A DNA stretch of 64,000 bases from an uncultured Bryobacteraceae bacterium. Lineage in GTDB: Bacteria > Acidobacteriota > Terriglobia > Bryobacterales > Bryobacteraceae. The translations under genes were made by a program, and so were the position numbers. Below the pieces are notes generated by a model that ran no database searches, had not been told where the DNA came from, and saw only the letters and a program-made list of their open reading frames with translations. Below, piece by piece: positions 1 to 64,000 of this stretch. The stretch's first letter is position 1. The number at the start of each line of letters is the position of its first letter. The stretch covers positions 1 through 64,000 of the forward strand of contig CALKXJ010000026.1 of the NCBI GenBank assembly GCA_938003835.1, read 5' to 3'.

Positions 1-459
1 TCATCGGCCCCGCCTCTTCCACGCCGCCAGCAGGAAGCCTTGCGTGAAATAACACGCCGCCTGGCGGTTGCCGCAGAACACCACCGGCACGCCGTAGTCG
101 AGCAGGATTGAAAGCGTCGAGCCCACAACAGCCGCCGGCCGCGTTTCGCCGCGATAGCGTTTGCCGAGTACGTCCAGAAGTCCGGCCTCGACCACCACGC
201 AGGCGGCGCGATAGCGTGAGAGTTTTAGCAGTTCCTCCCGGAAGCGCCGCCGCCGGTGGATCACCGTCGAGACGAAGTCATCCAACGTTTTCCGCTCCAC
301 GGCTACCTGGTCTTCGAGCCCGGCGATGGAGTAGTCCCCGGCCTTGAGCGCCCGCCGCACGGCGCCGATGACCCGGGGATCGAACGAGTAGGGTTCCTGT
401 TCGCGCGAGTCGATGACAATGGTGGGCCGCGCCGCGTTAGAACGGCACAAGGGCGTCAT
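1..459 (-). CDS. ERCC4-domain (XPF-type) nuclease
   Basis: A 152-residue protein made almost entirely of an ERCC4 nuclease fold, which cuts branched or flap DNA. The family signature is visible: an early IDSREQ motif, then GDY, then VERKTLDDF, which matches the GDx(n)ERKxxxD active site of XPF/Mus81/Hef. There is no helicase or helix-hairpin-helix domain, as in small phage and plasmid versions. The frame opens further upstream to 534, but the ATG at 459 (MTPLCRS) is preferred because it overlaps the upstream DUF669 gene by only 23 bp and leaves out a low-complexity Arg/Ser stretch. The stop codon is the first triplet of the window. It is the last visible gene of the leftward element operon. 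A role in element recombination or repair is inferred. Confidence 0.8.
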   Translation of the reverse strand: MTPLCRSNAARPTIVIDSREQEPYSFDPRVIGAVRRALKAGDYSIAGLEDQVAVERKTLDDFVSTVIHRRRRFREELLKLSRYRAACVVVEAGLLDVLGKRYRGETRPAAVVGSTLSILLDYGVPVVFCGNRQAACYFTQGFLLAAWKRRGR

Positions 460-895
460 CGGCCTCCCGCCGGAACTTGGCTGCGCTCTGGCTCGTCTCG
501 ATGCGGCGGTTGAAGTAGATGTTCTCGCTGTCACCCCTGGTGCGCTTGGTCACTTCGAGCTTCACGTCAAGCAGCCGGTGGAGATGCTTCGGCAGGTCCG
601 ACAGCCGCTCGAGATCGAGCCCGCACAGGTGCAGGTCCGTTTTGACGTATTTGAGCGTGTTCTGCGTGATGACGCTGTTGCGCCACATCAGGCGGTTGGC
701 GAAGCGGGGCGCGAGAATCCGCAGCGTCCACTTGATCATCGGGTTGCCCGAGGACTGCGCCTCGGTCAACTCGACCTTTTCGACCGTGACCTGATACTTG
801 CCGTCGGGCACGCTCTCGAAATCGCCGCGCTCCTCGGGCTGCTCGGCCCGGAAGCCGTCATCGAACTGCGAAAGATCAATCGAATGTCTGCTCAT
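437..895 (-). CDS. DUF669 phage-type protein (probable ssDNA-binding accessory)
   Basis: A 152-residue protein matching DUF669, a family found almost only in phages and integrative elements next to Sak4-like or RecA-like ATPases. The family pattern is seen in the N-terminal half: a VPDGKYQVTVEKVE strand, then GNPMIKWTLRIL, then a run with W, N and a TLKYVKTDL helix. No catalytic motif is visible. Partners of this type are often assumed to bind single-stranded DNA like an SSB; here that is inference from position. The gene begins 24 bp after the Sak4-like ATPase gene and its 3' end overlaps the ERCC4 nuclease gene, so the three are probably translated from one message. Confidence 0.7.
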   Translation of the reverse strand: MSRHSIDLSQFDDGFRAEQPEERGDFESVPDGKYQVTVEKVELTEAQSSGNPMIKWTLRILAPRFANRLMWRNSVITQNTLKYVKTDLHLCGLDLERLSDLPKHLHRLLDVKLEVTKRTRGDSENIYFNRRIETSQSAAKFRREADDALVPF

Positions 896-919
896 GCTGT
901 TGTCTCCTGTTTGGAAGAT

Positions 920-1666
920 TTACTTGGCCTGCTTGGGACCAGCCTGCGGTTTCGGCGGCGCGCCGGCCGCCGCGTGGAAGGCTTCGAGGAACTTGCGGTA
1001 GTCGAGGTCGATCGTTTCGGGCAGCCGCCCGGTGCGGTCGCCGGCCTCGTAGTAGAGGTTCGGTTTGGTGCGGATCACGCGCCGGATGATCTGCTCGCCG
1101 TCCGCGCCGGCCGACACGTCGAGATCGCAGTACAGGACCATGTCGGCCATGCCCAGCACGATCTTGCGCGCCTTTTCGGGCAGCGTCGGCACGATGCGCG
1201 TGTACTTGCCCGTGCGCGTTTCGACCTCGATTTCCTTGGCGTGCGAGATCAGGTACAGCCCGTAGGGCAGGAAGGCGAGCTTGGTCAGCACGCGCTGGAA
1301 CTCGTTGTTGACGATCGCATAGCCCTTGCCGTAGGCCAGGTCGGACTCGTGCTCGACCTTGTACTTGCGCAGGATGTACTCGGTGCAGAACTTGTAGGCG
1401 TTGTCGATCGTGTCGATGACGACCGTCTTGAACGGATGCTTGCCCTCGCCGATCTCGGCGCAGGCGGCCAGCAAATCCTCCCAGGAAAGGATGGGGACCT
1501 GGAAGACCTCGAGGGCGTTCAAGCCCGGCTCGGTGGCGAAGAAGACCGCGCCATCGGCTTGAGCGCACGTGGCCGTTTCTCCGATTTTTGTTTGCCCATA
1601 CCAAAGCACGGTGAGATCCGACAGGCTCGGCTTGGGCGGGGTTTTCGTCGCGGGAAGAATGGGCAT
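920..1666 (-). CDS. AAA_24 / Sak4-like ATPase with altered Walker A
   Basis: A 248-residue protein of the phage AAA_24 family (RecA-fold, Sak4-like single-strand annealing ATPases). Residues 24-31 read GQTKIGET where a P-loop should end GK[ST], so the conserved lysine is replaced by glutamate (E30). The rest of the fold looks intact: a FFATEPGLN segment near residue 42 and a Walker B-like TVVIDTID at 81-88. The start at 1666 is chosen because AAGGAG lies just upstream; a longer frame to 1792 overlaps the nuclease gene and looks like read-through. It sits between the PD-(D/E)XK nuclease and DUF669 genes. The substitution predicts weak or absent nucleotide binding unless another residue compensates. 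Confidence 0.75.
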   Translation of the reverse strand: MPILPATKTPPKPSLSDLTVLWYGQTKIGETATCAQADGAVFFATEPGLNALEVFQVPILSWEDLLAACAEIGEGKHPFKTVVIDTIDNAYKFCTEYILRKYKVEHESDLAYGKGYAIVNNEFQRVLTKLAFLPYGLYLISHAKEIEVETRTGKYTRIVPTLPEKARKIVLGMADMVLYCDLDVSAGADGEQIIRRVIRTKPNLYYEAGDRTGRLPETIDLDYRKFLEAFHAAAGAPPKPQAGPKQAK

Positions 1667-1683
1667 CAAAGTCTCCTTGGGTT

Positions 1684-2700
1684 TCAGAAAGCGGGTTCGG
1701 GCGCGCCGGCCGCGAGAACGCGCAGTTCCTCGTTGGGCTCGACGCGCTGGTAGAAGTTTTCGATCACGTTGGGATTGCCGTTCGACCGGCACAGGGCGAA
1801 GTACGGGCAGGGCCGCTGGTAGTTGAAGCAGAACGAGGTGTTCTGGTAGAAGACCCCGCGCCGGCGGGCGTCGAGGAAGGCCTGCGTCAACTCCCAGAGT
1901 TCGCTGCGCAGCACGTCGAAGCGGTCGCGCGAGAGATAGAGCCGCTCGCGGTGGAACATCGCCGGATCCGCGTACTTCTCCGCCAGCCGCCGCTGGAAGT
2001 CTTCGTCGGACTCCGGCTCGCGCCGCCGCGCCGTGGTGCGGCCGGTCTTGGACTTGGCGAGCAGGTCCGCGCGGCGCGCCCCAAACTCTTCTTCCGTCTC
2101 GCCCTTGGACTGTTGGAGCCGCGCCTTGACGAGGACGTTGTAGAGGATTCCGGTGATGGGGATGCCCCTCGTCTGCTCGACGTAGTGGGCGTAGAGCGTG
2201 ATCTGGAAGTCGGTCCAGAGCCGTTCGAGGTAGTCGGAATCAATCTGCGAAGCAGTCTTATGCTCAAGAATGAAATACTCGCCGTCGATGCGAACAATCC
2301 CGTCGACCTTGCCCGCCAGGCGGAAACTGCGCGACGAAGCGCCCGTGGCCGGATTCACGATCGGGCCTTCGAAGACGTGCTCGAGCGCCACAACCTCGAA
2401 CTCCTCTTCGGCGTAGCGGTCCGCATAGGCCCGCATCATGGCGGTGGCCAGATGCCAGTCGCGCTTCTGATCCTCATCCTGCGCGCGAGCCGCGCAGCGG
2501 CGGTCAATGAGATCGAGAACACTGCTGAGGTCCCGCTCCCGATGCCATATCTCCAGGCACTCGTGAATCAGCGAGCCGAAGTGCAGGTTGCGGTCCCGCT
2601 CGATCGGAATCAGCTGCTGGAGGTAACGCAGCTCAGCCGCCTTGCGGCAGTTCCGAAACTGGTTCCACATGGAGTAGGTGGTCACCATCGTGTCGCTCAT
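1684..2700 (-). CDS. RecB/Cas4-like PD-(D/E)XK nuclease with putative Fe-S cluster
   Basis: A 338-residue nuclease of the PDDEXK_1 (RecB/AddB/Cas4) type. Visible motifs are GSLIHECLE with H46, the metal-binding D133 in AGKVDGIV, and the E146-x-K148 pair in YFILEHKTA. Four cysteines, C18 near the N-terminus and C291, C298 and C304 near the C-terminus, have the one-plus-three spacing of the 4Fe-4S staple in AddB and Cas4. An insertion rich in Arg/Glu (about 195-245) is unlike Cas4. No cas genes or repeats are nearby, so it is most likely the element's recombination exonuclease, paired with the Sak4-like ATPase downstream (17 bp gap). It overlaps the ParB-like gene upstream by 4 bp. Confidence 0.85.
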   Translation of the reverse strand: MSDTMVTTYSMWNQFRNCRKAAELRYLQQLIPIERDRNLHFGSLIHECLEIWHRERDLSSVLDLIDRRCAARAQDEDQKRDWHLATAMMRAYADRYAEEEFEVVALEHVFEGPIVNPATGASSRSFRLAGKVDGIVRIDGEYFILEHKTASQIDSDYLERLWTDFQITLYAHYVEQTRGIPITGILYNVLVKARLQQSKGETEEEFGARRADLLAKSKTGRTTARRREPESDEDFQRRLAEKYADPAMFHRERLYLSRDRFDVLRSELWELTQAFLDARRRGVFYQNTSFCFNYQRPCPYFALCRSNGNPNVIENFYQRVEPNEELRVLAAGAPEPAF

Positions 2701-3590
2701 GCTGGCTCTCCGATGTAGGGGAACTTCTCGGGGGACGGCCCGTCGGTTTTCCAGAAGAGCTTCCGTAGGGGCCGGTTCCCCCGGTAGTAGGTCCAGGCCT
2801 TAAAGAACAGCGCCACGACATCAAGCTGAGGCAGCTTGGTTTTCGCTTGACGGTCCGTGAGCAGCCTTTCGCGCAGGTGGTAGGCGGGATTGTCCGGGCT
2901 CAGCGCCAGGCCGTTCGCGAGTTCGGAGAAGAAGCGCTGTGCGCTCGTGCGGTCTTGCGCGGCGAACTGGTAATAGCAGAAGCCCACGACTCTAGGCGCC
3001 GCGATCTTCTTGCCCAACAGGCGCGCCTGGACCACGGCTTCGTCAAGCCCGGGCAGCGAGCGGGCCGCCTCGACCACCTCAGTCTTGGTCGGCTGGCACC
3101 GAGGATCGTTCATCCTCTCGATGCCATGCCGGCGGTGCAAGACAATGAGACCTGCGACGGCGCACGCACAGGACGCGTTGTGGAAGCCCTTGATCGCGGC
3201 GATATGCCCCGCTGTCCGTGGCCTGTGAATGTCGATCGTGAGGATCGCTTCCGGCGGCAAACCAAAGATGACGTCGTTCTCGAAGGAGACACCGGAATCG
3301 AGGCAGGCCCTCAACCGGTGCTGGCCATCGATTAGGTTGCCATCCGTGTCGAAACGGATAGGCGCGCCGTCGTACTGCCAGCGCCCTTCCAGCATGTCCA
3401 AGCCGTAGGCGATGACCGTGTTCTCGCTGATCGGCCTGTTCCGCACATTGCGCTCAAGCCACTGCCGGGCCAGTTCGGGCGTGATCAGCATCGTCACCCG
3501 TCTGGCTTCCCGGCAGGCCGGGATCGCCGGAGGGTTGTTGGACAACTCCAGCGCACTTTGCTTCGGCAGCACAGAGTTCGAGGAATTCAT
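2697..3590 (-). CDS. ParB-like DNA-binding protein of phage/plasmid type
   Basis: A 297-residue protein whose first half resembles ParB-related regulators of mobile elements: a VTMLITPELARQWLERN opening, RPISENTV, LEGRWQYDGAPIRFD and a DGQHRL motif that matches the conserved GxxR/GQHR box of ParB-like N-terminal domains. The second half is helical and not recognised. The ATG at 3590 is chosen because GGAG lies seven bases upstream; this makes the gene overlap the 3' end of the preceding ParB-like gene by 137 bp, which is unusual. A shorter form from the ATG at 3491 would cut the overlap to 38 bp but has no good ribosome site. Function (partition, replication control or regulation) is inferred. 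Confidence 0.6.
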   Translation of the reverse strand: MNSSNSVLPKQSALELSNNPPAIPACREARRVTMLITPELARQWLERNVRNRPISENTVIAYGLDMLEGRWQYDGAPIRFDTDGNLIDGQHRLRACLDSGVSFENDVIFGLPPEAILTIDIHRPRTAGHIAAIKGFHNASCACAVAGLIVLHRRHGIERMNDPRCQPTKTEVVEAARSLPGLDEAVVQARLLGKKIAAPRVVGFCYYQFAAQDRTSAQRFFSELANGLALSPDNPAYHLRERLLTDRQAKTKLPQLDVVALFFKAWTYYRGNRPLRKLFWKTDGPSPEKFPYIGEPA

Positions 3591-4317
3591 TGGCTTTCTC
3601 CAGGTTGGAAATAAGTTGTTCACGATCCGGTCTGGCGGCAAGCAGTCCGGCAAGTTCAACGGGTGAGGACTCGCACCCCGCAATTGCATCCACGGCCCGC
3701 AGGATCGCCTCAAGCGGACCGAAGCCCTGTAGCTCTACATGGCCACCTGCCGCGGGATCCTGAGCTGGACGCTTCCGGCGGCGGGCATTCTTTTTCGCGA
3801 TGTTGCTGGTGTCTTGTTGGTACGACTTGCCCAGCCGGGATACGGTGCGCGCACCCATCTGAGGAATTTCCTCAGATGCCTGAAGCTGGCGCCGCCAGTT
3901 GCTGACGGTCTTCTGGTCGACGCCGACGTGCCGGGCGATCTGGCGGTCGCTCAACGTGACGCCTCGGCTGTGCGTCAGTGCGGCTTTGATCGCCCGTTGC
4001 TTATCCTGCGTGGTCCGGCGCAGACCATTGTTCCGGTTGGCGCTGAAGCTGTACCACTGGGCGTCTTCGAGCGTGCCCTGTTGGATGTCGGCCTGAACCG
4101 CGTCAAAGCCTGCGGCGTAGGCGGCCTTGACGCGGTGGAAGCCATCCGCCAGCCAATAATTCTCGCCGTCGTAGAAGACCACGACCGCGGGGAACTTCAT
4201 CCCCGCGCCCATCGCCTCGGCGTAGTCCTCAATCGCCTCGAAATCGAGCACGGCCCGCGGCTGTGTGCCACCGTCGAGGCGGATGTTCGTAATTGGGAGC
4301 GAATCACCACGCTTCAT
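3454..4317 (-). CDS. ParB N-terminal domain protein with HTH
   Basis: A 287-residue protein with a ParB/sulfiredoxin-like N-terminal domain: IRLDGGTQPRAVLD, then YWLADGFHRVKAAYAAG, the box that holds the GxxRxxA-type nucleotide-binding motif. A helix-turn-helix follows at about residues 120-150 (LSDRQIARHVGVDQKTVSNWRRQ). The C-terminal half is basic then Pro/Gly-rich and unrecognised. Proteins of this architecture occur on phages and integrative elements and regulate or partition them. The start ATG overlaps the stop of the sigma-like gene (ATGA), so translation is probably coupled. No ParA ATPase gene is visible beside it, which argues against a standard ParABS system within this window. Confidence 0.8.
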   Translation of the reverse strand: MKRGDSLPITNIRLDGGTQPRAVLDFEAIEDYAEAMGAGMKFPAVVVFYDGENYWLADGFHRVKAAYAAGFDAVQADIQQGTLEDAQWYSFSANRNNGLRRTTQDKQRAIKAALTHSRGVTLSDRQIARHVGVDQKTVSNWRRQLQASEEIPQMGARTVSRLGKSYQQDTSNIAKKNARRRKRPAQDPAAGGHVELQGFGPLEAILRAVDAIAGCESSPVELAGLLAARPDREQLISNLEKANEFLELCAAEAKCAGVVQQPSGDPGLPGSQTGDDADHARTGPAVA

Positions 4318-4823
4318 CGCGCACCCCCGTTTCGCCGAAGACCTTCAGGTCTTACGCCAGCTTGCTCAAACGCCGCGCGGATCTCGCCGATCATCTGATA
4401 CACCCGTGAACGGGACTTCCCGATGGCGCGCGCCACCTCGCGCGGCGTGCGATCCAGGAGCAGCTCCGCGACTAGGCGCAGGTGATCAGGAAGGCGCGCC
4501 ACCGTCGCCGCGACATCCAGACGGAGGTCGTGATCCACGTCGGCATGCGGCCGTGGTGGCAGGTCGGTAACGACACCGCACACGGCCCTGCGCCGTTGCG
4601 CCGCCAACCGGGCGGCCCGGTTCCGCACGACTCCGAACATGAAGCCGCGCGGCTCGCCGCGCTCGGAATCGAACAGCGGCAGACGTTCCAGGTAGTCGAG
4701 GAGGAGATCCTGACGGAGATCCTCCCAGTCGTCCCGCGTGAATCCAGCACATGCCACCAACTGACTGGCCCGGATCTCGGCCTGCTGGATGACAAAGGGA
4801 TCGACGGCGGCAGCAGCGCTCAT
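4314..4823 (-). CDS. Sigma-70-like (ECF-type) factor carried by the element
   Basis: A 169-residue protein with the two-domain layout of short sigma factors. A region-2-like helix block lies at about residues 30-70 (DDWEDLRQDLLLDYLERL, then FMFGVVRNRA), and a region-4-like helix-turn-helix at about 110-150 (LPDHLRLVAELLLDRTPREVARAIGKSRSRVYQMI). It would direct RNA polymerase to element promoters, or act as a DNA-binding regulator without core binding. It is coupled to both neighbours by 4-bp overlaps (stop/start ATGA), so it is co-expressed with the ParB-like protein. Sequence conservation in region 2 is modest, so the sigma assignment is good but not certain. Confidence 0.7.
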   Translation of the reverse strand: MSAAAAVDPFVIQQAEIRASQLVACAGFTRDDWEDLRQDLLLDYLERLPLFDSERGEPRGFMFGVVRNRAARLAAQRRRAVCGVVTDLPPRPHADVDHDLRLDVAATVARLPDHLRLVAELLLDRTPREVARAIGKSRSRVYQMIGEIRAAFEQAGVRPEGLRRNGGAR

Positions 4824-5149
4824 GACTCCACCTCCGCAGGCATCGCTTCGATCACCATCCGGAAGGGCAGGCCGTACCGGACCTCGATGCGCTCCACCGT
4901 GCCATCCTTCAGCCGCCCGACCTGTTCGATGAACCGCTCGACCTGGCTCCGCAGTTCGAACCGGTCGAGCCGGCTTTCTGGCCGCGGACCGTCGGCGGCA
5001 TCCAGTTTCAGTTCGAGGAAAACACGCGGCTCCGGGCTGAATACGGGCTCGCCGTTGCGGATTTCCAGCTCCTCGACGCGGCCGAAGTTGATCGTCTGGA
5101 ACAGGCGCAGCAGGCGCCGCCAGGATGGAGAGAGAGCGGTGAACTGCAT
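4820..5149 (-). CDS. Small element protein, unknown function
   Basis: A 109-residue soluble protein I cannot assign to a function. Its start has the segment LFQTINFGRVEELEIRNGEPVF, a pattern I associate with small proteins of mobile elements, followed by an Asp/Arg-rich half. There is no signal peptide, membrane segment or catalytic motif. The stop overlaps the start of the sigma-like gene by 4 bp, and the gene begins 3 bp after the upstream hypothetical gene, so it belongs to the same message. Coding is supported by this tight packing and by codon use like that of its neighbours. Confidence 0.6.
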   Translation of the reverse strand: MQFTALSPSWRRLLRLFQTINFGRVEELEIRNGEPVFSPEPRVFLELKLDAADGPRPESRLDRFELRSQVERFIEQVGRLKDGTVERIEVRYGLPFRMVIEAMPAEVES

Positions 5150-5152
5150 GGC

Positions 5153-5485
5153 CTACTCCCCCATCCCGGTGCGGTTGCGGACGAGGAACTCGTCCACGGC
5201 GGCGTGAATGCGCGGCGGGCGCGTCCCACTTGGTTCATACTCCTCGCGCGGTGCGAGTCCTTTGAGTTCGCGGAGCAGCCGGACGCGGATGCGGTCCAGC
5301 CGCTTCATGACCGTCCACACCAGATCGTCATCGAGCTGGTGCAGGGCGGCGGCGCTGCCGATGACGAGCGCCACGTCGGCCAGCGCTTCGCGGACGAGGG
5401 ATTCCACGTTGACAGGAGGGCCGGCGTTGGGCGGTGCGGCCGCCGGCGGGACCGTTGGGTTGGTAGCAGAGGGTAGCGTACTCAT
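5153..5485 (-). CDS. Hypothetical protein, first gene of the leftward operon
   Basis: A 110-residue protein of unknown function. The first 30 residues are Pro/Ala-rich and probably disordered; residues 30-80 form predicted helices (VESLVREALADVALVIGSAAALHQLDDD, then KRLDRIRVRLLRELKG). No family is recognised. It is the first gene of the element operon: its ATG at 5485 lies only 20 bp from an 18-bp inverted repeat at 5505-5522, with GGAG about 13 bases upstream of the start. This places the operon promoter in 5486-5645. Confidence 0.55.
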   Translation of the reverse strand: MSTLPSATNPTVPPAAAPPNAGPPVNVESLVREALADVALVIGSAAALHQLDDDLVWTVMKRLDRIRVRLLRELKGLAPREEYEPSGTRPPRIHAAVDEFLVRNRTGMGE

Positions 5486-5504
5486 CGATTGCCTCTGCTC
5501 CGAT

Positions 5505-5522
5505 CCGTGGAAAATTCCACGG
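5505..5522. promoter_or_regulatory. Perfect 8-2-8 inverted repeat, putative operator
   Basis: CCGTGGAAAATTCCACGG: two perfect 8-bp arms around AA, ending 20 bp before the first ATG of the leftward element operon. A near-identical copy lies 107 bp away at 5612-5629. The position between start codon and promoter region suggests a repressor operator, or a centromere-like site for one of the ParB-like proteins encoded downstream. The sequence is not the canonical parS. The binding protein is unknown. Confidence 0.6.
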
Positions 5523-5611
5523 AACAGCGATTTTCCGTCAGCGCGTGATGCTATGTGGTTGGAAACAAGGGGAATTTAGTTTTGAAGAATTTTCGGAGGC
5601 TCGGTTTGTCG

Positions 5612-5629
5612 CCGCGGAAAATTCCACGG
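5612..5629. promoter_or_regulatory. Second copy of the inverted repeat, one mismatch
   Basis: CCGCGGAAAATTCCACGG differs from the site at 5505-5522 by one base (T to C in the left arm). The two sites are 107 bp start to start, close to ten helical turns, which would put them on the same DNA face. An isolated TTTTCCGTC half-site is visible at 5531-5539 between them. The whole 5486-5645 gap is AT-richer than the flanking genes and is the likely promoter region of the operon; I could not fix a convincing -35/-10 pair. Confidence 0.55.
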
Positions 5630-5645
5630 CGGCCCGCTCATGAGC

Positions 5646-6083
5646 CTATCGACGGCGGTCGGAGGCACAGTCGAAGGCCGCGATCCAGGTCCCTGTCGCC
5701 TCGATGAACTGGAGAGGATCGCCAGCCAGGCCGGTCCGGTCACGAAGCCACTTGTTGAGCTTCAGAACGGCCAGATCATCCCCGGCCCGCACGAGCCGCC
5801 CGCCCGAACGCAGCAGTTCAATGAAGGCCTGGCCTTCTGGCAGAAGCCGGTCCACGTCCCGCGCAAGCCCCAGCTCCACCAGGGAATAGTCCTGCCAGAG
5901 CGTTTCCTGATGTTCGGCTGGGCCGGTCTCTGCATCCCGGGCGCGTCGAATCTGATTCGCTTTGACGCCCACGGCAATGCGGCCATCGCGGCGCTCCATC
6001 CACTCAAGGCTCATCTTGTGTGAGAATCCGCACCCGCCTTCAGGCTCATCTTGCATGAGACAAAACTCGCCATTCAACGGCAT
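5646..6083 (-). CDS. Hypothetical protein of the element
   Basis: A 145-residue protein without a recognised family. The first 40 residues contain three cysteines and several methionines; the middle is helical and charged (KANQIRRARDAETG, then WQDYSLVELGLARDVDRLLPEGQAFIELL); the end is WIAAFDCASDRRR. The frame runs open to 6470, but that part is antisense to the toxin-antitoxin pair, so I place the start at the ATG at 6083, which follows AAGGGGG and leaves a 36-bp divergent gap to the antitoxin gene. A shorter start at 6056 is possible. The gene is separated from the leftward operon by the two inverted repeats. Confidence 0.5.
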   Translation of the reverse strand: MPLNGEFCLMQDEPEGGCGFSHKMSLEWMERRDGRIAVGVKANQIRRARDAETGPAEHQETLWQDYSLVELGLARDVDRLLPEGQAFIELLRSGGRLVRAGDDLAVLKLNKWLRDRTGLAGDPLQFIEATGTWIAAFDCASDRRR

Positions 6084-6119
6084 CCCCCTTGCTGGTAAAA
6101 TGGTCACTGAGGTGGCCAC

Positions 6120-6389
6120 ATGAGAATTACGACGGTTCGGGAGTTTCGCGACAACGCCACCGGGCTGCTGCGCTCGAAGGCTCCCATCCTGGTCACACGC
6201 CGGGGGCGGTTGGCTGGGGTGTTCTTCCCCTGGCCGGAAGAAAGCCTGCCCGTGGAGTTCAAGAAGGAACTCTTCTCCGTTCTCTCTGCCGAGTTGGGCC
6301 GCGAACTCAGGAAGCGGAAGATCAGCGAGGAGGAGGTCCAGGCGGATTTCGAGAGTTGGCGAAAGGCCCGTCGTGCGCCTCGTGGCTGA
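6120..6389 (+). CDS. Phd/YefM-like antitoxin
   Basis: An 89-residue protein starting MRITTVREFRDNATGLLRSK, the pattern of the Phd/YefM (prevent-host-death) antitoxin fold: a short strand, then a helix with the conserved R/N region, then PILVTRRGRLAGVFFP, the strand pair that ends the DNA-binding domain. The charged C-terminal helix is the part expected to bind and neutralise the toxin. It overlaps the PIN toxin gene by 17 bp, the usual type II toxin-antitoxin layout with the antitoxin first. GAGGTGG lies upstream of the ATG. Such pairs normally repress their own promoter, which here would be in the 36-bp gap to the divergent hypothetical gene. Confidence 0.8.
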   Translation: MRITTVREFRDNATGLLRSKAPILVTRRGRLAGVFFPWPEESLPVEFKKELFSVLSAELGRELRKRKISEEEVQADFESWRKARRAPRG

Positions 6390-6783
6390 TGCCAACGTCC
6401 TGCTCTCGGCTGTGATCGGCGGGCAGGCCAAGACCGTGCTCGAACATCCCGGCGTGGAAAGCGCGGTCACGACTGCGGTGACGTTCGAGGCAGTTCAGGA
6501 GTACGCCGGGCACCTGGCGCAGAAGAAACGGCTGGACCTCGAACTCGTTCTGTTTGCTGTAGCGACGCTGCCCGTCGCCATCGTACCGAGAGAGCAATAT
6601 AAGGATGCCCTGCCGCGAGCTCGAAGGAAGATCGGGAAGCGCGATCCGGACGACGTCGAGATCCTGGCGCTGGCGATGCACTTGGGATGGCCTTTGTGGT
6701 CGAACGACAACGATTTTGAGGTCGCCGGGATCGAGTGGTACACCACCGCCGAATTACTCCAGCGCCTCCGGCTCGCCGAATAG
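6373..6783 (+). CDS. PIN-domain toxin (VapC-like ribonuclease)
   Basis: A 136-residue PIN domain, expected to be a metal-dependent ribonuclease inhibited by the antitoxin encoded just upstream. The acidic active-site residues are visible: D in ADANVLLSA near the start, E in TFEAVQEYAGH, D in DPDDVEILALAMHLG, and the final WSNDNDFE. The start is a GTG at 6373 inside the antitoxin gene. The last 30 bp run into the 3' end of the HTH gene coming from the opposite strand. The pair probably stabilises the element. The subfamily (VapC or the COG1569-type putative toxins) is not certain. Confidence 0.85.
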   Translation: MRLVADANVLLSAVIGGQAKTVLEHPGVESAVTTAVTFEAVQEYAGHLAQKKRLDLELVLFAVATLPVAIVPREQYKDALPRARRKIGKRDPDDVEILALAMHLGWPLWSNDNDFEVAGIEWYTTAELLQRLRLAE

Positions 6784-7172
6784 TTCTCGCGAGGCCCTGC
6801 GCTGATCCTCCCAAAGAGGCATCTTGGCGATTCTCCGCAGCGCCCCTTCGCTGAACGGCGCGCGCCCGGATGGCGGCAAGCGCAGCACGGCCTTTTGGAT
6901 ATCCGGCGCGAGCCAGACGAGCATCATGCTCTGGCTGATCCGCTCGCGGCTCACGCATCCCAGGCGCGCCAGGTCCGCGTAGTCGCGCACCTCGCCGCGG
7001 TTGATCATCTCTTGAAACTGAAGCGCCAGCGCCAGCACCTTCGCCGCACGCGGGTAGCGCCCGGTCCGCCGCACGGCCCTCACCGTGGGTTCCGTTACCT
7101 GCTCCGCGCGTTGGATCTCCCGCACGGTGGGCCTCAGCTTGAACCTCACCTCGAACAGACTGCTCCCCACCA

Positions 7173-7173
<1 letters not shown>
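6754..7173 (-). CDS. HTH protein of the serine-recombinase module
   Basis: A 139-residue basic protein. The first part (SLFEVRFKLRPTVREIQRAEQV) is followed by helices and a helix-turn-helix at about residues 75-105 (DYADLARLGCVSRERISQSMMLVWL), similar to KorB/ParB-type DNA-binding helices. It lies directly after a serine recombinase gene: the ATG at 7173 shares one base with the recombinase stop (TAATG) and has AAGGAAA upstream, so translation is coupled; I therefore reject the in-frame start at 7197. A role as a recombination directionality or regulatory factor is inferred from position. Its 3' end overlaps the convergent PIN toxin gene by 30 bp. Confidence 0.65.
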
Positions 7174-8718
<1,545 letters not shown>

Positions 8719-8732
<14 letters not shown>

Positions 8733-9231
8733 TCTTCTTCTCCGTCAGGCCAAAGAACAGCAGGCCATTCCACTTGGCGCCCGTGATCTCCTGGGCGATC
8801 GCGCTCAGCGATGTGTACCGCCGGTCGTCATAGGCGAAGCGCCCGTCGTCGAGGACCTGCACGACGTGGGTCCTGCCCTTGTATTGCTTCACGATCACCC
8901 CGCCGGGCATGGGCAGCCGTGGATCGCGATCGGGCTGAATCGTCGCAACCGTTGTCTGCTCAGGTGGGAGGCCGGCGCGGCGCTTGCTCGCGTTGGTGGT
9001 CACGCGGTTCCGCAGCGGCGAGTCCCGCGCGATGGCGCGTGCCAGTTCGCGGACCTCGTCAGGCTGCCAGCCCTCTTCTTCGGCCTGCAATCGCCAGGCG
9101 ATCTTGCGGAACAGGAACTGCCGATGCGCGCTCACCGGCTCCTTGCCGAAGACCTTGCGATGCTCTTCGCGCAAGGCCGGCACGTTCATCGCGGCGAGGG
9201 TGGCGATCCGATCTCGGAGCGTCTTCTTCAT
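8719..9231 (-). CDS. DUF2924 protein of the recombinase module
   Basis: A 170-residue protein matching DUF2924, a family of unknown biochemical function found next to large serine recombinases. The family pattern is seen as HRKVFGKEPVSAHRQFLFRKIAWRLQ near the N-terminus, and a C-terminal segment PGGVIVKQYKGRTHVVQVLDDG, then YTSLSAIAQEITGAKWNGLLFFGL. It overlaps the recombinase gene by 14 bp and the small upstream gene by 4 bp (ATGA). The conserved pairing suggests an accessory role in the recombinase reaction, such as directionality; this is inference. Confidence 0.85.
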
Positions 9232-9416
9232 GCGTCAACCTCACTGACATGAGGGCTCTCTGCGCGCGGGTTATCAAGTTCTCCGTTGACGGTGTCAGGC
9301 GCATCGTTTGGGTCAATTTCAATACGCCGGGCGCGGCGGTAGCGCGCGTAAGCAGTGGCGAGGAGTTGGGCAATCTGGGCGACAGCATCGCGCGTTGGTC
9401 GGTCTCGGAAATCCAT
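9228..9416 (-). CDS. Small protein opening the recombinase module
   Basis: A 62-residue protein (MDFRDRPTRDAVAQIAQLL..., ending ESPHVSEVDA), helical in its first half and acidic in its second. No family is recognised. It is coupled by a 4-bp ATGA overlap to the DUF2924 gene and has the same codon use, which supports it being real. The frame is open further upstream to 9560, but that extension is Arg/Gly-rich and improbable; the ATG at 9416 gives the compact form. The 213-bp gap from here to 9630 contains no gene I can support and probably holds the module promoter and the element boundary. Confidence 0.5.
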   Translation of the reverse strand: MDFRDRPTRDAVAQIAQLLATAYARYRRARRIEIDPNDAPDTVNGELDNPRAESPHVSEVDA

Positions 9417-9629
9417 GGGTGCCGGTCCTTCCGGCCCACAACGGCTTCCGCTTCGCGGCCACGCGCGTCGTCTGGCGCTGTCAATGAAATACTCACGCGA
9501 GTTCGAAAGTGTCCCACCGGGCCGCGCTCTCAACCGGCCGGGCGACTTCGTGTGTCGCATGAAAGTGCCAGCAGGCCGTCCAGAACTCCCCGCTCTGCCG
9601 GCCTGTTTACCGCGGGCCGGATCGCCCGG

Positions 9630-10049
9630 TCATTCGAGGGTGACCGCGATGGCTGTGGACGCGCTGACAGTGAACTGCGCGTCCTTGAAGGAAGGCGGGC
9701 CCAACTTTCCCTTTGCATTGTTGGAGACCGCCACAGGCTCTTTGGGCATTCCAATCAGGTTCGTATCCAATTTGCCGTTGCCGTTGGCGTCGTGGTACAC
9801 GGAGATCGCATAAGTGCCGCTGGGCAGTTGCGTAAACTCGATTTCCACCCGATCACCGGATGGAGACACGCGCCTCCGCATCATGGCCTTGTCGGGCTTG
9901 GCCGGGAATCCTTGCGGTTGATTGTAGAGGGCGGCCTCGATCTCGCCCTTGCTGGAACGGATTCCCTGAACTTGCACGGTGAGCGTGTGCGAGTCAGCCC
10001 GGAGCCAGGCTGGCGCAACCACGAGGAAGAGCATTGCAAGCCTGTACAT
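9630..10049 (-). CDS. Secreted DUF2141 protein
   Basis: A 139-residue exported protein. A signal peptide (MYRLAMLFLVVAPAWLRA) is followed by a DUF2141 domain: TLTVQVQGIRSSKGEIEAALYN, LPSGTYAISVYHDANGNGKLDTN, and a terminal beta strand. The DANGNGKLD stretch resembles a calcium-binding loop. The biochemical function of the family is not known. It is the last gene of the efflux operon, 17 bp after the outer-membrane factor gene, with AGGAGG in front of its ATG, so it is probably produced together with the exporter and located in the periplasm or outside the cell. Confidence 0.85.
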   Translation of the reverse strand: MYRLAMLFLVVAPAWLRADSHTLTVQVQGIRSSKGEIEAALYNQPQGFPAKPDKAMMRRRVSPSGDRVEIEFTQLPSGTYAISVYHDANGNGKLDTNLIGMPKEPVAVSNNAKGKLGPPSFKDAQFTVSASTAIAVTLE

Positions 10050-10066
10050 TTCGTACTCCTCCTAAC

Positions 10067-11404
10067 TCACGACTCGCCGGCAGGCCAGCCGCCGGCCAGC
10101 GCCTTGAACAACAGCACGGACTGCACCTGCGCCGAGGTCCGGGCTTCGGCGATCGCCTGCTCCAACTCCAGCACCTGCCGTTGCGCATCCAGGACACCCA
10201 GGAAATCGGCCACGCCGGCTTGATAGACATCTTCGGATAACTTAAGTGCCGATTGCGCTGCGGCAAGGGCGTCTGTCAGTCTCACCAGGCGGACTTGCTC
10301 CGTGCGGTAAGCCGCGATGGCATCTTCGGCCTCCTGGAAGGCAGCGAGGAGTTCGTTCTCGTAGCTGATCCTGGCCTGTTCCAGACGCGCATCGCTGGCG
10401 TCAATGTTCGCGCGCAGTCGGCCGCCAGTGAAGACCGGCAGAACCAGTTGCGGCCCGATGCCGAAGAAATTACCGCCGCCGAGGCTCAAGCCCGCTACAT
10501 TGGTAGCCTGGCGTCCCGCCAGCCCGGTAAGGATGACTCTGGGATATAGTTCCGACCGCGCGGCCTTCGATCGCGCCATCGCGGAGAGAATTCGCGCCTG
10601 CGCCGCGCGCACATCCGGACGCCGCAGCAGGAGCGCCGAATCGATTCCCTCACCAAGATTGGGAATCCTCCATTGAGCCGGCGGCGGCGGCAACGGGCTT
10701 CTCGCTACATCGCGATCAGACAGCAATACAGCGAGCCGGTTCAACTGTGTCTGCTTCCGGAATTCCATGCGCGGAATCTCTGCCGCGAGAGAGGACAGCG
10801 CAGCCGACTGCCGGTCCACGTCGAGTTGGGTGGCCAGCCCGGCGCTCGCCCGCTGCCGGGTCAGCTCGAGCAGATCCGCTTGCCGGACGCGATTGCGTTC
10901 GAGAATCTCCAGTTGCTGTTCCGCCCCGCGGTAGTCGAAGTAGGTCCGGGCCACTTCGGCGGCGACAATCAACCGGACCTCGTTAGCGGCCTCCTCCTGG
11001 GCCAGGGTATCGGAGCGGGTGGCGTCCAACTGTTTTATGTTCGGCCCCCAAAAACTCAGTTCCCAGCGCATGTCGGAGCTGCCGGCGATGAGGCCGGTTT
11101 CAAACGGGCTGATGAGGCTCGCACCGCCCCCGGGGCCTGATTCCGGAATCCGGATGATGCCGTTCTGAAATCCGCCACGCAACTGTTGAGCGGAAGCGTT
11201 AGCATTGATGGATGGAGCCAGGGCGGACTTGGACTGCCGTGTGAGGGCGCGGGCCTCAGCAACGCGAGCCAGTGCGCTCTTGACGTCCAGATTCTGCTGG
11301 GTCGCGCGCTCGACCAGGTCCGTCAGGACAGGATCACCGTAGGACTGCCACCAGGAGGCTGGGTCCGCCACAAAGGTGCAAAGCAGGAGGATGGAGAACA
11401 TCAT
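10067..11404 (-). CDS. Outer-membrane efflux factor (TolC/NodT family)
   Basis: A 445-residue outer-membrane channel of the TolC/NodT type, the exit duct of tripartite exporters. The protein begins with a short hydrophobic signal (MMFSILLLCTFVADP) and continues with WWQSYGDPVLTDLVERATQQNLDVKSA, the opening of the NodT family, then two long repeats of helical hairpins with the FDYRGAEQQLEI and FQEAEDAIAAYRTEQ regions. There is no cysteine lipobox, which most NodT proteins have. The gene starts 3 bp after the membrane-fusion gene. It works with the ABC permease, ATPase and fusion protein of the same operon. Confidence 0.9.
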   Translation of the reverse strand: MMFSILLLCTFVADPASWWQSYGDPVLTDLVERATQQNLDVKSALARVAEARALTRQSKSALAPSINANASAQQLRGGFQNGIIRIPESGPGGGASLISPFETGLIAGSSDMRWELSFWGPNIKQLDATRSDTLAQEEAANEVRLIVAAEVARTYFDYRGAEQQLEILERNRVRQADLLELTRQRASAGLATQLDVDRQSAALSSLAAEIPRMEFRKQTQLNRLAVLLSDRDVARSPLPPPPAQWRIPNLGEGIDSALLLRRPDVRAAQARILSAMARSKAARSELYPRVILTGLAGRQATNVAGLSLGGGNFFGIGPQLVLPVFTGGRLRANIDASDARLEQARISYENELLAAFQEAEDAIAAYRTEQVRLVRLTDALAAAQSALKLSEDVYQAGVADFLGVLDAQRQVLELEQAIAEARTSAQVQSVLLFKALAGGWPAGES

Positions 11405-11407
11405 CGT

Positions 11408-12451
11408 CTATTGCTCCGCCTCGATGAATACGTCCATTTGCTGTCCCACCAGCACGGCGGCATTCTCCGGCAGGCGGTAAATCACTTGCAGAACGCGGGT
11501 GTCGGTCCGCTCCATGGTGTCGCCTGTCAAGTTGCGTTTGGGAACCACATAAGGCTCCATGCGCACGAAGGAAAGAGGGAATTGAAGCTTTGCGTTACCG
11601 CGCGGGGCAGCGTAAGCTCGAGCATTTTGCTTGAAGCGCCACGAGTCCTTCTCGTCAACATCCACCCGCACATGCAGCGGTCCCTGGGATCCCATCACGA
11701 TCAGCGGTTGCGGCAGAGCGGCGGCGGCAGCGTATTCGCCCGGCCGGATCTTGACCTGCAAGATGACGCCCGAAACCGGCGCTGTCACCGTGAGCCGGTC
11801 GAGATCGGCTTTCACCCGCTCGACCTGCCGGCGCGCCTGCTCCAATTCCGCTTCGGCGACCGACAAGTCCGGACGCCACGTGCCGGCTTTCAGCAGCGCC
11901 AGAGAACTCTCGGCCTCGTGCAGCGCGGCTCGGGCGGCGCTGACCGCCCAGCGCCGCTTTTCGAGATCCTCGGCCCGTACAGCCCGGCGATCGGTGACCG
12001 CTTCGATCATCCGGAGTTGGCTTTCCGCGTCGGCCAGTTGCGCCTTGGCCTGCTCAACACGCGCTTCTGCGGGCGGAATCTCCTCCGGGCGGGGAGACCC
12101 CTTCAGCCTTTCCAGGCGGTTGGCGGCCACCTCCACGTTGGACAGCCGCAGCGCCAATTCAGCGCGGAGGTGACGATCGTCCAGACGGAGCAGGGCCTGC
12201 CCCTTTTGCACCACATCGCCGGGCCGCACCAGAACCTCGGTAACCAGACCCGGGACGGGAACGCCAATGGCGATATCTTCCGACGCCGGCTCCACCATCC
12301 CGACGCCGCCTACCTGCCTTTGGAACTGGCTCGACGGTGGCTCTTGCGGCGGCGCCGCCGCCACCTCCACAGGCGTAAGACTCCTGACACTGATAATCGA
12401 AAAGACCAGCGCCAGAATAGCCAGCGCCGGCACCCCATATTTAGCGAACAT
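11408..12451 (-). CDS. ABC exporter membrane-fusion protein (HlyD/DevB-like)
   Basis: A 347-residue periplasmic adaptor that links the inner-membrane ABC exporter to the TolC-like channel. It has one N-terminal membrane anchor (about residues 5-25), a lipoyl half-motif (PVPGLVTEVLVRPGDVVQKGQALLRLDD), a long coiled-coil hairpin (about 95-205) and the second lipoyl half (LTVTAPVSGVILQVKIRPGEY), then a beta-barrel domain. This matches the DevB subgroup that partners DevC/DevA ABC transporters. The gene overlaps the ATPase gene by 11 bp. The substrate cannot be read from the sequence. Confidence 0.9.
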   Translation of the reverse strand: MFAKYGVPALAILALVFSIISVRSLTPVEVAAAPPQEPPSSQFQRQVGGVGMVEPASEDIAIGVPVPGLVTEVLVRPGDVVQKGQALLRLDDRHLRAELALRLSNVEVAANRLERLKGSPRPEEIPPAEARVEQAKAQLADAESQLRMIEAVTDRRAVRAEDLEKRRWAVSAARAALHEAESSLALLKAGTWRPDLSVAEAELEQARRQVERVKADLDRLTVTAPVSGVILQVKIRPGEYAAAAALPQPLIVMGSQGPLHVRVDVDEKDSWRFKQNARAYAAPRGNAKLQFPLSFVRMEPYVVPKRNLTGDTMERTDTRVLQVIYRLPENAAVLVGQQMDVFIEAEQ

Positions 12452-13181
12452 GTTCCTGGAATTCCTTTCCCTCGGAAACCTTTACAATAACCCCGTCGCT
12501 GATCTCGGCGATCCGGTCAGCAAACTCGAGAATCCGGAAATCGTGGGTGACCACCAGAACGGCGCGGTCCGGACTGAGCGCAACTTTGCGCAGCAGTTCC
12601 ATGACGTGGCGGCCCGTGGGCCCGTCCAGCGCCGAGGTGGGTTCGTCACAGATGACCAGCTTGGGCGATTGAATCAGCGCCCGGGCAAACGCCACCCGCT
12701 GCTGTTCGCCGCCCGATAGTTTGTTTGGCAGAACATCGGCGCGATGGGCCATGCCCAGATCTGTCAACAACTCTTTCGCCTGTGCGGTGGCATCCTTTCT
12801 CTTCCACCCTGCCGCCAGCAAGGGAACCGCGGCATTCTCGGCGGCCGTCAGCGCGGGAATCAGATTGAACTGTTGAAACACAAACCCCACGTTTTTCAAG
12901 CGGAAGAGTGCGGCCTCGCCGTTGTGCAATTCCGACAGATTTCTGCCGAGCACCTCGACGCTGCCTGCGTCGTGTTTGAGCAATCCGGCAATGATGCTCA
13001 ACAACGTTGTCTTTCCGGATCCGGAAGGCCCCAACAGGAATGTCAGCTCCCCGTACCGCGCCTCCAGATTGACGCCCCGCAACACTTGTAGCCGGGCGTT
13101 CCCCGTGCCAAAGGCCTTTTCCACGCCCCGGCAAATCACCGCCGCGCCGCCGTTTCCTGATGCAATCCTCTTTTCTTTCAT
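12441..13181 (-). CDS. ABC exporter ATP-binding protein (DevA/LolD-like)
   Basis: A 246-residue nucleotide-binding subunit that powers the neighbouring DevC-like permease. Visible motifs are Walker A GPSGSGKTT, the Q-loop in VFQQFNLIPAL, the signature LSGGEQQRVAFARAL, Walker B LVICDEPTSALD and the switch histidine in VVTHDF. The gene ends inside the fusion-protein gene and starts 2 bp after the permease gene, so the three are translated together. It belongs to the MacB/LolD/DevA group by its signature and short length. Confidence 0.95.
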   Translation of the reverse strand: MKEKRIASGNGGAAVICRGVEKAFGTGNARLQVLRGVNLEARYGELTFLLGPSGSGKTTLLSIIAGLLKHDAGSVEVLGRNLSELHNGEAALFRLKNVGFVFQQFNLIPALTAAENAAVPLLAAGWKRKDATAQAKELLTDLGMAHRADVLPNKLSGGEQQRVAFARALIQSPKLVICDEPTSALDGPTGRHVMELLRKVALSPDRAVLVVTHDFRILEFADRIAEISDGVIVKVSEGKEFQEHVR

Positions 13182-13183
13182 TC

Positions 13184-14347
13184 CTATCCCCGGAATACGA
13201 CTGCCGGATCGACAACCACCACCCGGCGCACGCTGAGAATGGTGGCCATTAAGACCACCACGAAAATGAGACCCCCCGTAAGCAGCATGATCTCGGGCAG
13301 CAGACGGAAGCCACGCAGATCCAGATTGTCTTGCGTCAACTGAAAGAATAGCGCCGTCAGGAAGATGCCAATCGAGTACCCAATCGCCAGAACAATGAGT
13401 GCCTGCATGATGATCATTCCGACGATGCGCAGGCTAGTGACGCCAATCGCCTTAAGAGCGCCAAAATACTTCATGTTTTCTAGAATAAAGAGCGAAAATG
13501 TCTGTCCGGATACGAGAGCGCCCACCATCAAGGCAATGGAAATCGTGATGCCAAAGTTGATTGGGATGCCGGTGTTCTTGATGTAATACCAGATTGTGTC
13601 CCAACCGAAGGTCTTACTGGTCAGCGCCTTCAGTCCCGTCGATGCCTGAATTCGCTGGCAGAGCTCCTCTTCGGTGACGCCGGGCTGTGCCTTGGCGAGA
13701 ACGAAAGACAACTGCCGTGGCTCACGTCCGACCATGTTGATCGCCTCGGTGAATTTGGCGTAGACGACAGGAAGGTTGACGAACGGGGGCGAGGCATCCA
13801 CCACGGCGCCGACCCGGACCACCTGAGACCCCATCTCCAACTCTTGCCCGAGCTGGTACGGGGGTGCGCCAAAGAAGTACTCATACCCGACCCGGTCAAT
13901 CGCCACCGTCTTGGGGTTCCGCAATGACTGCCAGTCGCCGGCGAGGAACTTCTGGGGTAGACCCGTGAGGGTGGCGTCATCCACACCCATCAGGATGCTG
14001 TTGCGGAATGTGCCGTCGGCGGCCTTGGCGCGGGCAATCCCCTTCAGCAGCGGAACCGCCCATTGCACCCCCTCCACCCCTCTGACAAAGTAGAGGTCCT
14101 GAAGGCTCAACGCGCGCACCTCGTCGACATACTGAGTCTTGGGATCCATGATCCAGATGGAGGCGTCCTGCACATCGCGGATCTGCGATCGGGTGCGCTC
14201 CAGAAGGCCGACGAAGATGGACATCTGGTGAGACATCAGAAAGGTGGAGAAGGCGATGGCCAGCACCAGCCCGAAGTACTTCGGGCGGTCGCCGGTCAGC
14301 ATCTGCCAGGCGATGAATCGCAGCCCGGACTCTGTCTTTACCTGCAC
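13184..14347 (-). CDS. ABC exporter permease (DevC-like, FtsX family)
   Basis: A permease of about 387 residues with the FtsX/MacB layout: one N-terminal membrane helix (FGLVLAIAFSTFLMSHQ), a periplasmic domain of about 210 residues, and three C-terminal helices (INFGITISIALMVGALV, GMIIMQALIVLAIGYSIGIF, LLTGGLIFVVVLMATIL). The end reads SVRRVVVVDPAVVFRG, typical of DevC. The frame is open to 14518, but the region above 14395 belongs to the TetR gene. I place the start at a GTG at 14347, just after CAGGAG; spacing is short, so the ATG at 14302 remains possible. The start lies 11 bp from a perfect palindrome. Confidence 0.85.
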   Translation of the reverse strand: MQVKTESGLRFIAWQMLTGDRPKYFGLVLAIAFSTFLMSHQMSIFVGLLERTRSQIRDVQDASIWIMDPKTQYVDEVRALSLQDLYFVRGVEGVQWAVPLLKGIARAKAADGTFRNSILMGVDDATLTGLPQKFLAGDWQSLRNPKTVAIDRVGYEYFFGAPPYQLGQELEMGSQVVRVGAVVDASPPFVNLPVVYAKFTEAINMVGREPRQLSFVLAKAQPGVTEEELCQRIQASTGLKALTSKTFGWDTIWYYIKNTGIPINFGITISIALMVGALVSGQTFSLFILENMKYFGALKAIGVTSLRIVGMIIMQALIVLAIGYSIGIFLTALFFQLTQDNLDLRGFRLLPEIMLLTGGLIFVVVLMATILSVRRVVVVDPAVVFRG

Positions 14348-14358
14348 ACTCCTGTGGA

Positions 14359-14373
14359 TTGAACACTGTTCAA
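14359..14373. promoter_or_regulatory. Perfect 7-1-7 palindrome, putative TetR operator
   Basis: TTGAACACTGTTCAA is a perfect inverted repeat with a one-base centre, a size and symmetry typical of TetR-family operators. It lies in the 47-bp gap between the tetR-like gene and the efflux permease gene. Binding here would block transcription of the exporter genes, either from an internal promoter or as a roadblock. A looser GAACAGTTC sequence (15100-15108) occurs upstream of the repressor gene but has different spacing. Confidence 0.6.
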
Positions 14374-14394
14374 CCACGATGCATTTTTTCTGAG

Positions 14395-15012
14395 TCAGCT
14401 CTTGCGGATACCCGCGATCAGAATCCCGATCTGTTGCCGGACCAGGCGTTTGGAGCTGGCGAAAGGGAAGCCTTCCGCTGAATGCAGAAGATGGATCAGC
14501 CCGTGAATGGAGGCCCACAGAACCTGTGCGGTCTCATCCGGACTGCCCAGGCCATCCCGCAACAGACCCGCTTCCGCACATTCATTGCAGAGCGCCCGCA
14601 GCCTTTCGTAGCACGCGCCCCCACGGTTTTCAAAGACGCTCATGACGTCCGGCGCGATGTGGCTGTGCCCATGGACGAACAGAAACAGATACTCGTGAGG
14701 ATGCTCCAGCCCGAACCGCACGTATGCGCCGAGGGTCTCCTGCAATCGTTGAAGCGCGTCACCACGCTTTGCGGCAGCAAGCGCCATGAGGGCGTCTAGC
14801 TTGTCGAAAGTGTCCTCGACGACGCGCGCCAGAAGAAGCTCTTTGTTGGAGAAAAAGTGGTAGAGCATCCCGGGAGAACACCGGGCGTGCTCTGCAATCC
14901 GGCGCACCGACACCCCTTCGAAGCCGTTTTCCATAAACAGCGCTCTCGAAGACTCCAAGATCCGTTCCCGGAGGGGCGCGGCTGCCTGGGCGCCTTGGTG
15001 TTTCGATCGCAT
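14395..15012 (-). CDS. TetR/AcrR-family repressor
   Basis: A 205-residue regulator. The N-terminal helix-turn-helix is clear at about residues 33-56 (VSVRRIAEHARCSPGMLYHFFSNKELL), preceded by RERILESSRALFMENGF. The rest is the helical ligand and dimerisation domain, including a His-rich stretch (FVHGHSHIAPD). The ATG at 15012 fits the usual short N-terminus and has GGAAG eight bases upstream; longer in-frame starts would add an unlikely Pro/Ser-rich leader. It lies first in the efflux operon and very probably represses it by binding the palindrome at 14359-14373, with release by an exported compound. Confidence 0.9.
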   Translation of the reverse strand: MRSKHQGAQAAAPLRERILESSRALFMENGFEGVSVRRIAEHARCSPGMLYHFFSNKELLLARVVEDTFDKLDALMALAAAKRGDALQRLQETLGAYVRFGLEHPHEYLFLFVHGHSHIAPDVMSVFENRGGACYERLRALCNECAEAGLLRDGLGSPDETAQVLWASIHGLIHLLHSAEGFPFASSKRLVRQQIGILIAGIRKS

Positions 15013-15371
15013 TCCAGTACTTCCATGATGCAATGAACCTGCTTGCCGACGTTGAAAGCCACGGACTGAACCCGGTGTTTGCGTACATGCGTGCGCCCCT
15101 GAACAGTTCGAAATCTGCGACCGGGCGGCCTCTCTCAACCGGCCTGTCAACAAAAGCGGACCTGTCAACGGAGAAAACGGAGAGTTTGAAGGGTTCAGAG
15201 AGGCCAACGAACTCAAACCTGATGGTTGAGGGCGCTGCCCGCTCGGAGGCGTTTCCAACCGGAGAACCGCGCCAAAACGCAAATTGTGGCGAATGTTTGA
15301 GATACTGCGCGGCCGCAGACGGCGCTGGCGTCAAGCAAAACAGGGTGGCGGGAAGTTACGGTTTTGAGAAG
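15013..15371. other. 359-bp intergenic region upstream of tetR
   Basis: No gene is supported here. It should hold the promoter of the leftward tetR-efflux operon. On the minus strand two TTGACA hexamers occur 18 bp apart (complement of 15163-15168 and 15145-15150), inside a direct repeat CCTGTCAAC (15143-15151 and 15161-15169); I see no matching -10 at the right distance. Short open frames crossing the region have no family features. Confidence 0.4.
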
Positions 15372-15445
15372 TGGCTCCCCGGCAAGGATTCGAACCTCGA
15401 TTCACGGCTCCAAAGGCCGTTGTCTTACCATTAGACGACCGGGGA
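15372..15445 (-). tRNA. tRNA-Gln (anticodon TTG)
   Basis: Read on the minus strand the 74-base gene begins TCCCCGG and ends CCGGGGA-G-CCA, a seven-pair acceptor stem with G discriminator and an encoded CCA end (15372-15374). The D-arm reads GTCTAATGGTAAGAC, and the anticodon arm is ACGGC-CTTTGGA-GCCGT, giving anticodon TTG for glutamine. The T-arm carries GGTTCGAATCC. All arms pair well, so it should be functional. Confidence 0.97.
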
Positions 15446-15459
15446 TCCTGCCTAAAATT

Positions 15460-15858
15460 TTACCACTCCGAGTAGGGCGTGCCCTCGAGCGAGATCCGAT
15501 CCGAGCCGCTGCGCACGTCGTAGATGCCGGGCTCGGACTGGTCCACGCTGGTGAGCGCGTCCTCCATGATCACCACCCAGGTCTTGTCCGAGCCGGTCAT
15601 GGGATCGATCGGGATCTGCCGCAAGTAGCCCTCTCGCACCAGGTCCTCGAGCGACTGCGGCGCCTTCTTCTTGTCGAAGGTGTACTCGTCGATCACCGTC
15701 CGCAGCGTGAACAGGTTGTTGCGCAGCACGCTCTCCTTGGCCCGGATCACCGATTTCTGATAGAGCGGCACGGCGATCGACACCAGAATCGAGACGATCG
15801 TCATCACGATCAGGATCTCGATCAGCGTGAATCCGCGCCGCCGCATCGCCGTCACCAT
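15460..15858 (-). CDS. Type II secretion/type IV pilus pseudopilin (GspG-like)
   Basis: A 132-residue pseudopilin. The prepilin leader MRRRG is followed by FTLIEILIVMTIVSILVSIAVP, with the G/F processing site, E5 of the mature protein and the hydrophobic helix. A GspG-like C-terminal domain follows (LFTLRTVIDEYTFDKKKAPQSLEDLV, then IPIDPMTGSDKTW). It would be cleaved and methylated by a prepilin peptidase and build a pilus-like fibre in the secretion machine. The ATG at 15858 overlaps the stop of the upstream pseudopilin gene; the ATG at 15846, which gives the leader directly, is equally plausible. It ends in the same GTPYSEW as its neighbour. Confidence 0.9.
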   Translation of the reverse strand: MVTAMRRRGFTLIEILIVMTIVSILVSIAVPLYQKSVIRAKESVLRNNLFTLRTVIDEYTFDKKKAPQSLEDLVREGYLRQIPIDPMTGSDKTWVVIMEDALTSVDQSEPGIYDVRSGSDRISLEGTPYSEW

Positions 15859-16316
15859 TCCGAATAGGGCGTGCCGTCCGGGGCCCGCGCCGTCGACTTC
15901 GTATAGACGTCGAAGACGTTCTGCCCGCCCCAGGAGAGCGACCCCGGATCGTCCTGCACGCTGCGCTTGCCCCAGTCGGTCGAATTCGTCATCGGATCGC
16001 GCGGGATGCGCCGCAGGAACTTGAACTTCTTGTCTACCGAGCCGGCCGCCTTCACCCCCTCGACCAGCACGTCCAGGTCCTTGGGATAGCACTCGGTGCC
16101 GATCTCGGGCGGCCCCAGCAGGTTGGCGTCGCAAGCGTCCTTGTACTTATCGATCGCCGTGCGGATCTCGCGCAGCGCCCAGCGCAACTCGCGCTCCTGG
16201 TCTCGCCGCACCTTGTAGCGCGCCAGCGGCACGGCCATGGTCGTGAGCACAAGCATGATGGTGAAGGCCACTATCAGCTCGACCAGGGTCAACCCCCGTT
16301 CACTTCTCCTCGCCAT
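15852..16316 (-). CDS. Pseudopilin (GspG-like)
   Basis: A 154-residue pseudopilin with leader MARRSERG, cleavage before LTLVELIVAFTIMLVLTTMAVP, and E5 of the mature protein. The globular part has the ALREIRTAIDKYKDAC pattern and a FLRRIPRDPMTN segment that corresponds to the conserved xIPxDPxT loop of GspG. It starts 4 bp after the secretin gene and overlaps the second pseudopilin by 7 bp. The two pseudopilins have the same fold and identical C-terminal seven residues, which points to a duplication. Two cysteines (C62 and C76) could form a disulfide. Confidence 0.9.
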   Translation of the reverse strand: MARRSERGLTLVELIVAFTIMLVLTTMAVPLARYKVRRDQERELRWALREIRTAIDKYKDACDANLLGPPEIGTECYPKDLDVLVEGVKAAGSVDKKFKFLRRIPRDPMTNSTDWGKRSVQDDPGSLSWGGQNVFDVYTKSTARAPDGTPYSEW

Positions 16317-16320
16317 CGCT

Positions 16321-18696
16321 TCATTCGATCTTCACTGCCAGCACCGGCGCCTCCACCGGAATGGGCCCCATCTCGGAGTTGCGCACGGTGATCTCGGCCA
16401 GGCGCACCTCGGTCGAGCCCGCCTCGACGGCCTGGAAGATCAGGTGGATGAGCGAGCCGCTGCCGCTGATGCCGCGCGTACCGGGCATGCGGTTCAGGAT
16501 CACCGAGGCGTCGCCCGTGTCGTTCAAGATGTTGCGGGTAAAGATCGCCTCCTGGCCGTCAGCCACGAACAGCCCGCCGCGCTCGACCTCGTTCAGCCGC
16601 AACAGCCGCGGGTCGAACTTGACGCGGATCGGGACGTTGAAGACGTCGGTGGCGTTCTCGAGCGCGAGCGTCACGGTGAACGTGGCGCCCCGTTTGACGC
16701 TCACCTCCGCGGGGTTGAAGCGCAGCCGGGCGCCGGTGGGCGGCTCCGGTTCGGCCGGCTCGGGCGGCTCCTCGCGCCCCGGTTTCTCGGGTTCGGGCGC
16801 CGGAGCTGCCTCCGGAGCGGGCGCAGGCTTGACCGGGGCGGCCTCGGCCGCCGCCGGCGCCAGCGTCACCTTCACCACCTGATCGGTGCCGGCAGCCACG
16901 CCGCGCAGGTTCACCTCTTCGATCTCCGGCTTCCGCACGATTCGCGGAATCAGCGCGATCAGCAGCTCGCCTTCGTTGCGCTCCTTGCTGTCGGTCGAAA
17001 AGCCCAGCCAGCGGATCAGCGGGATGTCGCCCAGGCCCGGGAAGCCGGATCGCGAACGCGTCGTCTGATCCTGGCTCAGGCCGCCGAGCAGCGTCACCTC
17101 GCCGTCGCGCACCCGAATGTCCTCGGTGATCTTGCGCTGGCCGATCACCGGCTGCGACAGGCCGCCGACGTCGATGCGGTCGCGCACGGCCGAGATCTCG
17201 ATCTCCACATGCATGGAGATCTCCGAGTCGCCGTGGACCTTGGGCGTGATGTCGACGTTGACGCCCACGTCGGCGAACTGGAACTGCGTGCTCACCAGCG
17301 GGCTGACGCCGATGGCGCCGACGCCCGGCTGAAAACTGCCCGTGGCGTACGGGAAGCGGTCGCCCAGCCGCAGCGAAGCCTTCTGCCCGTCGGCGGCGCG
17401 CACCTGCGGCCGCTGGAGAATCCGGGTCAGCCGGTCCGTCATCAGCGCCTGGAGCAGGGCGCCGGGCAGCGTCGCGGACCAGTCGTTCTCGGTCAGTTTG
17501 CCGATCTGGCCGAGCGGGGTGAGCACGCTCGTCGAGCCGGCGCCGGTCCCCGTCCCCGTGCCGGTTGTCCCTCCAGTCCCGTCCTGTCCGCTGCTGGCGG
17601 GCGCCCGGCCTCCTGGCGCATAGCTGATCGGAACCGACAGGCCGGCTTTGCCCGCCGACATGATGGCCGCTGCCAGATCGCGCGTGCGGCTCCGGTTGGC
17701 CTCCATGACGATGACATCCACGACGACCTCCGGAAGCGGCTTGTCGAGATCGCGGATCAGCTTCTCGGCCAGCAACACCTTGTCGATGGTGTCGCGCACC
17801 ACCAGCGCGTTCTGCGCGTTGTAGGGAAAGAAGCGGCGGATGTCGGTCACCGAGCGCACCGCCGTGGCGATCTCCTGAAGGTCCTGCACCTTGGTGATGT
17901 TCTCCAGGTAGAACACCTTCACCACCATCTCTTCGTGGTCCCGCCGCTTGGTGACGTTGTCGTCGGTGACGAAGATCGTGTTCTCCGAAAGCGGCTTCCA
18001 GAAGGTCTTCGTCAGCACGGAGAGGTATCGCAGCGCCTCCTCGAGCGTCGTGTTGGTCAGATCCACCGAGTAGGTTCTGGGCGGCGCCTGATAGTCGGGA
18101 TCGAAGACCACGTTGATCCCCGCCAGTTTGCCGACTGTCTCGTAGAGCACGCGCACCGGCTGGTTGCTCATCTTGAGCGTGTTGAGCGTCGGCGAGATGG
18201 GCTTGAGCTCCGGCACGGGCGCGATGCGCGAGAGGCGCTCCTCGAGCTCCTGGCGCGCCCGTTCGGCCGGCGTCAGCACGCGTTCGGGCGGCGCCTCCCC
18301 CTCCTTGGCCTCCTTCTCGGCGCGCTCGATCATCCGGTAGGTGGTGCGCACCTCCTGCTCGGCGATGGTCGAGCTCGGGTCGATCGCAAAAGCGCGCTGG
18401 AACGCCCGGAGCGCTTCCTCGAGCTTGCCCTCGCGCCGGAGCTGCTTGCCCCGGCTCAGGTGCTGCTGCGAGGCCTCGAAGCGCGCCCGCCGCACCGCCA
18501 ACTGGTAGAGCGGGTCGGCCGGATCCTCCAAAAGCGCCTTCTCGTACGCCTCGAGCGCCTTGTCCCAATCCTCGGCAAGCTGCGCCGCCTGGCCTTCCTT
18601 GAGGAAGCGGTCACCCTTCTTCGTGCGGCCGTCGGCCGGGAAAACGAGGAGGCCACAGGCGGCTGCAATTAAGGCTAACCTATTCAAAAGTAGCAT
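16321..18696 (-). CDS. Secretin (GspD/PilQ family) with TPR and C-terminal cohesin-like domain
   Basis: A 791-residue outer-membrane secretin, the gated pore of a type II secretion or pilus-like machine. The order is: signal peptide (1-23), TPR-like helices (about 25-120), an STN-type domain (about 170-230, LNTLKMSNQPVRVLYETVGKL), an N1-type domain (about 245-330, VVKVFYLENITKVQDL), the secretin core with VTLLGGLSQDQTTRSRSGFPGLGDIPLIRWLF-like end, a Pro/Glu-rich linker (about 620-665) and a domain resembling cohesin (TFTVTLALENATDVFNVPI onward, about 670-791). The start is the ATG at 18696, which gives a normal signal peptide. It heads a three-gene operon with two pseudopilins. Confidence 0.9.
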   Translation of the reverse strand: MLLLNRLALIAAACGLLVFPADGRTKKGDRFLKEGQAAQLAEDWDKALEAYEKALLEDPADPLYQLAVRRARFEASQQHLSRGKQLRREGKLEEALRAFQRAFAIDPSSTIAEQEVRTTYRMIERAEKEAKEGEAPPERVLTPAERARQELEERLSRIAPVPELKPISPTLNTLKMSNQPVRVLYETVGKLAGINVVFDPDYQAPPRTYSVDLTNTTLEEALRYLSVLTKTFWKPLSENTIFVTDDNVTKRRDHEEMVVKVFYLENITKVQDLQEIATAVRSVTDIRRFFPYNAQNALVVRDTIDKVLLAEKLIRDLDKPLPEVVVDVIVMEANRSRTRDLAAAIMSAGKAGLSVPISYAPGGRAPASSGQDGTGGTTGTGTGTGAGSTSVLTPLGQIGKLTENDWSATLPGALLQALMTDRLTRILQRPQVRAADGQKASLRLGDRFPYATGSFQPGVGAIGVSPLVSTQFQFADVGVNVDITPKVHGDSEISMHVEIEISAVRDRIDVGGLSQPVIGQRKITEDIRVRDGEVTLLGGLSQDQTTRSRSGFPGLGDIPLIRWLGFSTDSKERNEGELLIALIPRIVRKPEIEEVNLRGVAAGTDQVVKVTLAPAAAEAAPVKPAPAPEAAPAPEPEKPGREEPPEPAEPEPPTGARLRFNPAEVSVKRGATFTVTLALENATDVFNVPIRVKFDPRLLRLNEVERGGLFVADGQEAIFTRNILNDTGDASVILNRMPGTRGISGSGSLIHLIFQAVEAGSTEVRLAEITVRNSEMGPIPVEAPVLAVKIE

Positions 18697-18800
18697 CTTA
18701 TTGCGATTCCTGCCGTGTGTTAAGATGAGCTTGCGCGCAAACTCCCGCCACATTAGTTCTTGACGCCGGCCGGGGGGCGCGCGTTGAAAGCCCGCTTGCC

Positions 18801-19274
18801 GTGGCCGAGGAGCGCAACGCCATCAAAGTCCTGGCGGAGAACCGCAAGGCTCGTCACGACTATTTCCTGCTCGAGCGCTTTGAGGCCGGCCTAGCTCTAA
18901 CCGGAACCGAAGTCAAGGCCGCGCGCAACGGACAGATCCAGCTTCGCGACGGCTACGCCGAGATCGTCGACAACGAAGCCTGGCTCGTCAACGTGCACAT
19001 CGGCCATTACTCGCACGGCAATATCTGGAACCACCCGATCGACCGGCGCCGCAAGCTCCTGCTGCACCGCCAGGAGATCAACAAGCTGGGCGGCAAGACG
19101 CGAGAGAAGGGCCTGACGCTGATCCCGACTAAACTCTATCTCAAGAACGGGCGGATCAAGTGCGAGATCGCGCTCGCCCGCGGCCGGAAGGAACATGACA
19201 AGCGCGAGGCGATCCGGACACGGGAGCGCGAGGCCGAGGCCCGGGAAGCCATCCGCAGCCGCGCCCGGCGCTGA
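18801..19274 (+). CDS. smpB: SsrA-binding protein SmpB
   Basis: A 157-residue SmpB, which delivers tmRNA to stalled ribosomes for trans-translation. Family features are the start [33 protein letters not shown], the RDGYAEI and [11 protein letters not shown] segments, [10 protein letters not shown], and a long basic C-terminal tail that enters the ribosomal decoding region. Length is normal. The GTG at 18801 is taken as start because the conserved N-terminus follows directly. It is divergent from the secretin gene (104-bp gap). No ssrA gene is visible close by. Confidence 0.97.
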
Positions 19275-19298
19275 GAGACGATTCCAAGGAGTCCACGG

Positions 19299-20795
19299 AT
19301 GCAAATCGGATTGAACTTGCGACCGACGGCAGAAGTCAAGGCCGATGCTTTGGTGATCCCGGCCTTCGAAGATGGTCCCCCCAGGCTGGAACTGCCCCCG
19401 CAGACCTGGATTGACGAAGTCTACTCGACGGGTGAGTTCACCGGTGAGCGCTTTGCTCTCGCCCGGCTTCCCCAGCCGGAAGGCCTGCGCGCCCGGCGGC
19501 TGGTTCTGGCCGGCTGCGGCAAACGAGTCGATTTCGACGCCGCCCAGCTCCGGCTGGTGAGCGCCGCCGCCGTGCGCGCCCTGAAATCGAAGGCGATCAA
19601 ACGGGTCGCCCTGGTGCTCGAGCCGTTTATGGACGCCGCCGCCGCGGTCAAGGCCGCCGTCGAGGGCGCGCTGCTCGGCGCCTACGAGCCCGACCGTTAC
19701 AAGACCGACCCGAAGAAGGAGGACTCGCGCCTGGAGGGTTTCGCCGTGGTGATCCCTGGAGGCGCAAACCACGAGCTCGAGGAAGCCCTCCGGCGCGGCC
19801 GCGTGGTTGCGGAAGCGCAGAACTGGGCTCGCGAGCTGGCCGCCGAACCCGGCAACCGCCTGACGCCGATGGCGCTGGCTGAAGCGGCCCGGGCGATGGC
19901 CGAGGCGCAGGGGCTCGCCTGCGAGATTCTCGACCAAGGGCGCATGCGCCAGCTCGGCATGGGCGCCCTGCTCGGCGTCGCGCAGGGTAGCGCCGAGCCG
20001 CCGGCCTTGATCATCGTGCGCTACCGGCCGGAGGGCGCCCCGGCGCCGGCCCCGCACCTTGGCTTCGTCGGCAAGGGCGTCACCTTCGATACGGGTGGGA
20101 TCTCGATCAAGCCCTCCGAGAAGATGGAGCAGATGCGCTACGACATGTCGGGCGGGGCCGCCGTGCTCGCCGCCATGCGCGCCATCGCCGAGCTCAAGCC
20201 GCCGGTGGCAGTGACCGGGCTGATTCCGGCGGTGGAGAACATGCCCGGCCCGCGCGCCCAGCGGCCCGGCGACATCGTGACGACGCTTTCGGGCAAGACC
20301 GTCGAGGTGCTGAACACCGACGCCGAAGGGCGGCTGATCCTGGCCGATGCCATGGCCTACGCCCGGCGGCTGGGCTGCACGCACCTGGTGGATCTGGCCA
20401 CCCTGACCGGAGCGATCGTCGTGGCTCTGGGCCACGTCTATGTGGGGGCCTTCGGGAACAACTCGGCCTGGCTCGACCGCGTCCTTGCGGCGGCTCGCGC
20501 GGCGGGCGAGCGGCTCTGGCCGATGCCTCTTGACGAGGATTACCTCGAGCCGCTCAAGACGCCCTTCGCCGACATCGCCAACGTCGGCCCCCGGGCTGCC
20601 GGCGCCATCACCGCCGCGCGTTTTCTCAAGGAGTTCGCTGATCCGGCCCCTTGGGTCCATCTGGACATCGCGGGCACGGCGTGGCTCGAAGAGAACAAGC
20701 CGTACATGCCCAAGGGGCCCACGGGCGTAGGCGTGCGCACGCTCGTCGAGCTGGCGCTGGCGCCCGAAACGGCGAGCGCCGGTGAAACTGGCTGA
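19299..20795 (+). CDS. pepA: Leucyl aminopeptidase PepA (M17)
   Basis: A 498-residue cytosolic M17 aminopeptidase that removes N-terminal residues from peptides with two metal ions. The catalytic core is intact: K259 and D264 in VGKGVTFDTGG, D282 in RYDMSGGAAV, and NTDAEGRLILAD (339-350) with D341, E343 and R345. The N-terminal macro-like domain is as long as usual. It starts 24 bp after smpB and its last 14 bp overlap the hemerythrin gene, so the three form a small rightward operon. A DNA-binding function, known for E. coli PepA, cannot be judged here. Confidence 0.96.
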   Translation: MQIGLNLRPTAEVKADALVIPAFEDGPPRLELPPQTWIDEVYSTGEFTGERFALARLPQPEGLRARRLVLAGCGKRVDFDAAQLRLVSAAAVRALKSKAIKRVALVLEPFMDAAAAVKAAVEGALLGAYEPDRYKTDPKKEDSRLEGFAVVIPGGANHELEEALRRGRVVAEAQNWARELAAEPGNRLTPMALAEAARAMAEAQGLACEILDQGRMRQLGMGALLGVAQGSAEPPALIIVRYRPEGAPAPAPHLGFVGKGVTFDTGGISIKPSEKMEQMRYDMSGGAAVLAAMRAIAELKPPVAVTGLIPAVENMPGPRAQRPGDIVTTLSGKTVEVLNTDAEGRLILADAMAYARRLGCTHLVDLATLTGAIVVALGHVYVGAFGNNSAWLDRVLAAARAAGERLWPMPLDEDYLEPLKTPFADIANVGPRAAGAITAARFLKEFADPAPWVHLDIAGTAWLEENKPYMPKGPTGVGVRTLVELALAPETASAGETG

Positions 20796-21222
20796 GTACA
20801 TCGGCGGGGAGCACCGCCGGATCGAGGAGACGCTCGACGCGCTGATCGAGGCCCTCCATGGCGGCGACGCGACAACGGCGCTCGAGCTGTTCCGGACGGC
20901 CTGGCGGCGGGCCGAACCGCACTTTCAAGCCGAGGAACAGGTGCTGTTTCCCGCCCTTCCGGCAGGGTTCGGGAAACTGGTCGCCAAAATGGAGGAACAG
21001 CACGCCCAGGTGCGCGAGGTAGCGGCTGAGCTGGAGGGCGCCGGCGCCGTCGACTTCATCGCCCTCGGAAGGCGATTTCACGCCCTGCTCCAGCATCACC
21101 TCATCGAAGAAGAGCGCGATCTCATCGCCCTAGCCGGGCGGTTCCTGGAGAGGCCGTCCGAGCGCGAGCTGATCGAGGCCCTTGAGCGTTACAGCAAGGT
21201 AAATCCCGGCCAATCGCGGTGA
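20782..21222 (+). CDS. Hemerythrin (HHE) domain protein
   Basis: A 146-residue four-helix protein of the HHE cation-binding family, which binds a di-iron centre for oxygen, NO or redox sensing. Candidate ligands are H12 (GGEHRRIEE), H53 and E57-E58 (EPHFQAEEQVLFPAL), H76 (EEQHAQV) and the HALLQHHLIEEERDL helix. The GTG at 20782 lies inside the end of pepA, with an overlap of 14 bp. No output or DNA-binding domain is attached. A storage or protective role is inferred. Confidence 0.9.
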   Translation: MKLAEYIGGEHRRIEETLDALIEALHGGDATTALELFRTAWRRAEPHFQAEEQVLFPALPAGFGKLVAKMEEQHAQVREVAAELEGAGAVDFIALGRRFHALLQHHLIEEERDLIALAGRFLERPSERELIEALERYSKVNPGQSR

Positions 21223-21325
21223 GCGAAGGCGCGAAAAATCTGCCTCCGCGCACCATCTTTTCGCTTATTCTTGAATCGGAGCCGCACCGGCAGAAGCCGT
21301 TGACGGCGCCGGAGGGAAGCGAGCC

Positions 21326-22483
21326 ATGCCTGGTGAGAGTCTCGAACTTCGGATCTCGTTCAAGCGTTTGCTCATCGGCCTGCTTATCACCGTGGTGCCC
21401 ATCAGCCTGGCGGGCATCTACGCGATCACGCGGAGCGACCGGGAACTGCGCCGCACCGTCGGCACACACTTCAAGATCTTTGCCGAAGCCACGGCCTGGG
21501 AGGTGGCTGAATTCGTGCACGAGCGCGTGTTGGAAACCGGGAAGATGGCCGCCTCGAACGCCGTAGTCGAGACCGTGATGGCCTCGAACCGCTCCTGGGA
21601 GGGCATGAGCGAGGCGGCAGTCGCCGAGCGGATCAAGAGGGTCGAGGACTCCTGGGCGGGGGCGGCCTCCGAACCCGTCGTCCGCCAGATCCTCTCCTCG
21701 CCCGCTGCCGCCGAGCTGCGAAAGTACCGCGATCTCGATCCGCGTTTCCTGCGCATCACGGTGACGGACGCCCGGGGCGCGACCGTCGCCGCCACCCACA
21801 AGACGCTCGATTACTTCCAGGCCGACGAGGAGTACTGGCAGGCGATCTACGCGCAGGGACGCGGCGCGGTCAGCGTCACCGACATCCTCTATGACGACGT
21901 CACCAAGGCGAACTACATCGGCATCGGCGTGCCGGTCCTCGAGCCGGGCACGAACCGGTTCATCGGCACGCTCGACGCCCTGGTCGACGTCTCGAGCCTC
22001 TTCCGCATCGTCAACCAGGCGCATCCGCCACTGAACCTGCGAACCTCGCTCGTCAAGGACGACGGCACGGTGATCGCCTCGCCGGAGGCCACGCTCAGAG
22101 CGAATCTTAAGTCCCCGGAGTTCATCGCCGTCCGCGACGCTCTGGCGACACTCGAGGGACGGCAAACCGGGTATCTCGAGACCGACGTGCCGAACATGGG
22201 CCGGCGCCTGATCGGCTTCGCCGACACCGGGCTGAAGCAGGACTACCGGAATCTGGGCTGGGTGGTACTGGTTTCACAGGACGCCCGCGAGGCATTCGCC
22301 TCGATCCGCTTCGTCGGCCGGTTGACGGCTTTTCTGGCGGCGGTGGGCCTGGCGCTGGTGACGCTGCTGGTGGTCTACTTCTCGCTCCACCGCCGGGTGG
22401 TCTACGAGCCGCTCAAAGAGGCTGTGGCCCCACGGCCCGCCGAGCAACCGGAACAGGCGCGCGCCGCCGGCACCGAAACCTGA
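21326..22483 (+). CDS. Membrane-anchored dCache sensor without output domain
   Basis: A 385-residue membrane protein. One helix near the N-terminus (LLIGLLITVVPISLAGIYAI) and one near residue 335 (RLTAFLAAVGLALVTLLVVYFSL) flank a large periplasmic region that reads as a double Cache ligand-binding domain (RFLRITVTDARGATVAATHKTLDYFQADEEYWQAIYAQGRG, then ITDI-like and GVPVLEPGTNRFIGTL). After the second helix only about 30 residues remain, ending in a Pro/Glu/Ala tail; there is no kinase, GGDEF or methyl-accepting domain. GGAGG lies ten bases before the ATG. It must signal through a partner protein, or be a shortened receptor. Confidence 0.75.
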   Translation: MPGESLELRISFKRLLIGLLITVVPISLAGIYAITRSDRELRRTVGTHFKIFAEATAWEVAEFVHERVLETGKMAASNAVVETVMASNRSWEGMSEAAVAERIKRVEDSWAGAASEPVVRQILSSPAAAELRKYRDLDPRFLRITVTDARGATVAATHKTLDYFQADEEYWQAIYAQGRGAVSVTDILYDDVTKANYIGIGVPVLEPGTNRFIGTLDALVDVSSLFRIVNQAHPPLNLRTSLVKDDGTVIASPEATLRANLKSPEFIAVRDALATLEGRQTGYLETDVPNMGRRLIGFADTGLKQDYRNLGWVVLVSQDAREAFASIRFVGRLTAFLAAVGLALVTLLVVYFSLHRRVVYEPLKEAVAPRPAEQPEQARAAGTET

Positions 22484-22657
22484 CCGGCTGATCCAACCCG
22501 ATCGCCTTCTGGAGAAGAGGGGGGCCGGAGCGGCCCGGCCATGACGCGATGAGCCGTAAACCCGGCGGTTGAGGCGCTCGTTGCGCAGCGACACGCAGAC
22601 GGCCTTCCAGCAGGCCTGCATTCGGTGCCGGCGGCAGCCGCTCGACGGCAGGCGGCA

Positions 22658-24322
22658 TCACTGCCGAAGCCCCAGAAACGTGGCGGCGAACCTCGGCACC
22701 TGGGCCTGAAAGGCCTCATGAACGAACCCGGGCGAAAGGTTGCCCGCGAGAAGCCGGCCGGTGCGGTCGTCGAGGAAGGCATATTCACCGGTGGCGAGCA
22801 ACATCCCGTAAGTCCATCGCTCGGTCGATCCCACGAAAGTCACCGCGGATCTTGCGGCCGGCATGGCTAGGCCGGCGAGATGGTGCGTGATGATGCCTTG
22901 GAAATCCAGGTGCGACCGGAGGGCGTCATCCACCCCCTGCTCCTGATCCTCTCCGAGCACCAGTAACGGGACGCGGTAATTTTCGGGCTCCGCGGGGCGG
23001 GAGCGATCGCCGTGGTCGGAAACGACCACCAGGAGCGTCCGGGCAGACAAGCCGGCATCGGCGAGCCGGCCCCAGAGTTCACCGAGGTAGCGGTCGTAAT
23101 AATCGAGCGGCGCCAGTCCGGTCTTGACCCGCCACTCGGGCGAGTGCCCGAATACCAACTCGGCGAGCACGAAACTTCTCGGCTGCGCCGTCATGAACTC
23201 GACAATCGCCGGCAACGCCGCGCGATCCTCGGTGGCTGCCTCCATGCGGTTGGAACCCACCGAGATCCACTGTCCGAGGTCACCGAGGTCCCGGCGGCCC
23301 AGAATCTTTTCCCAATCCCTTGGGTTGGGTACGAAGGGCTGGTAGGCGTAGGTACTGACAAAGAGCGTGCGGAACCCGTTGCTTCGCAGTCCGCGCAGGA
23401 TATTGGGCGCGTCGTTGACCGCCGCATACCGTTCGGGGGTGGCGTAGGCACGAAAGGGTACCTGGACCGCGGTCGTCATCGCCAGCAGTGCCGTGTAGCT
23501 GTCCAGGTTGGTCGCGTAGTAGCGGGAATAGTATTGCGCGTGTTGCCGGTGGCGTTCGAAGAAGCCACGCGGACGCTGGATGAAGGCGGTCTCGAAGTCG
23601 GCGGCAGTCACCCCTTCGAGGACGGCCAGCAGGAGGTGGTCGTAGCGCGCCGCGCGAGCCGCTGCACTCCAGTCGACCGCAGGCTCGAGCGGAGAACCGG
23701 CCACATCGTCGAAGCTCGTACTCAGGCGCGGCACCGCTCTCGGCTTCCCCAGATGCCGCAGGCTCTCCTGGAGTCCGAAAACAACCGGGTTCGGGGAGTC
23801 GCGGCCGAGCGTCAGGCCGGTGAGCAGCAACAGTGCGAGGGTGGCGAAAAACCCGCGTCGCCCCGCCCGCCTGATGCGGAATGGGATGCGGCGGCCGGCC
23901 ACACCGGCGGCCAGCACGACCGCGGAAGGCCACAGCGCCCCGACGCCCAGGTAGTGCCGGAAAAAGGTGCCTGCCGTGGCGGCATCGGCCGCGAAGATGT
24001 TCGCCGGTGCGGCCAGAAACACCGGCAGGATTCTGGGATAGAGCGCGAGCACCATGGCGGGGGCCAGCAGCAATCCGAAACCGGCATGGAAGGCGACCCG
24101 GGCCCAAGTCCGCCGGCCTAGCCGTGCCAGCGCGGCCGCTACTCCGGCCAGGAGCGCCAGGATCGCACAGTCGTGAAGCCACCCCACGGCATGCGGGAGC
24201 AGTAGCCCCGGGTCGCGCTGCCCGGCCCACGCGATCACGTGAAGGAACAGAAGTGCAAGGGCGAGCACGGTGGCCGACCGGAGGAGGGTCTCTGCCCGGG
24301 GCCAGCTCTCTCGCTCCGTCAT
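22658..24322 (-). CDS. LtaS-like membrane phosphotransferase/sulfatase-fold protein
   Basis: A 554-residue protein with about five N-terminal membrane helices (residues 15-180) and an extracytoplasmic alkaline-phosphatase-superfamily domain. Features of the fold include HLLLAVLEGVTAADFE (metal glutamate position), NLDSYTALLAMTTAV (likely nucleophile threonine region), ISVGSNRM and the C-terminal metal site VVVSDHGDRSRPAEPENYRVPLLVLG. The layout resembles lipoteichoic-acid synthase and phosphoethanolamine or glycerophosphate transferases, so an envelope-modifying role is likely; the donor and acceptor are not readable. It is convergent with the dCache gene; the gap 22484-22657 has a GGGCC-GGAGC-GGCCC hairpin (22522-22536) but no T-tract. 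Confidence 0.7.
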   Translation of the reverse strand: MTERESWPRAETLLRSATVLALALLFLHVIAWAGQRDPGLLLPHAVGWLHDCAILALLAGVAAALARLGRRTWARVAFHAGFGLLLAPAMVLALYPRILPVFLAAPANIFAADAATAGTFFRHYLGVGALWPSAVVLAAGVAGRRIPFRIRRAGRRGFFATLALLLLTGLTLGRDSPNPVVFGLQESLRHLGKPRAVPRLSTSFDDVAGSPLEPAVDWSAAARAARYDHLLLAVLEGVTAADFETAFIQRPRGFFERHRQHAQYYSRYYATNLDSYTALLAMTTAVQVPFRAYATPERYAAVNDAPNILRGLRSNGFRTLFVSTYAYQPFVPNPRDWEKILGRRDLGDLGQWISVGSNRMEAATEDRAALPAIVEFMTAQPRSFVLAELVFGHSPEWRVKTGLAPLDYYDRYLGELWGRLADAGLSARTLLVVVSDHGDRSRPAEPENYRVPLLVLGEDQEQGVDDALRSHLDFQGIITHHLAGLAMPAARSAVTFVGSTERWTYGMLLATGEYAFLDDRTGRLLAGNLSPGFVHEAFQAQVPRFAATFLGLRQ

Positions 24323-24478
24323 CGATCCGCTCCCTGGGCCGACCTATTGGAGAGCCGCGCGCGGCGAGTCATGGTGCAGTCCGGGATGCAATTCCCGAAT
24401 CAGATGCTGCACCGCCTCCCTCGACGACACAGTATGAGCCGCGATCTTCTATCCCACTTGTAAGTGAGTGATTATAAG

Positions 24479-24555
24479 TGGTCGGGGCGGCAGGATTTGA
24501 ACCTGCGACCCCCTGCGCCCAAGGCAGGTGCGCTACCAGGCTGCGCCACGCCCCG
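24479..24555 (-). tRNA. tRNA-Pro (anticodon TGG)
   Basis: The 77-base gene on the minus strand begins CGGGGCG and ends CGCCCCG-A-CCA, with an encoded CCA (24479-24481). The D-arm is GCGCAGCCTGGTAGCGC and the anticodon arm is CCTGC-CTTGGGC-GCAGG, giving anticodon TGG for proline. The T-arm has GGTTCAAATCC. It follows the RNase E/G gene on the same strand after 44 bp and could be cotranscribed with it. Confidence 0.97.
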
Positions 24556-24599
24556 ACTTTGCCGGCCTCTTCAATTCTAAGGGATCGGCACTTGCCGGC

Positions 24600-27062
<2,463 letters not shown>

Positions 27063-27425
27063 CCCACTACTCTCCGCCCGGCGCCTGTTCGGCCGCCGGA
27101 GCCAGATCGCGCCGCCCGCGCCCGGCGGGCGGCCGGCTGCCCAGAAGCACTGGAGGGAGGGCTACGGAAGGATCAAAGCTGACGGTCTGGTTCCCGGCTT
27201 GACGGCCCTCCGCCGACCCGGGTCACGCCCACACGGCTGGCGCGATCCGCACGAGTCCACCATTCGCCGGGTTCCGCAAGCCTGGCGAAAAACTCTTCAT
27301 GCCTCGCCGGGGGCGCAGCTGGTGCACCCGGTACGCGCTCACCCATTCGCCGGCGCGTCCCACCCGGCGATCGAACGAGAAATCCCGTTTGCTCTGAAAT
27401 CCTGACGAAGCCACCTACAGCCGCT
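27063..27425. other. 363-bp gap between rodA and rng
   Basis: I see no gene I can support here. A GTG-initiated frame of 63 codons on the minus strand (27223-27414) has no ribosome site and no recognisable family. Several GC-rich inverted stretches (for example CGCCCGGCGGGCG around 27119-27132) could form hairpins. The region probably contains a separate promoter and leader for rng. Confidence 0.4.
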
Positions 27426-28517
27426 TCAATTCCCAAATCTCTGGAGCCGGACGCTGTTGACCAGCCCCAACATCGCAAATACCGAAATTGTGTTGGATCC
27501 GCCGTAGCTCATGAACGGCAGCGGCAGCCCGGTGACAGGCATCCTCCCCACCACCATGCTGACGTTGACAAAGACCTGAAACAGCACCAGGCCCGCCACG
27601 CACATGCACACATACATGCCCGCCCGGTCCGGAGCGGTCTGTGCATTGTGCACGATCTGCATCAGCAAGAGAAAATACAGTCCCAAAGCGACGACGACGC
27701 CAACAAAACCATGCTCTTCTCCGAAAGCGGAGAAGATGAAATCCGTGTGCGGCACCGGCAGAAAACGCAGTTGGGTTTGCGAGCCCTGCGTCGTCCCCTG
27801 TCCCCAGAGCCCCCCGGAGCCGATGGCGATTTTCGACTGTATGACCTGATAGCCTGCTCCGCGGGGGTCGCGTCCTGGGTTGACGAATGCGTTGATTCGC
27901 TCTTTCTGATAGTCCTTTAGATGCGTCCAAACCGCCGGCAGCAACACGATGGCCAGCACGCCGCCGGCCAGCCAGTAACGCCAGGACAGGCCGGCAAGAA
28001 ACAGCCCGGTGAGCAGGATCGCCGCATAGGTGAGCGACGTGCCGAGGTCCGGCTGCTTGATTACCAGCGCCATGGGCAAGCCGACCAGTCCGACCGGGCG
28101 GGCCAGATCGCGCAACTCGATGCGATCCCGCCGGAATTCCGCCAGGCAGCGCGCTACTAGCAATATTATCACCAATTTGACAAACTCGGAAACTTGCAGG
28201 CGCAGGCCCCCGTAGAGAGGAATCCACCGCCGGCTTCCGAAGATCTGCGCGCCGAAGACGAGCACGGCGACCAGCGTGAGGAGCGAGAGCACGTACAGCA
28301 GGGGAACGCGCTCGAGAAGGTGGTGGTAGTCGACGGAAGCGCAGATCCACATGGCCAGCAGCCCCAAGCCGATCCAGAGGATCTGCTTCCACCAGGCCGA
28401 GGAAAAGGCCGATTCATGGGTGGCGGAGAAAATCTGGAGCACACCGATCCCGCAAAGCAGCAGCGCCAGAGCCACCAGCGTCCAGTCGATATCGCGGGCG
28501 GAGCGGTAGCGCGCCAT
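27426..28517 (-). CDS. rodA: Peptidoglycan glycosyltransferase RodA
   Basis: A 363-residue SEDS-family glycan polymerase of the elongasome, with about ten membrane helices. Family features include the start DIDWTLVALALLLCGIGVLQIFSAT, FGSRRWIPLYGGLRLQVSEFVKL, KQPDLGTSL (the conserved region with the essential aspartate), GGLWGQGTTQGSQTQLRFLPVPHTDFIFSAFGEEHGF, and the end TGLPLPFMSYGGSN. It works with the transpeptidase PBP2 encoded 5 bp upstream. Length is normal, and nothing essential seems missing. Confidence 0.97.
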   Translation of the reverse strand: MARYRSARDIDWTLVALALLLCGIGVLQIFSATHESAFSSAWWKQILWIGLGLLAMWICASVDYHHLLERVPLLYVLSLLTLVAVLVFGAQIFGSRRWIPLYGGLRLQVSEFVKLVIILLVARCLAEFRRDRIELRDLARPVGLVGLPMALVIKQPDLGTSLTYAAILLTGLFLAGLSWRYWLAGGVLAIVLLPAVWTHLKDYQKERINAFVNPGRDPRGAGYQVIQSKIAIGSGGLWGQGTTQGSQTQLRFLPVPHTDFIFSAFGEEHGFVGVVVALGLYFLLLMQIVHNAQTAPDRAGMYVCMCVAGLVLFQVFVNVSMVVGRMPVTGLPLPFMSYGGSNTISVFAMLGLVNSVRLQRFGN

Positions 28518-28522
28518 CTCCG

Positions 28523-30406
28523 TTAATTCCTCGAGGCCGCAACAGGAGCGCCGGCCGGGCCCGCCGCCGCCAGCACCTCCGGCGTCCGGCGGGGGCTGTG
28601 CTTATCGAAGTAAGCCTTGATGACGTCGCGCACGATCGGCGCGGCCAGGTAGCCGTGCTCGCCGCCTTCATACAGCGCCACGACGACAATCTCCGGCTGC
28701 TGCCGCGGGGCAAAACCGACAAACCAGGCGTTGTCTTTTAAAACGTCCGCCAGTTTGGCCGTCTTGAGCACAGCGTTGGAGGCGAGTTGGGCCGTGCCCG
28801 TCTTGCCGCACACTTCGATTCCCGGAATCCGGGCGCGCGCGCCGGTGCCGCCGTCGTTGACCACCCCGTAGAGGGAATTGACGATTTCGGCGACATGATC
28901 CGGGTTGAGCGGCGCCACGCGCGGCGAACCAGGGGGGTGAGCCTGCTTGACCAGATGCGGCGTGTGCCAGACGCCTCCCATTGCCAGGCCGCCGATCGCG
29001 TAAGCCAACTGAAGCGGAGTCACCGTGAGCGCCCCCTGCCCGATAGCGACCGAGATCGTCTCGCCGGCATACCATTTCTGGCGCAAGGTGCGCACCTTCC
29101 AACTGCTGGACGGCACCAGCCCGGCGGCCTCGTGCGGCAGGTCAATGCCGGTCTTCCTGCCGAAACCCACCAGCTCGGCATACTCGGCGATCTTGTCGAT
29201 GCCCAGCCGGTTGCCGAGATTGTAAAAGTAGACGTCGCAGGACTGCACCATGCCCTTGTAAAAGCCCACGGCGCCGTGGCCGCCGCGCAGGTGGCACTTG
29301 AAATACCGCCCGTAGAAGGTGGCGCCGCCGGGGCAGTGGACCGAGAAGTCTTCATCCACGGCGCCGGTCTCCAGGGCGGCCAGCGCCACCACCGGCTTGA
29401 AGGTCGACCCCGGCGCCAGTTGTGCCTGGATGGCCCGGTTGAGCAGGGGCCGCTCGGGATCCTCCACCAGCGCCTGCCAGTCGCCCGAGCGGATCCGGCC
29501 GGCGAATTTGTTCGGATCGAAGGCCGGGCGGCTGACCATCGCCAGCACCTCGCCGTTGCGTGGATCCAGAGCGACGACGGCGCCGCGGCGGCCCTCCATG
29601 GCCAGCTCCGCCACGACCTGCAAGTCCAGGTCGAGCGTCAACTGCAAGTCCTGCCCCGGCGTGGCCTCCTGGATGCCGATCAGCTCGCGCTCGCGCCCCA
29701 GGCTGTCCACCACGACGCGGCGCTGGCCGTCGACGCCCATCAGCGTCCGGTTGTAGTAGCGTTCGATGCCTGCCTTGCCGATGACGTCGCCCTGGCGGTA
29801 GCGGGCGAATTCCAGCGTGTTCAGCTCCGCCTCGCTGACCTCGCCGATATAGCCGATCACATGGGCGGCTAGCCCGTTCTTCGGGTAGAGGCGGCGGTGT
29901 GCGTGGATGAGCTCCATCTCGGGGAAGGACTCGTTGTGGCGGTGCGCTTCGACAAAAGCGAGCTCGCCCGGAGTCAGCTCCTCCTTGATGATGATCGGCT
30001 CGTACTTGGGCCGCGTCCGCTCGAAACGCCGCAGGCGGGCCAGCAGATCTTCGTAGTCCAGATCCAGCCCCTCGGCGATCGTCTTCAAATGCTCCGGCTT
30101 GAGGTTCTCGCGGGAGAGGATCAGGCTGTAGGAGGCGTGGTTGTCCACGATGATGCGCCCGTCGCGGTCCAGGATCTTGCCGCGGGGCGCCAGAATCGGC
30201 AACGCCTTGATCCGGTTCCGTTCGGCGCGCTCGGAGTAATAGTCCGGATTGCCGATCTGAAGGTCCCAGAAGCCGGAGAGCAGGAATAAGAAGACCGCGA
30301 CCGTCAGGTACTGGAAGAAGGCGATCCGGCCGGCGGCGAATTTCGGATCATCCCGTTCGCGCAGCTTGGGTGGGATCTCGTCCTTGTCCAGCTCCGGTGG
30401 GATCAT
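28523..30406 (-). CDS. mrdA: Penicillin-binding protein 2 (elongation transpeptidase)
   Basis: A 627-residue class B PBP that cross-links peptidoglycan in the elongasome. It has one membrane helix (about residues 30-48), the PBP dimerisation region (ILAPRGKILDRDGRIIVDN, about 72-90) and a transpeptidase domain with S334-T-F-K337, the S389-C-D391 motif (common in PBP2) and K535-T-G537. The C-terminal tail is Ala/Pro-rich. It lies between mreD (21-bp gap) and rodA (5-bp gap), the conserved order mreBCD-mrdA-mrdB. It would be a beta-lactam target. Confidence 0.97.
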   Translation of the reverse strand: MIPPELDKDEIPPKLRERDDPKFAAGRIAFFQYLTVAVFLFLLSGFWDLQIGNPDYYSERAERNRIKALPILAPRGKILDRDGRIIVDNHASYSLILSRENLKPEHLKTIAEGLDLDYEDLLARLRRFERTRPKYEPIIIKEELTPGELAFVEAHRHNESFPEMELIHAHRRLYPKNGLAAHVIGYIGEVSEAELNTLEFARYRQGDVIGKAGIERYYNRTLMGVDGQRRVVVDSLGRERELIGIQEATPGQDLQLTLDLDLQVVAELAMEGRRGAVVALDPRNGEVLAMVSRPAFDPNKFAGRIRSGDWQALVEDPERPLLNRAIQAQLAPGSTFKPVVALAALETGAVDEDFSVHCPGGATFYGRYFKCHLRGGHGAVGFYKGMVQSCDVYFYNLGNRLGIDKIAEYAELVGFGRKTGIDLPHEAAGLVPSSSWKVRTLRQKWYAGETISVAIGQGALTVTPLQLAYAIGGLAMGGVWHTPHLVKQAHPPGSPRVAPLNPDHVAEIVNSLYGVVNDGGTGARARIPGIEVCGKTGTAQLASNAVLKTAKLADVLKDNAWFVGFAPRQQPEIVVVALYEGGEHGYLAAPIVRDVIKAYFDKHSPRRTPEVLAAAGPAGAPVAASRN

Positions 30407-30427
30407 TCCGCTTGTTGCCAGGAGCGC

Positions 30428-30961
30428 CTATCCTCTTCCCATCAGTTTAGCCAAAACCTGAAAAAGCGGCACCGCCACGGCGCCGTTCAGCAATCCCAGA
30501 ATCAGCGCCTGCTGGAGGCTGAAGCCCGGCGGCTGGGCCAGCAAGGCTTGTATAAGTGCCCAGTAAAGAAACTGATGAAAAAAGTAAAAAAAGAAAGCAA
30601 GGAGAAAGCGAACGACCGGATTCTCCACATCGAAGCGAATACTCGCCGCCGCCGCAAAATAGCCGCTGAGCGTCTTGGCGATGCCGAACATGCCGATGGG
30701 GTTGTGAGAGAGCGCGTCCTGAAGCAGCCCGACCGCGGCGCCGTAAAGCAGGCTGGCTGTCAGACGGCGGCGTGTCAGGGCGAAAAACAGCACCACCAGC
30801 AACGGCAATTCTAGATAACCGAGGTAAGGCACCAGCAGAGGAACATAGACCTGGAAGAGGATAGCCGCCAGGGGAACTGCGACAAATGTGGCCTTTTCGA
30901 GACGAGCCTCGGCACGGCGCCCCCGGAGGCCGCCCGTCACCAGATCCGAATCGACTCTCAT
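30428..30961 (-). CDS. mreD: Rod-shape determining protein MreD
   Basis: A 177-residue integral membrane protein, about five hydrophobic helices, matching MreD in size, topology and position. Visible family features are the YLGYLELPLLVVLFFALTRRR and LLYGAAVGLLQDALSHNPIGMFGIAKTLSGYF segments; the latter contains the G-x-x-G-L-x-x-D motif. It couples MreC to the transmembrane elongasome. The start overlaps the mreC stop by 4 bp. MreD sequences are poorly conserved, so context contributes to this call. Confidence 0.92.
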   Translation of the reverse strand: MRVDSDLVTGGLRGRRAEARLEKATFVAVPLAAILFQVYVPLLVPYLGYLELPLLVVLFFALTRRRLTASLLYGAAVGLLQDALSHNPIGMFGIAKTLSGYFAAAASIRFDVENPVVRFLLAFFFYFFHQFLYWALIQALLAQPPGFSLQQALILGLLNGAVAVPLFQVLAKLMGRG

Positions 30962-32052
30962 GGTGCGGGCGGGGGCGGCCCCGAGGCGTCCGGGATGGCC
31001 GGTTTCGCCGGCGCCGGCTCCATCGTGAAGTCCGGCGGAGCCGAACCGGGAAGCCCCTCCCCGAAGGTGTGTCCCTGCATCTGGCCGATTCTCCGGTAGC
31101 GTTCGCGCAGCCGGTCGGCGTCAGTTTCGAGCGAAGCGCCCAGCCCCGACGGCGCCGCCCCGGCCTGAGCCGGATCGGCCGGGGGCGCCGGCAGCAGGTG
31201 CAGGGTCGTGACCGCCGGGGTCTGCGCGGGCACCGGCTGGTGAACCCCTTCGAGCACGATGAGCACCTCCTCCAGCCCGTTGCCCAGGCCGCTCGGCGCC
31301 ACGAGCACCTCTTTGAGCAGCTTGCCGCGGCGCACCACCACGGCCGGCCCGACCGGAAGGCCGCGGGGGAAGACCCGATCATCGCCTGAGGTGTAGAACC
31401 ACTCGCCTTCCTCGAGTTTGTCTTCGTTCTGGATGAAGTCGACCACGCATAGGCTGACGCCTTTGCCCTTGAGCGTGCCCTGAGTGTGGTGTCGCTGAGA
31501 GATGACGCCTGCGGCAAAGCTGGGGTCGGTGAGGAGCACCACTTGGGAGGAGGTCGGGTAGGCAGCCCGCACACGTCCCACCACGCCGTCGGGCGTGATC
31601 ACGGCCATGCCGGCCTCGACCCCCTGGCGAGAACCCGCGTCGACGAAGACTACCTTCGAATTGAGCACCGGCCCGGCGCCGATGATGCGCGCCGCCAGAG
31701 TCCGCGAGGGCGTCCTCGCCTGGAAGAGCCGCAACGCCTCGGCGCGCTCGGCCCGGGCGAGCTCCGCCCGCAGGTGAAGCGCCTCCAGTTTCAGCTCGTC
31801 GAGCTCGCGCCGCAACCGCTCGTTTTCCTGCCGCACGCCGACGAGCAGCAGATAGTGGCGGAGGATCGACCCGGCGCCTTCGGCCGCCGCCTCAAGCAAC
31901 GAGGCCACCTCGGTCACCGCCGTGACCGCCCAGACGCGCACCAGCGGCACATCCTCGCGGCTGCGAATCTGGTAGCCGAGCAGGAGCAATTGCCCCAGCA
32001 CCGCCGCGAAAAGGACGCTTAGGTTGCGGTAGCGGTGCGTAAACAGCTCCAT
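30958..32052 (-). CDS. mreC: Rod-shape determining protein MreC
   Basis: A 364-residue periplasmic scaffold protein of the elongasome. An N-terminal membrane helix (LSVLFAAVLGQLLLLGYQI) is followed by a coiled coil (about 70-105, RQENERLRRELDELKLEALHL) and the MreC beta domains (AARIIGAGPVLNSKVVFVDAGSRQGVEAGMAVITPDGVVGRV, then LTDPSFAAGVIS). The C-terminal 80 residues are Pro/Ala-rich and beyond the conserved domain. The ATG at 32052 is chosen since it gives the normal N-terminus; mreB ends 26 bp upstream and mreD overlaps by 4 bp. Confidence 0.95.
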   Translation of the reverse strand: MELFTHRYRNLSVLFAAVLGQLLLLGYQIRSREDVPLVRVWAVTAVTEVASLLEAAAEGAGSILRHYLLLVGVRQENERLRRELDELKLEALHLRAELARAERAEALRLFQARTPSRTLAARIIGAGPVLNSKVVFVDAGSRQGVEAGMAVITPDGVVGRVRAAYPTSSQVVLLTDPSFAAGVISQRHHTQGTLKGKGVSLCVVDFIQNEDKLEEGEWFYTSGDDRVFPRGLPVGPAVVVRRGKLLKEVLVAPSGLGNGLEEVLIVLEGVHQPVPAQTPAVTTLHLLPAPPADPAQAGAAPSGLGASLETDADRLRERYRRIGQMQGHTFGEGLPGSAPPDFTMEPAPAKPAIPDASGPPPPAP

Positions 32053-32078
32053 GAAACAGTCTCCGCCGCAGCCCCGCC

Positions 32079-33104
<1,026 letters not shown>

Positions 33105-33262
33105 AGGAGCACAGCAAACGACTGCCGCGGAGGACGGTTCGCCTTCGGAGGCGGACCGGCTAGGGCGCGCATGGGAGGAACGATCCGGGCAGTCTTCCCA
33201 AGACCATAGCATACTTCCTTCGGCCGGGCCGGCGCACGGCTCGGCAAGGCATTCAACATCAA

Positions 33263-34129
33263 TCAGTTGGCGGAATGGCTCGGCGTTGCCGCCAGCGCCG
33301 ACATCTTAAGTAGCACCGCCCGGAGCGCCGCCGTATACCTCTGGAGGTCACTCAGCTCGATGCCCCGCAGCATCCCGGCGATCTCCCCGGCCGGCTCCCT
33401 CAAATGTGGAAAGCTCCGTGCCATTGCCAGTTCGTAGCGTTCGTAGTCCTCCCAGCTCTCGGCCGAGAGTCCGAGACGAGCGTCGATCCATTGAGTGAGC
33501 ATCGCCATCTGGCGACAGACGGGGATCGAGCGGAAGGGCTCCGGGCCGCCGGCCTCGAGCGCCTCGAGCTGTGCGCGCAGGTTCCGGACCCAGTAAGGGA
33601 TAAAGTCGATGCCACGGCGGCGCATCTCGTCCCGGATCAGCACGTGCTGAACGGCGTCGCCGGCCTGGATGGCGACGCAGGAGTCGGCTTTGCCTTCGAA
33701 GGCCGGCGCCGGATAGTTGTTGACGAACAGCCAGATGTGACCGAACTCGTGCGCAATGACGGCCTCCTCCTCGGCGCCCCACTCCTCCGCGCGCGCCATG
33801 TTGAGCAGCACGAAATGAACCAGGCGGCCCTCCCCGATATGGGTTAGGTTGGCGGCGTGCATGTGAATGAACTCGGCGAGGAACGCAGGGTTGAGGAAAT
33901 ACTGGCGCAGCAGGGGCCGCTCGTCGGCGTCGGCAGGCAGGACGATCTCGTTGCGCTCCCTGTCCGTGTAGATGCGCGCGAGCACCACCTTGCTTGCGCG
34001 CACCGCCTCAATCTCGGCCTTCCATGCGGCAAGCCGGTCACTCAGACGGACGGCGGCGCTCGGTTCCGTCGCTGCCTGAGGAAAGGAAGACACTGCGGCC
34101 AGCAACCAGGTTGCCGCGAGCCACCTCAC
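33263..34129 (-). CDS. Secreted protein with HExxH zinc-protease motif
   Basis: A 288-residue exported protein. The signal peptide ([20 protein letters not shown]) precedes a domain with HEFGHIW at residues 127-133, the HExxH motif of zinc metallopeptidases, in the setting [21 protein letters not shown]. No further ligand is obvious. I recognise no named family; it may be a peptidase or an inactive relative. Start: GTG at 34129, which gives a clean signal peptide; a TTG at 34138 is possible. It is divergent from the beta-propeller lipoprotein gene with only 27 bp between starts. Confidence 0.55.
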
Positions 34130-34156
34130 ACCGATCAAGGTAGCATGGGAGGCGAG

Positions 34157-35275
34157 ATGGCAGCGGCAATCGACCGGCGCAGCTTCGCCCTGCTTGTTGC
34201 CGCGATGGCCTCGGCTTGCCGGCGGCGCAAGGCGGAGCGCTTCCCCGGATACGCCTTCGTCGCCAACTCGGGCGGCGCGGCCGTGGCCGTGGTCGACTTG
34301 AGCGCCTTCGCCGTGGTGCGCCATATCCGGCTGGACGGCGGACCGGTGGCGCTCGCGGCCGACTCCCGGCGCAGCGCCGTCTACGCCCTCGTGCCAGAAA
34401 CCGGCTCCGTTCATGAGATCGACGCCAGCGGGTTGGCGCTTCGGCGCCGGCTGCGCCTCCCCGAGCAGCCCGTTTCCATGCGCCTGGCTCCTTCGAGAGA
34501 GCTGCTGTGGCTGGCCGCAAGGCGCCCACCCCGGCTGGTGGGCGTCGCCACCGAATCCTTCCAGGTGGTTCGGCGCATCGATCTGGCGGCGCCGCCGCTC
34601 GATTTCGACATCGCACCCGGTTCGGCACAGGCCGCCGTCAGCTTGGGCGGCGACGGGCTGGCCCTGACCGGGCTCTCCGGCGCCGGCAAAACGCGCCTGC
34701 TGCGGCCGTGCGCCTCCTGCGGCCCGGTGCGCTATCGCCGCGACGGACGCCTGGTGCTGGTGGGCGATCCGCAGGACCGCCTTCTGGCCGTGCTCGAGGC
34801 CGACGAGGGCGGCACCGTCGTCAAGCTCCCGCTAGCGCTGGCGCCCACTCACTTCTGCTTCAAGGACGACGGCGGCCAGCTCTTCATCACCGGGACAGGC
34901 ATGGATGCGGTGGTCACCGTCTACCCGTATCGCACCGAGGTCGGCTCGACAACGCTCGCCGGACACGCCCCCGGTTTTCTAGCCGTCTCCAGCGAACCCG
35001 ATTACCTGTTCGTGGCCAACCCCGAAACCGGAGACGTCACCGTGATCGACATCGAGTCCCAGCGGGTGGTGGCCGTCGTCACCGTCGGCAAGGAGCCGGG
35101 CTTCATCACCGTCACGCCGGACAACGAGTACGCCCTGGTGCTCAACCGGGCCTCCGGCGACATGGCGGTGATCCGCATCGCCACGCTCAGCGGCCGCCGG
35201 CGGCGCTTCGCCCCGCTGTTCACGATGATTCCCGTGGGCTCCCGGCCGGTGGCGGCGGTGGTGACGGAGCTGTAG
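34157..35275 (+). CDS. Tat-exported lipoprotein with YVTN-type beta-propeller
   Basis: A 372-residue exported protein built of beta-propeller repeats of the YVTN/cytochrome-d1-like type: AFVANSGGAAVAVVDLSAF, then LFVANPETGDVTVIDIESQRVVAVVTVGKEPGFITVTPDNEYALVLNRASGDMAVIRI as the last two blades. The N-terminus has DRRSFALLVAAMASAC, a twin-arginine motif followed by a lipobox cysteine. The ATG at 34157 follows GGGAGG and is preferred over that at 34145. Function is unknown; such proteins often act in periplasmic binding or redox processes. A hairpin GGGCG-GAG-CGCCC at 35281-35293 lies just after the stop. Confidence 0.7.
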   Translation: MAAAIDRRSFALLVAAMASACRRRKAERFPGYAFVANSGGAAVAVVDLSAFAVVRHIRLDGGPVALAADSRRSAVYALVPETGSVHEIDASGLALRRRLRLPEQPVSMRLAPSRELLWLAARRPPRLVGVATESFQVVRRIDLAAPPLDFDIAPGSAQAAVSLGGDGLALTGLSGAGKTRLLRPCASCGPVRYRRDGRLVLVGDPQDRLLAVLEADEGGTVVKLPLALAPTHFCFKDDGGQLFITGTGMDAVVTVYPYRTEVGSTTLAGHAPGFLAVSSEPDYLFVANPETGDVTVIDIESQRVVAVVTVGKEPGFITVTPDNEYALVLNRASGDMAVIRIATLSGRRRRFAPLFTMIPVGSRPVAAVVTEL

Positions 35276-35372
35276 GAGCCGGGCGGAGCGCCCTTCGAGC
35301 AAGCGAAGTGAGAACCGAAGCGGTCCGGCCCGCCTGAACGGCGCAGTGCGGCCGCGCGGCGGCGCCTGCGAG

Positions 35373-35401
35373 TTGCCTGCCGGAAGCAGCGAGGCTAGAA
35401 T
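35373..35401 (+). promoter_or_regulatory. Putative sigma-70 promoter of the TonB-dependent receptor gene
   Basis: TTGCCT (35373-35378) and TAGAAT (35396-35401) are separated by exactly 17 bp, matching four of six and five of six consensus bases. Transcription would begin about 35408, close to the AGGAGG ribosome site that precedes the ATG at 35420. It is the best housekeeping-type promoter I found in the window. The match is by eye only. Confidence 0.55.
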
Positions 35402-35419
35402 CCTCATCAGGAGGAAAAG

Positions 35420-38400
35420 ATGCGAACGGGGTTATTAGTGCCTCTGGCATCATTGTTCATCGCCTCCCTTCTGCCGGCGCAGGAAACCCGCGGCAGTATC
35501 GTGGGCACCGTCACCGACCCGCAGGGCGCGGTAATCCCCGATGCGACCGTCGTCGTAACCAACGTCGGCACGAACGTTAGTATCCGCCGGACAACCAATG
35601 CGAGCGGCTACTACGAGGCCTTGCTGCTTCTGCCCGGAAGCTACTCGGTGAGCGTCGAAGCTCCGGGCTTCCGCCGGGCCGTCCGCTCCGGATTGACGCT
35701 CGCGCTCGGCGAGCAAGTGCGGGTGGATTTTCGCCTCGAACTCGGCCCGGTGACCGAGACGGTGACCGTCACCGGCGAGGCCTCGATGCTCGATATGAGC
35801 ACCGTCTCCACCGGCCGCGTCATGACGAACAAGGACATCATGGATCTGCCGGTGCTGGCCAACAACACGATCATGTTGACCCGCTATGCACCTGGGGTTC
35901 AGGTCCCCGGCACGACGCAGTGGCTCGTGCAAGGCCAGGTGGGAGGCGGTTCGCAGTATTACGTCCCCGGCAACATCGGCGGCAATGAGTGGTCGCTCGA
36001 CGGTGTTTCCACCAACGGCACGAATCGCCGTGTTTCGATCATGCCCAGTCCCGACCTGATCGACGAGTTCAAGGTCGAGACGATGAACTTTGACGCGAGC
36101 TTCGGGCACGCCACCGGTCTGAACATCTCCATGTCGAGCAAGTCCGGCGCCAACGACTTTCATGGCACGGCGACTTACCAGTACATGAACCAGCGCTGGA
36201 ACGCCGCGAGCTTCTTCGTCAAGCAGAACTACTATCGCCGTATCGCGGAGGCCCGGGCGGCGGGCGACCTCGCGCTGGCCGAGGAGCTGGCCCGGCGGCC
36301 GATGCTTCCCGCCGGTCACACGAACAACTACCATGTCACCTTCAGCGGCCCGGTGAGAATCCCGAAGATCTTCGACGGGCGGAACCGGCTCTTCTTCTTC
36401 TTTGGTTATTCGGACCTGACAAACCTCCAGTCGGCGCGGCCCGGCGAGGTCAACTACACCGTGCCGACCATGGCGATGCGGGAAGGCGACTTTTCGCGCT
36501 TGCTGTCGGTCGATCCCGTGCGGTATCAGGTCTACGACCCGCTCACCACGCGGCCCGATCCGGACCGGCCCGGCTTCTATGTGCGCAGCCCCTTCCCCGG
36601 GAACATCATTCCGCGCTCGCGGATGATGTTTCCCACCATGTACAACTTCTACACGCAGCGGATGCCGCGGCCGAACAACGACCCGACCGATCCGCGACGC
36701 GAACCGGTCAACAACTATGTCGCCTCCGGCATGCCGAACAACGTCTATTTCTCCTCCTGGAGCAACCGGATCGACTATCACGTCAGCGAAAAGCACCGGT
36801 TCTTCTTCCGCTGGTTGAAGACCAGCTTTCTTGAAGACGCTCAGGACTACACTTACGAGACCGAGGCCGGGCTGATGGCCTGGAACGAGCGCCGTCCGGC
36901 ACTGACCGGCGCTGCCAACTGGACCTACACCTTGAGCCCGACAACACTGATCGACGTGACCGCGAGCGGCAACTCGTTCCTGCTGGAGAATCAGCGGCTG
37001 GGCACGCGGCGCTACAAGCCGTCGAGCGTCGGGCTGCCCTCCTATGTCGACGACAAGTGCGCCCCCTACTGCCGCCTGCCGTACGTCGTCTGGCCCGGCA
37101 TGACCGCCTGGAGCGGCAACATGATCATGAGCACCTCCGTCGATTCGGGCACCAAAGGCTACCAGAGGATGTTCAAGGGTCTCGTCAGCCACATCCGGAA
37201 CGCCCACAGCTTGCAGGGCGGCTTCGAGCTGCGCCACCACTACCGCACGCAGTTGCGGCCCGGCGGCTTCACCTCGGGCAACTTTGCTTTCGCCAACAGC
37301 TTCGTGCGCAAGGACGGTGACGGCTTTGCGCCCGCCGGCACGCTGGGGCTCGTCTGGGCCACGTTCTTTCTGGGACTGCCCACCAGCATGTCCATCGACA
37401 CCAACGACACGCTCGCTCTGGTCAGTCCTTACGCCGGCTGGTTTGTTCAGGACAGCTGGCGTGTGCGCCGGGATCTGACCGTCACGCTCGGACTGAGGCT
37501 GGAGTACGAGATGGGCGCCAAGGAGCGTTACGACCGGGCGCTCGCCTACTTCGACCCGAGGGCCGAGTTGCCAATCGCCGCGGCGGCTCAGGCTGCCTAC
37601 GCCGCCAACCCGGTGCCGGAGCTGGCGCCCAGCCAATTCATCGTCCGAGGCGGCCCGGTCTACGCCGGCCGCGGAGGTGTCTCCTCCCGCCTGTGGCGCA
37701 ACGAGCTGATGTGGCTGCCCCGCCTCTCGGCCGCCTGGCAGATCAATTCCAAGACCGTTCTGCGGGGCGGCTATGGCCTCTACTACGACACGATCAACGT
37801 CCTCAACGAAGGGGCCAACCAGTTCGGTTTCTCGCGCACCACGAGTACGGTGATGACGAACGATTTCGGCTACACCTGGCTGGTGGGCGATCCGCCGCGC
37901 GGCATCTCGCCGCTGAGCGATCCCTTCCCCGTGCGCGCCGACGGAACCCGCTTCGACATGCCGTTGCGGACCGCGCTCGGCTCGATGGCGCTCGTGGGCC
38001 AGAGCTTCACGTTCAATCGATTCGACCGCAGTCACCAGAGGGTCCAGCGGTGGCGGATCGGCATGCAACGCGAGCTGAGCCGCAACATGATGGTGGAGGT
38101 CGCCTACTGGGGCCAGTGGGCGGACAAGCTGGCCGTCACCCAGAGGCTGGACTACCTGCCGGAGCAGTACTGGGCGACGGGCCTGGTGCGCAACAACGCG
38201 GTGGCCACCGAGATGAACCGCAACGTGACTAATCCGTTCTATATCCGCAACTTCGAAGCGCTGCGCACCAGCCATCCCGACGTCTACCGCTACTTGTCCA
38301 CGCTCGGCACCTTCACCAGCCCCATCATCCAGAAGAACCGCCTGCTCAGGCCCTTCCCGCACATGAACGGGCTTTACGACGCCGCGGCGCCCATCGGCAA

Positions 38401-39097
38401 GGCGCGCTCGCATGCTCTTGAAGTGAATTTCCAGCGGCGCTTCGCCAACGGCGTCAGCCTCAACGCCTCCTACGTCCGCCTGGACCACCAGAGGCTCAAT
38501 CTCCTCGAAAACGAGTTCGACCGCGAGCCGACGATCTGGTGGCCGGACGACGCCGCGCGTCCGCATCGCATCACCGCGACCGGGATCGTGCAACTGCCGT
38601 TCGGCAAGGGTCGGGCGTTCGCTCAAAGCGGATGGCTGAGCCACATCGTCGGCGGCTGGCAGATCGCGCTGACCTACGAGTTCCAGCCAGGGCCCCTGCT
38701 GGCCTGGGGCAATATCTTCTACTACGGCGAGCTGAAGACCTTCGAGAAGGAGGCCACCTCCACGCCCAAGACCCTGGACCAGTGGTTCAATACGAACCTG
38801 CCCTTTGAGCGGAACTCGGCACGGATGCCGGCGGCCTACCACGTACGCGTCTTCCCGCGCTACTTCAACAAGCTCCGCGCCGACGGTCTCAACCAGTGGA
38901 ACGGCAACATCATGCGGGAGTTTCGCATCGCCGAACGCGTCACCTTCCAGTTGCGCGCCGACGCGATGAACCTTCAGAACCGCTCCCAGATGGCCGCGCC
39001 GGACCTCAATCCCGTCTCGACCAACTTCGGCCGCATCACCAGCCAGACCATCTCGCTAAACCGCAACTACCAGCTTCAGGCGCGAATCCAGTTCTGA
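35420..39097 (+). CDS. Oar-like TonB-dependent receptor with carboxypeptidase-regulatory domain
   Basis: A 1,225-residue outer-membrane receptor of the large Oar-like group that is expanded in Acidobacteriota. After a signal peptide (1-20, ending LLPAQ) comes a carboxypeptidase-regulatory-like beta sandwich (about 24-105, GSIVGTVTDPQGAVIPDATVVVTNVG), then a plug domain (about 125-230, VMTNKDIMDLPVLANNT) and a long beta barrel that ends with QLQARIQF, an aromatic C-terminus. These proteins take up large or plant-derived substrates with TonB energy, but the substrate is not readable. A promoter and AGGAGG site lie directly upstream. The gene is monocistronic, with an ASPIC-protein gene convergent downstream. 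Confidence 0.93.
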   Translation: MRTGLLVPLASLFIASLLPAQETRGSIVGTVTDPQGAVIPDATVVVTNVGTNVSIRRTTNASGYYEALLLLPGSYSVSVEAPGFRRAVRSGLTLALGEQVRVDFRLELGPVTETVTVTGEASMLDMSTVSTGRVMTNKDIMDLPVLANNTIMLTRYAPGVQVPGTTQWLVQGQVGGGSQYYVPGNIGGNEWSLDGVSTNGTNRRVSIMPSPDLIDEFKVETMNFDASFGHATGLNISMSSKSGANDFHGTATYQYMNQRWNAASFFVKQNYYRRIAEARAAGDLALAEELARRPMLPAGHTNNYHVTFSGPVRIPKIFDGRNRLFFFFGYSDLTNLQSARPGEVNYTVPTMAMREGDFSRLLSVDPVRYQVYDPLTTRPDPDRPGFYVRSPFPGNIIPRSRMMFPTMYNFYTQRMPRPNNDPTDPRREPVNNYVASGMPNNVYFSSWSNRIDYHVSEKHRFFFRWLKTSFLEDAQDYTYETEAGLMAWNERRPALTGAANWTYTLSPTTLIDVTASGNSFLLENQRLGTRRYKPSSVGLPSYVDDKCAPYCRLPYVVWPGMTAWSGNMIMSTSVDSGTKGYQRMFKGLVSHIRNAHSLQGGFELRHHYRTQLRPGGFTSGNFAFANSFVRKDGDGFAPAGTLGLVWATFFLGLPTSMSIDTNDTLALVSPYAGWFVQDSWRVRRDLTVTLGLRLEYEMGAKERYDRALAYFDPRAELPIAAAAQAAYAANPVPELAPSQFIVRGGPVYAGRGGVSSRLWRNELMWLPRLSAAWQINSKTVLRGGYGLYYDTINVLNEGANQFGFSRTTSTVMTNDFGYTWLVGDPPRGISPLSDPFPVRADGTRFDMPLRTALGSMALVGQSFTFNRFDRSHQRVQRWRIGMQRELSRNMMVEVAYWGQWADKLAVTQRLDYLPEQYWATGLVRNNAVATEMNRNVTNPFYIRNFEALRTSHPDVYRYLSTLGTFTSPIIQKNRLLRPFPHMNGLYDAAAPIGKARSHALEVNFQRRFANGVSLNASYVRLDHQRLNLLENEFDREPTIWWPDDAARPHRITATGIVQLPFGKGRAFAQSGWLSHIVGGWQIALTYEFQPGPLLAWGNIFYYGELKTFEKEATSTPKTLDQWFNTNLPFERNSARMPAAYHVRVFPRYFNKLRADGLNQWNGNIMREFRIAERVTFQLRADAMNLQNRSQMAAPDLNPVSTNFGRITSQTISLNRNYQLQARIQF

Positions 39098-39119
39098 CCC
39101 GCGCCGGCCCAGACACCGG

Positions 39120-39161
39120 GGCGCCTCCCCGACGGCCCTTCCGCGGCCGCCGGGAGGCGCC
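39120..39161. terminator. GC-rich hairpin shared by two convergent genes
   Basis: The arms GGCGCCTCCC (39120-39129) and GGGAGGCGCC (39152-39161) pair perfectly over ten bases around a 22-base loop. The hairpin fills the gap between the stop of the TonB-dependent receptor gene (39097) and the stop of the leftward ASPIC gene (39162). No T-tract follows on either strand, so it is only a candidate bidirectional terminator. Confidence 0.5.
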
Positions 39162-40883
39162 TCAGGAGAAGCGCTGTTCGGCGATGATCCCCTTGCCCTC
39201 CTCGATCACCACCAGGCGGTCGGCAGCGACCCTGTCGAAGCGCTCCAGGCGCCCGCGCGGCCAGCGCACTTCGAGGCTCGCCGTGGTCTCGCCGCCCAGC
39301 CCGAAGTGCAGCCGCTTGTCACTTGCCGAGTAGAAGCTGGACTGCGAGAGCACCTCCTGCGCCTGGACCCGCCCGCCGTAGCGGCAGGTGACGCGCGCGC
39401 CGATGGCGCTGCGATTGGACTCGACACCGATCAGTTTCACCTTCAGCCAGTGGTGGCCGCCGCTCACGTCGTTGCGCAACAGCGAAGGCGGCTCGTTCAT
39501 GTTCATGACGAGGATGTCGATGTCGCCGTCGTTGTCGAAATCGCCGAAGGCGCAGCCCCGGCTGGCGTGCTCGGCCGCCACGCCCGGACCGCCCTCCTCG
39601 AGTAACTGCTCGAAGCGCCGGTTGCCGAGGTTGCGGTAGATCAGGCGCGGCGTCTTGTACTTGTACGAGGGGATCTTGGCTTCAAGCTCGGGATAGACGT
39701 TTCCGGTGACGACGAACAGGTCCGGCAGCCCGTCATTGTCCAGATCCACCACCCCGCAGCCCCAGCCGACGAAACGCGTTTCGACCGCCAGCCCCGAGGC
39801 GATCGTCAGATCCTCGAAAAATCCCTTGCCGTCGTTGCGGTAAAGGATGCTGGTGTCGTCGGCAAAGTGGGTCTTGAAGATGTCCAGGTTCCCGTCCAGG
39901 TCGATGTCGCCGATGCCCAGCCCCATGCCCGCCTGCTCCATGCCGTCCTCGCTCAGGGCGGCACCGCGCTCGAGGCCCTCTTCGCGGAACGTGCCGTCAT
40001 GGTTGTTCATGAACAGCAGGCTGTTGGTGGAATCGCACGCCACATAGATGTCCGGCCAGCCGTCGTTGTCAAAGTCGGCCGCCGCCACCGTCATGCCGTA
40101 CGTCTTCTCGGCGCGCGTGATGCCCGCCTGCTGGCTCACCTCGCGAAAGGTGCCATCACCGTTGTTGCGGTAAAGCAGATGCGTGCACTTGGGAAGTCCC
40201 ATCGGGCCGCAGTGCACCGGCACTCCTTTCCAGTTGCAGGTGCCCTTTTCGCCGGGCCGCGGCGTCTCCTCGAGACGAAAATCGACGTAATTGGAGACGA
40301 ACAGGTCGAGGTGACCGTCGCGGTCGTAGTCGACGAAGGCGGCGCCGGCTCCCCAGCGCCTCTCGGCCGAAGCCAGACCGGCCTGCTCGGTTACATCAGT
40401 AAAGGTGCCGTCGCCATTGTTGCGGTACAGGACGTTCCGGCCCCAGTACGTGACGAAGAGATCCTCGAAACCGTCGTTGTTGTAGTCGCCCACCGTAACC
40501 GAGTAGGCCCAGCCGGTGCGCACCAGCCCGGCTTCCGCCGTCACGTCGGTGAAGGTCCCGTCGCGGTTGTTCCGGTAGAGGCGGTTGGTGGCGCCCTCGG
40601 GCGGCCCTTCCAGGCGCGAGCCGGAAAGCAGAAAGACATCGAGCCAGCCGTCGTTGTCGTAATCGAGGAAGGCCACGCCCGCACCGGCCGTCTCGATGAT
40701 GTAATCCTTCTTATCGACTCCCCCGTAAATGACCGGCGCCCTCAGACCTGCCTCGTACGCCACATCGACCAGACGCGAAAGCCAGGGCAGCCCCGACGGC
40801 TTTCCGCGCGGCTTGGGCTTCACGCCGCGCGAGGCGATGCCTTGCGCCAGAAGCGCCAGCAACTCCCTCCGGGAGATCAGCAT
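39162..40883 (-). CDS. FG-GAP repeat protein with ASPIC/UnbV domain
   Basis: A 573-residue extracytoplasmic protein. About seven FG-GAP/VCBS-type repeats with calcium-binding DxDxDG loops run through residues 50-480 (FLDYDNDGWLDVFLLSGS, DYNNDGFEDLFVTYWG, DFDNDGDIDILVMNMN), followed by an ASPIC/UnbV domain (about 490-570, LKVKLIGVESNRSAIGARV, then LHFGLGGETTASLEVRWPRG). The N-terminus MLISRRELLALLAQG has a twin-arginine-like stretch. The ATG at 40883 is used, as the longer frame crosses the divergent promoter. Family members are common in Acidobacteriota and Planctomycetota; binding of polysaccharide or surface proteins is presumed. The divergent PSCyt gene starts 55 bp away. Confidence 0.88.
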   Translation of the reverse strand: MLISRRELLALLAQGIASRGVKPKPRGKPSGLPWLSRLVDVAYEAGLRAPVIYGGVDKKDYIIETAGAGVAFLDYDNDGWLDVFLLSGSRLEGPPEGATNRLYRNNRDGTFTDVTAEAGLVRTGWAYSVTVGDYNNDGFEDLFVTYWGRNVLYRNNGDGTFTDVTEQAGLASAERRWGAGAAFVDYDRDGHLDLFVSNYVDFRLEETPRPGEKGTCNWKGVPVHCGPMGLPKCTHLLYRNNGDGTFREVSQQAGITRAEKTYGMTVAAADFDNDGWPDIYVACDSTNSLLFMNNHDGTFREEGLERGAALSEDGMEQAGMGLGIGDIDLDGNLDIFKTHFADDTSILYRNDGKGFFEDLTIASGLAVETRFVGWGCGVVDLDNDGLPDLFVVTGNVYPELEAKIPSYKYKTPRLIYRNLGNRRFEQLLEEGGPGVAAEHASRGCAFGDFDNDGDIDILVMNMNEPPSLLRNDVSGGHHWLKVKLIGVESNRSAIGARVTCRYGGRVQAQEVLSQSSFYSASDKRLHFGLGGETTASLEVRWPRGRLERFDRVAADRLVVIEEGKGIIAEQRFS

Positions 40884-40938
40884 CCAGAGCCCCAGTATAT
40901 CGGCCCGAGTTTCTCGAGTATGATTGAGGAAAGCGACG

Positions 40939-44133
<3,195 letters not shown>

Positions 44134-44151
44134 AGGGCCGCCTTCGGCGCG

Positions 44152-46800
<2,649 letters not shown>

Positions 46801-46844
46801 AGGAAACCTCACTCGAATTCTACATCAGCCCCTTTCGCCGCACC

Positions 46845-47846
46845 TCAGCGGAGGCGCGGCGCACCGCCCGGCCGTTGGTATTGAAACCAGGCGCGTAGCA
46901 CCTCTCCTTCCGGCTTGACGATGGCCGCCGCCAGGAAGGCCTCCTCGCCGGGCGCGGCGAACCGCAAATCGAGCGCCTCGATCCGCAGCGCCCCTTCCGG
47001 CTCCTCGGCGGGCATCATCCGCCAGAGTGGGAATTGAGCGAAATCGAGAAACACCCGGAAGGGATGCGTGGCGCGGGCGGCCTCGGCCGCCGGCGGCAGC
47101 TCCGGCTTGTAGTACGTTCGCCCGCCGGCCGGATCGAACTGCCCGCCCGCCAGATCCACCTCGAAGACGCGCCACGCGGTTTCGGTCTCCACCAGGCCGC
47201 GCCAGCGGAAGGGATTGAAGACGGTGGGAAAGGCCGCCGCCCGCACGGGTTCCTCGCCGTCGTAAAGACGCGCCTCGAGCACCGCGACGGCCCTCTCGTG
47301 CAGGAAGTAACGCATGGTGAACAGGCCGAGCATGGCGGCAAGCGCGAAGATGGCGGCGCCGCGGCCGGCCGGCGGGCGCGAACCGATTTCCGAGCTGACC
47401 AGGCGCGCCAGCGCCATCCAGCCGGCCGCGCCGATCAGAACGGCGAGCACCCAGAAGTCGACCACGCTCGCCAGATCCAGCCGCCGCCAGGCGGCATCGA
47501 AGGGCGCCAGAAGCCGCACGCCGTAGATGTTGGTCCAGTCGAGCAGGATGTGACTGAGCACTCCGGCGAGCGAGACCAGATAGAGCCGCCGCCGGCCTCC
47601 CTGGCGGCGCAACCACGGCCACAGAACGGCGAGCGGCAGCAGCGCCATCACCGGCGAGACGATCAGGCTGTGCGTGAGGCCGCGATGCCAGGCGAGGATG
47701 CCGAGATCGCCGCTCCAGGCCGCCACGAAGTCAAGGTCCGGCGCGTTCGCCGCGACCAGGGCCACCGCGGTGGCCCGCGGGCACCAGCGGTCCAGGCCCG
47801 CCCGGCTCAGCATCAGCGCGGTGAGGTTGTGCGTCAGGGGCTCCAT
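46845..47846 (-). CDS. DUF457/YdjM-like membrane-bound metal-dependent hydrolase
   Basis: A 333-residue membrane protein with the histidine and aspartate pattern of the YdjM/DUF457 family: THNLTALMLSRAG at the start, ALVAANAPDLDF, LAWHRGLTHSL and GVLSHILLDWTNIYG, within four hydrophobic helices (residues 20-165). The C-terminal half is a soluble domain of about 150 residues with several strands. The catalytic activity of the family has not been settled; E. coli YdjM is LexA-regulated. It lies 21 bp after the aldo/keto reductase gene on the same strand. Confidence 0.85.
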   Translation of the reverse strand: MEPLTHNLTALMLSRAGLDRWCPRATAVALVAANAPDLDFVAAWSGDLGILAWHRGLTHSLIVSPVMALLPLAVLWPWLRRQGGRRRLYLVSLAGVLSHILLDWTNIYGVRLLAPFDAAWRRLDLASVVDFWVLAVLIGAAGWMALARLVSSEIGSRPPAGRGAAIFALAAMLGLFTMRYFLHERAVAVLEARLYDGEEPVRAAAFPTVFNPFRWRGLVETETAWRVFEVDLAGGQFDPAGGRTYYKPELPPAAEAARATHPFRVFLDFAQFPLWRMMPAEEPEGALRIEALDLRFAAPGEEAFLAAAIVKPEGEVLRAWFQYQRPGGAPRLR

Positions 47847-47867
47847 CGCTGGGGGCGGCGCCCGGCT

Positions 47868-48836
47868 TCAGTCGTAAAAGTTGCGGCGCCAGGCGTGACG
47901 CTTCAGCTTGTCGAGCACATCGGGCGCGAGCGGCCCCAACTGGCTCGCCCGGCAACTGCTCTCCACCGTCTCGCGCCTTCGCATCCCCGGGATGACGCTC
48001 GAGACGGCAGTGTGCGACAGGCAGAAACGCAGGGCGATCTCGGCCAGCGTCCCTTCGACGCCCTCGAGATCGCGGCGCAGGGCCGCCACGCGTTCGGCCA
48101 CCTGCCGCTTGCGATCGCCCCGGAAATAGCGCTCCCGCCAGTCCCCCCGCGGGAATTTCGTCTCCGGCGTGATCGCGCCGGTCAGGCCGCCTTCATCGAG
48201 CGGCACGCGCGCCAGCACGCCCACGTTCAGCGCCAGGCATAAGGGAAAGAGGTGCTCCTCGGGCGACTGGTCAAAGATGTTGTAAATCACCTGGACGGCG
48301 TCGATGAGACCGGTCTTGAGCACCTCGAGCGCCGAGTCCGGCTCGTGATCGTTGATCGAGATGCCGAAGGCCCGGATCTTGCCCGAGAGCTTTAGATCGT
48401 CGGCGGCGCGCCGCCAGTCGTCGCGATCGATCCACTCCGGATTCCAGACATGCAGTTGCTGGAGGTCGATCGTCTCGAGCTTCAGATTCCGTAGGCTCTG
48501 CTCGGTCGAGCGGATGATGTAGTCGTAGGGGAAGACCTGTTCGATGCCGATGCCGGGTCGCGCCGGCCACAGGTAGTTCTTGGGCGGAACCTTGGTGGCG
48601 ACGTAGATGCGCCCGCCGTGTTCGCGCACCGCCCGGCCCACCAGCTCCTCGCTGTGCCCGTCGCCGTAAGCCAGGGCCGTGTCGACGAAATTGACGCCCA
48701 ACTCGAAGGCGCGGCGCAGCGCGGCGAGCGACTCCTCGTCGCGCGCTCCGATCCACATCGAACCGCCGATGCCCCAGGCGCCGTAGCCGATCTCGCTCAC
48801 CAGGAAGCCCGTGCGGCCAAGTACTCGATAGCGCAT
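47868..48836 (-). CDS. Aldo/keto reductase
   Basis: A 322-residue NADPH-dependent oxidoreductase of the aldo/keto reductase family. The catalytic tetrad is apparent: D and Y in NFVDTALAYGDGHSEELVGRAV, K in IYVATKVPPKN, and H in LQQLHVWNPEW. The TIM-barrel ends with the cofactor part ALRFCLSHTAVSSVIPGMRRRE. The substrate is unknown; the closest functional groups are sugar or small aldehyde reductases. It starts with MRYRVLGRTGFLVSEIGYGAWGIGG, the standard opening, so the ATG at 48836 is safe. Confidence 0.95.
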   Translation of the reverse strand: MRYRVLGRTGFLVSEIGYGAWGIGGSMWIGARDEESLAALRRAFELGVNFVDTALAYGDGHSEELVGRAVREHGGRIYVATKVPPKNYLWPARPGIGIEQVFPYDYIIRSTEQSLRNLKLETIDLQQLHVWNPEWIDRDDWRRAADDLKLSGKIRAFGISINDHEPDSALEVLKTGLIDAVQVIYNIFDQSPEEHLFPLCLALNVGVLARVPLDEGGLTGAITPETKFPRGDWRERYFRGDRKRQVAERVAALRRDLEGVEGTLAEIALRFCLSHTAVSSVIPGMRRRETVESSCRASQLGPLAPDVLDKLKRHAWRRNFYD

Positions 48837-48863
48837 CGCCTCTCATCCTATCAGCCACGGTTC

Positions 48864-51434
48864 TCATTCATTGCGCAGCACCTCGAGCGGCCGGTGAGCG
48901 AGGACGCGGTAGCTGGCGGCCCATCCCACGCCCGCAGCGAGAAGCGCCGTAAGGCCGGCCGCGGCCGCGAGCGGCTCCCAGGCGAAGCGGAATGGCGCTT
49001 CGAGCACACGCACCAGCCAGAGCCGCGTGAAGCCGCTGGCCAGCAGCCCTCCGGCCAGGCCGGCCACCGCCCCGAGAATCAGGAACTCGACCGAGAAGAC
49101 GGCGATCACCTGGCGGCGCCTGGCGCCCAGCGTCTTCAGAATCGCCGCCTCCCGGATCCGGGCGAATCGCGTTCCCGCCACGCTCGAGGCCAGCACCACC
49201 GCTCCGGCCAGGATGGCGAAGGCCGCGACGAAGCGGACCACCCGCGCCACCTGATCCAACACGTCCTGTACGAGCTCGAGCACTTCGGCGGCGTTGATCA
49301 CCGTGACCGTCGGATAGCGCTCCCAGATGCGTCGCTGAAGCTTCGCCACGGCTTCCGGCCTCATCCGCGCACCGGCGAAATAGCTCACCGGGACCCCGGC
49401 CAGAGCCTCGGGCGCGAAGATAAAGTCGAAGTCCGGCCCGAAGCGCTCCCCTTCGGAGCGGTGAATGCAAGCGACGCGCGCGCTCCAGGCGATGCCGCCC
49501 GCCGTCCATTCCAAGACGGCGCCCGGTTTGAGTCTCAGGACACGGGCGGCCTCCTCGGAGGCGCAGACCGGCGCCTGAGTGCCGCCTTGGGCCATCCAGG
49601 CGCCCGCGACCAGATCCAACTCCATGGGCTTTTCCGCCATGGCCACCACGGTCTGCTCGCGCCGGTAGCGCCGGTGCCAGCCCTCGAGCGCCAGCTCCGT
49701 CACAGGGACCGAGTTCACGGTGCGGATCCTGGCCCGGGTCGAGGCGATCAGACGCGGCGGGCCTTCCATGCCCTCCTGCGCCCGCAGAAGCTCCATCAGG
49801 CCCTCGCGCTGCTCGCTGGTGATGTTGATCAGGAAGACGTTCGGCAGCCGGCGCGGCGCCGAGCGCGCCAGCTCCGCGAGCAGATTGTGCTGGACGAGGT
49901 AGACGCTCAGCGTGAAGGTCACTCCCAGGCCGAGCGAGGCGAGCACCGCCGGTGCGTGCCCGCCCGGCCGGAACAGGTTGGCGACACCGTGGCGCACCAC
50001 GGCGGGCACGGCGGCAGGCAGGCGGGCCGAGACTAGCCGGAGAGCGCGCGCCAGCGACCAGGCCAGCAGGCGAAGAACCACCAGGGAGACGGCGAACGCC
50101 ACAAGAAAGACCAGGCTGGTGCGAAGCTGCCGCACTCCGCCGCCGGCGATCCAGACCCCCACCAGCACCGCGCCCGCCGCCGCCAGAGCGCCTGCGAGCC
50201 ACGCCGTGCCCGTCCGCAACGCCCGCTGGCGCCACAGGCGCCGGGCTTCGGCCATCTCGCGGCGCAACAGGATCGCGGGTGGAATGCCACTGACCACGGC
50301 AAGCCGCGGCATGGCGAAGGCGAGCGCGGCGAGCAGAGCCGCGGCAAGCCCCTGGAGCAACGACCCCGGGTCGAAAACCGGCCCCGGCCGGAGCGGAACA
50401 TATTGCGGCAACAGGTAGGGGAAGATCGCCTGGACCGCCAGACCCACCGGCACGCCGGCCAGACCGCCCGCCAGCCCGAGCAGCAGGGTCTGGAGAAAGA
50501 AAATCCGCGTGATCTGGCCGGAGCGGCCGCCCAGGCACTTGAGAATGGCGATCGTGTCCATGCGCTGCTCGATGTGCGCGCGCACGGCCATGGCCGCGCC
50601 CGAGGCGGCGATCATCAGCGCCAGCAGGCTCACCAGGCTCAGAAACGTCGTGGCGCGCTCCAGCGCGCGCCGCAGTTGGGGGTGAACCTCGCGGAAGTCG
50701 GTCACCAGCGCGTTCGGGAAGGCTGCGCGCAGCTCGCCTCCCACCTCCTCCACGGTCGCCCCGGCCGCAGGCAGTTTCAAGAGGTAGCGCCGGGAGGCGC
50801 GGCTGGCGGGCCCCATCAGCCCCGTCCGTTCGAGGCCCTCGTGGCTGATCATGACGCGCGGGCCGACGTTCAGGCTCCCGGTCAGCCGGTCCGGCTCCAG
50901 GCGCAGGATCGCGGCGATGCGAAACTGCGCCTGGCCGAGGCGGAGGGTCTCACCTACGCGCGCCGAAAGGCGGAGCAGCAGATCCTCGGAGACCGCCGCG
51001 GCGCCGGCGGCAAGCGCCTCCCCGAGCGGCGCCGGCGGATCGAGCTTGACCTCGCCGTAGAAGGGATAGACCGACGGATCGACCGCCTTCACCGACGCGA
51101 GCACCGGCGCCTGGATTGTCCCGGCGCCGATCATCGAGACGGTCTCGAGAATGCGGGCGATCGCCACACCACGACCCTCCAGGCGCGCCAGCGCCGCCTC
51201 CTGCTCGGCAGTCGGCGCCTCGAAGCTGCGCACCAGCAGGTCGCCCGCCATCAGCGTCCGGGCCTGCTCGAGCAGGGCCGCCTCGAACGCCCGGCCAAAG
51301 GACCGCACGCCGGTGAGCGCGCCCACACCGGCGGCAATCGCCAGCACGACGAAGGCGAAACGCGGCGAGGCCGAGCGCGCCTCGCGCCAGGCCAGCCTCA
51401 GCGCGGCCCGCCAGCCGAATCCGCCCGGAGGCAT
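48864..51434 (-). CDS. ABC transporter permease (YbbP-like, FtsX family)
   Basis: An 856-residue permease with two FtsX domains and about ten membrane helices, the size and layout of YbbP-type and related macrolide-exporter-like permeases. It begins LRLAWREARSASPRFAFVVLAIAAGVGALTGVRSFG; the first helix bundle is near 260-380 and the second near 720-845 (FAAFAILAGAVVLASSVAGTRFARIREAAILKTLGARRRQ). Two extracytoplasmic domains lie between. The gene overlaps the end of its ATPase gene by 37 bp. It is likely to act in envelope transport, although no substrate is known. Confidence 0.9.
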   Translation of the reverse strand: MPPGGFGWRAALRLAWREARSASPRFAFVVLAIAAGVGALTGVRSFGRAFEAALLEQARTLMAGDLLVRSFEAPTAEQEAALARLEGRGVAIARILETVSMIGAGTIQAPVLASVKAVDPSVYPFYGEVKLDPPAPLGEALAAGAAAVSEDLLLRLSARVGETLRLGQAQFRIAAILRLEPDRLTGSLNVGPRVMISHEGLERTGLMGPASRASRRYLLKLPAAGATVEEVGGELRAAFPNALVTDFREVHPQLRRALERATTFLSLVSLLALMIAASGAAMAVRAHIEQRMDTIAILKCLGGRSGQITRIFFLQTLLLGLAGGLAGVPVGLAVQAIFPYLLPQYVPLRPGPVFDPGSLLQGLAAALLAALAFAMPRLAVVSGIPPAILLRREMAEARRLWRQRALRTGTAWLAGALAAAGAVLVGVWIAGGGVRQLRTSLVFLVAFAVSLVVLRLLAWSLARALRLVSARLPAAVPAVVRHGVANLFRPGGHAPAVLASLGLGVTFTLSVYLVQHNLLAELARSAPRRLPNVFLINITSEQREGLMELLRAQEGMEGPPRLIASTRARIRTVNSVPVTELALEGWHRRYRREQTVVAMAEKPMELDLVAGAWMAQGGTQAPVCASEEAARVLRLKPGAVLEWTAGGIAWSARVACIHRSEGERFGPDFDFIFAPEALAGVPVSYFAGARMRPEAVAKLQRRIWERYPTVTVINAAEVLELVQDVLDQVARVVRFVAAFAILAGAVVLASSVAGTRFARIREAAILKTLGARRRQVIAVFSVEFLILGAVAGLAGGLLASGFTRLWLVRVLEAPFRFAWEPLAAAAGLTALLAAGVGWAASYRVLAHRPLEVLRNE

Positions 51435-52117
51435 CGGCTCTCGTCCTCCGCGATGCGCCCGTCGCGCAGCGTGATCCGGCGCTCGGCGCGGGAGGCCAGT
51501 TCGAGATTGTGCGTCACCAGCACCAGCGTCGTGCCCCGGCTCCGATTGAGCTCCACCAGCAACTCGAGCACCTGCCGTCCCGTGACGCCGTCCAGATTTC
51601 CCGTGGGTTCATCGGCCAGCAGCAGCCGCGGCCGGCTGATGAAGGCGCGCGCGATCGCCACGCGCTGCTGTTCGCCCCCGGACAGTTGCACTGGGTAATG
51701 GTCCAGGCGGTCACCCAGGCCCACCTGCTCGAGAAGACGCCGCGCGCGCTCTCGGGCGCCGGCGCCGTTGCCCGCCAGTTCGACGGGCAGCGCCACGTTC
51801 TCCTCCGCGGTGAGTGTCGGAATCAACTGGTAGGACTGGAAGACGAAGCCGATCTTGCGGCCGCGCAACACTGCCAGCGCGTCTTCGCTCAGGGCCGTGA
51901 TCTCCTCGCCGTCCAGAAAGATCCGCCCCTCGGTGGGCGTATCGAGGCCGGCGAGCAGCCCGAGCAGCGTGCTCTTGCCGCTGCCCGAGGGCCCCATGAT
52001 CGCCAGGAACTGCCCTTCCGGGATTTCAAAACTGATCCCGCGCAGAATCTCGACGCGGTGCGTGCCAGTGTCGATCGATTTCTTGAGCCCTTCGACCCGG
52101 ATGATGGGGTCCGCCAT
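51398..52117 (-). CDS. ABC transporter ATP-binding protein (YbbA-like)
   Basis: A 239-residue ATPase with Walker [11 protein letters not shown]-loop VFQSYQLIPTL, signature [15 protein letters not shown], Walker [13 protein letters not shown] and the switch H in LVTHNLEL. It is coupled with the YbbP-like permease. A TesA-like esterase gene lies divergently 69 bp upstream; the same divergent ybbA-ybbP | tesA arrangement is established in E. coli, which supports the identity of all three. The shared gap 52118-52186 should contain both promoters. Confidence 0.93.
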   Translation of the reverse strand: MADPIIRVEGLKKSIDTGTHRVEILRGISFEIPEGQFLAIMGPSGSGKSTLLGLLAGLDTPTEGRIFLDGEEITALSEDALAVLRGRKIGFVFQSYQLIPTLTAEENVALPVELAGNGAGARERARRLLEQVGLGDRLDHYPVQLSGGEQQRVAIARAFISRPRLLLADEPTGNLDGVTGRQVLELLVELNRSRGTTLVLVTHNLELASRAERRITLRDGRIAEDESRCLRADSAGGPR

Positions 52118-52186
52118 GGAATCGAGCTGCTCTTCCCCTCATTTTGGCAGGCCGGCCCGGCTGTGGCCTGTGGCATCTTGAGAGAC

Positions 52187-52837
52187 GTGGCGCGCGCGCT
52201 CGGCCTGCTCGTAGCTCTGTGGCTTGGATGCTCCCCGTCGCCGGAGCCGGCGCCCCAGCCGCGGGCCCACACGGCGGCTGCCGATACGCGGCCTGTGATT
52301 GTGGCTTTCGGCGACAGCTTGACGGCCGGCTTCAACGTCGAGCCCCGCGAAAGCTATCCCGACTATCTCCAACAGTTGCTCGACGCGCGCGGCTACCAGT
52401 ATCGCGTCGTCAACGCCGGCATCGGTGGCGATACGACCGGCAGCGGCCTGGATCGAGTCGATTCCATCATCGCGATGAAGCCGGCGATCGTGATCCTGGA
52501 ACTCGGGGGCAACGATGGGCTGCGCGGCCTTCCCCTGGAGCGCACCCGCACCAATCTGGAGGCCATCCTCGACAGGCTCGAGGCCTCCGGCGCGGTGACC
52601 GTCCTGGCCGGCATGACGCTTCCTCGCAACTACGGGCCGGAATACATAGCGGGCTTCGAGAGGATCTATCGCGACCTCGCTCAGCGCCGCCGGTTGCCCT
52701 TCATTGCTTTTCTGCTGGAGGGTGTCGCCGGACGCCCGGGCCTCATGCAAGGCGACGGGATTCACCCCACGGCGGAAGGGAACCGCCGGGTGGCCGAAAT
52801 CGTCTTCAAAGCTATCGAGCCGCTGCTCGAGGGATGA
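52187..52837 (+). CDS. TesA-like SGNH arylesterase/lysophospholipase (lipoprotein)
   Basis: A 216-residue SGNH (GDSL) hydrolase of the TesA group (thioesterase I, lysophospholipase L1). All four blocks are present: IVAFGDSLTAGF with the serine, NAGIGGDTTGSG, LELGGNDGLRG with the asparagine, and GDGIHPTAEG with the aspartate and histidine. The N-terminus (ALGLLVALWLGC) is a lipoprotein signal, so the enzyme is anchored in the envelope instead of free in the periplasm as in E. coli. The start is the GTG at 52187 after GAGAG. Confidence 0.92.
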   Translation: MARALGLLVALWLGCSPSPEPAPQPRAHTAAADTRPVIVAFGDSLTAGFNVEPRESYPDYLQQLLDARGYQYRVVNAGIGGDTTGSGLDRVDSIIAMKPAIVILELGGNDGLRGLPLERTRTNLEAILDRLEASGAVTVLAGMTLPRNYGPEYIAGFERIYRDLAQRRRLPFIAFLLEGVAGRPGLMQGDGIHPTAEGNRRVAEIVFKAIEPLLEG

Positions 52838-52872
52838 GCCGGGGGCCGGCACACCAGCGCGCAGCCGGGAGT

Positions 52873-54159
52873 ATGATGAGACAAACGGAGACGCGGGGCG
52901 AAATGGCTGAGGTGCCCGATCTATGGCTGCGGCGCGTGCTGCGCGTGCTTTTTGAACGGCGCGAGGCGAGCCGCGGAGAAATAGCACGCGCCACAGGGCT
53001 GGATTCCGCCGGGGTCGATCTGGCCGTACGCCGGCTCCTGCGGTGCGGGCTGGTGCGGCTCCTCGGCCCGGATCGTTCCCCCTCCGGGCGGCGGCGCGAG
53101 GTGCTGGCGCTCGAAGCCGAGGCGGGCTACTTCCTCGCCGTCGATCTCGAAGGCACCCGGGTCCGGTTCGGCCTCACCAACCTGCTCGCCGAGGTCCGCT
53201 ACCGCTGGGAGGAGCCGGTCGCTTTCGGTTCACGTTTCGAGATGCGCACCTTCGCCCGGGGCGTCGAGAAGGTCCTGCGGAATCTCACGCCGGAGGAACG
53301 GGACCGCCTGATCGCCATGGGCGTCAGCTACTCGGGCGTCATCGATCGCGAGGGCCGCATCACCGCCTTCAATCTGGGCTGGAAGGATTTCCCGCTCGAG
53401 CAGGAGATCGCCTGCGTGGTGGACCTGCCCTTCTTTCTGGGCAGCGAAAGCCTGATCAAGCTGATGGCCGAGCACTGGCAGGGCGCGGCCCGCTGCTGCG
53501 GCAACTGCTTCTTCGTCCACGTGGCCAACGGCGTCGGCTTTGCCGGCCTGGTGAACGGCCATCCGATGCGCGGCCGCGACGGCAACGCCGGCGAGATCGG
53601 CCATATCACGGTCGATCCGGCGGCGCCGGATCGCTGCAAGTGCGGCAAGACGGGGTGTCTGGAGGCGATCGCTTCGAGCCCCAACATCGTGCGCCAGTAC
53701 CGGGAACTGGCCGGACAAAGCCTGCCCAAGGTGCTGCTCGGCGACCAGGTGATGGAGGTCTTTCACCGCGCTCGAAGCCGGGATCCGGCGGCCATTGCGG
53801 TCATCGATCGCGCGGCGCGGTATCTCGGCCTGGCCCTGGCCCATGCAGCCAACCTGCTCAATCCCGAAGTGATCGTTCTCGGCGGTGACCTCATCCACGC
53901 GCAGGACCTCTTCCTGCCGCGCATCCGGGCCGAGCTCGCCCGACACGTGCTGCCGGAGATCTACGCCTCGCTCGAAGTGCGGTTTTCGGCCCTGGGCTTC
54001 GACAGCGGCTTGATCGGCGCCGCCTGTCTCGCCTTTCACGAGGCCCTGCGCGAGCCGGCACTGTTCGCCAAGATGCTCCGCAGCGCCCGATCGCGCCCGG
54101 CTTCCGCCAACCTGGCCCGGCTCGCCGCCGCCCGGGGGTCGCGCGCGGTGCGCCCCTGA
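52873..54159 (+). CDS. ROK-family transcriptional regulator
   Basis: A 428-residue ROK protein. The N-terminal part is a winged helix (about 15-65, RGEIARATGLDSAGVDLAVRRLLRCGLV), so it is a NagC/XylR-type regulator and not just a sugar kinase. The kinase-like domain has FFVHVANGVGFAGLVNG, GHITVDPAAP and the zinc motif CKCGKTGCLEA. Starts at 52873, 52876 and 52903 are all possible; the first two follow GGGAG closely. It lies upstream, on the same strand, of the Gfo/Idh/MocA and DUF1080 genes and probably controls them in response to a sugar. Confidence 0.9.
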   Translation: MMRQTETRGEMAEVPDLWLRRVLRVLFERREASRGEIARATGLDSAGVDLAVRRLLRCGLVRLLGPDRSPSGRRREVLALEAEAGYFLAVDLEGTRVRFGLTNLLAEVRYRWEEPVAFGSRFEMRTFARGVEKVLRNLTPEERDRLIAMGVSYSGVIDREGRITAFNLGWKDFPLEQEIACVVDLPFFLGSESLIKLMAEHWQGAARCCGNCFFVHVANGVGFAGLVNGHPMRGRDGNAGEIGHITVDPAAPDRCKCGKTGCLEAIASSPNIVRQYRELAGQSLPKVLLGDQVMEVFHRARSRDPAAIAVIDRAARYLGLALAHAANLLNPEVIVLGGDLIHAQDLFLPRIRAELARHVLPEIYASLEVRFSALGFDSGLIGAACLAFHEALREPALFAKMLRSARSRPASANLARLAAARGSRAVRP

Positions 54160-54233
54160 GTCCCCCTCGCCCGAGCCCTCGCTGTTAGACTGAAGGGCGC
54201 CGCTGCTCGGACGCGCGGCGAAGGAGGTTGCAG

Positions 54234-55529
54234 ATGTCTCAAGGAACTGTCCACCGCAGGAGCTTTCTCGGCGCCATGGCGGCCGGGGCCTCCGCGGCGC
54301 GTGCGGGTCCGCGCCGCCGTGTCGCCATCGTCGGCACCGGAGTGCGCGGCTCCGGCACCTGGGGCCGCGAGCTGCTCAAGTACCAGGGCCAGAATGTCGA
54401 AATCATCGCGCTGTGCGACATCAACCGGAAACGGCTCGAGGCAGCCCGCCAACGCATCGGCATCGACGTAGCCACCTACACCAACCTGGAGCGCATGCTC
54501 CGCGAGACCAGACCGGATCTGCTGATCGTCACCACGCGCGACTCCACCCACCACGAGCAGATCATCCTCGCCATGGAGATGGGCTTCGATGTCTTGACCG
54601 AAAAGCCCATGACCACCGACGAGAAGAAATGCCAAGCGATCCTCGACACCGAGCGAAAGACCGGGCGCAAAGTCACCGTCGCTTTCAACTACCGGTATTC
54701 CAACACGGCCCAGAAGATCAAGGAGCTCTTGATGGAGGGCGCCATCGGCCAGGTCACCTCGGTGGACTTTCACTGGTACCTGGACGTCTACCACGGCGCG
54801 GACTACTTCCGCCGCTGGCATGCGTACCGCGCCAATTCCGGCACGCTGTGGGTCCACAAGGCCACGCATCATTTCGACCTGATCAACTGGTACCTGGCGG
54901 CCGACCCGGTCGAGGTCTTCGCCTACGCCGCGCTGCGCAAGTACGGCCGCAACGGCCCCTTCCGCGGGACCAACTGCCGCACCTGCCCGCACAAGAGCGA
55001 CTGCCAGTTCTTCTGGGACATCACCAAGAGCCCGGAGCTGGTCAGCCTCTATGTCGAGGCCGAATCCGAAGACGGCTACATGCGCGACGCCTGCGTCTTT
55101 CGCAGCGACATCGACATCTGGGACACGATGGTGGCCAGCGTCCGCTACAGCTCCGGGGCGATGATGAGTTATTCGCTGAACGCCTTCATGCCGTACGAGG
55201 GTTACCATCTGGCCTTCAACGGCATGGACGGCCGCATCGAGGTGCGCGTCTACGAACGGCAGCCCTGGGAGGTCAAGCGCGAGGACGCCATCCGCGTGAC
55301 GCGCAACTTCGGCAAGAGCGAGGTGATCGTGCTGCCGTACGCGCCGGGCGGCCACTTCGGCGCCGACCCCCGCCTGATGGCGATGATCTTCGAGCCGAAC
55401 AAACCCGACCCGCTCGGCCAGCGCGCCGGCTCGCGCGCCGGCGCGATGTCGCTGCTCACAGGCGTGGCGGCCGACCGCAGCGCCCTGACCGGCAAGCCCG
55501 TCCGGATTGCCGACCTCATCCGGCTCTGA
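54234..55529 (+). CDS. Gfo/Idh/MocA-family oxidoreductase with Tat signal and cysteine cluster
   Basis: A 431-residue NAD(P)-dependent oxidoreductase acting on sugars. The N-terminus HRRSFLGAMAAGASAA is a twin-arginine signal, so it works outside the cytoplasm. The Rossmann domain begins VAIVGTGVRGSGTWG, and the family EKP motif is at 123-125 (LTEKPMTTDE); WVHKATHHFDLINW includes the catalytic-region histidines. Unusual is a cysteine group C248, C251, C257 and C287 (NCRTCPHKSDC) that could bind iron-sulfur or zinc. AAGGAGG lies six bases before the ATG. It precedes DUF1080 by 21 bp, suggesting a shared 3-keto-sugar pathway. Confidence 0.93.
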   Translation: MSQGTVHRRSFLGAMAAGASAARAGPRRRVAIVGTGVRGSGTWGRELLKYQGQNVEIIALCDINRKRLEAARQRIGIDVATYTNLERMLRETRPDLLIVTTRDSTHHEQIILAMEMGFDVLTEKPMTTDEKKCQAILDTERKTGRKVTVAFNYRYSNTAQKIKELLMEGAIGQVTSVDFHWYLDVYHGADYFRRWHAYRANSGTLWVHKATHHFDLINWYLAADPVEVFAYAALRKYGRNGPFRGTNCRTCPHKSDCQFFWDITKSPELVSLYVEAESEDGYMRDACVFRSDIDIWDTMVASVRYSSGAMMSYSLNAFMPYEGYHLAFNGMDGRIEVRVYERQPWEVKREDAIRVTRNFGKSEVIVLPYAPGGHFGADPRLMAMIFEPNKPDPLGQRAGSRAGAMSLLTGVAADRSALTGKPVRIADLIRL

Positions 55530-55550
55530 TTCTGCGTTAGAATCGGCGCT

Positions 55551-56147
55551 GTGAACCAGCACGGCGCCCTCGTTCTCCTGGCGGCGGCTCTCGTTGCCGC
55601 CGCCGCTGAGCCCGAGCCGTTATTCAACGGCAGGGACCTCGAAGGCTGGGACGGCGACCCGCGCCTGTGGCGCGTCGAGGACGGCATGATCGTCGGCTCG
55701 ACCGAGGGCGTGGAGCTCGAAGCCAACTCGTTCCTGATCAGCCGGCGCACGTTCACCAACTTCCATCTCGCGCTCGAGGTGAAGCTGCGCAATCACAACT
55801 CCGGCATCCAGTTCCGCAGCGAGGCGCTGCCCGGCTGGGTGGTGCGCGGCCTTCAGGCCGACATGGCCGAGGACAACTGGTGGGGCTCGATCTACGAGGA
55901 ACGCGGCACGCGGGGCGTCATTGTCAACGGCTGGAAGGGAAAGGCGGAAACCGTGGTCCGGCGCGGTGACTGGAACCGTTACGAGGTGCTCGCCAAAGGC
56001 GACTTCATCCAGCTCCGCGTCAACGGCCTCGTCACCGCTGAGCTTCAGGGCGAGCCCCCGCGCGCGGGCGTCATCGCGCTCCAACTGCATCGCGGCCCCC
56101 CGATGGAGGTCCGCTTCCGCAACATCCGGATCCGGGTTTTCGATTAG
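55551..56147 (+). CDS. DUF1080 (3-keto-glycoside hydrolase-like) protein
   Basis: A 198-residue exported protein of the DUF1080 family, whose characterised members hydrolyse 3-keto-glycosides. The signal peptide (LVLLAAALVAAAAEP) is followed by EPLFNGRDLEGWDGDPRLWRVEDGMIVGST, the standard family opening, then NFHLALEVKLRNHNSGIQFRSE and ending VRFRNIRIRVFD. Start: GTG at 55551, with a possible TAGAAT -10 just upstream. It follows a Gfo/Idh/MocA gene, a frequent pairing in Acidobacteriota and Planctomycetota; the pair could oxidise and cleave a glycoside. The activity is inferred. Confidence 0.9.
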   Translation: MNQHGALVLLAAALVAAAAEPEPLFNGRDLEGWDGDPRLWRVEDGMIVGSTEGVELEANSFLISRRTFTNFHLALEVKLRNHNSGIQFRSEALPGWVVRGLQADMAEDNWWGSIYEERGTRGVIVNGWKGKAETVVRRGDWNRYEVLAKGDFIQLRVNGLVTAELQGEPPRAGVIALQLHRGPPMEVRFRNIRIRVFD

Positions 56148-56158
56148 CCCGCCGGCCC

Positions 56159-58351
56159 CTATTGCTTGAGCCGCAACAGGAGCACCGCGTCGCCCCCGAG
56201 CTCGAGCGTCTCCCCGCCGGAGACCAGACGCGCCGCCTCCAGGCGCTGCCACCGGCCTTCCCGAAACAGCTCGGCGCTGCGGACCGAGCTCAGGGGTTGA
56301 GGCAGCTCGGCGGGCCGGATCCGGCAGGTGATGCTCCTGGCCTGTTCCTCGAGATTGGCCACGAGCACATAAGCTTCTCCCGAGCGGCTGTAAACGGCGG
56401 AGCTTGTACCCCGGTCGCTCAGGAGCACCGCCCGGTTGCGCCACCCCTCGAAGCGGTACTGCTCGAGATCGCCGAGGGGCTTCAGGATCTTGTAGAGCTC
56501 CACCGCTTCTTCGCTCGCCGGCCAGGGCGCCACCGAGGTCATCAAGGTGGCGATGGCGTGCTGGCGCCGCAGCCGCTTCGGGGCCCCCGCGGCAATCGTG
56601 CCGTAGCCGATCACCGCCCGCGGCCGCGCTCCGACGAAGTCCCACTCGAGCGGCAACTCCTCGGGCGGCGGCACGGAGACGGAGAGCTTGCCGTAGCTGA
56701 ACTCCATCCCGACCACGTAGTTGGCGAAGTTCTCCGTGGCGAACATCGGCGCTAGCGTGTTGTGCAGGATCATGATGCCGTTTGGGCCGACGCGCCTCCG
56801 CGTCCATTCCATCAGATCGATCAGCTCGTCGATGTCCCAGTGCGCCGTCTCGGAGATGGCCGCCGCGCCCAGGCCCTTTTCGCCCGTCACCCCGTTCCAC
56901 GCCTTGCCGACATGCAGCGGGTTGTTGCAGAACATGGCGAGGTTCCAGTCGTAGTAAGTGCCGTCGAAGGCGTGGTTGTCGAGCACACGGTCCACGGAGA
57001 ACTTCAGGAAATCGAGCCAGCCGGACTTCAGGCACATGTGGGCGCCATAGTAATCGTTGGGCCGGAGGTTCGCCTGGTCGTCCACGATGCGCCCCCAGAC
57101 GGTGCCGTACCTGGCGAATTCAGGCGTGCTCTGGTGAAGCTCGTGGTTGGAGAAGTAGGGCGCCGTCTTCATCCCGTACTTGTGGATGGTGGCGATGACG
57201 CGGTCCATCTTCTTCATCTCTTCCGGCGGATACGGCGGGTAGCTGCCGTCGCGCCAGAACAGCCCGTCGCCGTGGGCGTCGCCGTCATTGTGCAGGTGCA
57301 TGGTGGTGATGCCGTCCTCGGCGTTCTTGCGAATGTCCTCCTCGGAAACCCACTGACCGCGGTTGACCGCATAGGAGCGGTTGAGCCAAGGATTCCAGGC
57401 ATGACCCTCGAGGATCGGAATCCCCAGATCGTAGGCAAACCGGTAGGTTCCCTGAAGCGCGACATTGCCGCCCTTGGGCAGCTCATAGCGCGTCGAGAGA
57501 ATCACCGGATAGATGGCGACCGCCACACCGAGCGGATCCGTGCTGGCGGAGGCTTCGAAATAGCCGGTGCCCGGCTCACCCGTCAACTGGTAGTCCCACT
57601 GATACAAATCGTCGGAGACGAACCACTCGATTCCCTCCACCCCGCGGTTGGCGAAGACCGCATAAAGGGGAATCTGGCGCGTCCGCATCGGCAGGTCGAA
57701 GTGGGTGCCCGGCCGGATCTTGCCCCAGCGTCGGATCTGCCCTCCGCGCCAACTGAACAGCTCCGGATCCATCATCTCGCGAATGCCGGGGCGGTAGCCG
57801 TAGTCGGTCAGGCTCGGATCGAGCACCGTGCCGAGAACCTTGAAGTGACGAACGCGCGCCGGTTGAGGCCCCGCGATCAGCTCCTTTCGGATGCGCACGT
57901 AGCCCCAGCGGTACTCGTAGGTCGTCCGCGTGCGCAGGCCGCTCGGCGAGCCGGCGGTGTCGGCCAGCGCCGCCTCCACCGTTACCGTGACGGAGGGGCC
58001 TGGACCGGAGTCTGTCACCCTGGGGGCGCGGTCGCTGAGATCGCTGAAAATGAGCCTGGTCATCGCCTCGCGCTCGGAGGCCAGCTCGTTCGGAGGACTC
58101 GCAAGCTGGACGGCCGTTTCTATCGGGCGCACCAGCAGGTTCGCCGCGCGCCCGTGAGTGAGGCGGATGCGGGCGATGGCGCCTCCGCGCTCGAGGTCGT
58201 GTTCGAAGAGCCAGTAGCGGGTCGAGACGGCGAGCGTCCGCTCGGCGCGCGTCACCTCGATGGTGTCGGGCCACCAGGCGCGCGGCGCGGCAGGCTGCGC
58301 GGCCGAGACGGTCGCCGAACAGGCGGCGACGACAAACAGGGAGTATCTCAT
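56159..58351 (-). CDS. Secreted glycosidase-like protein of unknown specificity
   Basis: A 730-residue exported protein with signal peptide MRYSLFVVAACSATVSA. The first 300 residues are beta-rich (a lectin or supersandwich-like domain), the middle (about 310-600) has the pattern of a TIM-barrel glycosidase (GITTMHLHNDGDAHGDGLFW, KTAPYFSNHELH, FDGTYYDWNLAMFCNN with a candidate nucleophile aspartate, GIMILHNTLAPMF), and the end is a small beta domain. It resembles clans GH-D and related families, but I cannot give a GH number. The ATG at 58351 has GGAGCAGAAG upstream. It converges on the DUF1080 gene, so it may belong to the same carbohydrate locus. Confidence 0.65.
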   Translation of the reverse strand: MRYSLFVVAACSATVSAAQPAAPRAWWPDTIEVTRAERTLAVSTRYWLFEHDLERGGAIARIRLTHGRAANLLVRPIETAVQLASPPNELASEREAMTRLIFSDLSDRAPRVTDSGPGPSVTVTVEAALADTAGSPSGLRTRTTYEYRWGYVRIRKELIAGPQPARVRHFKVLGTVLDPSLTDYGYRPGIREMMDPELFSWRGGQIRRWGKIRPGTHFDLPMRTRQIPLYAVFANRGVEGIEWFVSDDLYQWDYQLTGEPGTGYFEASASTDPLGVAVAIYPVILSTRYELPKGGNVALQGTYRFAYDLGIPILEGHAWNPWLNRSYAVNRGQWVSEEDIRKNAEDGITTMHLHNDGDAHGDGLFWRDGSYPPYPPEEMKKMDRVIATIHKYGMKTAPYFSNHELHQSTPEFARYGTVWGRIVDDQANLRPNDYYGAHMCLKSGWLDFLKFSVDRVLDNHAFDGTYYDWNLAMFCNNPLHVGKAWNGVTGEKGLGAAAISETAHWDIDELIDLMEWTRRRVGPNGIMILHNTLAPMFATENFANYVVGMEFSYGKLSVSVPPPEELPLEWDFVGARPRAVIGYGTIAAGAPKRLRRQHAIATLMTSVAPWPASEEAVELYKILKPLGDLEQYRFEGWRNRAVLLSDRGTSSAVYSRSGEAYVLVANLEEQARSITCRIRPAELPQPLSSVRSAELFREGRWQRLEAARLVSGGETLELGGDAVLLLRLKQ

Positions 58352-58412
58352 CTTCTGCTCCGGAACTTCCCCGCAATTATAATGAAGGCTCCCCAAGCGA
58401 GGTGCGCGCGGC

Positions 58413-58976
58413 ATGATGCGGATTCTCTGTCTCGGCCTTCTTTCGGTGATGGCGGCGTGGGGCCAGACGCCGGGTGAGCTCCCGGTGGGCGCCATCGTCG
58501 CCTATTTCGGCGACACTGCCGCCCTGCCCGGGCACTGGCGGCTGTGCGACGGCAGCGTGGTGGAGGATCCGGCCTCGCCGCTTGCCGGCAAGGCCCTCCC
58601 CGATCTGCGCGGGCGCTTCCTGCGCGGCGCGGGCTGCTGCGAGCCGGAGGATGAGCCGGGCGCCTCGGGCGGGCGTGACCAGGCCCCGGCGCACTCGCAC
58701 CCCTTCAGCGCCAGCACGAACAACGTCTGGTTTTCTTCGACCAGCGTCTATGGCTGGAGCGATGAGGCCGCCCTCGCCGATGGGAGCCACGGCCGTACGC
58801 GTGCGAAGCGCCACGCGGCGCTCACCGTCCCCCGCTCGCCCACGGGCCGCGGCCCCTGGCCAAGCCACGGCCACATGGCCGGCAGCGCCTCTTTTTCCGG
58901 GGCCACGGCCAACAGCGGCGCGCACGACAACCGGCCCGCTTTCGTCTCGCTCCACTTCATCATCCGGATCAAGTAG
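58413..58976 (+). CDS. Secreted phage-tail-collar domain protein
   Basis: A 187-residue protein with a signal peptide ([16 protein letters not shown]) and then the tail collar signature [35 protein letters not shown]. The rest is His/Ser/Gly-rich ([15 protein letters not shown]) and ends [15 protein letters not shown], as collar proteins do. In phages this domain is at the tip of tail fibres. Here it is exported and adjacent to rlmH, so it is probably a domesticated or surface collar protein and not part of a prophage. The rlmH start codon follows its stop codon directly. Confidence 0.85.
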
Positions 58977-59396
58977 GTGCGGATCTTTGTCTATTACCTC
59001 GGCCGGCCGCGTGACCCGCATGCCAACGCGCTCGCCGAGGAGTTCATCAAGCGCAGCCGCCGTTGGGCGCCCGTCGAGATGCGCGAGGTCGACCCCCGGC
59101 GCGCCGAGAGCTGGAGCAAGCCGGCCGGCGCCGCCCGCATCGCGCTCGATCCCGCCGGGAGGTTGCTCGATTCGGCGGCCTTCCTCGACCTGGTCCGCGA
59201 GGCGGAACACGCCGGGCGGGACCTGGTCTTTCTGGTGGGTGGAGCCGAGGGACTACCCCGAGACTGGCGCGAGTCGGCCCAAATGTTGCTGTCGCTCACG
59301 CCGCTGACGCTGCCGCACGAGCTCGCGCGCGCCATCTTGGCTGAGCAGATTTACCGGGCCCTGGCCACGCTGCGCGGCCATCCCTACCCGCGCTGA
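58977..59396 (+). CDS. rlmH: 23S rRNA pseudouridine-1915 N3-methyltransferase RlmH
   Basis: A 139-residue SPOUT methyltransferase that methylates pseudouridine 1915 in helix 69 of 23S rRNA. Family features are FLVGGAEGLPRDWRE (the SAM-binding knot), the SLTPLTLPHELARAILAEQIYRAL helix, and the conserved end HPYPR. It is a little shorter than the usual 155 residues, with compact loops. The start is the GTG at 58977, immediately after the stop of the collar gene; translation may be coupled. Confidence 0.93.
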   Translation: MRIFVYYLGRPRDPHANALAEEFIKRSRRWAPVEMREVDPRRAESWSKPAGAARIALDPAGRLLDSAAFLDLVREAEHAGRDLVFLVGGAEGLPRDWRESAQMLLSLTPLTLPHELARAILAEQIYRALATLRGHPYPR

Positions 59397-59488
59397 GCGG
59401 ACCGCCAGGCCGGTCGAGCCGAAGTCGGAATCGCTCCCGGCACGCGAACGAGGGCTATGCACGCGACACTACGGCTCTGCCGGTCTCG

Positions 59489-59702
59489 GAGCGCATCGTC
59501 ATCGATCCCGAGATCCTCGCCGGCAAGCCGGTAATCGGCGGCACGCGTATTGGAGCTCATCCTCGATCTGCTGGCGGCCGATCAGTCGGAAAACGACATT
59601 CTCGCCAGCTATCCGGGCCTCGTGCGCGCGGATATCCTCGCCTGCCTCGCTTATGCCAGCCATCTGGCTCACAAGTACAAAGCATTCCCGATTCCGGCCT
59701 GA
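59489..59702 (+). pseudogene. Frameshifted DUF433 antitoxin
   Basis: The translation RIVIDPEILAGKPVIGGTRI (to 59551) matches the start of DUF433, and ELILDLLAADQSENDILASY (59553 on, ending at the stop 59700-59702) is its second half in another frame. One extra base (59552) or two missing bases separate them. No start codon is visible in frame upstream. DUF433 proteins are antitoxins for DUF5615 PIN-like toxins, whose remnant follows directly. Confidence 0.75.
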
Positions 59703-59846
59703 ATGCGGCTGCTCGCCGAGGAGAATTTTCCGAAGCCGATCGTGGAGGCGCTTCACGGCGAGGCCGAGGCTCGCCCGCTGCTCGCACCGGATGCGAGACG
59801 GCTAAACAGCAATCCGGCTGACGCCGCTCAACAGACGGCTACTTGA
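59703..59846 (+). pseudogene. Truncated DUF5615 PIN-like toxin remnant
   Basis: The ATG at 59703 immediately follows the antitoxin stop and opens MRLLAEENFPKPIVEALHG, the typical N-terminus of DUF5615 with the acidic active-site pair. Only 47 codons remain, while the family has about 110, and the last 25 have no family resemblance. The 3' end overlaps the convergent ABC ATPase gene by 8 bp. The pair is a decayed toxin-antitoxin locus. Confidence 0.7.
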
Positions 59847-60576
59847 TCCGTTCGTCCTTCTCGATCTTGCCGTCGCGCAGGTGGACGATGCGGTGGGCGT
59901 GCATGGCGATGTCGTGTTCGTGCGTCACCAGCACGATCGTGTTGCCCTGCTGGTGCAAGCGGTCGAACAGCGCCATGATCTCGTTGCCGGTGGCGCTGTC
60001 CAGGTTCCCGGTGGGCTCGTCGGCGAGCAGGATCGACGGGTTGTTCACCAGCGCCCGCGCGATGGCCACTCTCTGGCGCTGGCCGCCGGAAAGTTCGCTC
60101 GGCTTGTGATACATGCGGTGCTCGAGATCGACGTTGCGCAGCGCCTGGCGCGCCCGCTCCTCGCGCACCTCGGCGGGCAGGCCGGCGTAGATCAGCGGCA
60201 GCTCGACATTGTGCAGCGCCGTCGCCCGCGGCAGAAGGTTGAAGGTCTGGAAGACGAAGCCGATCTCCTTGTTGCGGATTCGCGCCAGCTCGTCGTCATC
60301 CAGATCGCTCACCAGCCGGCCGTTGATGTAGTAAAGGCCCTTGGTGGGCGTATCCAGGCAGCCGATCAGGTTCATCAAAGTGGACTTGCCCGAACCGGAA
60401 GGCCCCATGAGCGCCACGTATTCGCCGCGCCGGATCTCCAGATCGACGCCGGCGACCGCGTGGATCTCCTGGTCGCCCATGATGTAGGTCTTCCACAAAT
60501 CGTAGGTGCGGATGACAATGCCGTCTCGCCGGAGCTGCTCGCCCCGGTCCGAAATCACCTCGGCTGCCTGTGCCAT
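59839..60576 (-). CDS. ABC transporter ATP-binding protein (MacB/LolD-like)
   Basis: A 245-residue ATPase with Walker [11 protein letters not shown]-loop [11 protein letters not shown], signature [15 protein letters not shown], Walker [13 protein letters not shown] and the switch H in LVTHEHDIA. It follows a MacA-like fusion-protein gene by 65 bp, which suggests a MacAB-type exporter, but no permease gene is present on either side. The ATG at 60576 is preferred over an upstream TTG. The preceding text [31 protein letters not shown] is the normal N-terminus of this group. Confidence 0.93.
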
Positions 60577-60641
60577 GCTTTCTCGCTCCAGAATCAAACT
60601 GTTATGGCGCTGCCCGCTTCGCCCGCGTTACCCTGCCCGCC

Positions 60642-62063
60642 TCAGGACTCCGTTCTTGCCGGCGCCCGGTTGTCCACCTTGATCCGCGCCTCGTTGCGAA
60701 TCGTGCGGATCACCTTGTAACTGCCGGTGACGATCTCCTCGCCCTCGTTCAGGCCCTCCAGCACCTCGATGTCGGTGGCGCCCGTAATGCCGGTCTTCAC
60801 CTCGCGGAACTGTGCCTTCTCGCCGCTCACCACGAAGACGCCCTGGATCTCCTTTCTGCGCTCGCGCTCGCGCGCCGGGTCGGGCGGGGTTGCAGCCTCA
60901 ACCCCCTGCCTGGGCGCCTCGAGATCCCCTTTCTGGCGCACCGTGAGCGCCTGGATCGGAATGGTGAGCACCTTGTCGCGCGTCGCCGTCGTGATCTTCG
61001 CGGTGCAGGAGAGCCCCGGGCGGATCTCGGCGGGCGGGTTCTCGAGCGCGATGACCACCTTGAAGTCTTTGGCCTCCTGGCTCGAGATGGCGCTCTGGGA
61101 GGCGGCCAGGCCCGTCGACCGCAGAATCGCCGTGTTGCCGATCTCGATCACCTTGCCCTGGAAAACCTTGTCCGGAATGGCGTCGATGGTGACGTCAGCC
61201 TGCTGGCCGAGCTTGACGTTCACAATATCGGTCTCGTCCACCTTGACCTCGGCCGTGATCAGCGACATGTCGGCGATGGTCATAATGAGGCTGGCCGGCG
61301 AATTCTGAATGCCCGGCACCACGGTCTCGCCGACGCGCACCGGCAGGTTGGTCACCACGCCGTCGATCGGGGAGATGGCGAACGTGCGCTGGAGCAGGTC
61401 GGCGGCGCGCCTGAGGTTTGCCGAGGCCAGCGCCACGCGTTTCTGTGCCGCTGCAAGTTGGGAAGCCAGTTGCGCCCGCTGCGCCTCCGCCTGGCTTCGC
61501 CGCGCTTCGGCTTCCCGCACGGCGGCCGAAAACGCTTCAAAGTCGGCCTTGCGCTGGTCGAACTCCTGCCTTGAAATCAATTTCTGTTCGTAAAGCTGCC
61601 GTGCGCGCTCAAAGAACAGGCGGGCCCGCTCGAGCTCGGCTTTCGCCCGGTCCACTCCTGCCTGGGCGGTGAGCAGGTTCTCGTCGGCGGCCCGGAGCGA
61701 GGCCTCCGCCGCCGCCGATTCAGCCTCGGCCGAGGAGAGCGCCGCGCGCTGCGCCGCCACCTCCGCTTCCGGCTGCACCGACTCGAGCCGCGCCAGCAAC
61801 TGGCCCTTTTTCACCGGCTGGCCCTCGACGACGGCGATCTCGACGATGCGCGCCGGCCCCGCCGTGTTCGCTCCGATGTTGATGTAATTGCGCGGCTTGA
61901 TCTCCCCCGAGGCCGTCACCAGGGCCACCAGATCCTGGCGGACGACCTTCCCCGTCTGCACCGTGACGATGCCCCGCCGGCTGTACCGGACTCCGCCGAA
62001 AACCCCGCCGGCAATGACAAGCACCGCCAGGATGGCGATCAGCAGCTTCCACTTCCGCTTCAC
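60642..62063 (-). CDS. MacA-like periplasmic adaptor (membrane-fusion protein)
   Basis: A 473-residue adaptor. One membrane helix (LLIAILAVLVIAGGVFGGV) precedes the lipoyl halves (GPARIVEIAVVEGQPVKKGQLLARL and FAISPIDGVVTNLPVRVGETV) and a long coiled coil (about 95-215). Beta-barrel and membrane-proximal domains follow, with EVKVDETDIVNVKLGQQADVTIDA. This matches MacA and other ABC-type fusion proteins. It precedes the MacB/LolD-like ATPase. A charged insertion (about 385-405) is not common in MacA. Confidence 0.92.
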   Translation of the reverse strand: MKRKWKLLIAILAVLVIAGGVFGGVRYSRRGIVTVQTGKVVRQDLVALVTASGEIKPRNYINIGANTAGPARIVEIAVVEGQPVKKGQLLARLESVQPEAEVAAQRAALSSAEAESAAAEASLRAADENLLTAQAGVDRAKAELERARLFFERARQLYEQKLISRQEFDQRKADFEAFSAAVREAEARRSQAEAQRAQLASQLAAAQKRVALASANLRRAADLLQRTFAISPIDGVVTNLPVRVGETVVPGIQNSPASLIMTIADMSLITAEVKVDETDIVNVKLGQQADVTIDAIPDKVFQGKVIEIGNTAILRSTGLAASQSAISSQEAKDFKVVIALENPPAEIRPGLSCTAKITTATRDKVLTIPIQALTVRQKGDLEAPRQGVEAATPPDPARERERRKEIQGVFVVSGEKAQFREVKTGITGATDIEVLEGLNEGEEIVTGSYKVIRTIRNEARIKVDNRAPARTES

Positions 62064-62191
62064 AGGGTGCTCCTCGTCTCCTCCTCTATAAGACGCAGTT
62101 TCGGAGGTAGGAGTTCATTAATTCCATCCTACCATTACGGCCTTTGAGCCCCTTTTGTTGCCGGGGATTTCTCCGATGCGCCGCCCGCCGC

Positions 62192-63049
62192 TCAGTCGCC
62201 GGGCTCGGTAGTGAAGAAGTTGCCCATCTGGCGGAACTTGGCGTAGCGCTGCTCGACCAGCTCGCGCGGTGAAAGCCCTTCCAGCTCGCCGAGCGCCTTC
62301 CGCAGGGCCTCGCCGAGCAGCGCCGCCGCCCGGTCATGGTCCTCGTGGGCGCCCCCGCCGGGCTCCGCCACGATCTCGTCGATGAGCTTGAGCTCGAGCA
62401 GGTCTCGGGCGGTCAGGCGCAGCGCGGCGGCGGCCCGCGCCGCCAGCCCCGCGTCCCGGTAGATGATGGCGGCGCAGCTTTCCGGCGAGATGACGCTGTA
62501 GATGGCGTTCTCCATCATCAGGACCTTGTTGCCGACGCCGAGCGCCAGGGCGCCCCCGCTGCCCCCTTCGCCGATTACCACGGCGATGAGCGGCACCTCG
62601 AGCCGCGCCATCTCCCGCAGATTCAGCGCGATCGCCTCGGCCTGACCCCGCTCCTCGGCATCCACGCCCGGGTAGGCCCCCGGCGTGTCGAGCAGCGTGA
62701 TCACCGGCCGCGAAAACTTTTCGGCCAGCTTCATCAGCCGCAGCGCCTTGCGGTAGCCCTCCGGTTTGGGCATGCCGAAGTTCCGATGCAGCTTCTGCTT
62801 CGTCGTCCGCCCTTTTTGCTGCCCGATCACCACGACCGGCCGGCCATCGAAATAGCCGAAACCCGCCACTACGGCCGGGTCGTCCGCGAAGCGGCGGTCA
62901 CCCGAAAGCTCCTGGAAGTCTTTGATCAACCGGCTGATATAGTCGAGCGAATGGGGCCGGTTGGGATGCCGGGCCAGCTGCACCCGGCGCCAGGCGAAGT
63001 CCACCTCCGGGATCGGCTCGGCGGGCTGCTGTTGCTCAATGGGTTCCAT
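62192..63049 (-). CDS. accA: Acetyl-CoA carboxylase carboxyltransferase subunit alpha
   Basis: A 285-residue subunit of acetyl-CoA carboxylase, which with AccD transfers the carboxyl group from biotin to acetyl-CoA for fatty acid synthesis. Family landmarks are [66 protein letters not shown] and [18 protein letters not shown]. It is shorter than the E. coli protein (319 residues) because the N-terminal coiled-coil segment is reduced. Its ATG overlaps the dnaE stop codon by one base, so it is translationally coupled to the polymerase gene, an order seen in other bacteria. Confidence 0.97.
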
Positions 63050-64000
63050 CAGGATGCCAGGATCTCGATCGATTCCGGTCCGCAGATGCGCTCCACCTCG
63101 GCTCGGAACTCTTTGTCGGCTCTCACCTTCTCATTCACGTCCAGAATCACGGAGAAGTCGCGCGGCTTCTCCAGCCTCAGCCGCACCGAAGTCTCGCCGC
63201 GCTTGCGGGCAAACAGCTCGGTCAGCGCGGCGGCGCGGTCGGAAACCGAATCCTCCGCACCCACCGCCACCCGGATCGAGATCAGCCGCGGCAGATCCAC
63301 CCGAGCCAGCCCGAGCGGCGTGATGTCCCGGATGTTCAGCCGCGGCGGCCCGCTCTCCTCGGGCAACACCGTCCCCCGGACCAGCACCGGTGCATCCGGC
63401 TGAAGCTGGTCGGCCAACTGCTCGTACGCGTTCGAGAAGATGAGCCCTTCCACCGTACCCTGCCAGTCCTCGACAAGGATCGATGCCCAAGGCTTGCCCT
63501 CCCGGTTCCGCTTCCGCTGGACCGAGGTGATCATACCGCAAAGCGCCACCTCCGTGCCGCGCTCCAGGCCCTCCAGGCTCGCCGTGTCGTGTGTGGCCAG
63601 CTCCCGGATCTTGTCGCGGTACTGATCGAGCGGATGCCCGCCGACATAAAAGCCGAGCATCTCCTTTTCGGCCGCCAGCGTCTCGGCTTCGCTCCAGTCG
63701 GCCACGGCGGGCAGTGCCGGCTCGGCGACGTCTTCGGCCAGCCCGGCAAACAGGCCCACCTGCCCGCTTTGCCGGTCGCGCCAGGCGCGCTGGCCGTGCT
63801 CGATGGCGCCGTCGAGCGCCGCCATCAACTGCGCCCGCCGGCCGCCGAGCGAATCCATCGCTCCCGCCTTGATCAGGCTCTCGATCGCCCGCCGGTTCAC
63901 CGCGCCCAGGTCCACCGACTCGCAGAAGTGGAACAGCGAGCGGAACCGTCCCGCCTGCTGGCGGCCGCGCACGATCGCCTCGACGGCGGCCTGGCCCAGG
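63049..64000 (-). CDS. dnaE: DNA polymerase III subunit alpha, C-terminal part
   Basis: The visible 317 codons are the C-terminal third of DnaE, the replicative polymerase. The reading frame is open at position 64000, so the gene begins outside the window. The sequence enters at [19 protein letters not shown], then [27 protein letters not shown] (helix-hairpin-helix region), then an OB-fold ([30 protein letters not shown]) and the C-terminal tau-binding region. Codon use and motifs look normal; no frameshift is visible. Confidence 0.96.

Follow-up and report, generated by a model that had tools for sequence, protein, structure and literature searches.

A probable prophage early operon with an ECF-type sigma factor and a palindrome pair of constant spacing in an acidobacterial genome

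Acidobacteria are common soil bacteria, and their phages have been little studied. At one end of a 64,000-nucleotide stretch of an uncultured Bryobacteraceae genome (this whole stretch, on contig C26, is referred to as the window), nine genes combine nucleases, an annealing-type ATPase, ParB-like proteins and a sigma-like factor. The question raised by this locus is whether it represents a new nuclease/ParB/sigma system, as an initial annotation of the sequence suggested, or part of a phage. Judged from gene content and gene order, the nine genes very probably form the early recombination and replication operon of a temperate tailed phage that has inserted into the chromosome of a Bryobacteraceae-type acidobacterium. 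The possible new system would then be a prophage early region seen at a contig edge. The nine genes are as follows.

1..534, minus strand: ERCC4-type nuclease (Pfam ERCC4, 6e-17; phrog_3490, 1e-22)
437..895, minus strand: DUF669 protein, phage single-strand binding protein (SSB) type (Pfam, 2e-17; phrog_7778, 2e-13)
920..1666, minus strand: Sak4-like annealing ATPase (AAA_24/Sak4, 3e-44; phrog_124, 2e-47)
1684..2700, minus strand: PD-(D/E)XK exonuclease (PDDEXK), Fe-S type (Pfam, 1e-20; phrog_1218, 7e-52; four conserved cysteines)
2697..3590, minus strand: ParB2, phrog_5931 protein, ParB-like, accessory cassette (phrog_5931, 3e-63)
3454..4317, minus strand: ParB1, ParB-like DNA-binding protein, accessory cassette (phrog_1033, 2e-22)
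4314..4823, minus strand: predicted ECF-type sigma factor, core gene (profile match to CnrH, 1e-11; fold; conservation)
4820..5149, minus strand: g8, conserved protein (present in 33 of 38 viral loci)
5153..5485, minus strand: g9, first gene of the operon (present in 12 of 38 viral loci)

The nine packed open reading frames in positions 1 to 5485 are confirmed, every one on the minus strand. Overlaps of at least 4 bp, which had been described for the whole set, are present at five of the eight junctions (coordinates as read). The other three (g9/g8, PDDEXK/Sak4 and Sak4/DUF669) have gaps of 3–24 bp instead, with the Sak4 start taken as the ATG at 1666. The stop codon of the ERCC4 gene is located at the contig end, and its true start is uncertain, at 534 or further in. 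The family labels originally given to the ERCC4, DUF669, Sak4-like and PD-(D/E)XK proteins are backed by Pfam and PHROGs.

The exonuclease has the PD-(D/E)XK core and the four cysteines of Cas4/AddB-type Fe-S nucleases. C18 is kept in 35 of 36 aligned proteins, and C291, C298 and C304 in all 36, which supports the Fe-S cluster predicted for this enzyme at the outset. The Sak4-like protein has a strong match to its family. The Walker A lysine is replaced by Glu in the window copy, compared to Lys in all 33 relatives with a readable, intein-free site. The combination of a RecA-like ATPase and a Walker A lysine that marks Sak4 annealing proteins is therefore found in the relatives but not in the window copy.

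The closest relatives of the operon are viral contigs with the same module (up to 96% at the amino acid level). The order PDDEXK-Sak4-DUF669-ERCC4 is identical in 34 of 38 related viral contigs, more than expected by chance; three of the exceptions (L008, L033 and L037) start inside Sak4, and the fourth (L039) is a distant relative. Beyond ERCC4, both relatives scanned (L003 and L018) have genes for a RecD2 helicase and a primase-helicase. A phrog_15 TerL was found in 20 of the 23 viral records searched, each time on the strand of the module and 9–18 kb downstream. In the L003 contig, the module runs on into TerS, TerL, portal, head-protease and tail genes. As first noted, the window shows no helicase or capsid gene in this region, but this is an artefact: these genes are missing from view because the contig ends at base 1 of the window.

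In the genome of the window itself, TerS, TerL, portal, head-protease and minor tail genes are located on small contigs (C30, C34 and C35), which are separate from C26 and collinear in gene order with L003. The TerL is 93–96% identical to that of L003, and two pairs of phage contigs in this genome have exact 141-bp end overlaps. The initial annotation had held that adjacent structural genes would make the locus an ordinary prophage early region, and such genes were found twice, in the L003 contig and viral records and on these contigs. Its gene calls were good and its likening of the locus to a phage recombination module was correct, but the separate, unnamed system that it proposed is contradicted by the terminase downstream in the relatives and by the structural genes in the same genome. 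The genes expected together in a Caudoviricetes prophage (terminase, portal, major head and tail) occur in one element in the relatives and on separate contigs here. The phage belongs to the Caudoviricetes, and its host is most likely a member of the Bryobacteraceae (Acidobacteriota). No contiguous prophage is visible here: RecD2 was not found in this genome, and of the primase-helicase there is only a broken fragment on C10. The phage contigs may derive from a further copy, or from another strain binned with the genome.

An integrase block is located on the other side of the operon.

6754..7197, minus strand: phrog_14161 protein adjoining the recombinase (phrog_14161, 3e-13)
7173..8732, minus strand: large serine recombinase (integrase) (Resolvase, 6e-37; Recombinase; zinc ribbon)
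8719..9231, minus strand: DUF2924 gene (Pfam DUF2924, 1e-38)

Host efflux genes begin at 10067, and the end of the prophage lies between them and the DUF2924 gene. This element has both an integrase gene and a junction to host genes, as in temperate prophages. The serine recombinase block is also present in L003–L005. A toxin-antitoxin-like pair adjoins the module. The distribution of the module is patchy (six of 37 genomes of the same family, none of 24 others). The window copy has a changed Walker A lysine in Sak4, a truncated upstream gene and a stop in terL, and is probably a decaying prophage.

The sigma gene is present in 32 of the 33 loci that carry g8. Its profile aligns with ECF sigma factors across regions 2 to 4, and the predicted fold agrees. 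The original sigma-like label is supported by phrog_1740 (1e-11) and by a Sigma70_r2 match of 23.2 bits, under the cut-off of 24; the window protein on its own is below both the Pfam and NCBIfam cut-offs, just below in the case of Pfam. Among 33 sigma members, Pfam detects Sigma70_r2 in 27 (at E ≤ 0.05) and r4_2 in three, and identity to the window copy within this set is 24–85%. By these comparisons, the protein is classified as an ECF-type sigma factor, and its gene as a core part of the phage operon. A search for its late promoter motif upstream of terS found nothing common to all groups. The late-region repeats of two phages and the sequences upstream of terS contain a block common to five loci (L007, L019, L032, L100 and L102).

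The ParB slot, between the sigma and exonuclease genes, has no gene in 18 of 32 loci, and the double ParB is by this count an optional cassette, in contrast to the sigma gene. The claim of two ParB-like proteins stands for ParB1, with its phrog_1033 match; Pfam ParB_N is under its cut-off here, and the profile reaches solved ParB structures at 0.001. For ParB2 the claim is less secure. This protein has no Pfam hit and is placed by phrog_5931, its profile matches no solved structure at E ≤ 1, and the best matches of its predicted fold are ParB, but weak. Comparison of the two profiles gives an hhalign probability of 1%. The phrog_5931 family (89 phage records at E ≤ 1e-5) includes proteins of actinophages, rhizobiophages and vibriophages, which are of the same family as ParB2 but from different phages. 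An annotated nuclease is located within ~1.5 kb of the phrog_5931 gene in four of 11 hand-picked neighbourhoods, and among the neighbourhoods read, an adjacent ParB_N is confirmed by Pfam only in phiAH14a.

Upstream of the operon are two 18-bp palindromes and part of a further gene.

5505..5522, no strand: proximal palindrome, operator-like (centre 28 bp before g9)
5612..5629, no strand: distal palindrome, operator-like (centre 135 bp before g9, 107 bp from the proximal one)
5646..6015, minus strand: reg485 remnant, C-terminal ~125 residues (reg485 of relatives, ~485 residues)

In 16 of 23 upstream regions the distance between the centres is exactly 107 bp, and the 107-bp pair is absent from the other seven. 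For four of the 16 pairs, the scores are also reached by shuffled controls. A blind palindrome scan with a control gave 17 pairs. The palindrome sequence differs strongly between related phages while the spacing is constant, and the pair accompanies g9 and reg485. This pair with fixed spacing is a new observation of the present analysis, and its arrangement is as for the operator pair of a repression loop, with a putative binder. Comparison of operator similarity with protein similarity singled out no protein as the binder (Spearman coefficients of 0.10 for g9, 0.43 for the serine recombinase, 0.54 for g8, 0.58 for sigma, 0.60 for reg485, 0.61 for Sak4 and 0.63 for PDDEXK). Homology to the reg485 of L003 stops at 6015, and ~2.4 kb of L003 is absent from the window. 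A winged-helix domain in reg485 appears likely by eye, but has no Pfam or PDB profile support and is not claimed. The genome contains OmpR-type genes.

A stand-alone mobile or defence island, with a nuclease/annealing/ParB/sigma system independent of any phage, would account for the richness in nucleases, the own regulator and serine recombinase, the adjoining toxin-antitoxin-like pair, and the lack of a structural gene on the window contig. With a terminase located downstream in most of the viral records searched (20 of 23) and structural genes in the same genome, this reading is already largely refuted, and we consider it very improbable. Equally hard to credit is a partition module, in which the palindromes would serve as parS and the ParB-like proteins would partition a plasmid-like prophage. 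There are two such genes, palindromes upstream, and a ParB1 profile that reaches solved ParB structures, but the element has an integrase. We reject this module as the main reading on two grounds: no ParA was found among the genes scanned, and the ParB genes are absent from more than half of the loci. The palindromes are rejected as parS for the ParB pair because one palindrome goes with different ParB cassettes (L003 and L005 compared to the window and L004) and with an empty slot in L029.

The divergence of the sigma-like proteins, the rare detection of region 4 by Pfam and the subthreshold scores of the window protein would also fit a protein derived from ECF factors that does not work as a sigma but binds DNA or acts against the host by sequestering RNA polymerase. 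We consider this unlikely, given a profile alignment that spans regions 2 to 4 and the conservation of the gene. Prophages are commonly under SOS control, and with no phage protein singled out as the binder, the palindrome pair might be the site of a host regulator (for example a LexA-type SOS box) rather than a phage-repressor operator. A host box would be expected to stay alike, however, whereas these palindromes differ strongly between related phages and go with g9 and reg485, and this assignment also seems rather improbable.

For the early operon of a temperate phage, the proposed order is integrase block, operator pair, g9, g8, ECF sigma, optional ParB cassette, exonuclease, Sak4, DUF669 and ERCC4. 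The operon would be kept shut in the lysogen by a regulator that occupies both palindromes, ~ten helical turns apart, and loops the DNA. Upon induction, the exonuclease, Sak4, SSB, helicase and primase would recombine and replicate the phage DNA. By analogy with the sigma of phiEco32-like phages, the ECF sigma may redirect host RNA polymerase to later phage promoters, targets that we infer, and the ParB-like pair would be an accessory DNA-binding cassette. More tentatively, and with considerable doubt, we suggest that acidobacterial temperate phages could share an undescribed lysis-lysogeny switch. It would consist of operators fixed at 107 bp with repeatedly exchanged sequence, a looping regulator of a new family (reg485), and the ECF sigma of the operon, which would hand transcription to the late genes.

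As a marker, the module points to a phage group present in six of 37 genomes of one family. Two of its regulatory parts can be tested directly: the operator pair and an ECF sigma that is core to the early operon of a temperate phage. Operators with constant spacing and changing sequence provide a natural series on joint repressor-operator change.

A literature search limited to open-licence articles found no paper on this operon. Group (i) of the Bryobacterales-specific proviruses consists of Caudoviricetes proviruses (PMC11924767, in part), and shares host order and class with the window phage; Sak4, sigma, ParB and exonuclease are nowhere mentioned in the main text. In phage HK620, as in the window, a Sak4 gene adjoins an SSB gene, and the SSB stimulates Sak4 annealing (PMC5928155, available portion). 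In contrast to HK620, the Sak4-SSB pair of the window stands between genes for an Fe-S-type PD-(D/E)XK exonuclease and for an ERCC4 nuclease, behind a sigma factor; its SSB is of the DUF669 type, and its Sak4 lacks the Walker A lysine. SigN of the Bacillus subtilis plasmid pBS32 is likewise a sigma factor carried by a mobile element and acts after DNA damage, with control by LexA given as a section heading (PMC6751061, from an excerpt), but it is on a plasmid with a different gene arrangement. The phages phiEco32 and SU10 also encode a sigma, listed as "ECF sigma factor" in a table of the paper, and that of phiEco32 serves middle and late promoters (PMC4281155, as excerpted). SU10 is a podovirus without the gene order of the window. 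Compared to both phages, the predicted sigma factor of the window is a core gene in the recombination operon of a temperate phage.

The operon is the early region of an ordinary prophage of a little-known phage group. The window covers bases 1–64,000 of contig C26, so that the contig starts at base 1 of the window, and the nine ORFs run to that end:

Bases 5485 down to 1, minus strand: g9 and g8 (proteins of unknown function), the sigma factor, ParB1, ParB2, a PD-(D/E)XK exonuclease, Sak4, DUF669 and, last, ERCC4

The stop codon of ERCC4 is formed by bases 1–3. Family searches back the gene labels of the initial annotation, but the second gene that it called ParB-like (ParB2) matches phrog_5931 (unknown function) and has no match in Pfam or NCBIfam. 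The overlaps of 4 bp or more that it described are present at five of the eight junctions; the remaining three have gaps of 3–24 bp. Judged from sequence, the distinguishing traits appear to be a core ECF sigma gene, an exchangeable ParB slot and an operator-like pair of fixed spacing. The operon was not found described in the literature searched, the search being on the operon itself. In a 2025 paper, a Bryobacterales-specific provirus group is reported (PMC11924767), and kinship of the window phage with it is a possibility.

With the Sak4 protein as query, 38 loci were located in viral contigs, and the order exonuclease-Sak4-DUF669-ERCC4 is found in 34 of them. Outside the 34, three loci (L008, L033, L037) begin inside Sak4. 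L039 is a distant relative, where tblastn found neither DUF669 nor ERCC4 but a profile did find DUF669. The DUF2924, serine recombinase and phrog_14161 genes of the window are also present in the relatives L003, L004 and L005, at 61–91% identity. In the two relatives scanned (L003 and L018), ERCC4 is followed by a RecD2-type helicase and then a primase-helicase, VapE-like in L003 and a DnaG/Toprim-type protein in L018. Further along the L003 contig are TerS, TerL (2e-250), portal, head-protease and minor tail proteins. TerL of phrog_15 was found in 20 of the 23 viral records searched (a subset of the 38, mostly longer ones); of 13 genome assemblies, 10 have it. The sequence of two negative viral records, G008 and G009, runs out some 13 and 14 kb beyond Sak4 in the downstream direction, and the third, G034, carries another terminase. 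In all 20 viral hits the terminase is on the strand of the module, 9–18 kb downstream (by arithmetic from coordinates). In the nearly complete genome of Bryobacterales bacterium F-183, the sole assembly with the position checked, the distance is 12.8 kb, again downstream and on the strand of the module.

Several other features were observed in these loci. In L008, L009 and L011, Sak4 is split at its Walker A motif by an intein-like insert, RecD2 of L003 has a LAGLIDADG/intein domain, and the 716-aa exonuclease of L011 suggests another insert. One subgroup (L007, L019, L032, L100, L102) shares a conserved block upstream of terS in which, by eye, three GTCAAC-type repeats follow one another at intervals of about 10 bp, a possible second regulatory site. 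ParB-N/DNA-methyltransferase fusion genes are located between the replication and terminase genes, at 3211–4470 (minus strand) of L061 and from 19876 of L003; by eye, the L003 phage seems to have two.

Late genes are also present in the window's own genome. Its contigs C30 and C34 carry TerL, 93–96% identical to that of L003, and C30, C34, C35 and C38 align consecutively along the L003 late region. Exact overlaps of 141 bp, of a kind typical of assembly-graph neighbours, are found between C30 and C34 and between C34 and C35. The set encodes TerS, TerL, portal, head-protease, minor tail and a ParB-methyltransferase fusion. A primase-helicase piece, split over two frames, is located at the left end of contig C10. 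RecD2 was not found in this genome; the smallest of the 12 contigs examined (C27–C38) has 3001 bases, so shorter pieces could be missed. To the right of the integrase block, from 10067, the genes are of host type (efflux protein, HlyD, ABC permease, secretin). As TerL and structural genes occur both in the relatives and in this genome, the possible unnamed system of the initial annotation gives way to an ordinary prophage early region, with the reservation that its pieces are unjoined in this assembly.

Inside the prophage, the opposite (plus) strand carries at bases 6120–6783 a PIN_2-domain gene and a small ORF that by eye resembles an antitoxin gene, and this DNA is also found in L003. The 3-kb contig C32 (L063) has a polymerase/primase-type gene, by eye like that of L073, perhaps from a second phage in the genome or sample. 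In C10 (L043), positions 197–2555 show the broken primase-helicase piece, a transposase-like gene (by eye) and then genes that have no relatives among the phage loci, possibly the end of a prophage remnant.

This copy appears damaged. The Walker A lysine of Sak4 is replaced by Glu, and all 33 relatives in which the site can be read and lacks an intein have Lys. The gene upstream of the operon, reg485 (about 485 aa), is truncated to its last ~125 residues because about 2.4 kb of L003 sequence is missing in the window, terL on C34 is interrupted by an in-frame stop, and the primase-helicase piece on C10 is the frame-split one noted above. Relatives hold intact Sak4 and reg485. Two accounts fit, decay of the prophage or a mixture of variants in the assembly, and the exact 141-bp contig-end overlaps are compatible with both.

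With a Sak4 profile, 35 loci were found in named genomes, 29 of them Acidobacteriota by record title (Sulfidibacter included, on a paper title), mostly Bryobacterales, Bryobacteraceae and Solibacter; the other six are MAGs of other phyla. Among 61 genomes around the window genome, Sak4 is present in six, one as a fragment only, all in the same family (6 of 37, against 0 of 24 others). This patchy distribution fits a temperate phage. The host of the window copy is most likely a member of Bryobacteraceae.

The ParB slot is empty in 18 of 32 loci, with a direct 4-bp overlap between the sigma and exonuclease genes, and is filled in 14 by an insert of 0.9–2.2 kb. Its contents, typed by reading, are:

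ParB1 and ParB2: L004, L032, L034, window
ParB1 and a 346–352-aa protein with a DGLQR motif: L010, L015, L017, L031, L038
Another ParB and the DGLQR-motif protein (346–352 aa): L014
Another ParB and a smaller protein: L003, L005, L009, L011
ParB1 alone: L016

Since presence and type of the insert vary among loci, the pair of ParB-like genes is one form that an exchangeable cassette takes. Pfam ParB_N is confirmed in the L003 slot and below cut-off in L009. ParB2 relatives are found in 89 phage records; an annotated recombination nuclease is within about 1.5 kb in four of 11 hand-picked neighbourhoods (Jolie2, PFR1, CaiB, MED4-117). The structure predicted for ParB2 is of good quality (pLDDT 83.6); ParB proteins make up all four of its best PDB matches, none reaching E 0.001. 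The ParB2 profile found no solved structure, and its comparison with the ParB1 profile gave nothing.

Two operator-like sites precede g9:

Bases 5505–5522: proximal 18-bp palindrome, centre 28 bp before the g9 start codon
Bases 5612–5629: distal 18-bp palindrome, centre 135 bp before the g9 start codon, 107 bp from the proximal one

When 76 sequences (1.25 Mb) were scanned blindly for self-similar palindrome pairs with spacings from 25 to 300 bp, 17 pairs emerged, 10 of which are spaced by exactly 107 bp. Random sequence from a dinucleotide model, generated in 15 rounds, contained 1.1 such pairs per round, never with a spacing of 107. Among 23 upstream regions (22 loci with g9 and the window), 16 have their best pair at exactly 107 bp. 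These are partly close relatives (the window with L003–L005; L010, L017 and L111 with one operator), so that independent cases number about eight by our own grouping. Shuffling gave two best pairs at 107 in 440 regions and a top score of 25, exceeded by 12 of the 16 pairs; L010, L017, L089 and L111 score just 24. In L092 the sites are placed alike and the best spacing is 106, and L102 has a pair at 119. In this search the 107-bp pair was not seen in L020, L021, L022, L081 and L082; in L020–L022, sites of the TGTGA..TCACA type are seen by eye at a distance of about 118 bp. The palindrome letters vary by group (GTGGAATTTTCCAC, GGTTACATGTAACC, GGGTGAAAATTCACCC, GTGACAAGTCAC and others), and identity of the DNA between the sites is as low as 36% among loci, such that spacing and symmetry are retained and sequence is not. 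A spacing of 107 bp corresponds to about 10.2 helical turns and 118–119 bp to about one turn more, which suggests a possible repression loop.

The first candidates for the operator binder are reg485 and g9 itself. No PHROG family was found for reg485 in the five members scanned, and Pfam matches are at chance level in 10 members. Judged by its C-terminal part, it accompanies g9 in 12 of 12 viral loci (short pieces in L010 and L015), and it does so in 10 of 10 genome loci (tblastn table); in L090 reg485 is matched and g9 was not found. In a correlation test of operator versus protein no single protein stood out, and the value for g9 was lowest.

The sigma gene is present in 32 of the 33 viral loci with g8, L035 being the exception. 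A profile of the window protein and 32 relatives matches ECF sigma factors of solved structure over both sigma regions (CnrH, 1e-11; SigE, 7e-10). At E ≤ 0.05, Sigma70_r2 is recognised in 27 of 33 members; for region 4 the number is just three. The top matches of the AlphaFold model (pLDDT 83, pTM 0.48) are also ECF sigma factors (E 4e-4), with low TM-scores of about 0.3, probably because the two sigma domains are placed freely. In SU10/phiEco32, an ECF sigma factor is likewise reported to be encoded by the phage and to serve middle and late promoters (PMC4281155). By analogy, the sigma factor here would most likely switch the polymerase to later phage genes.
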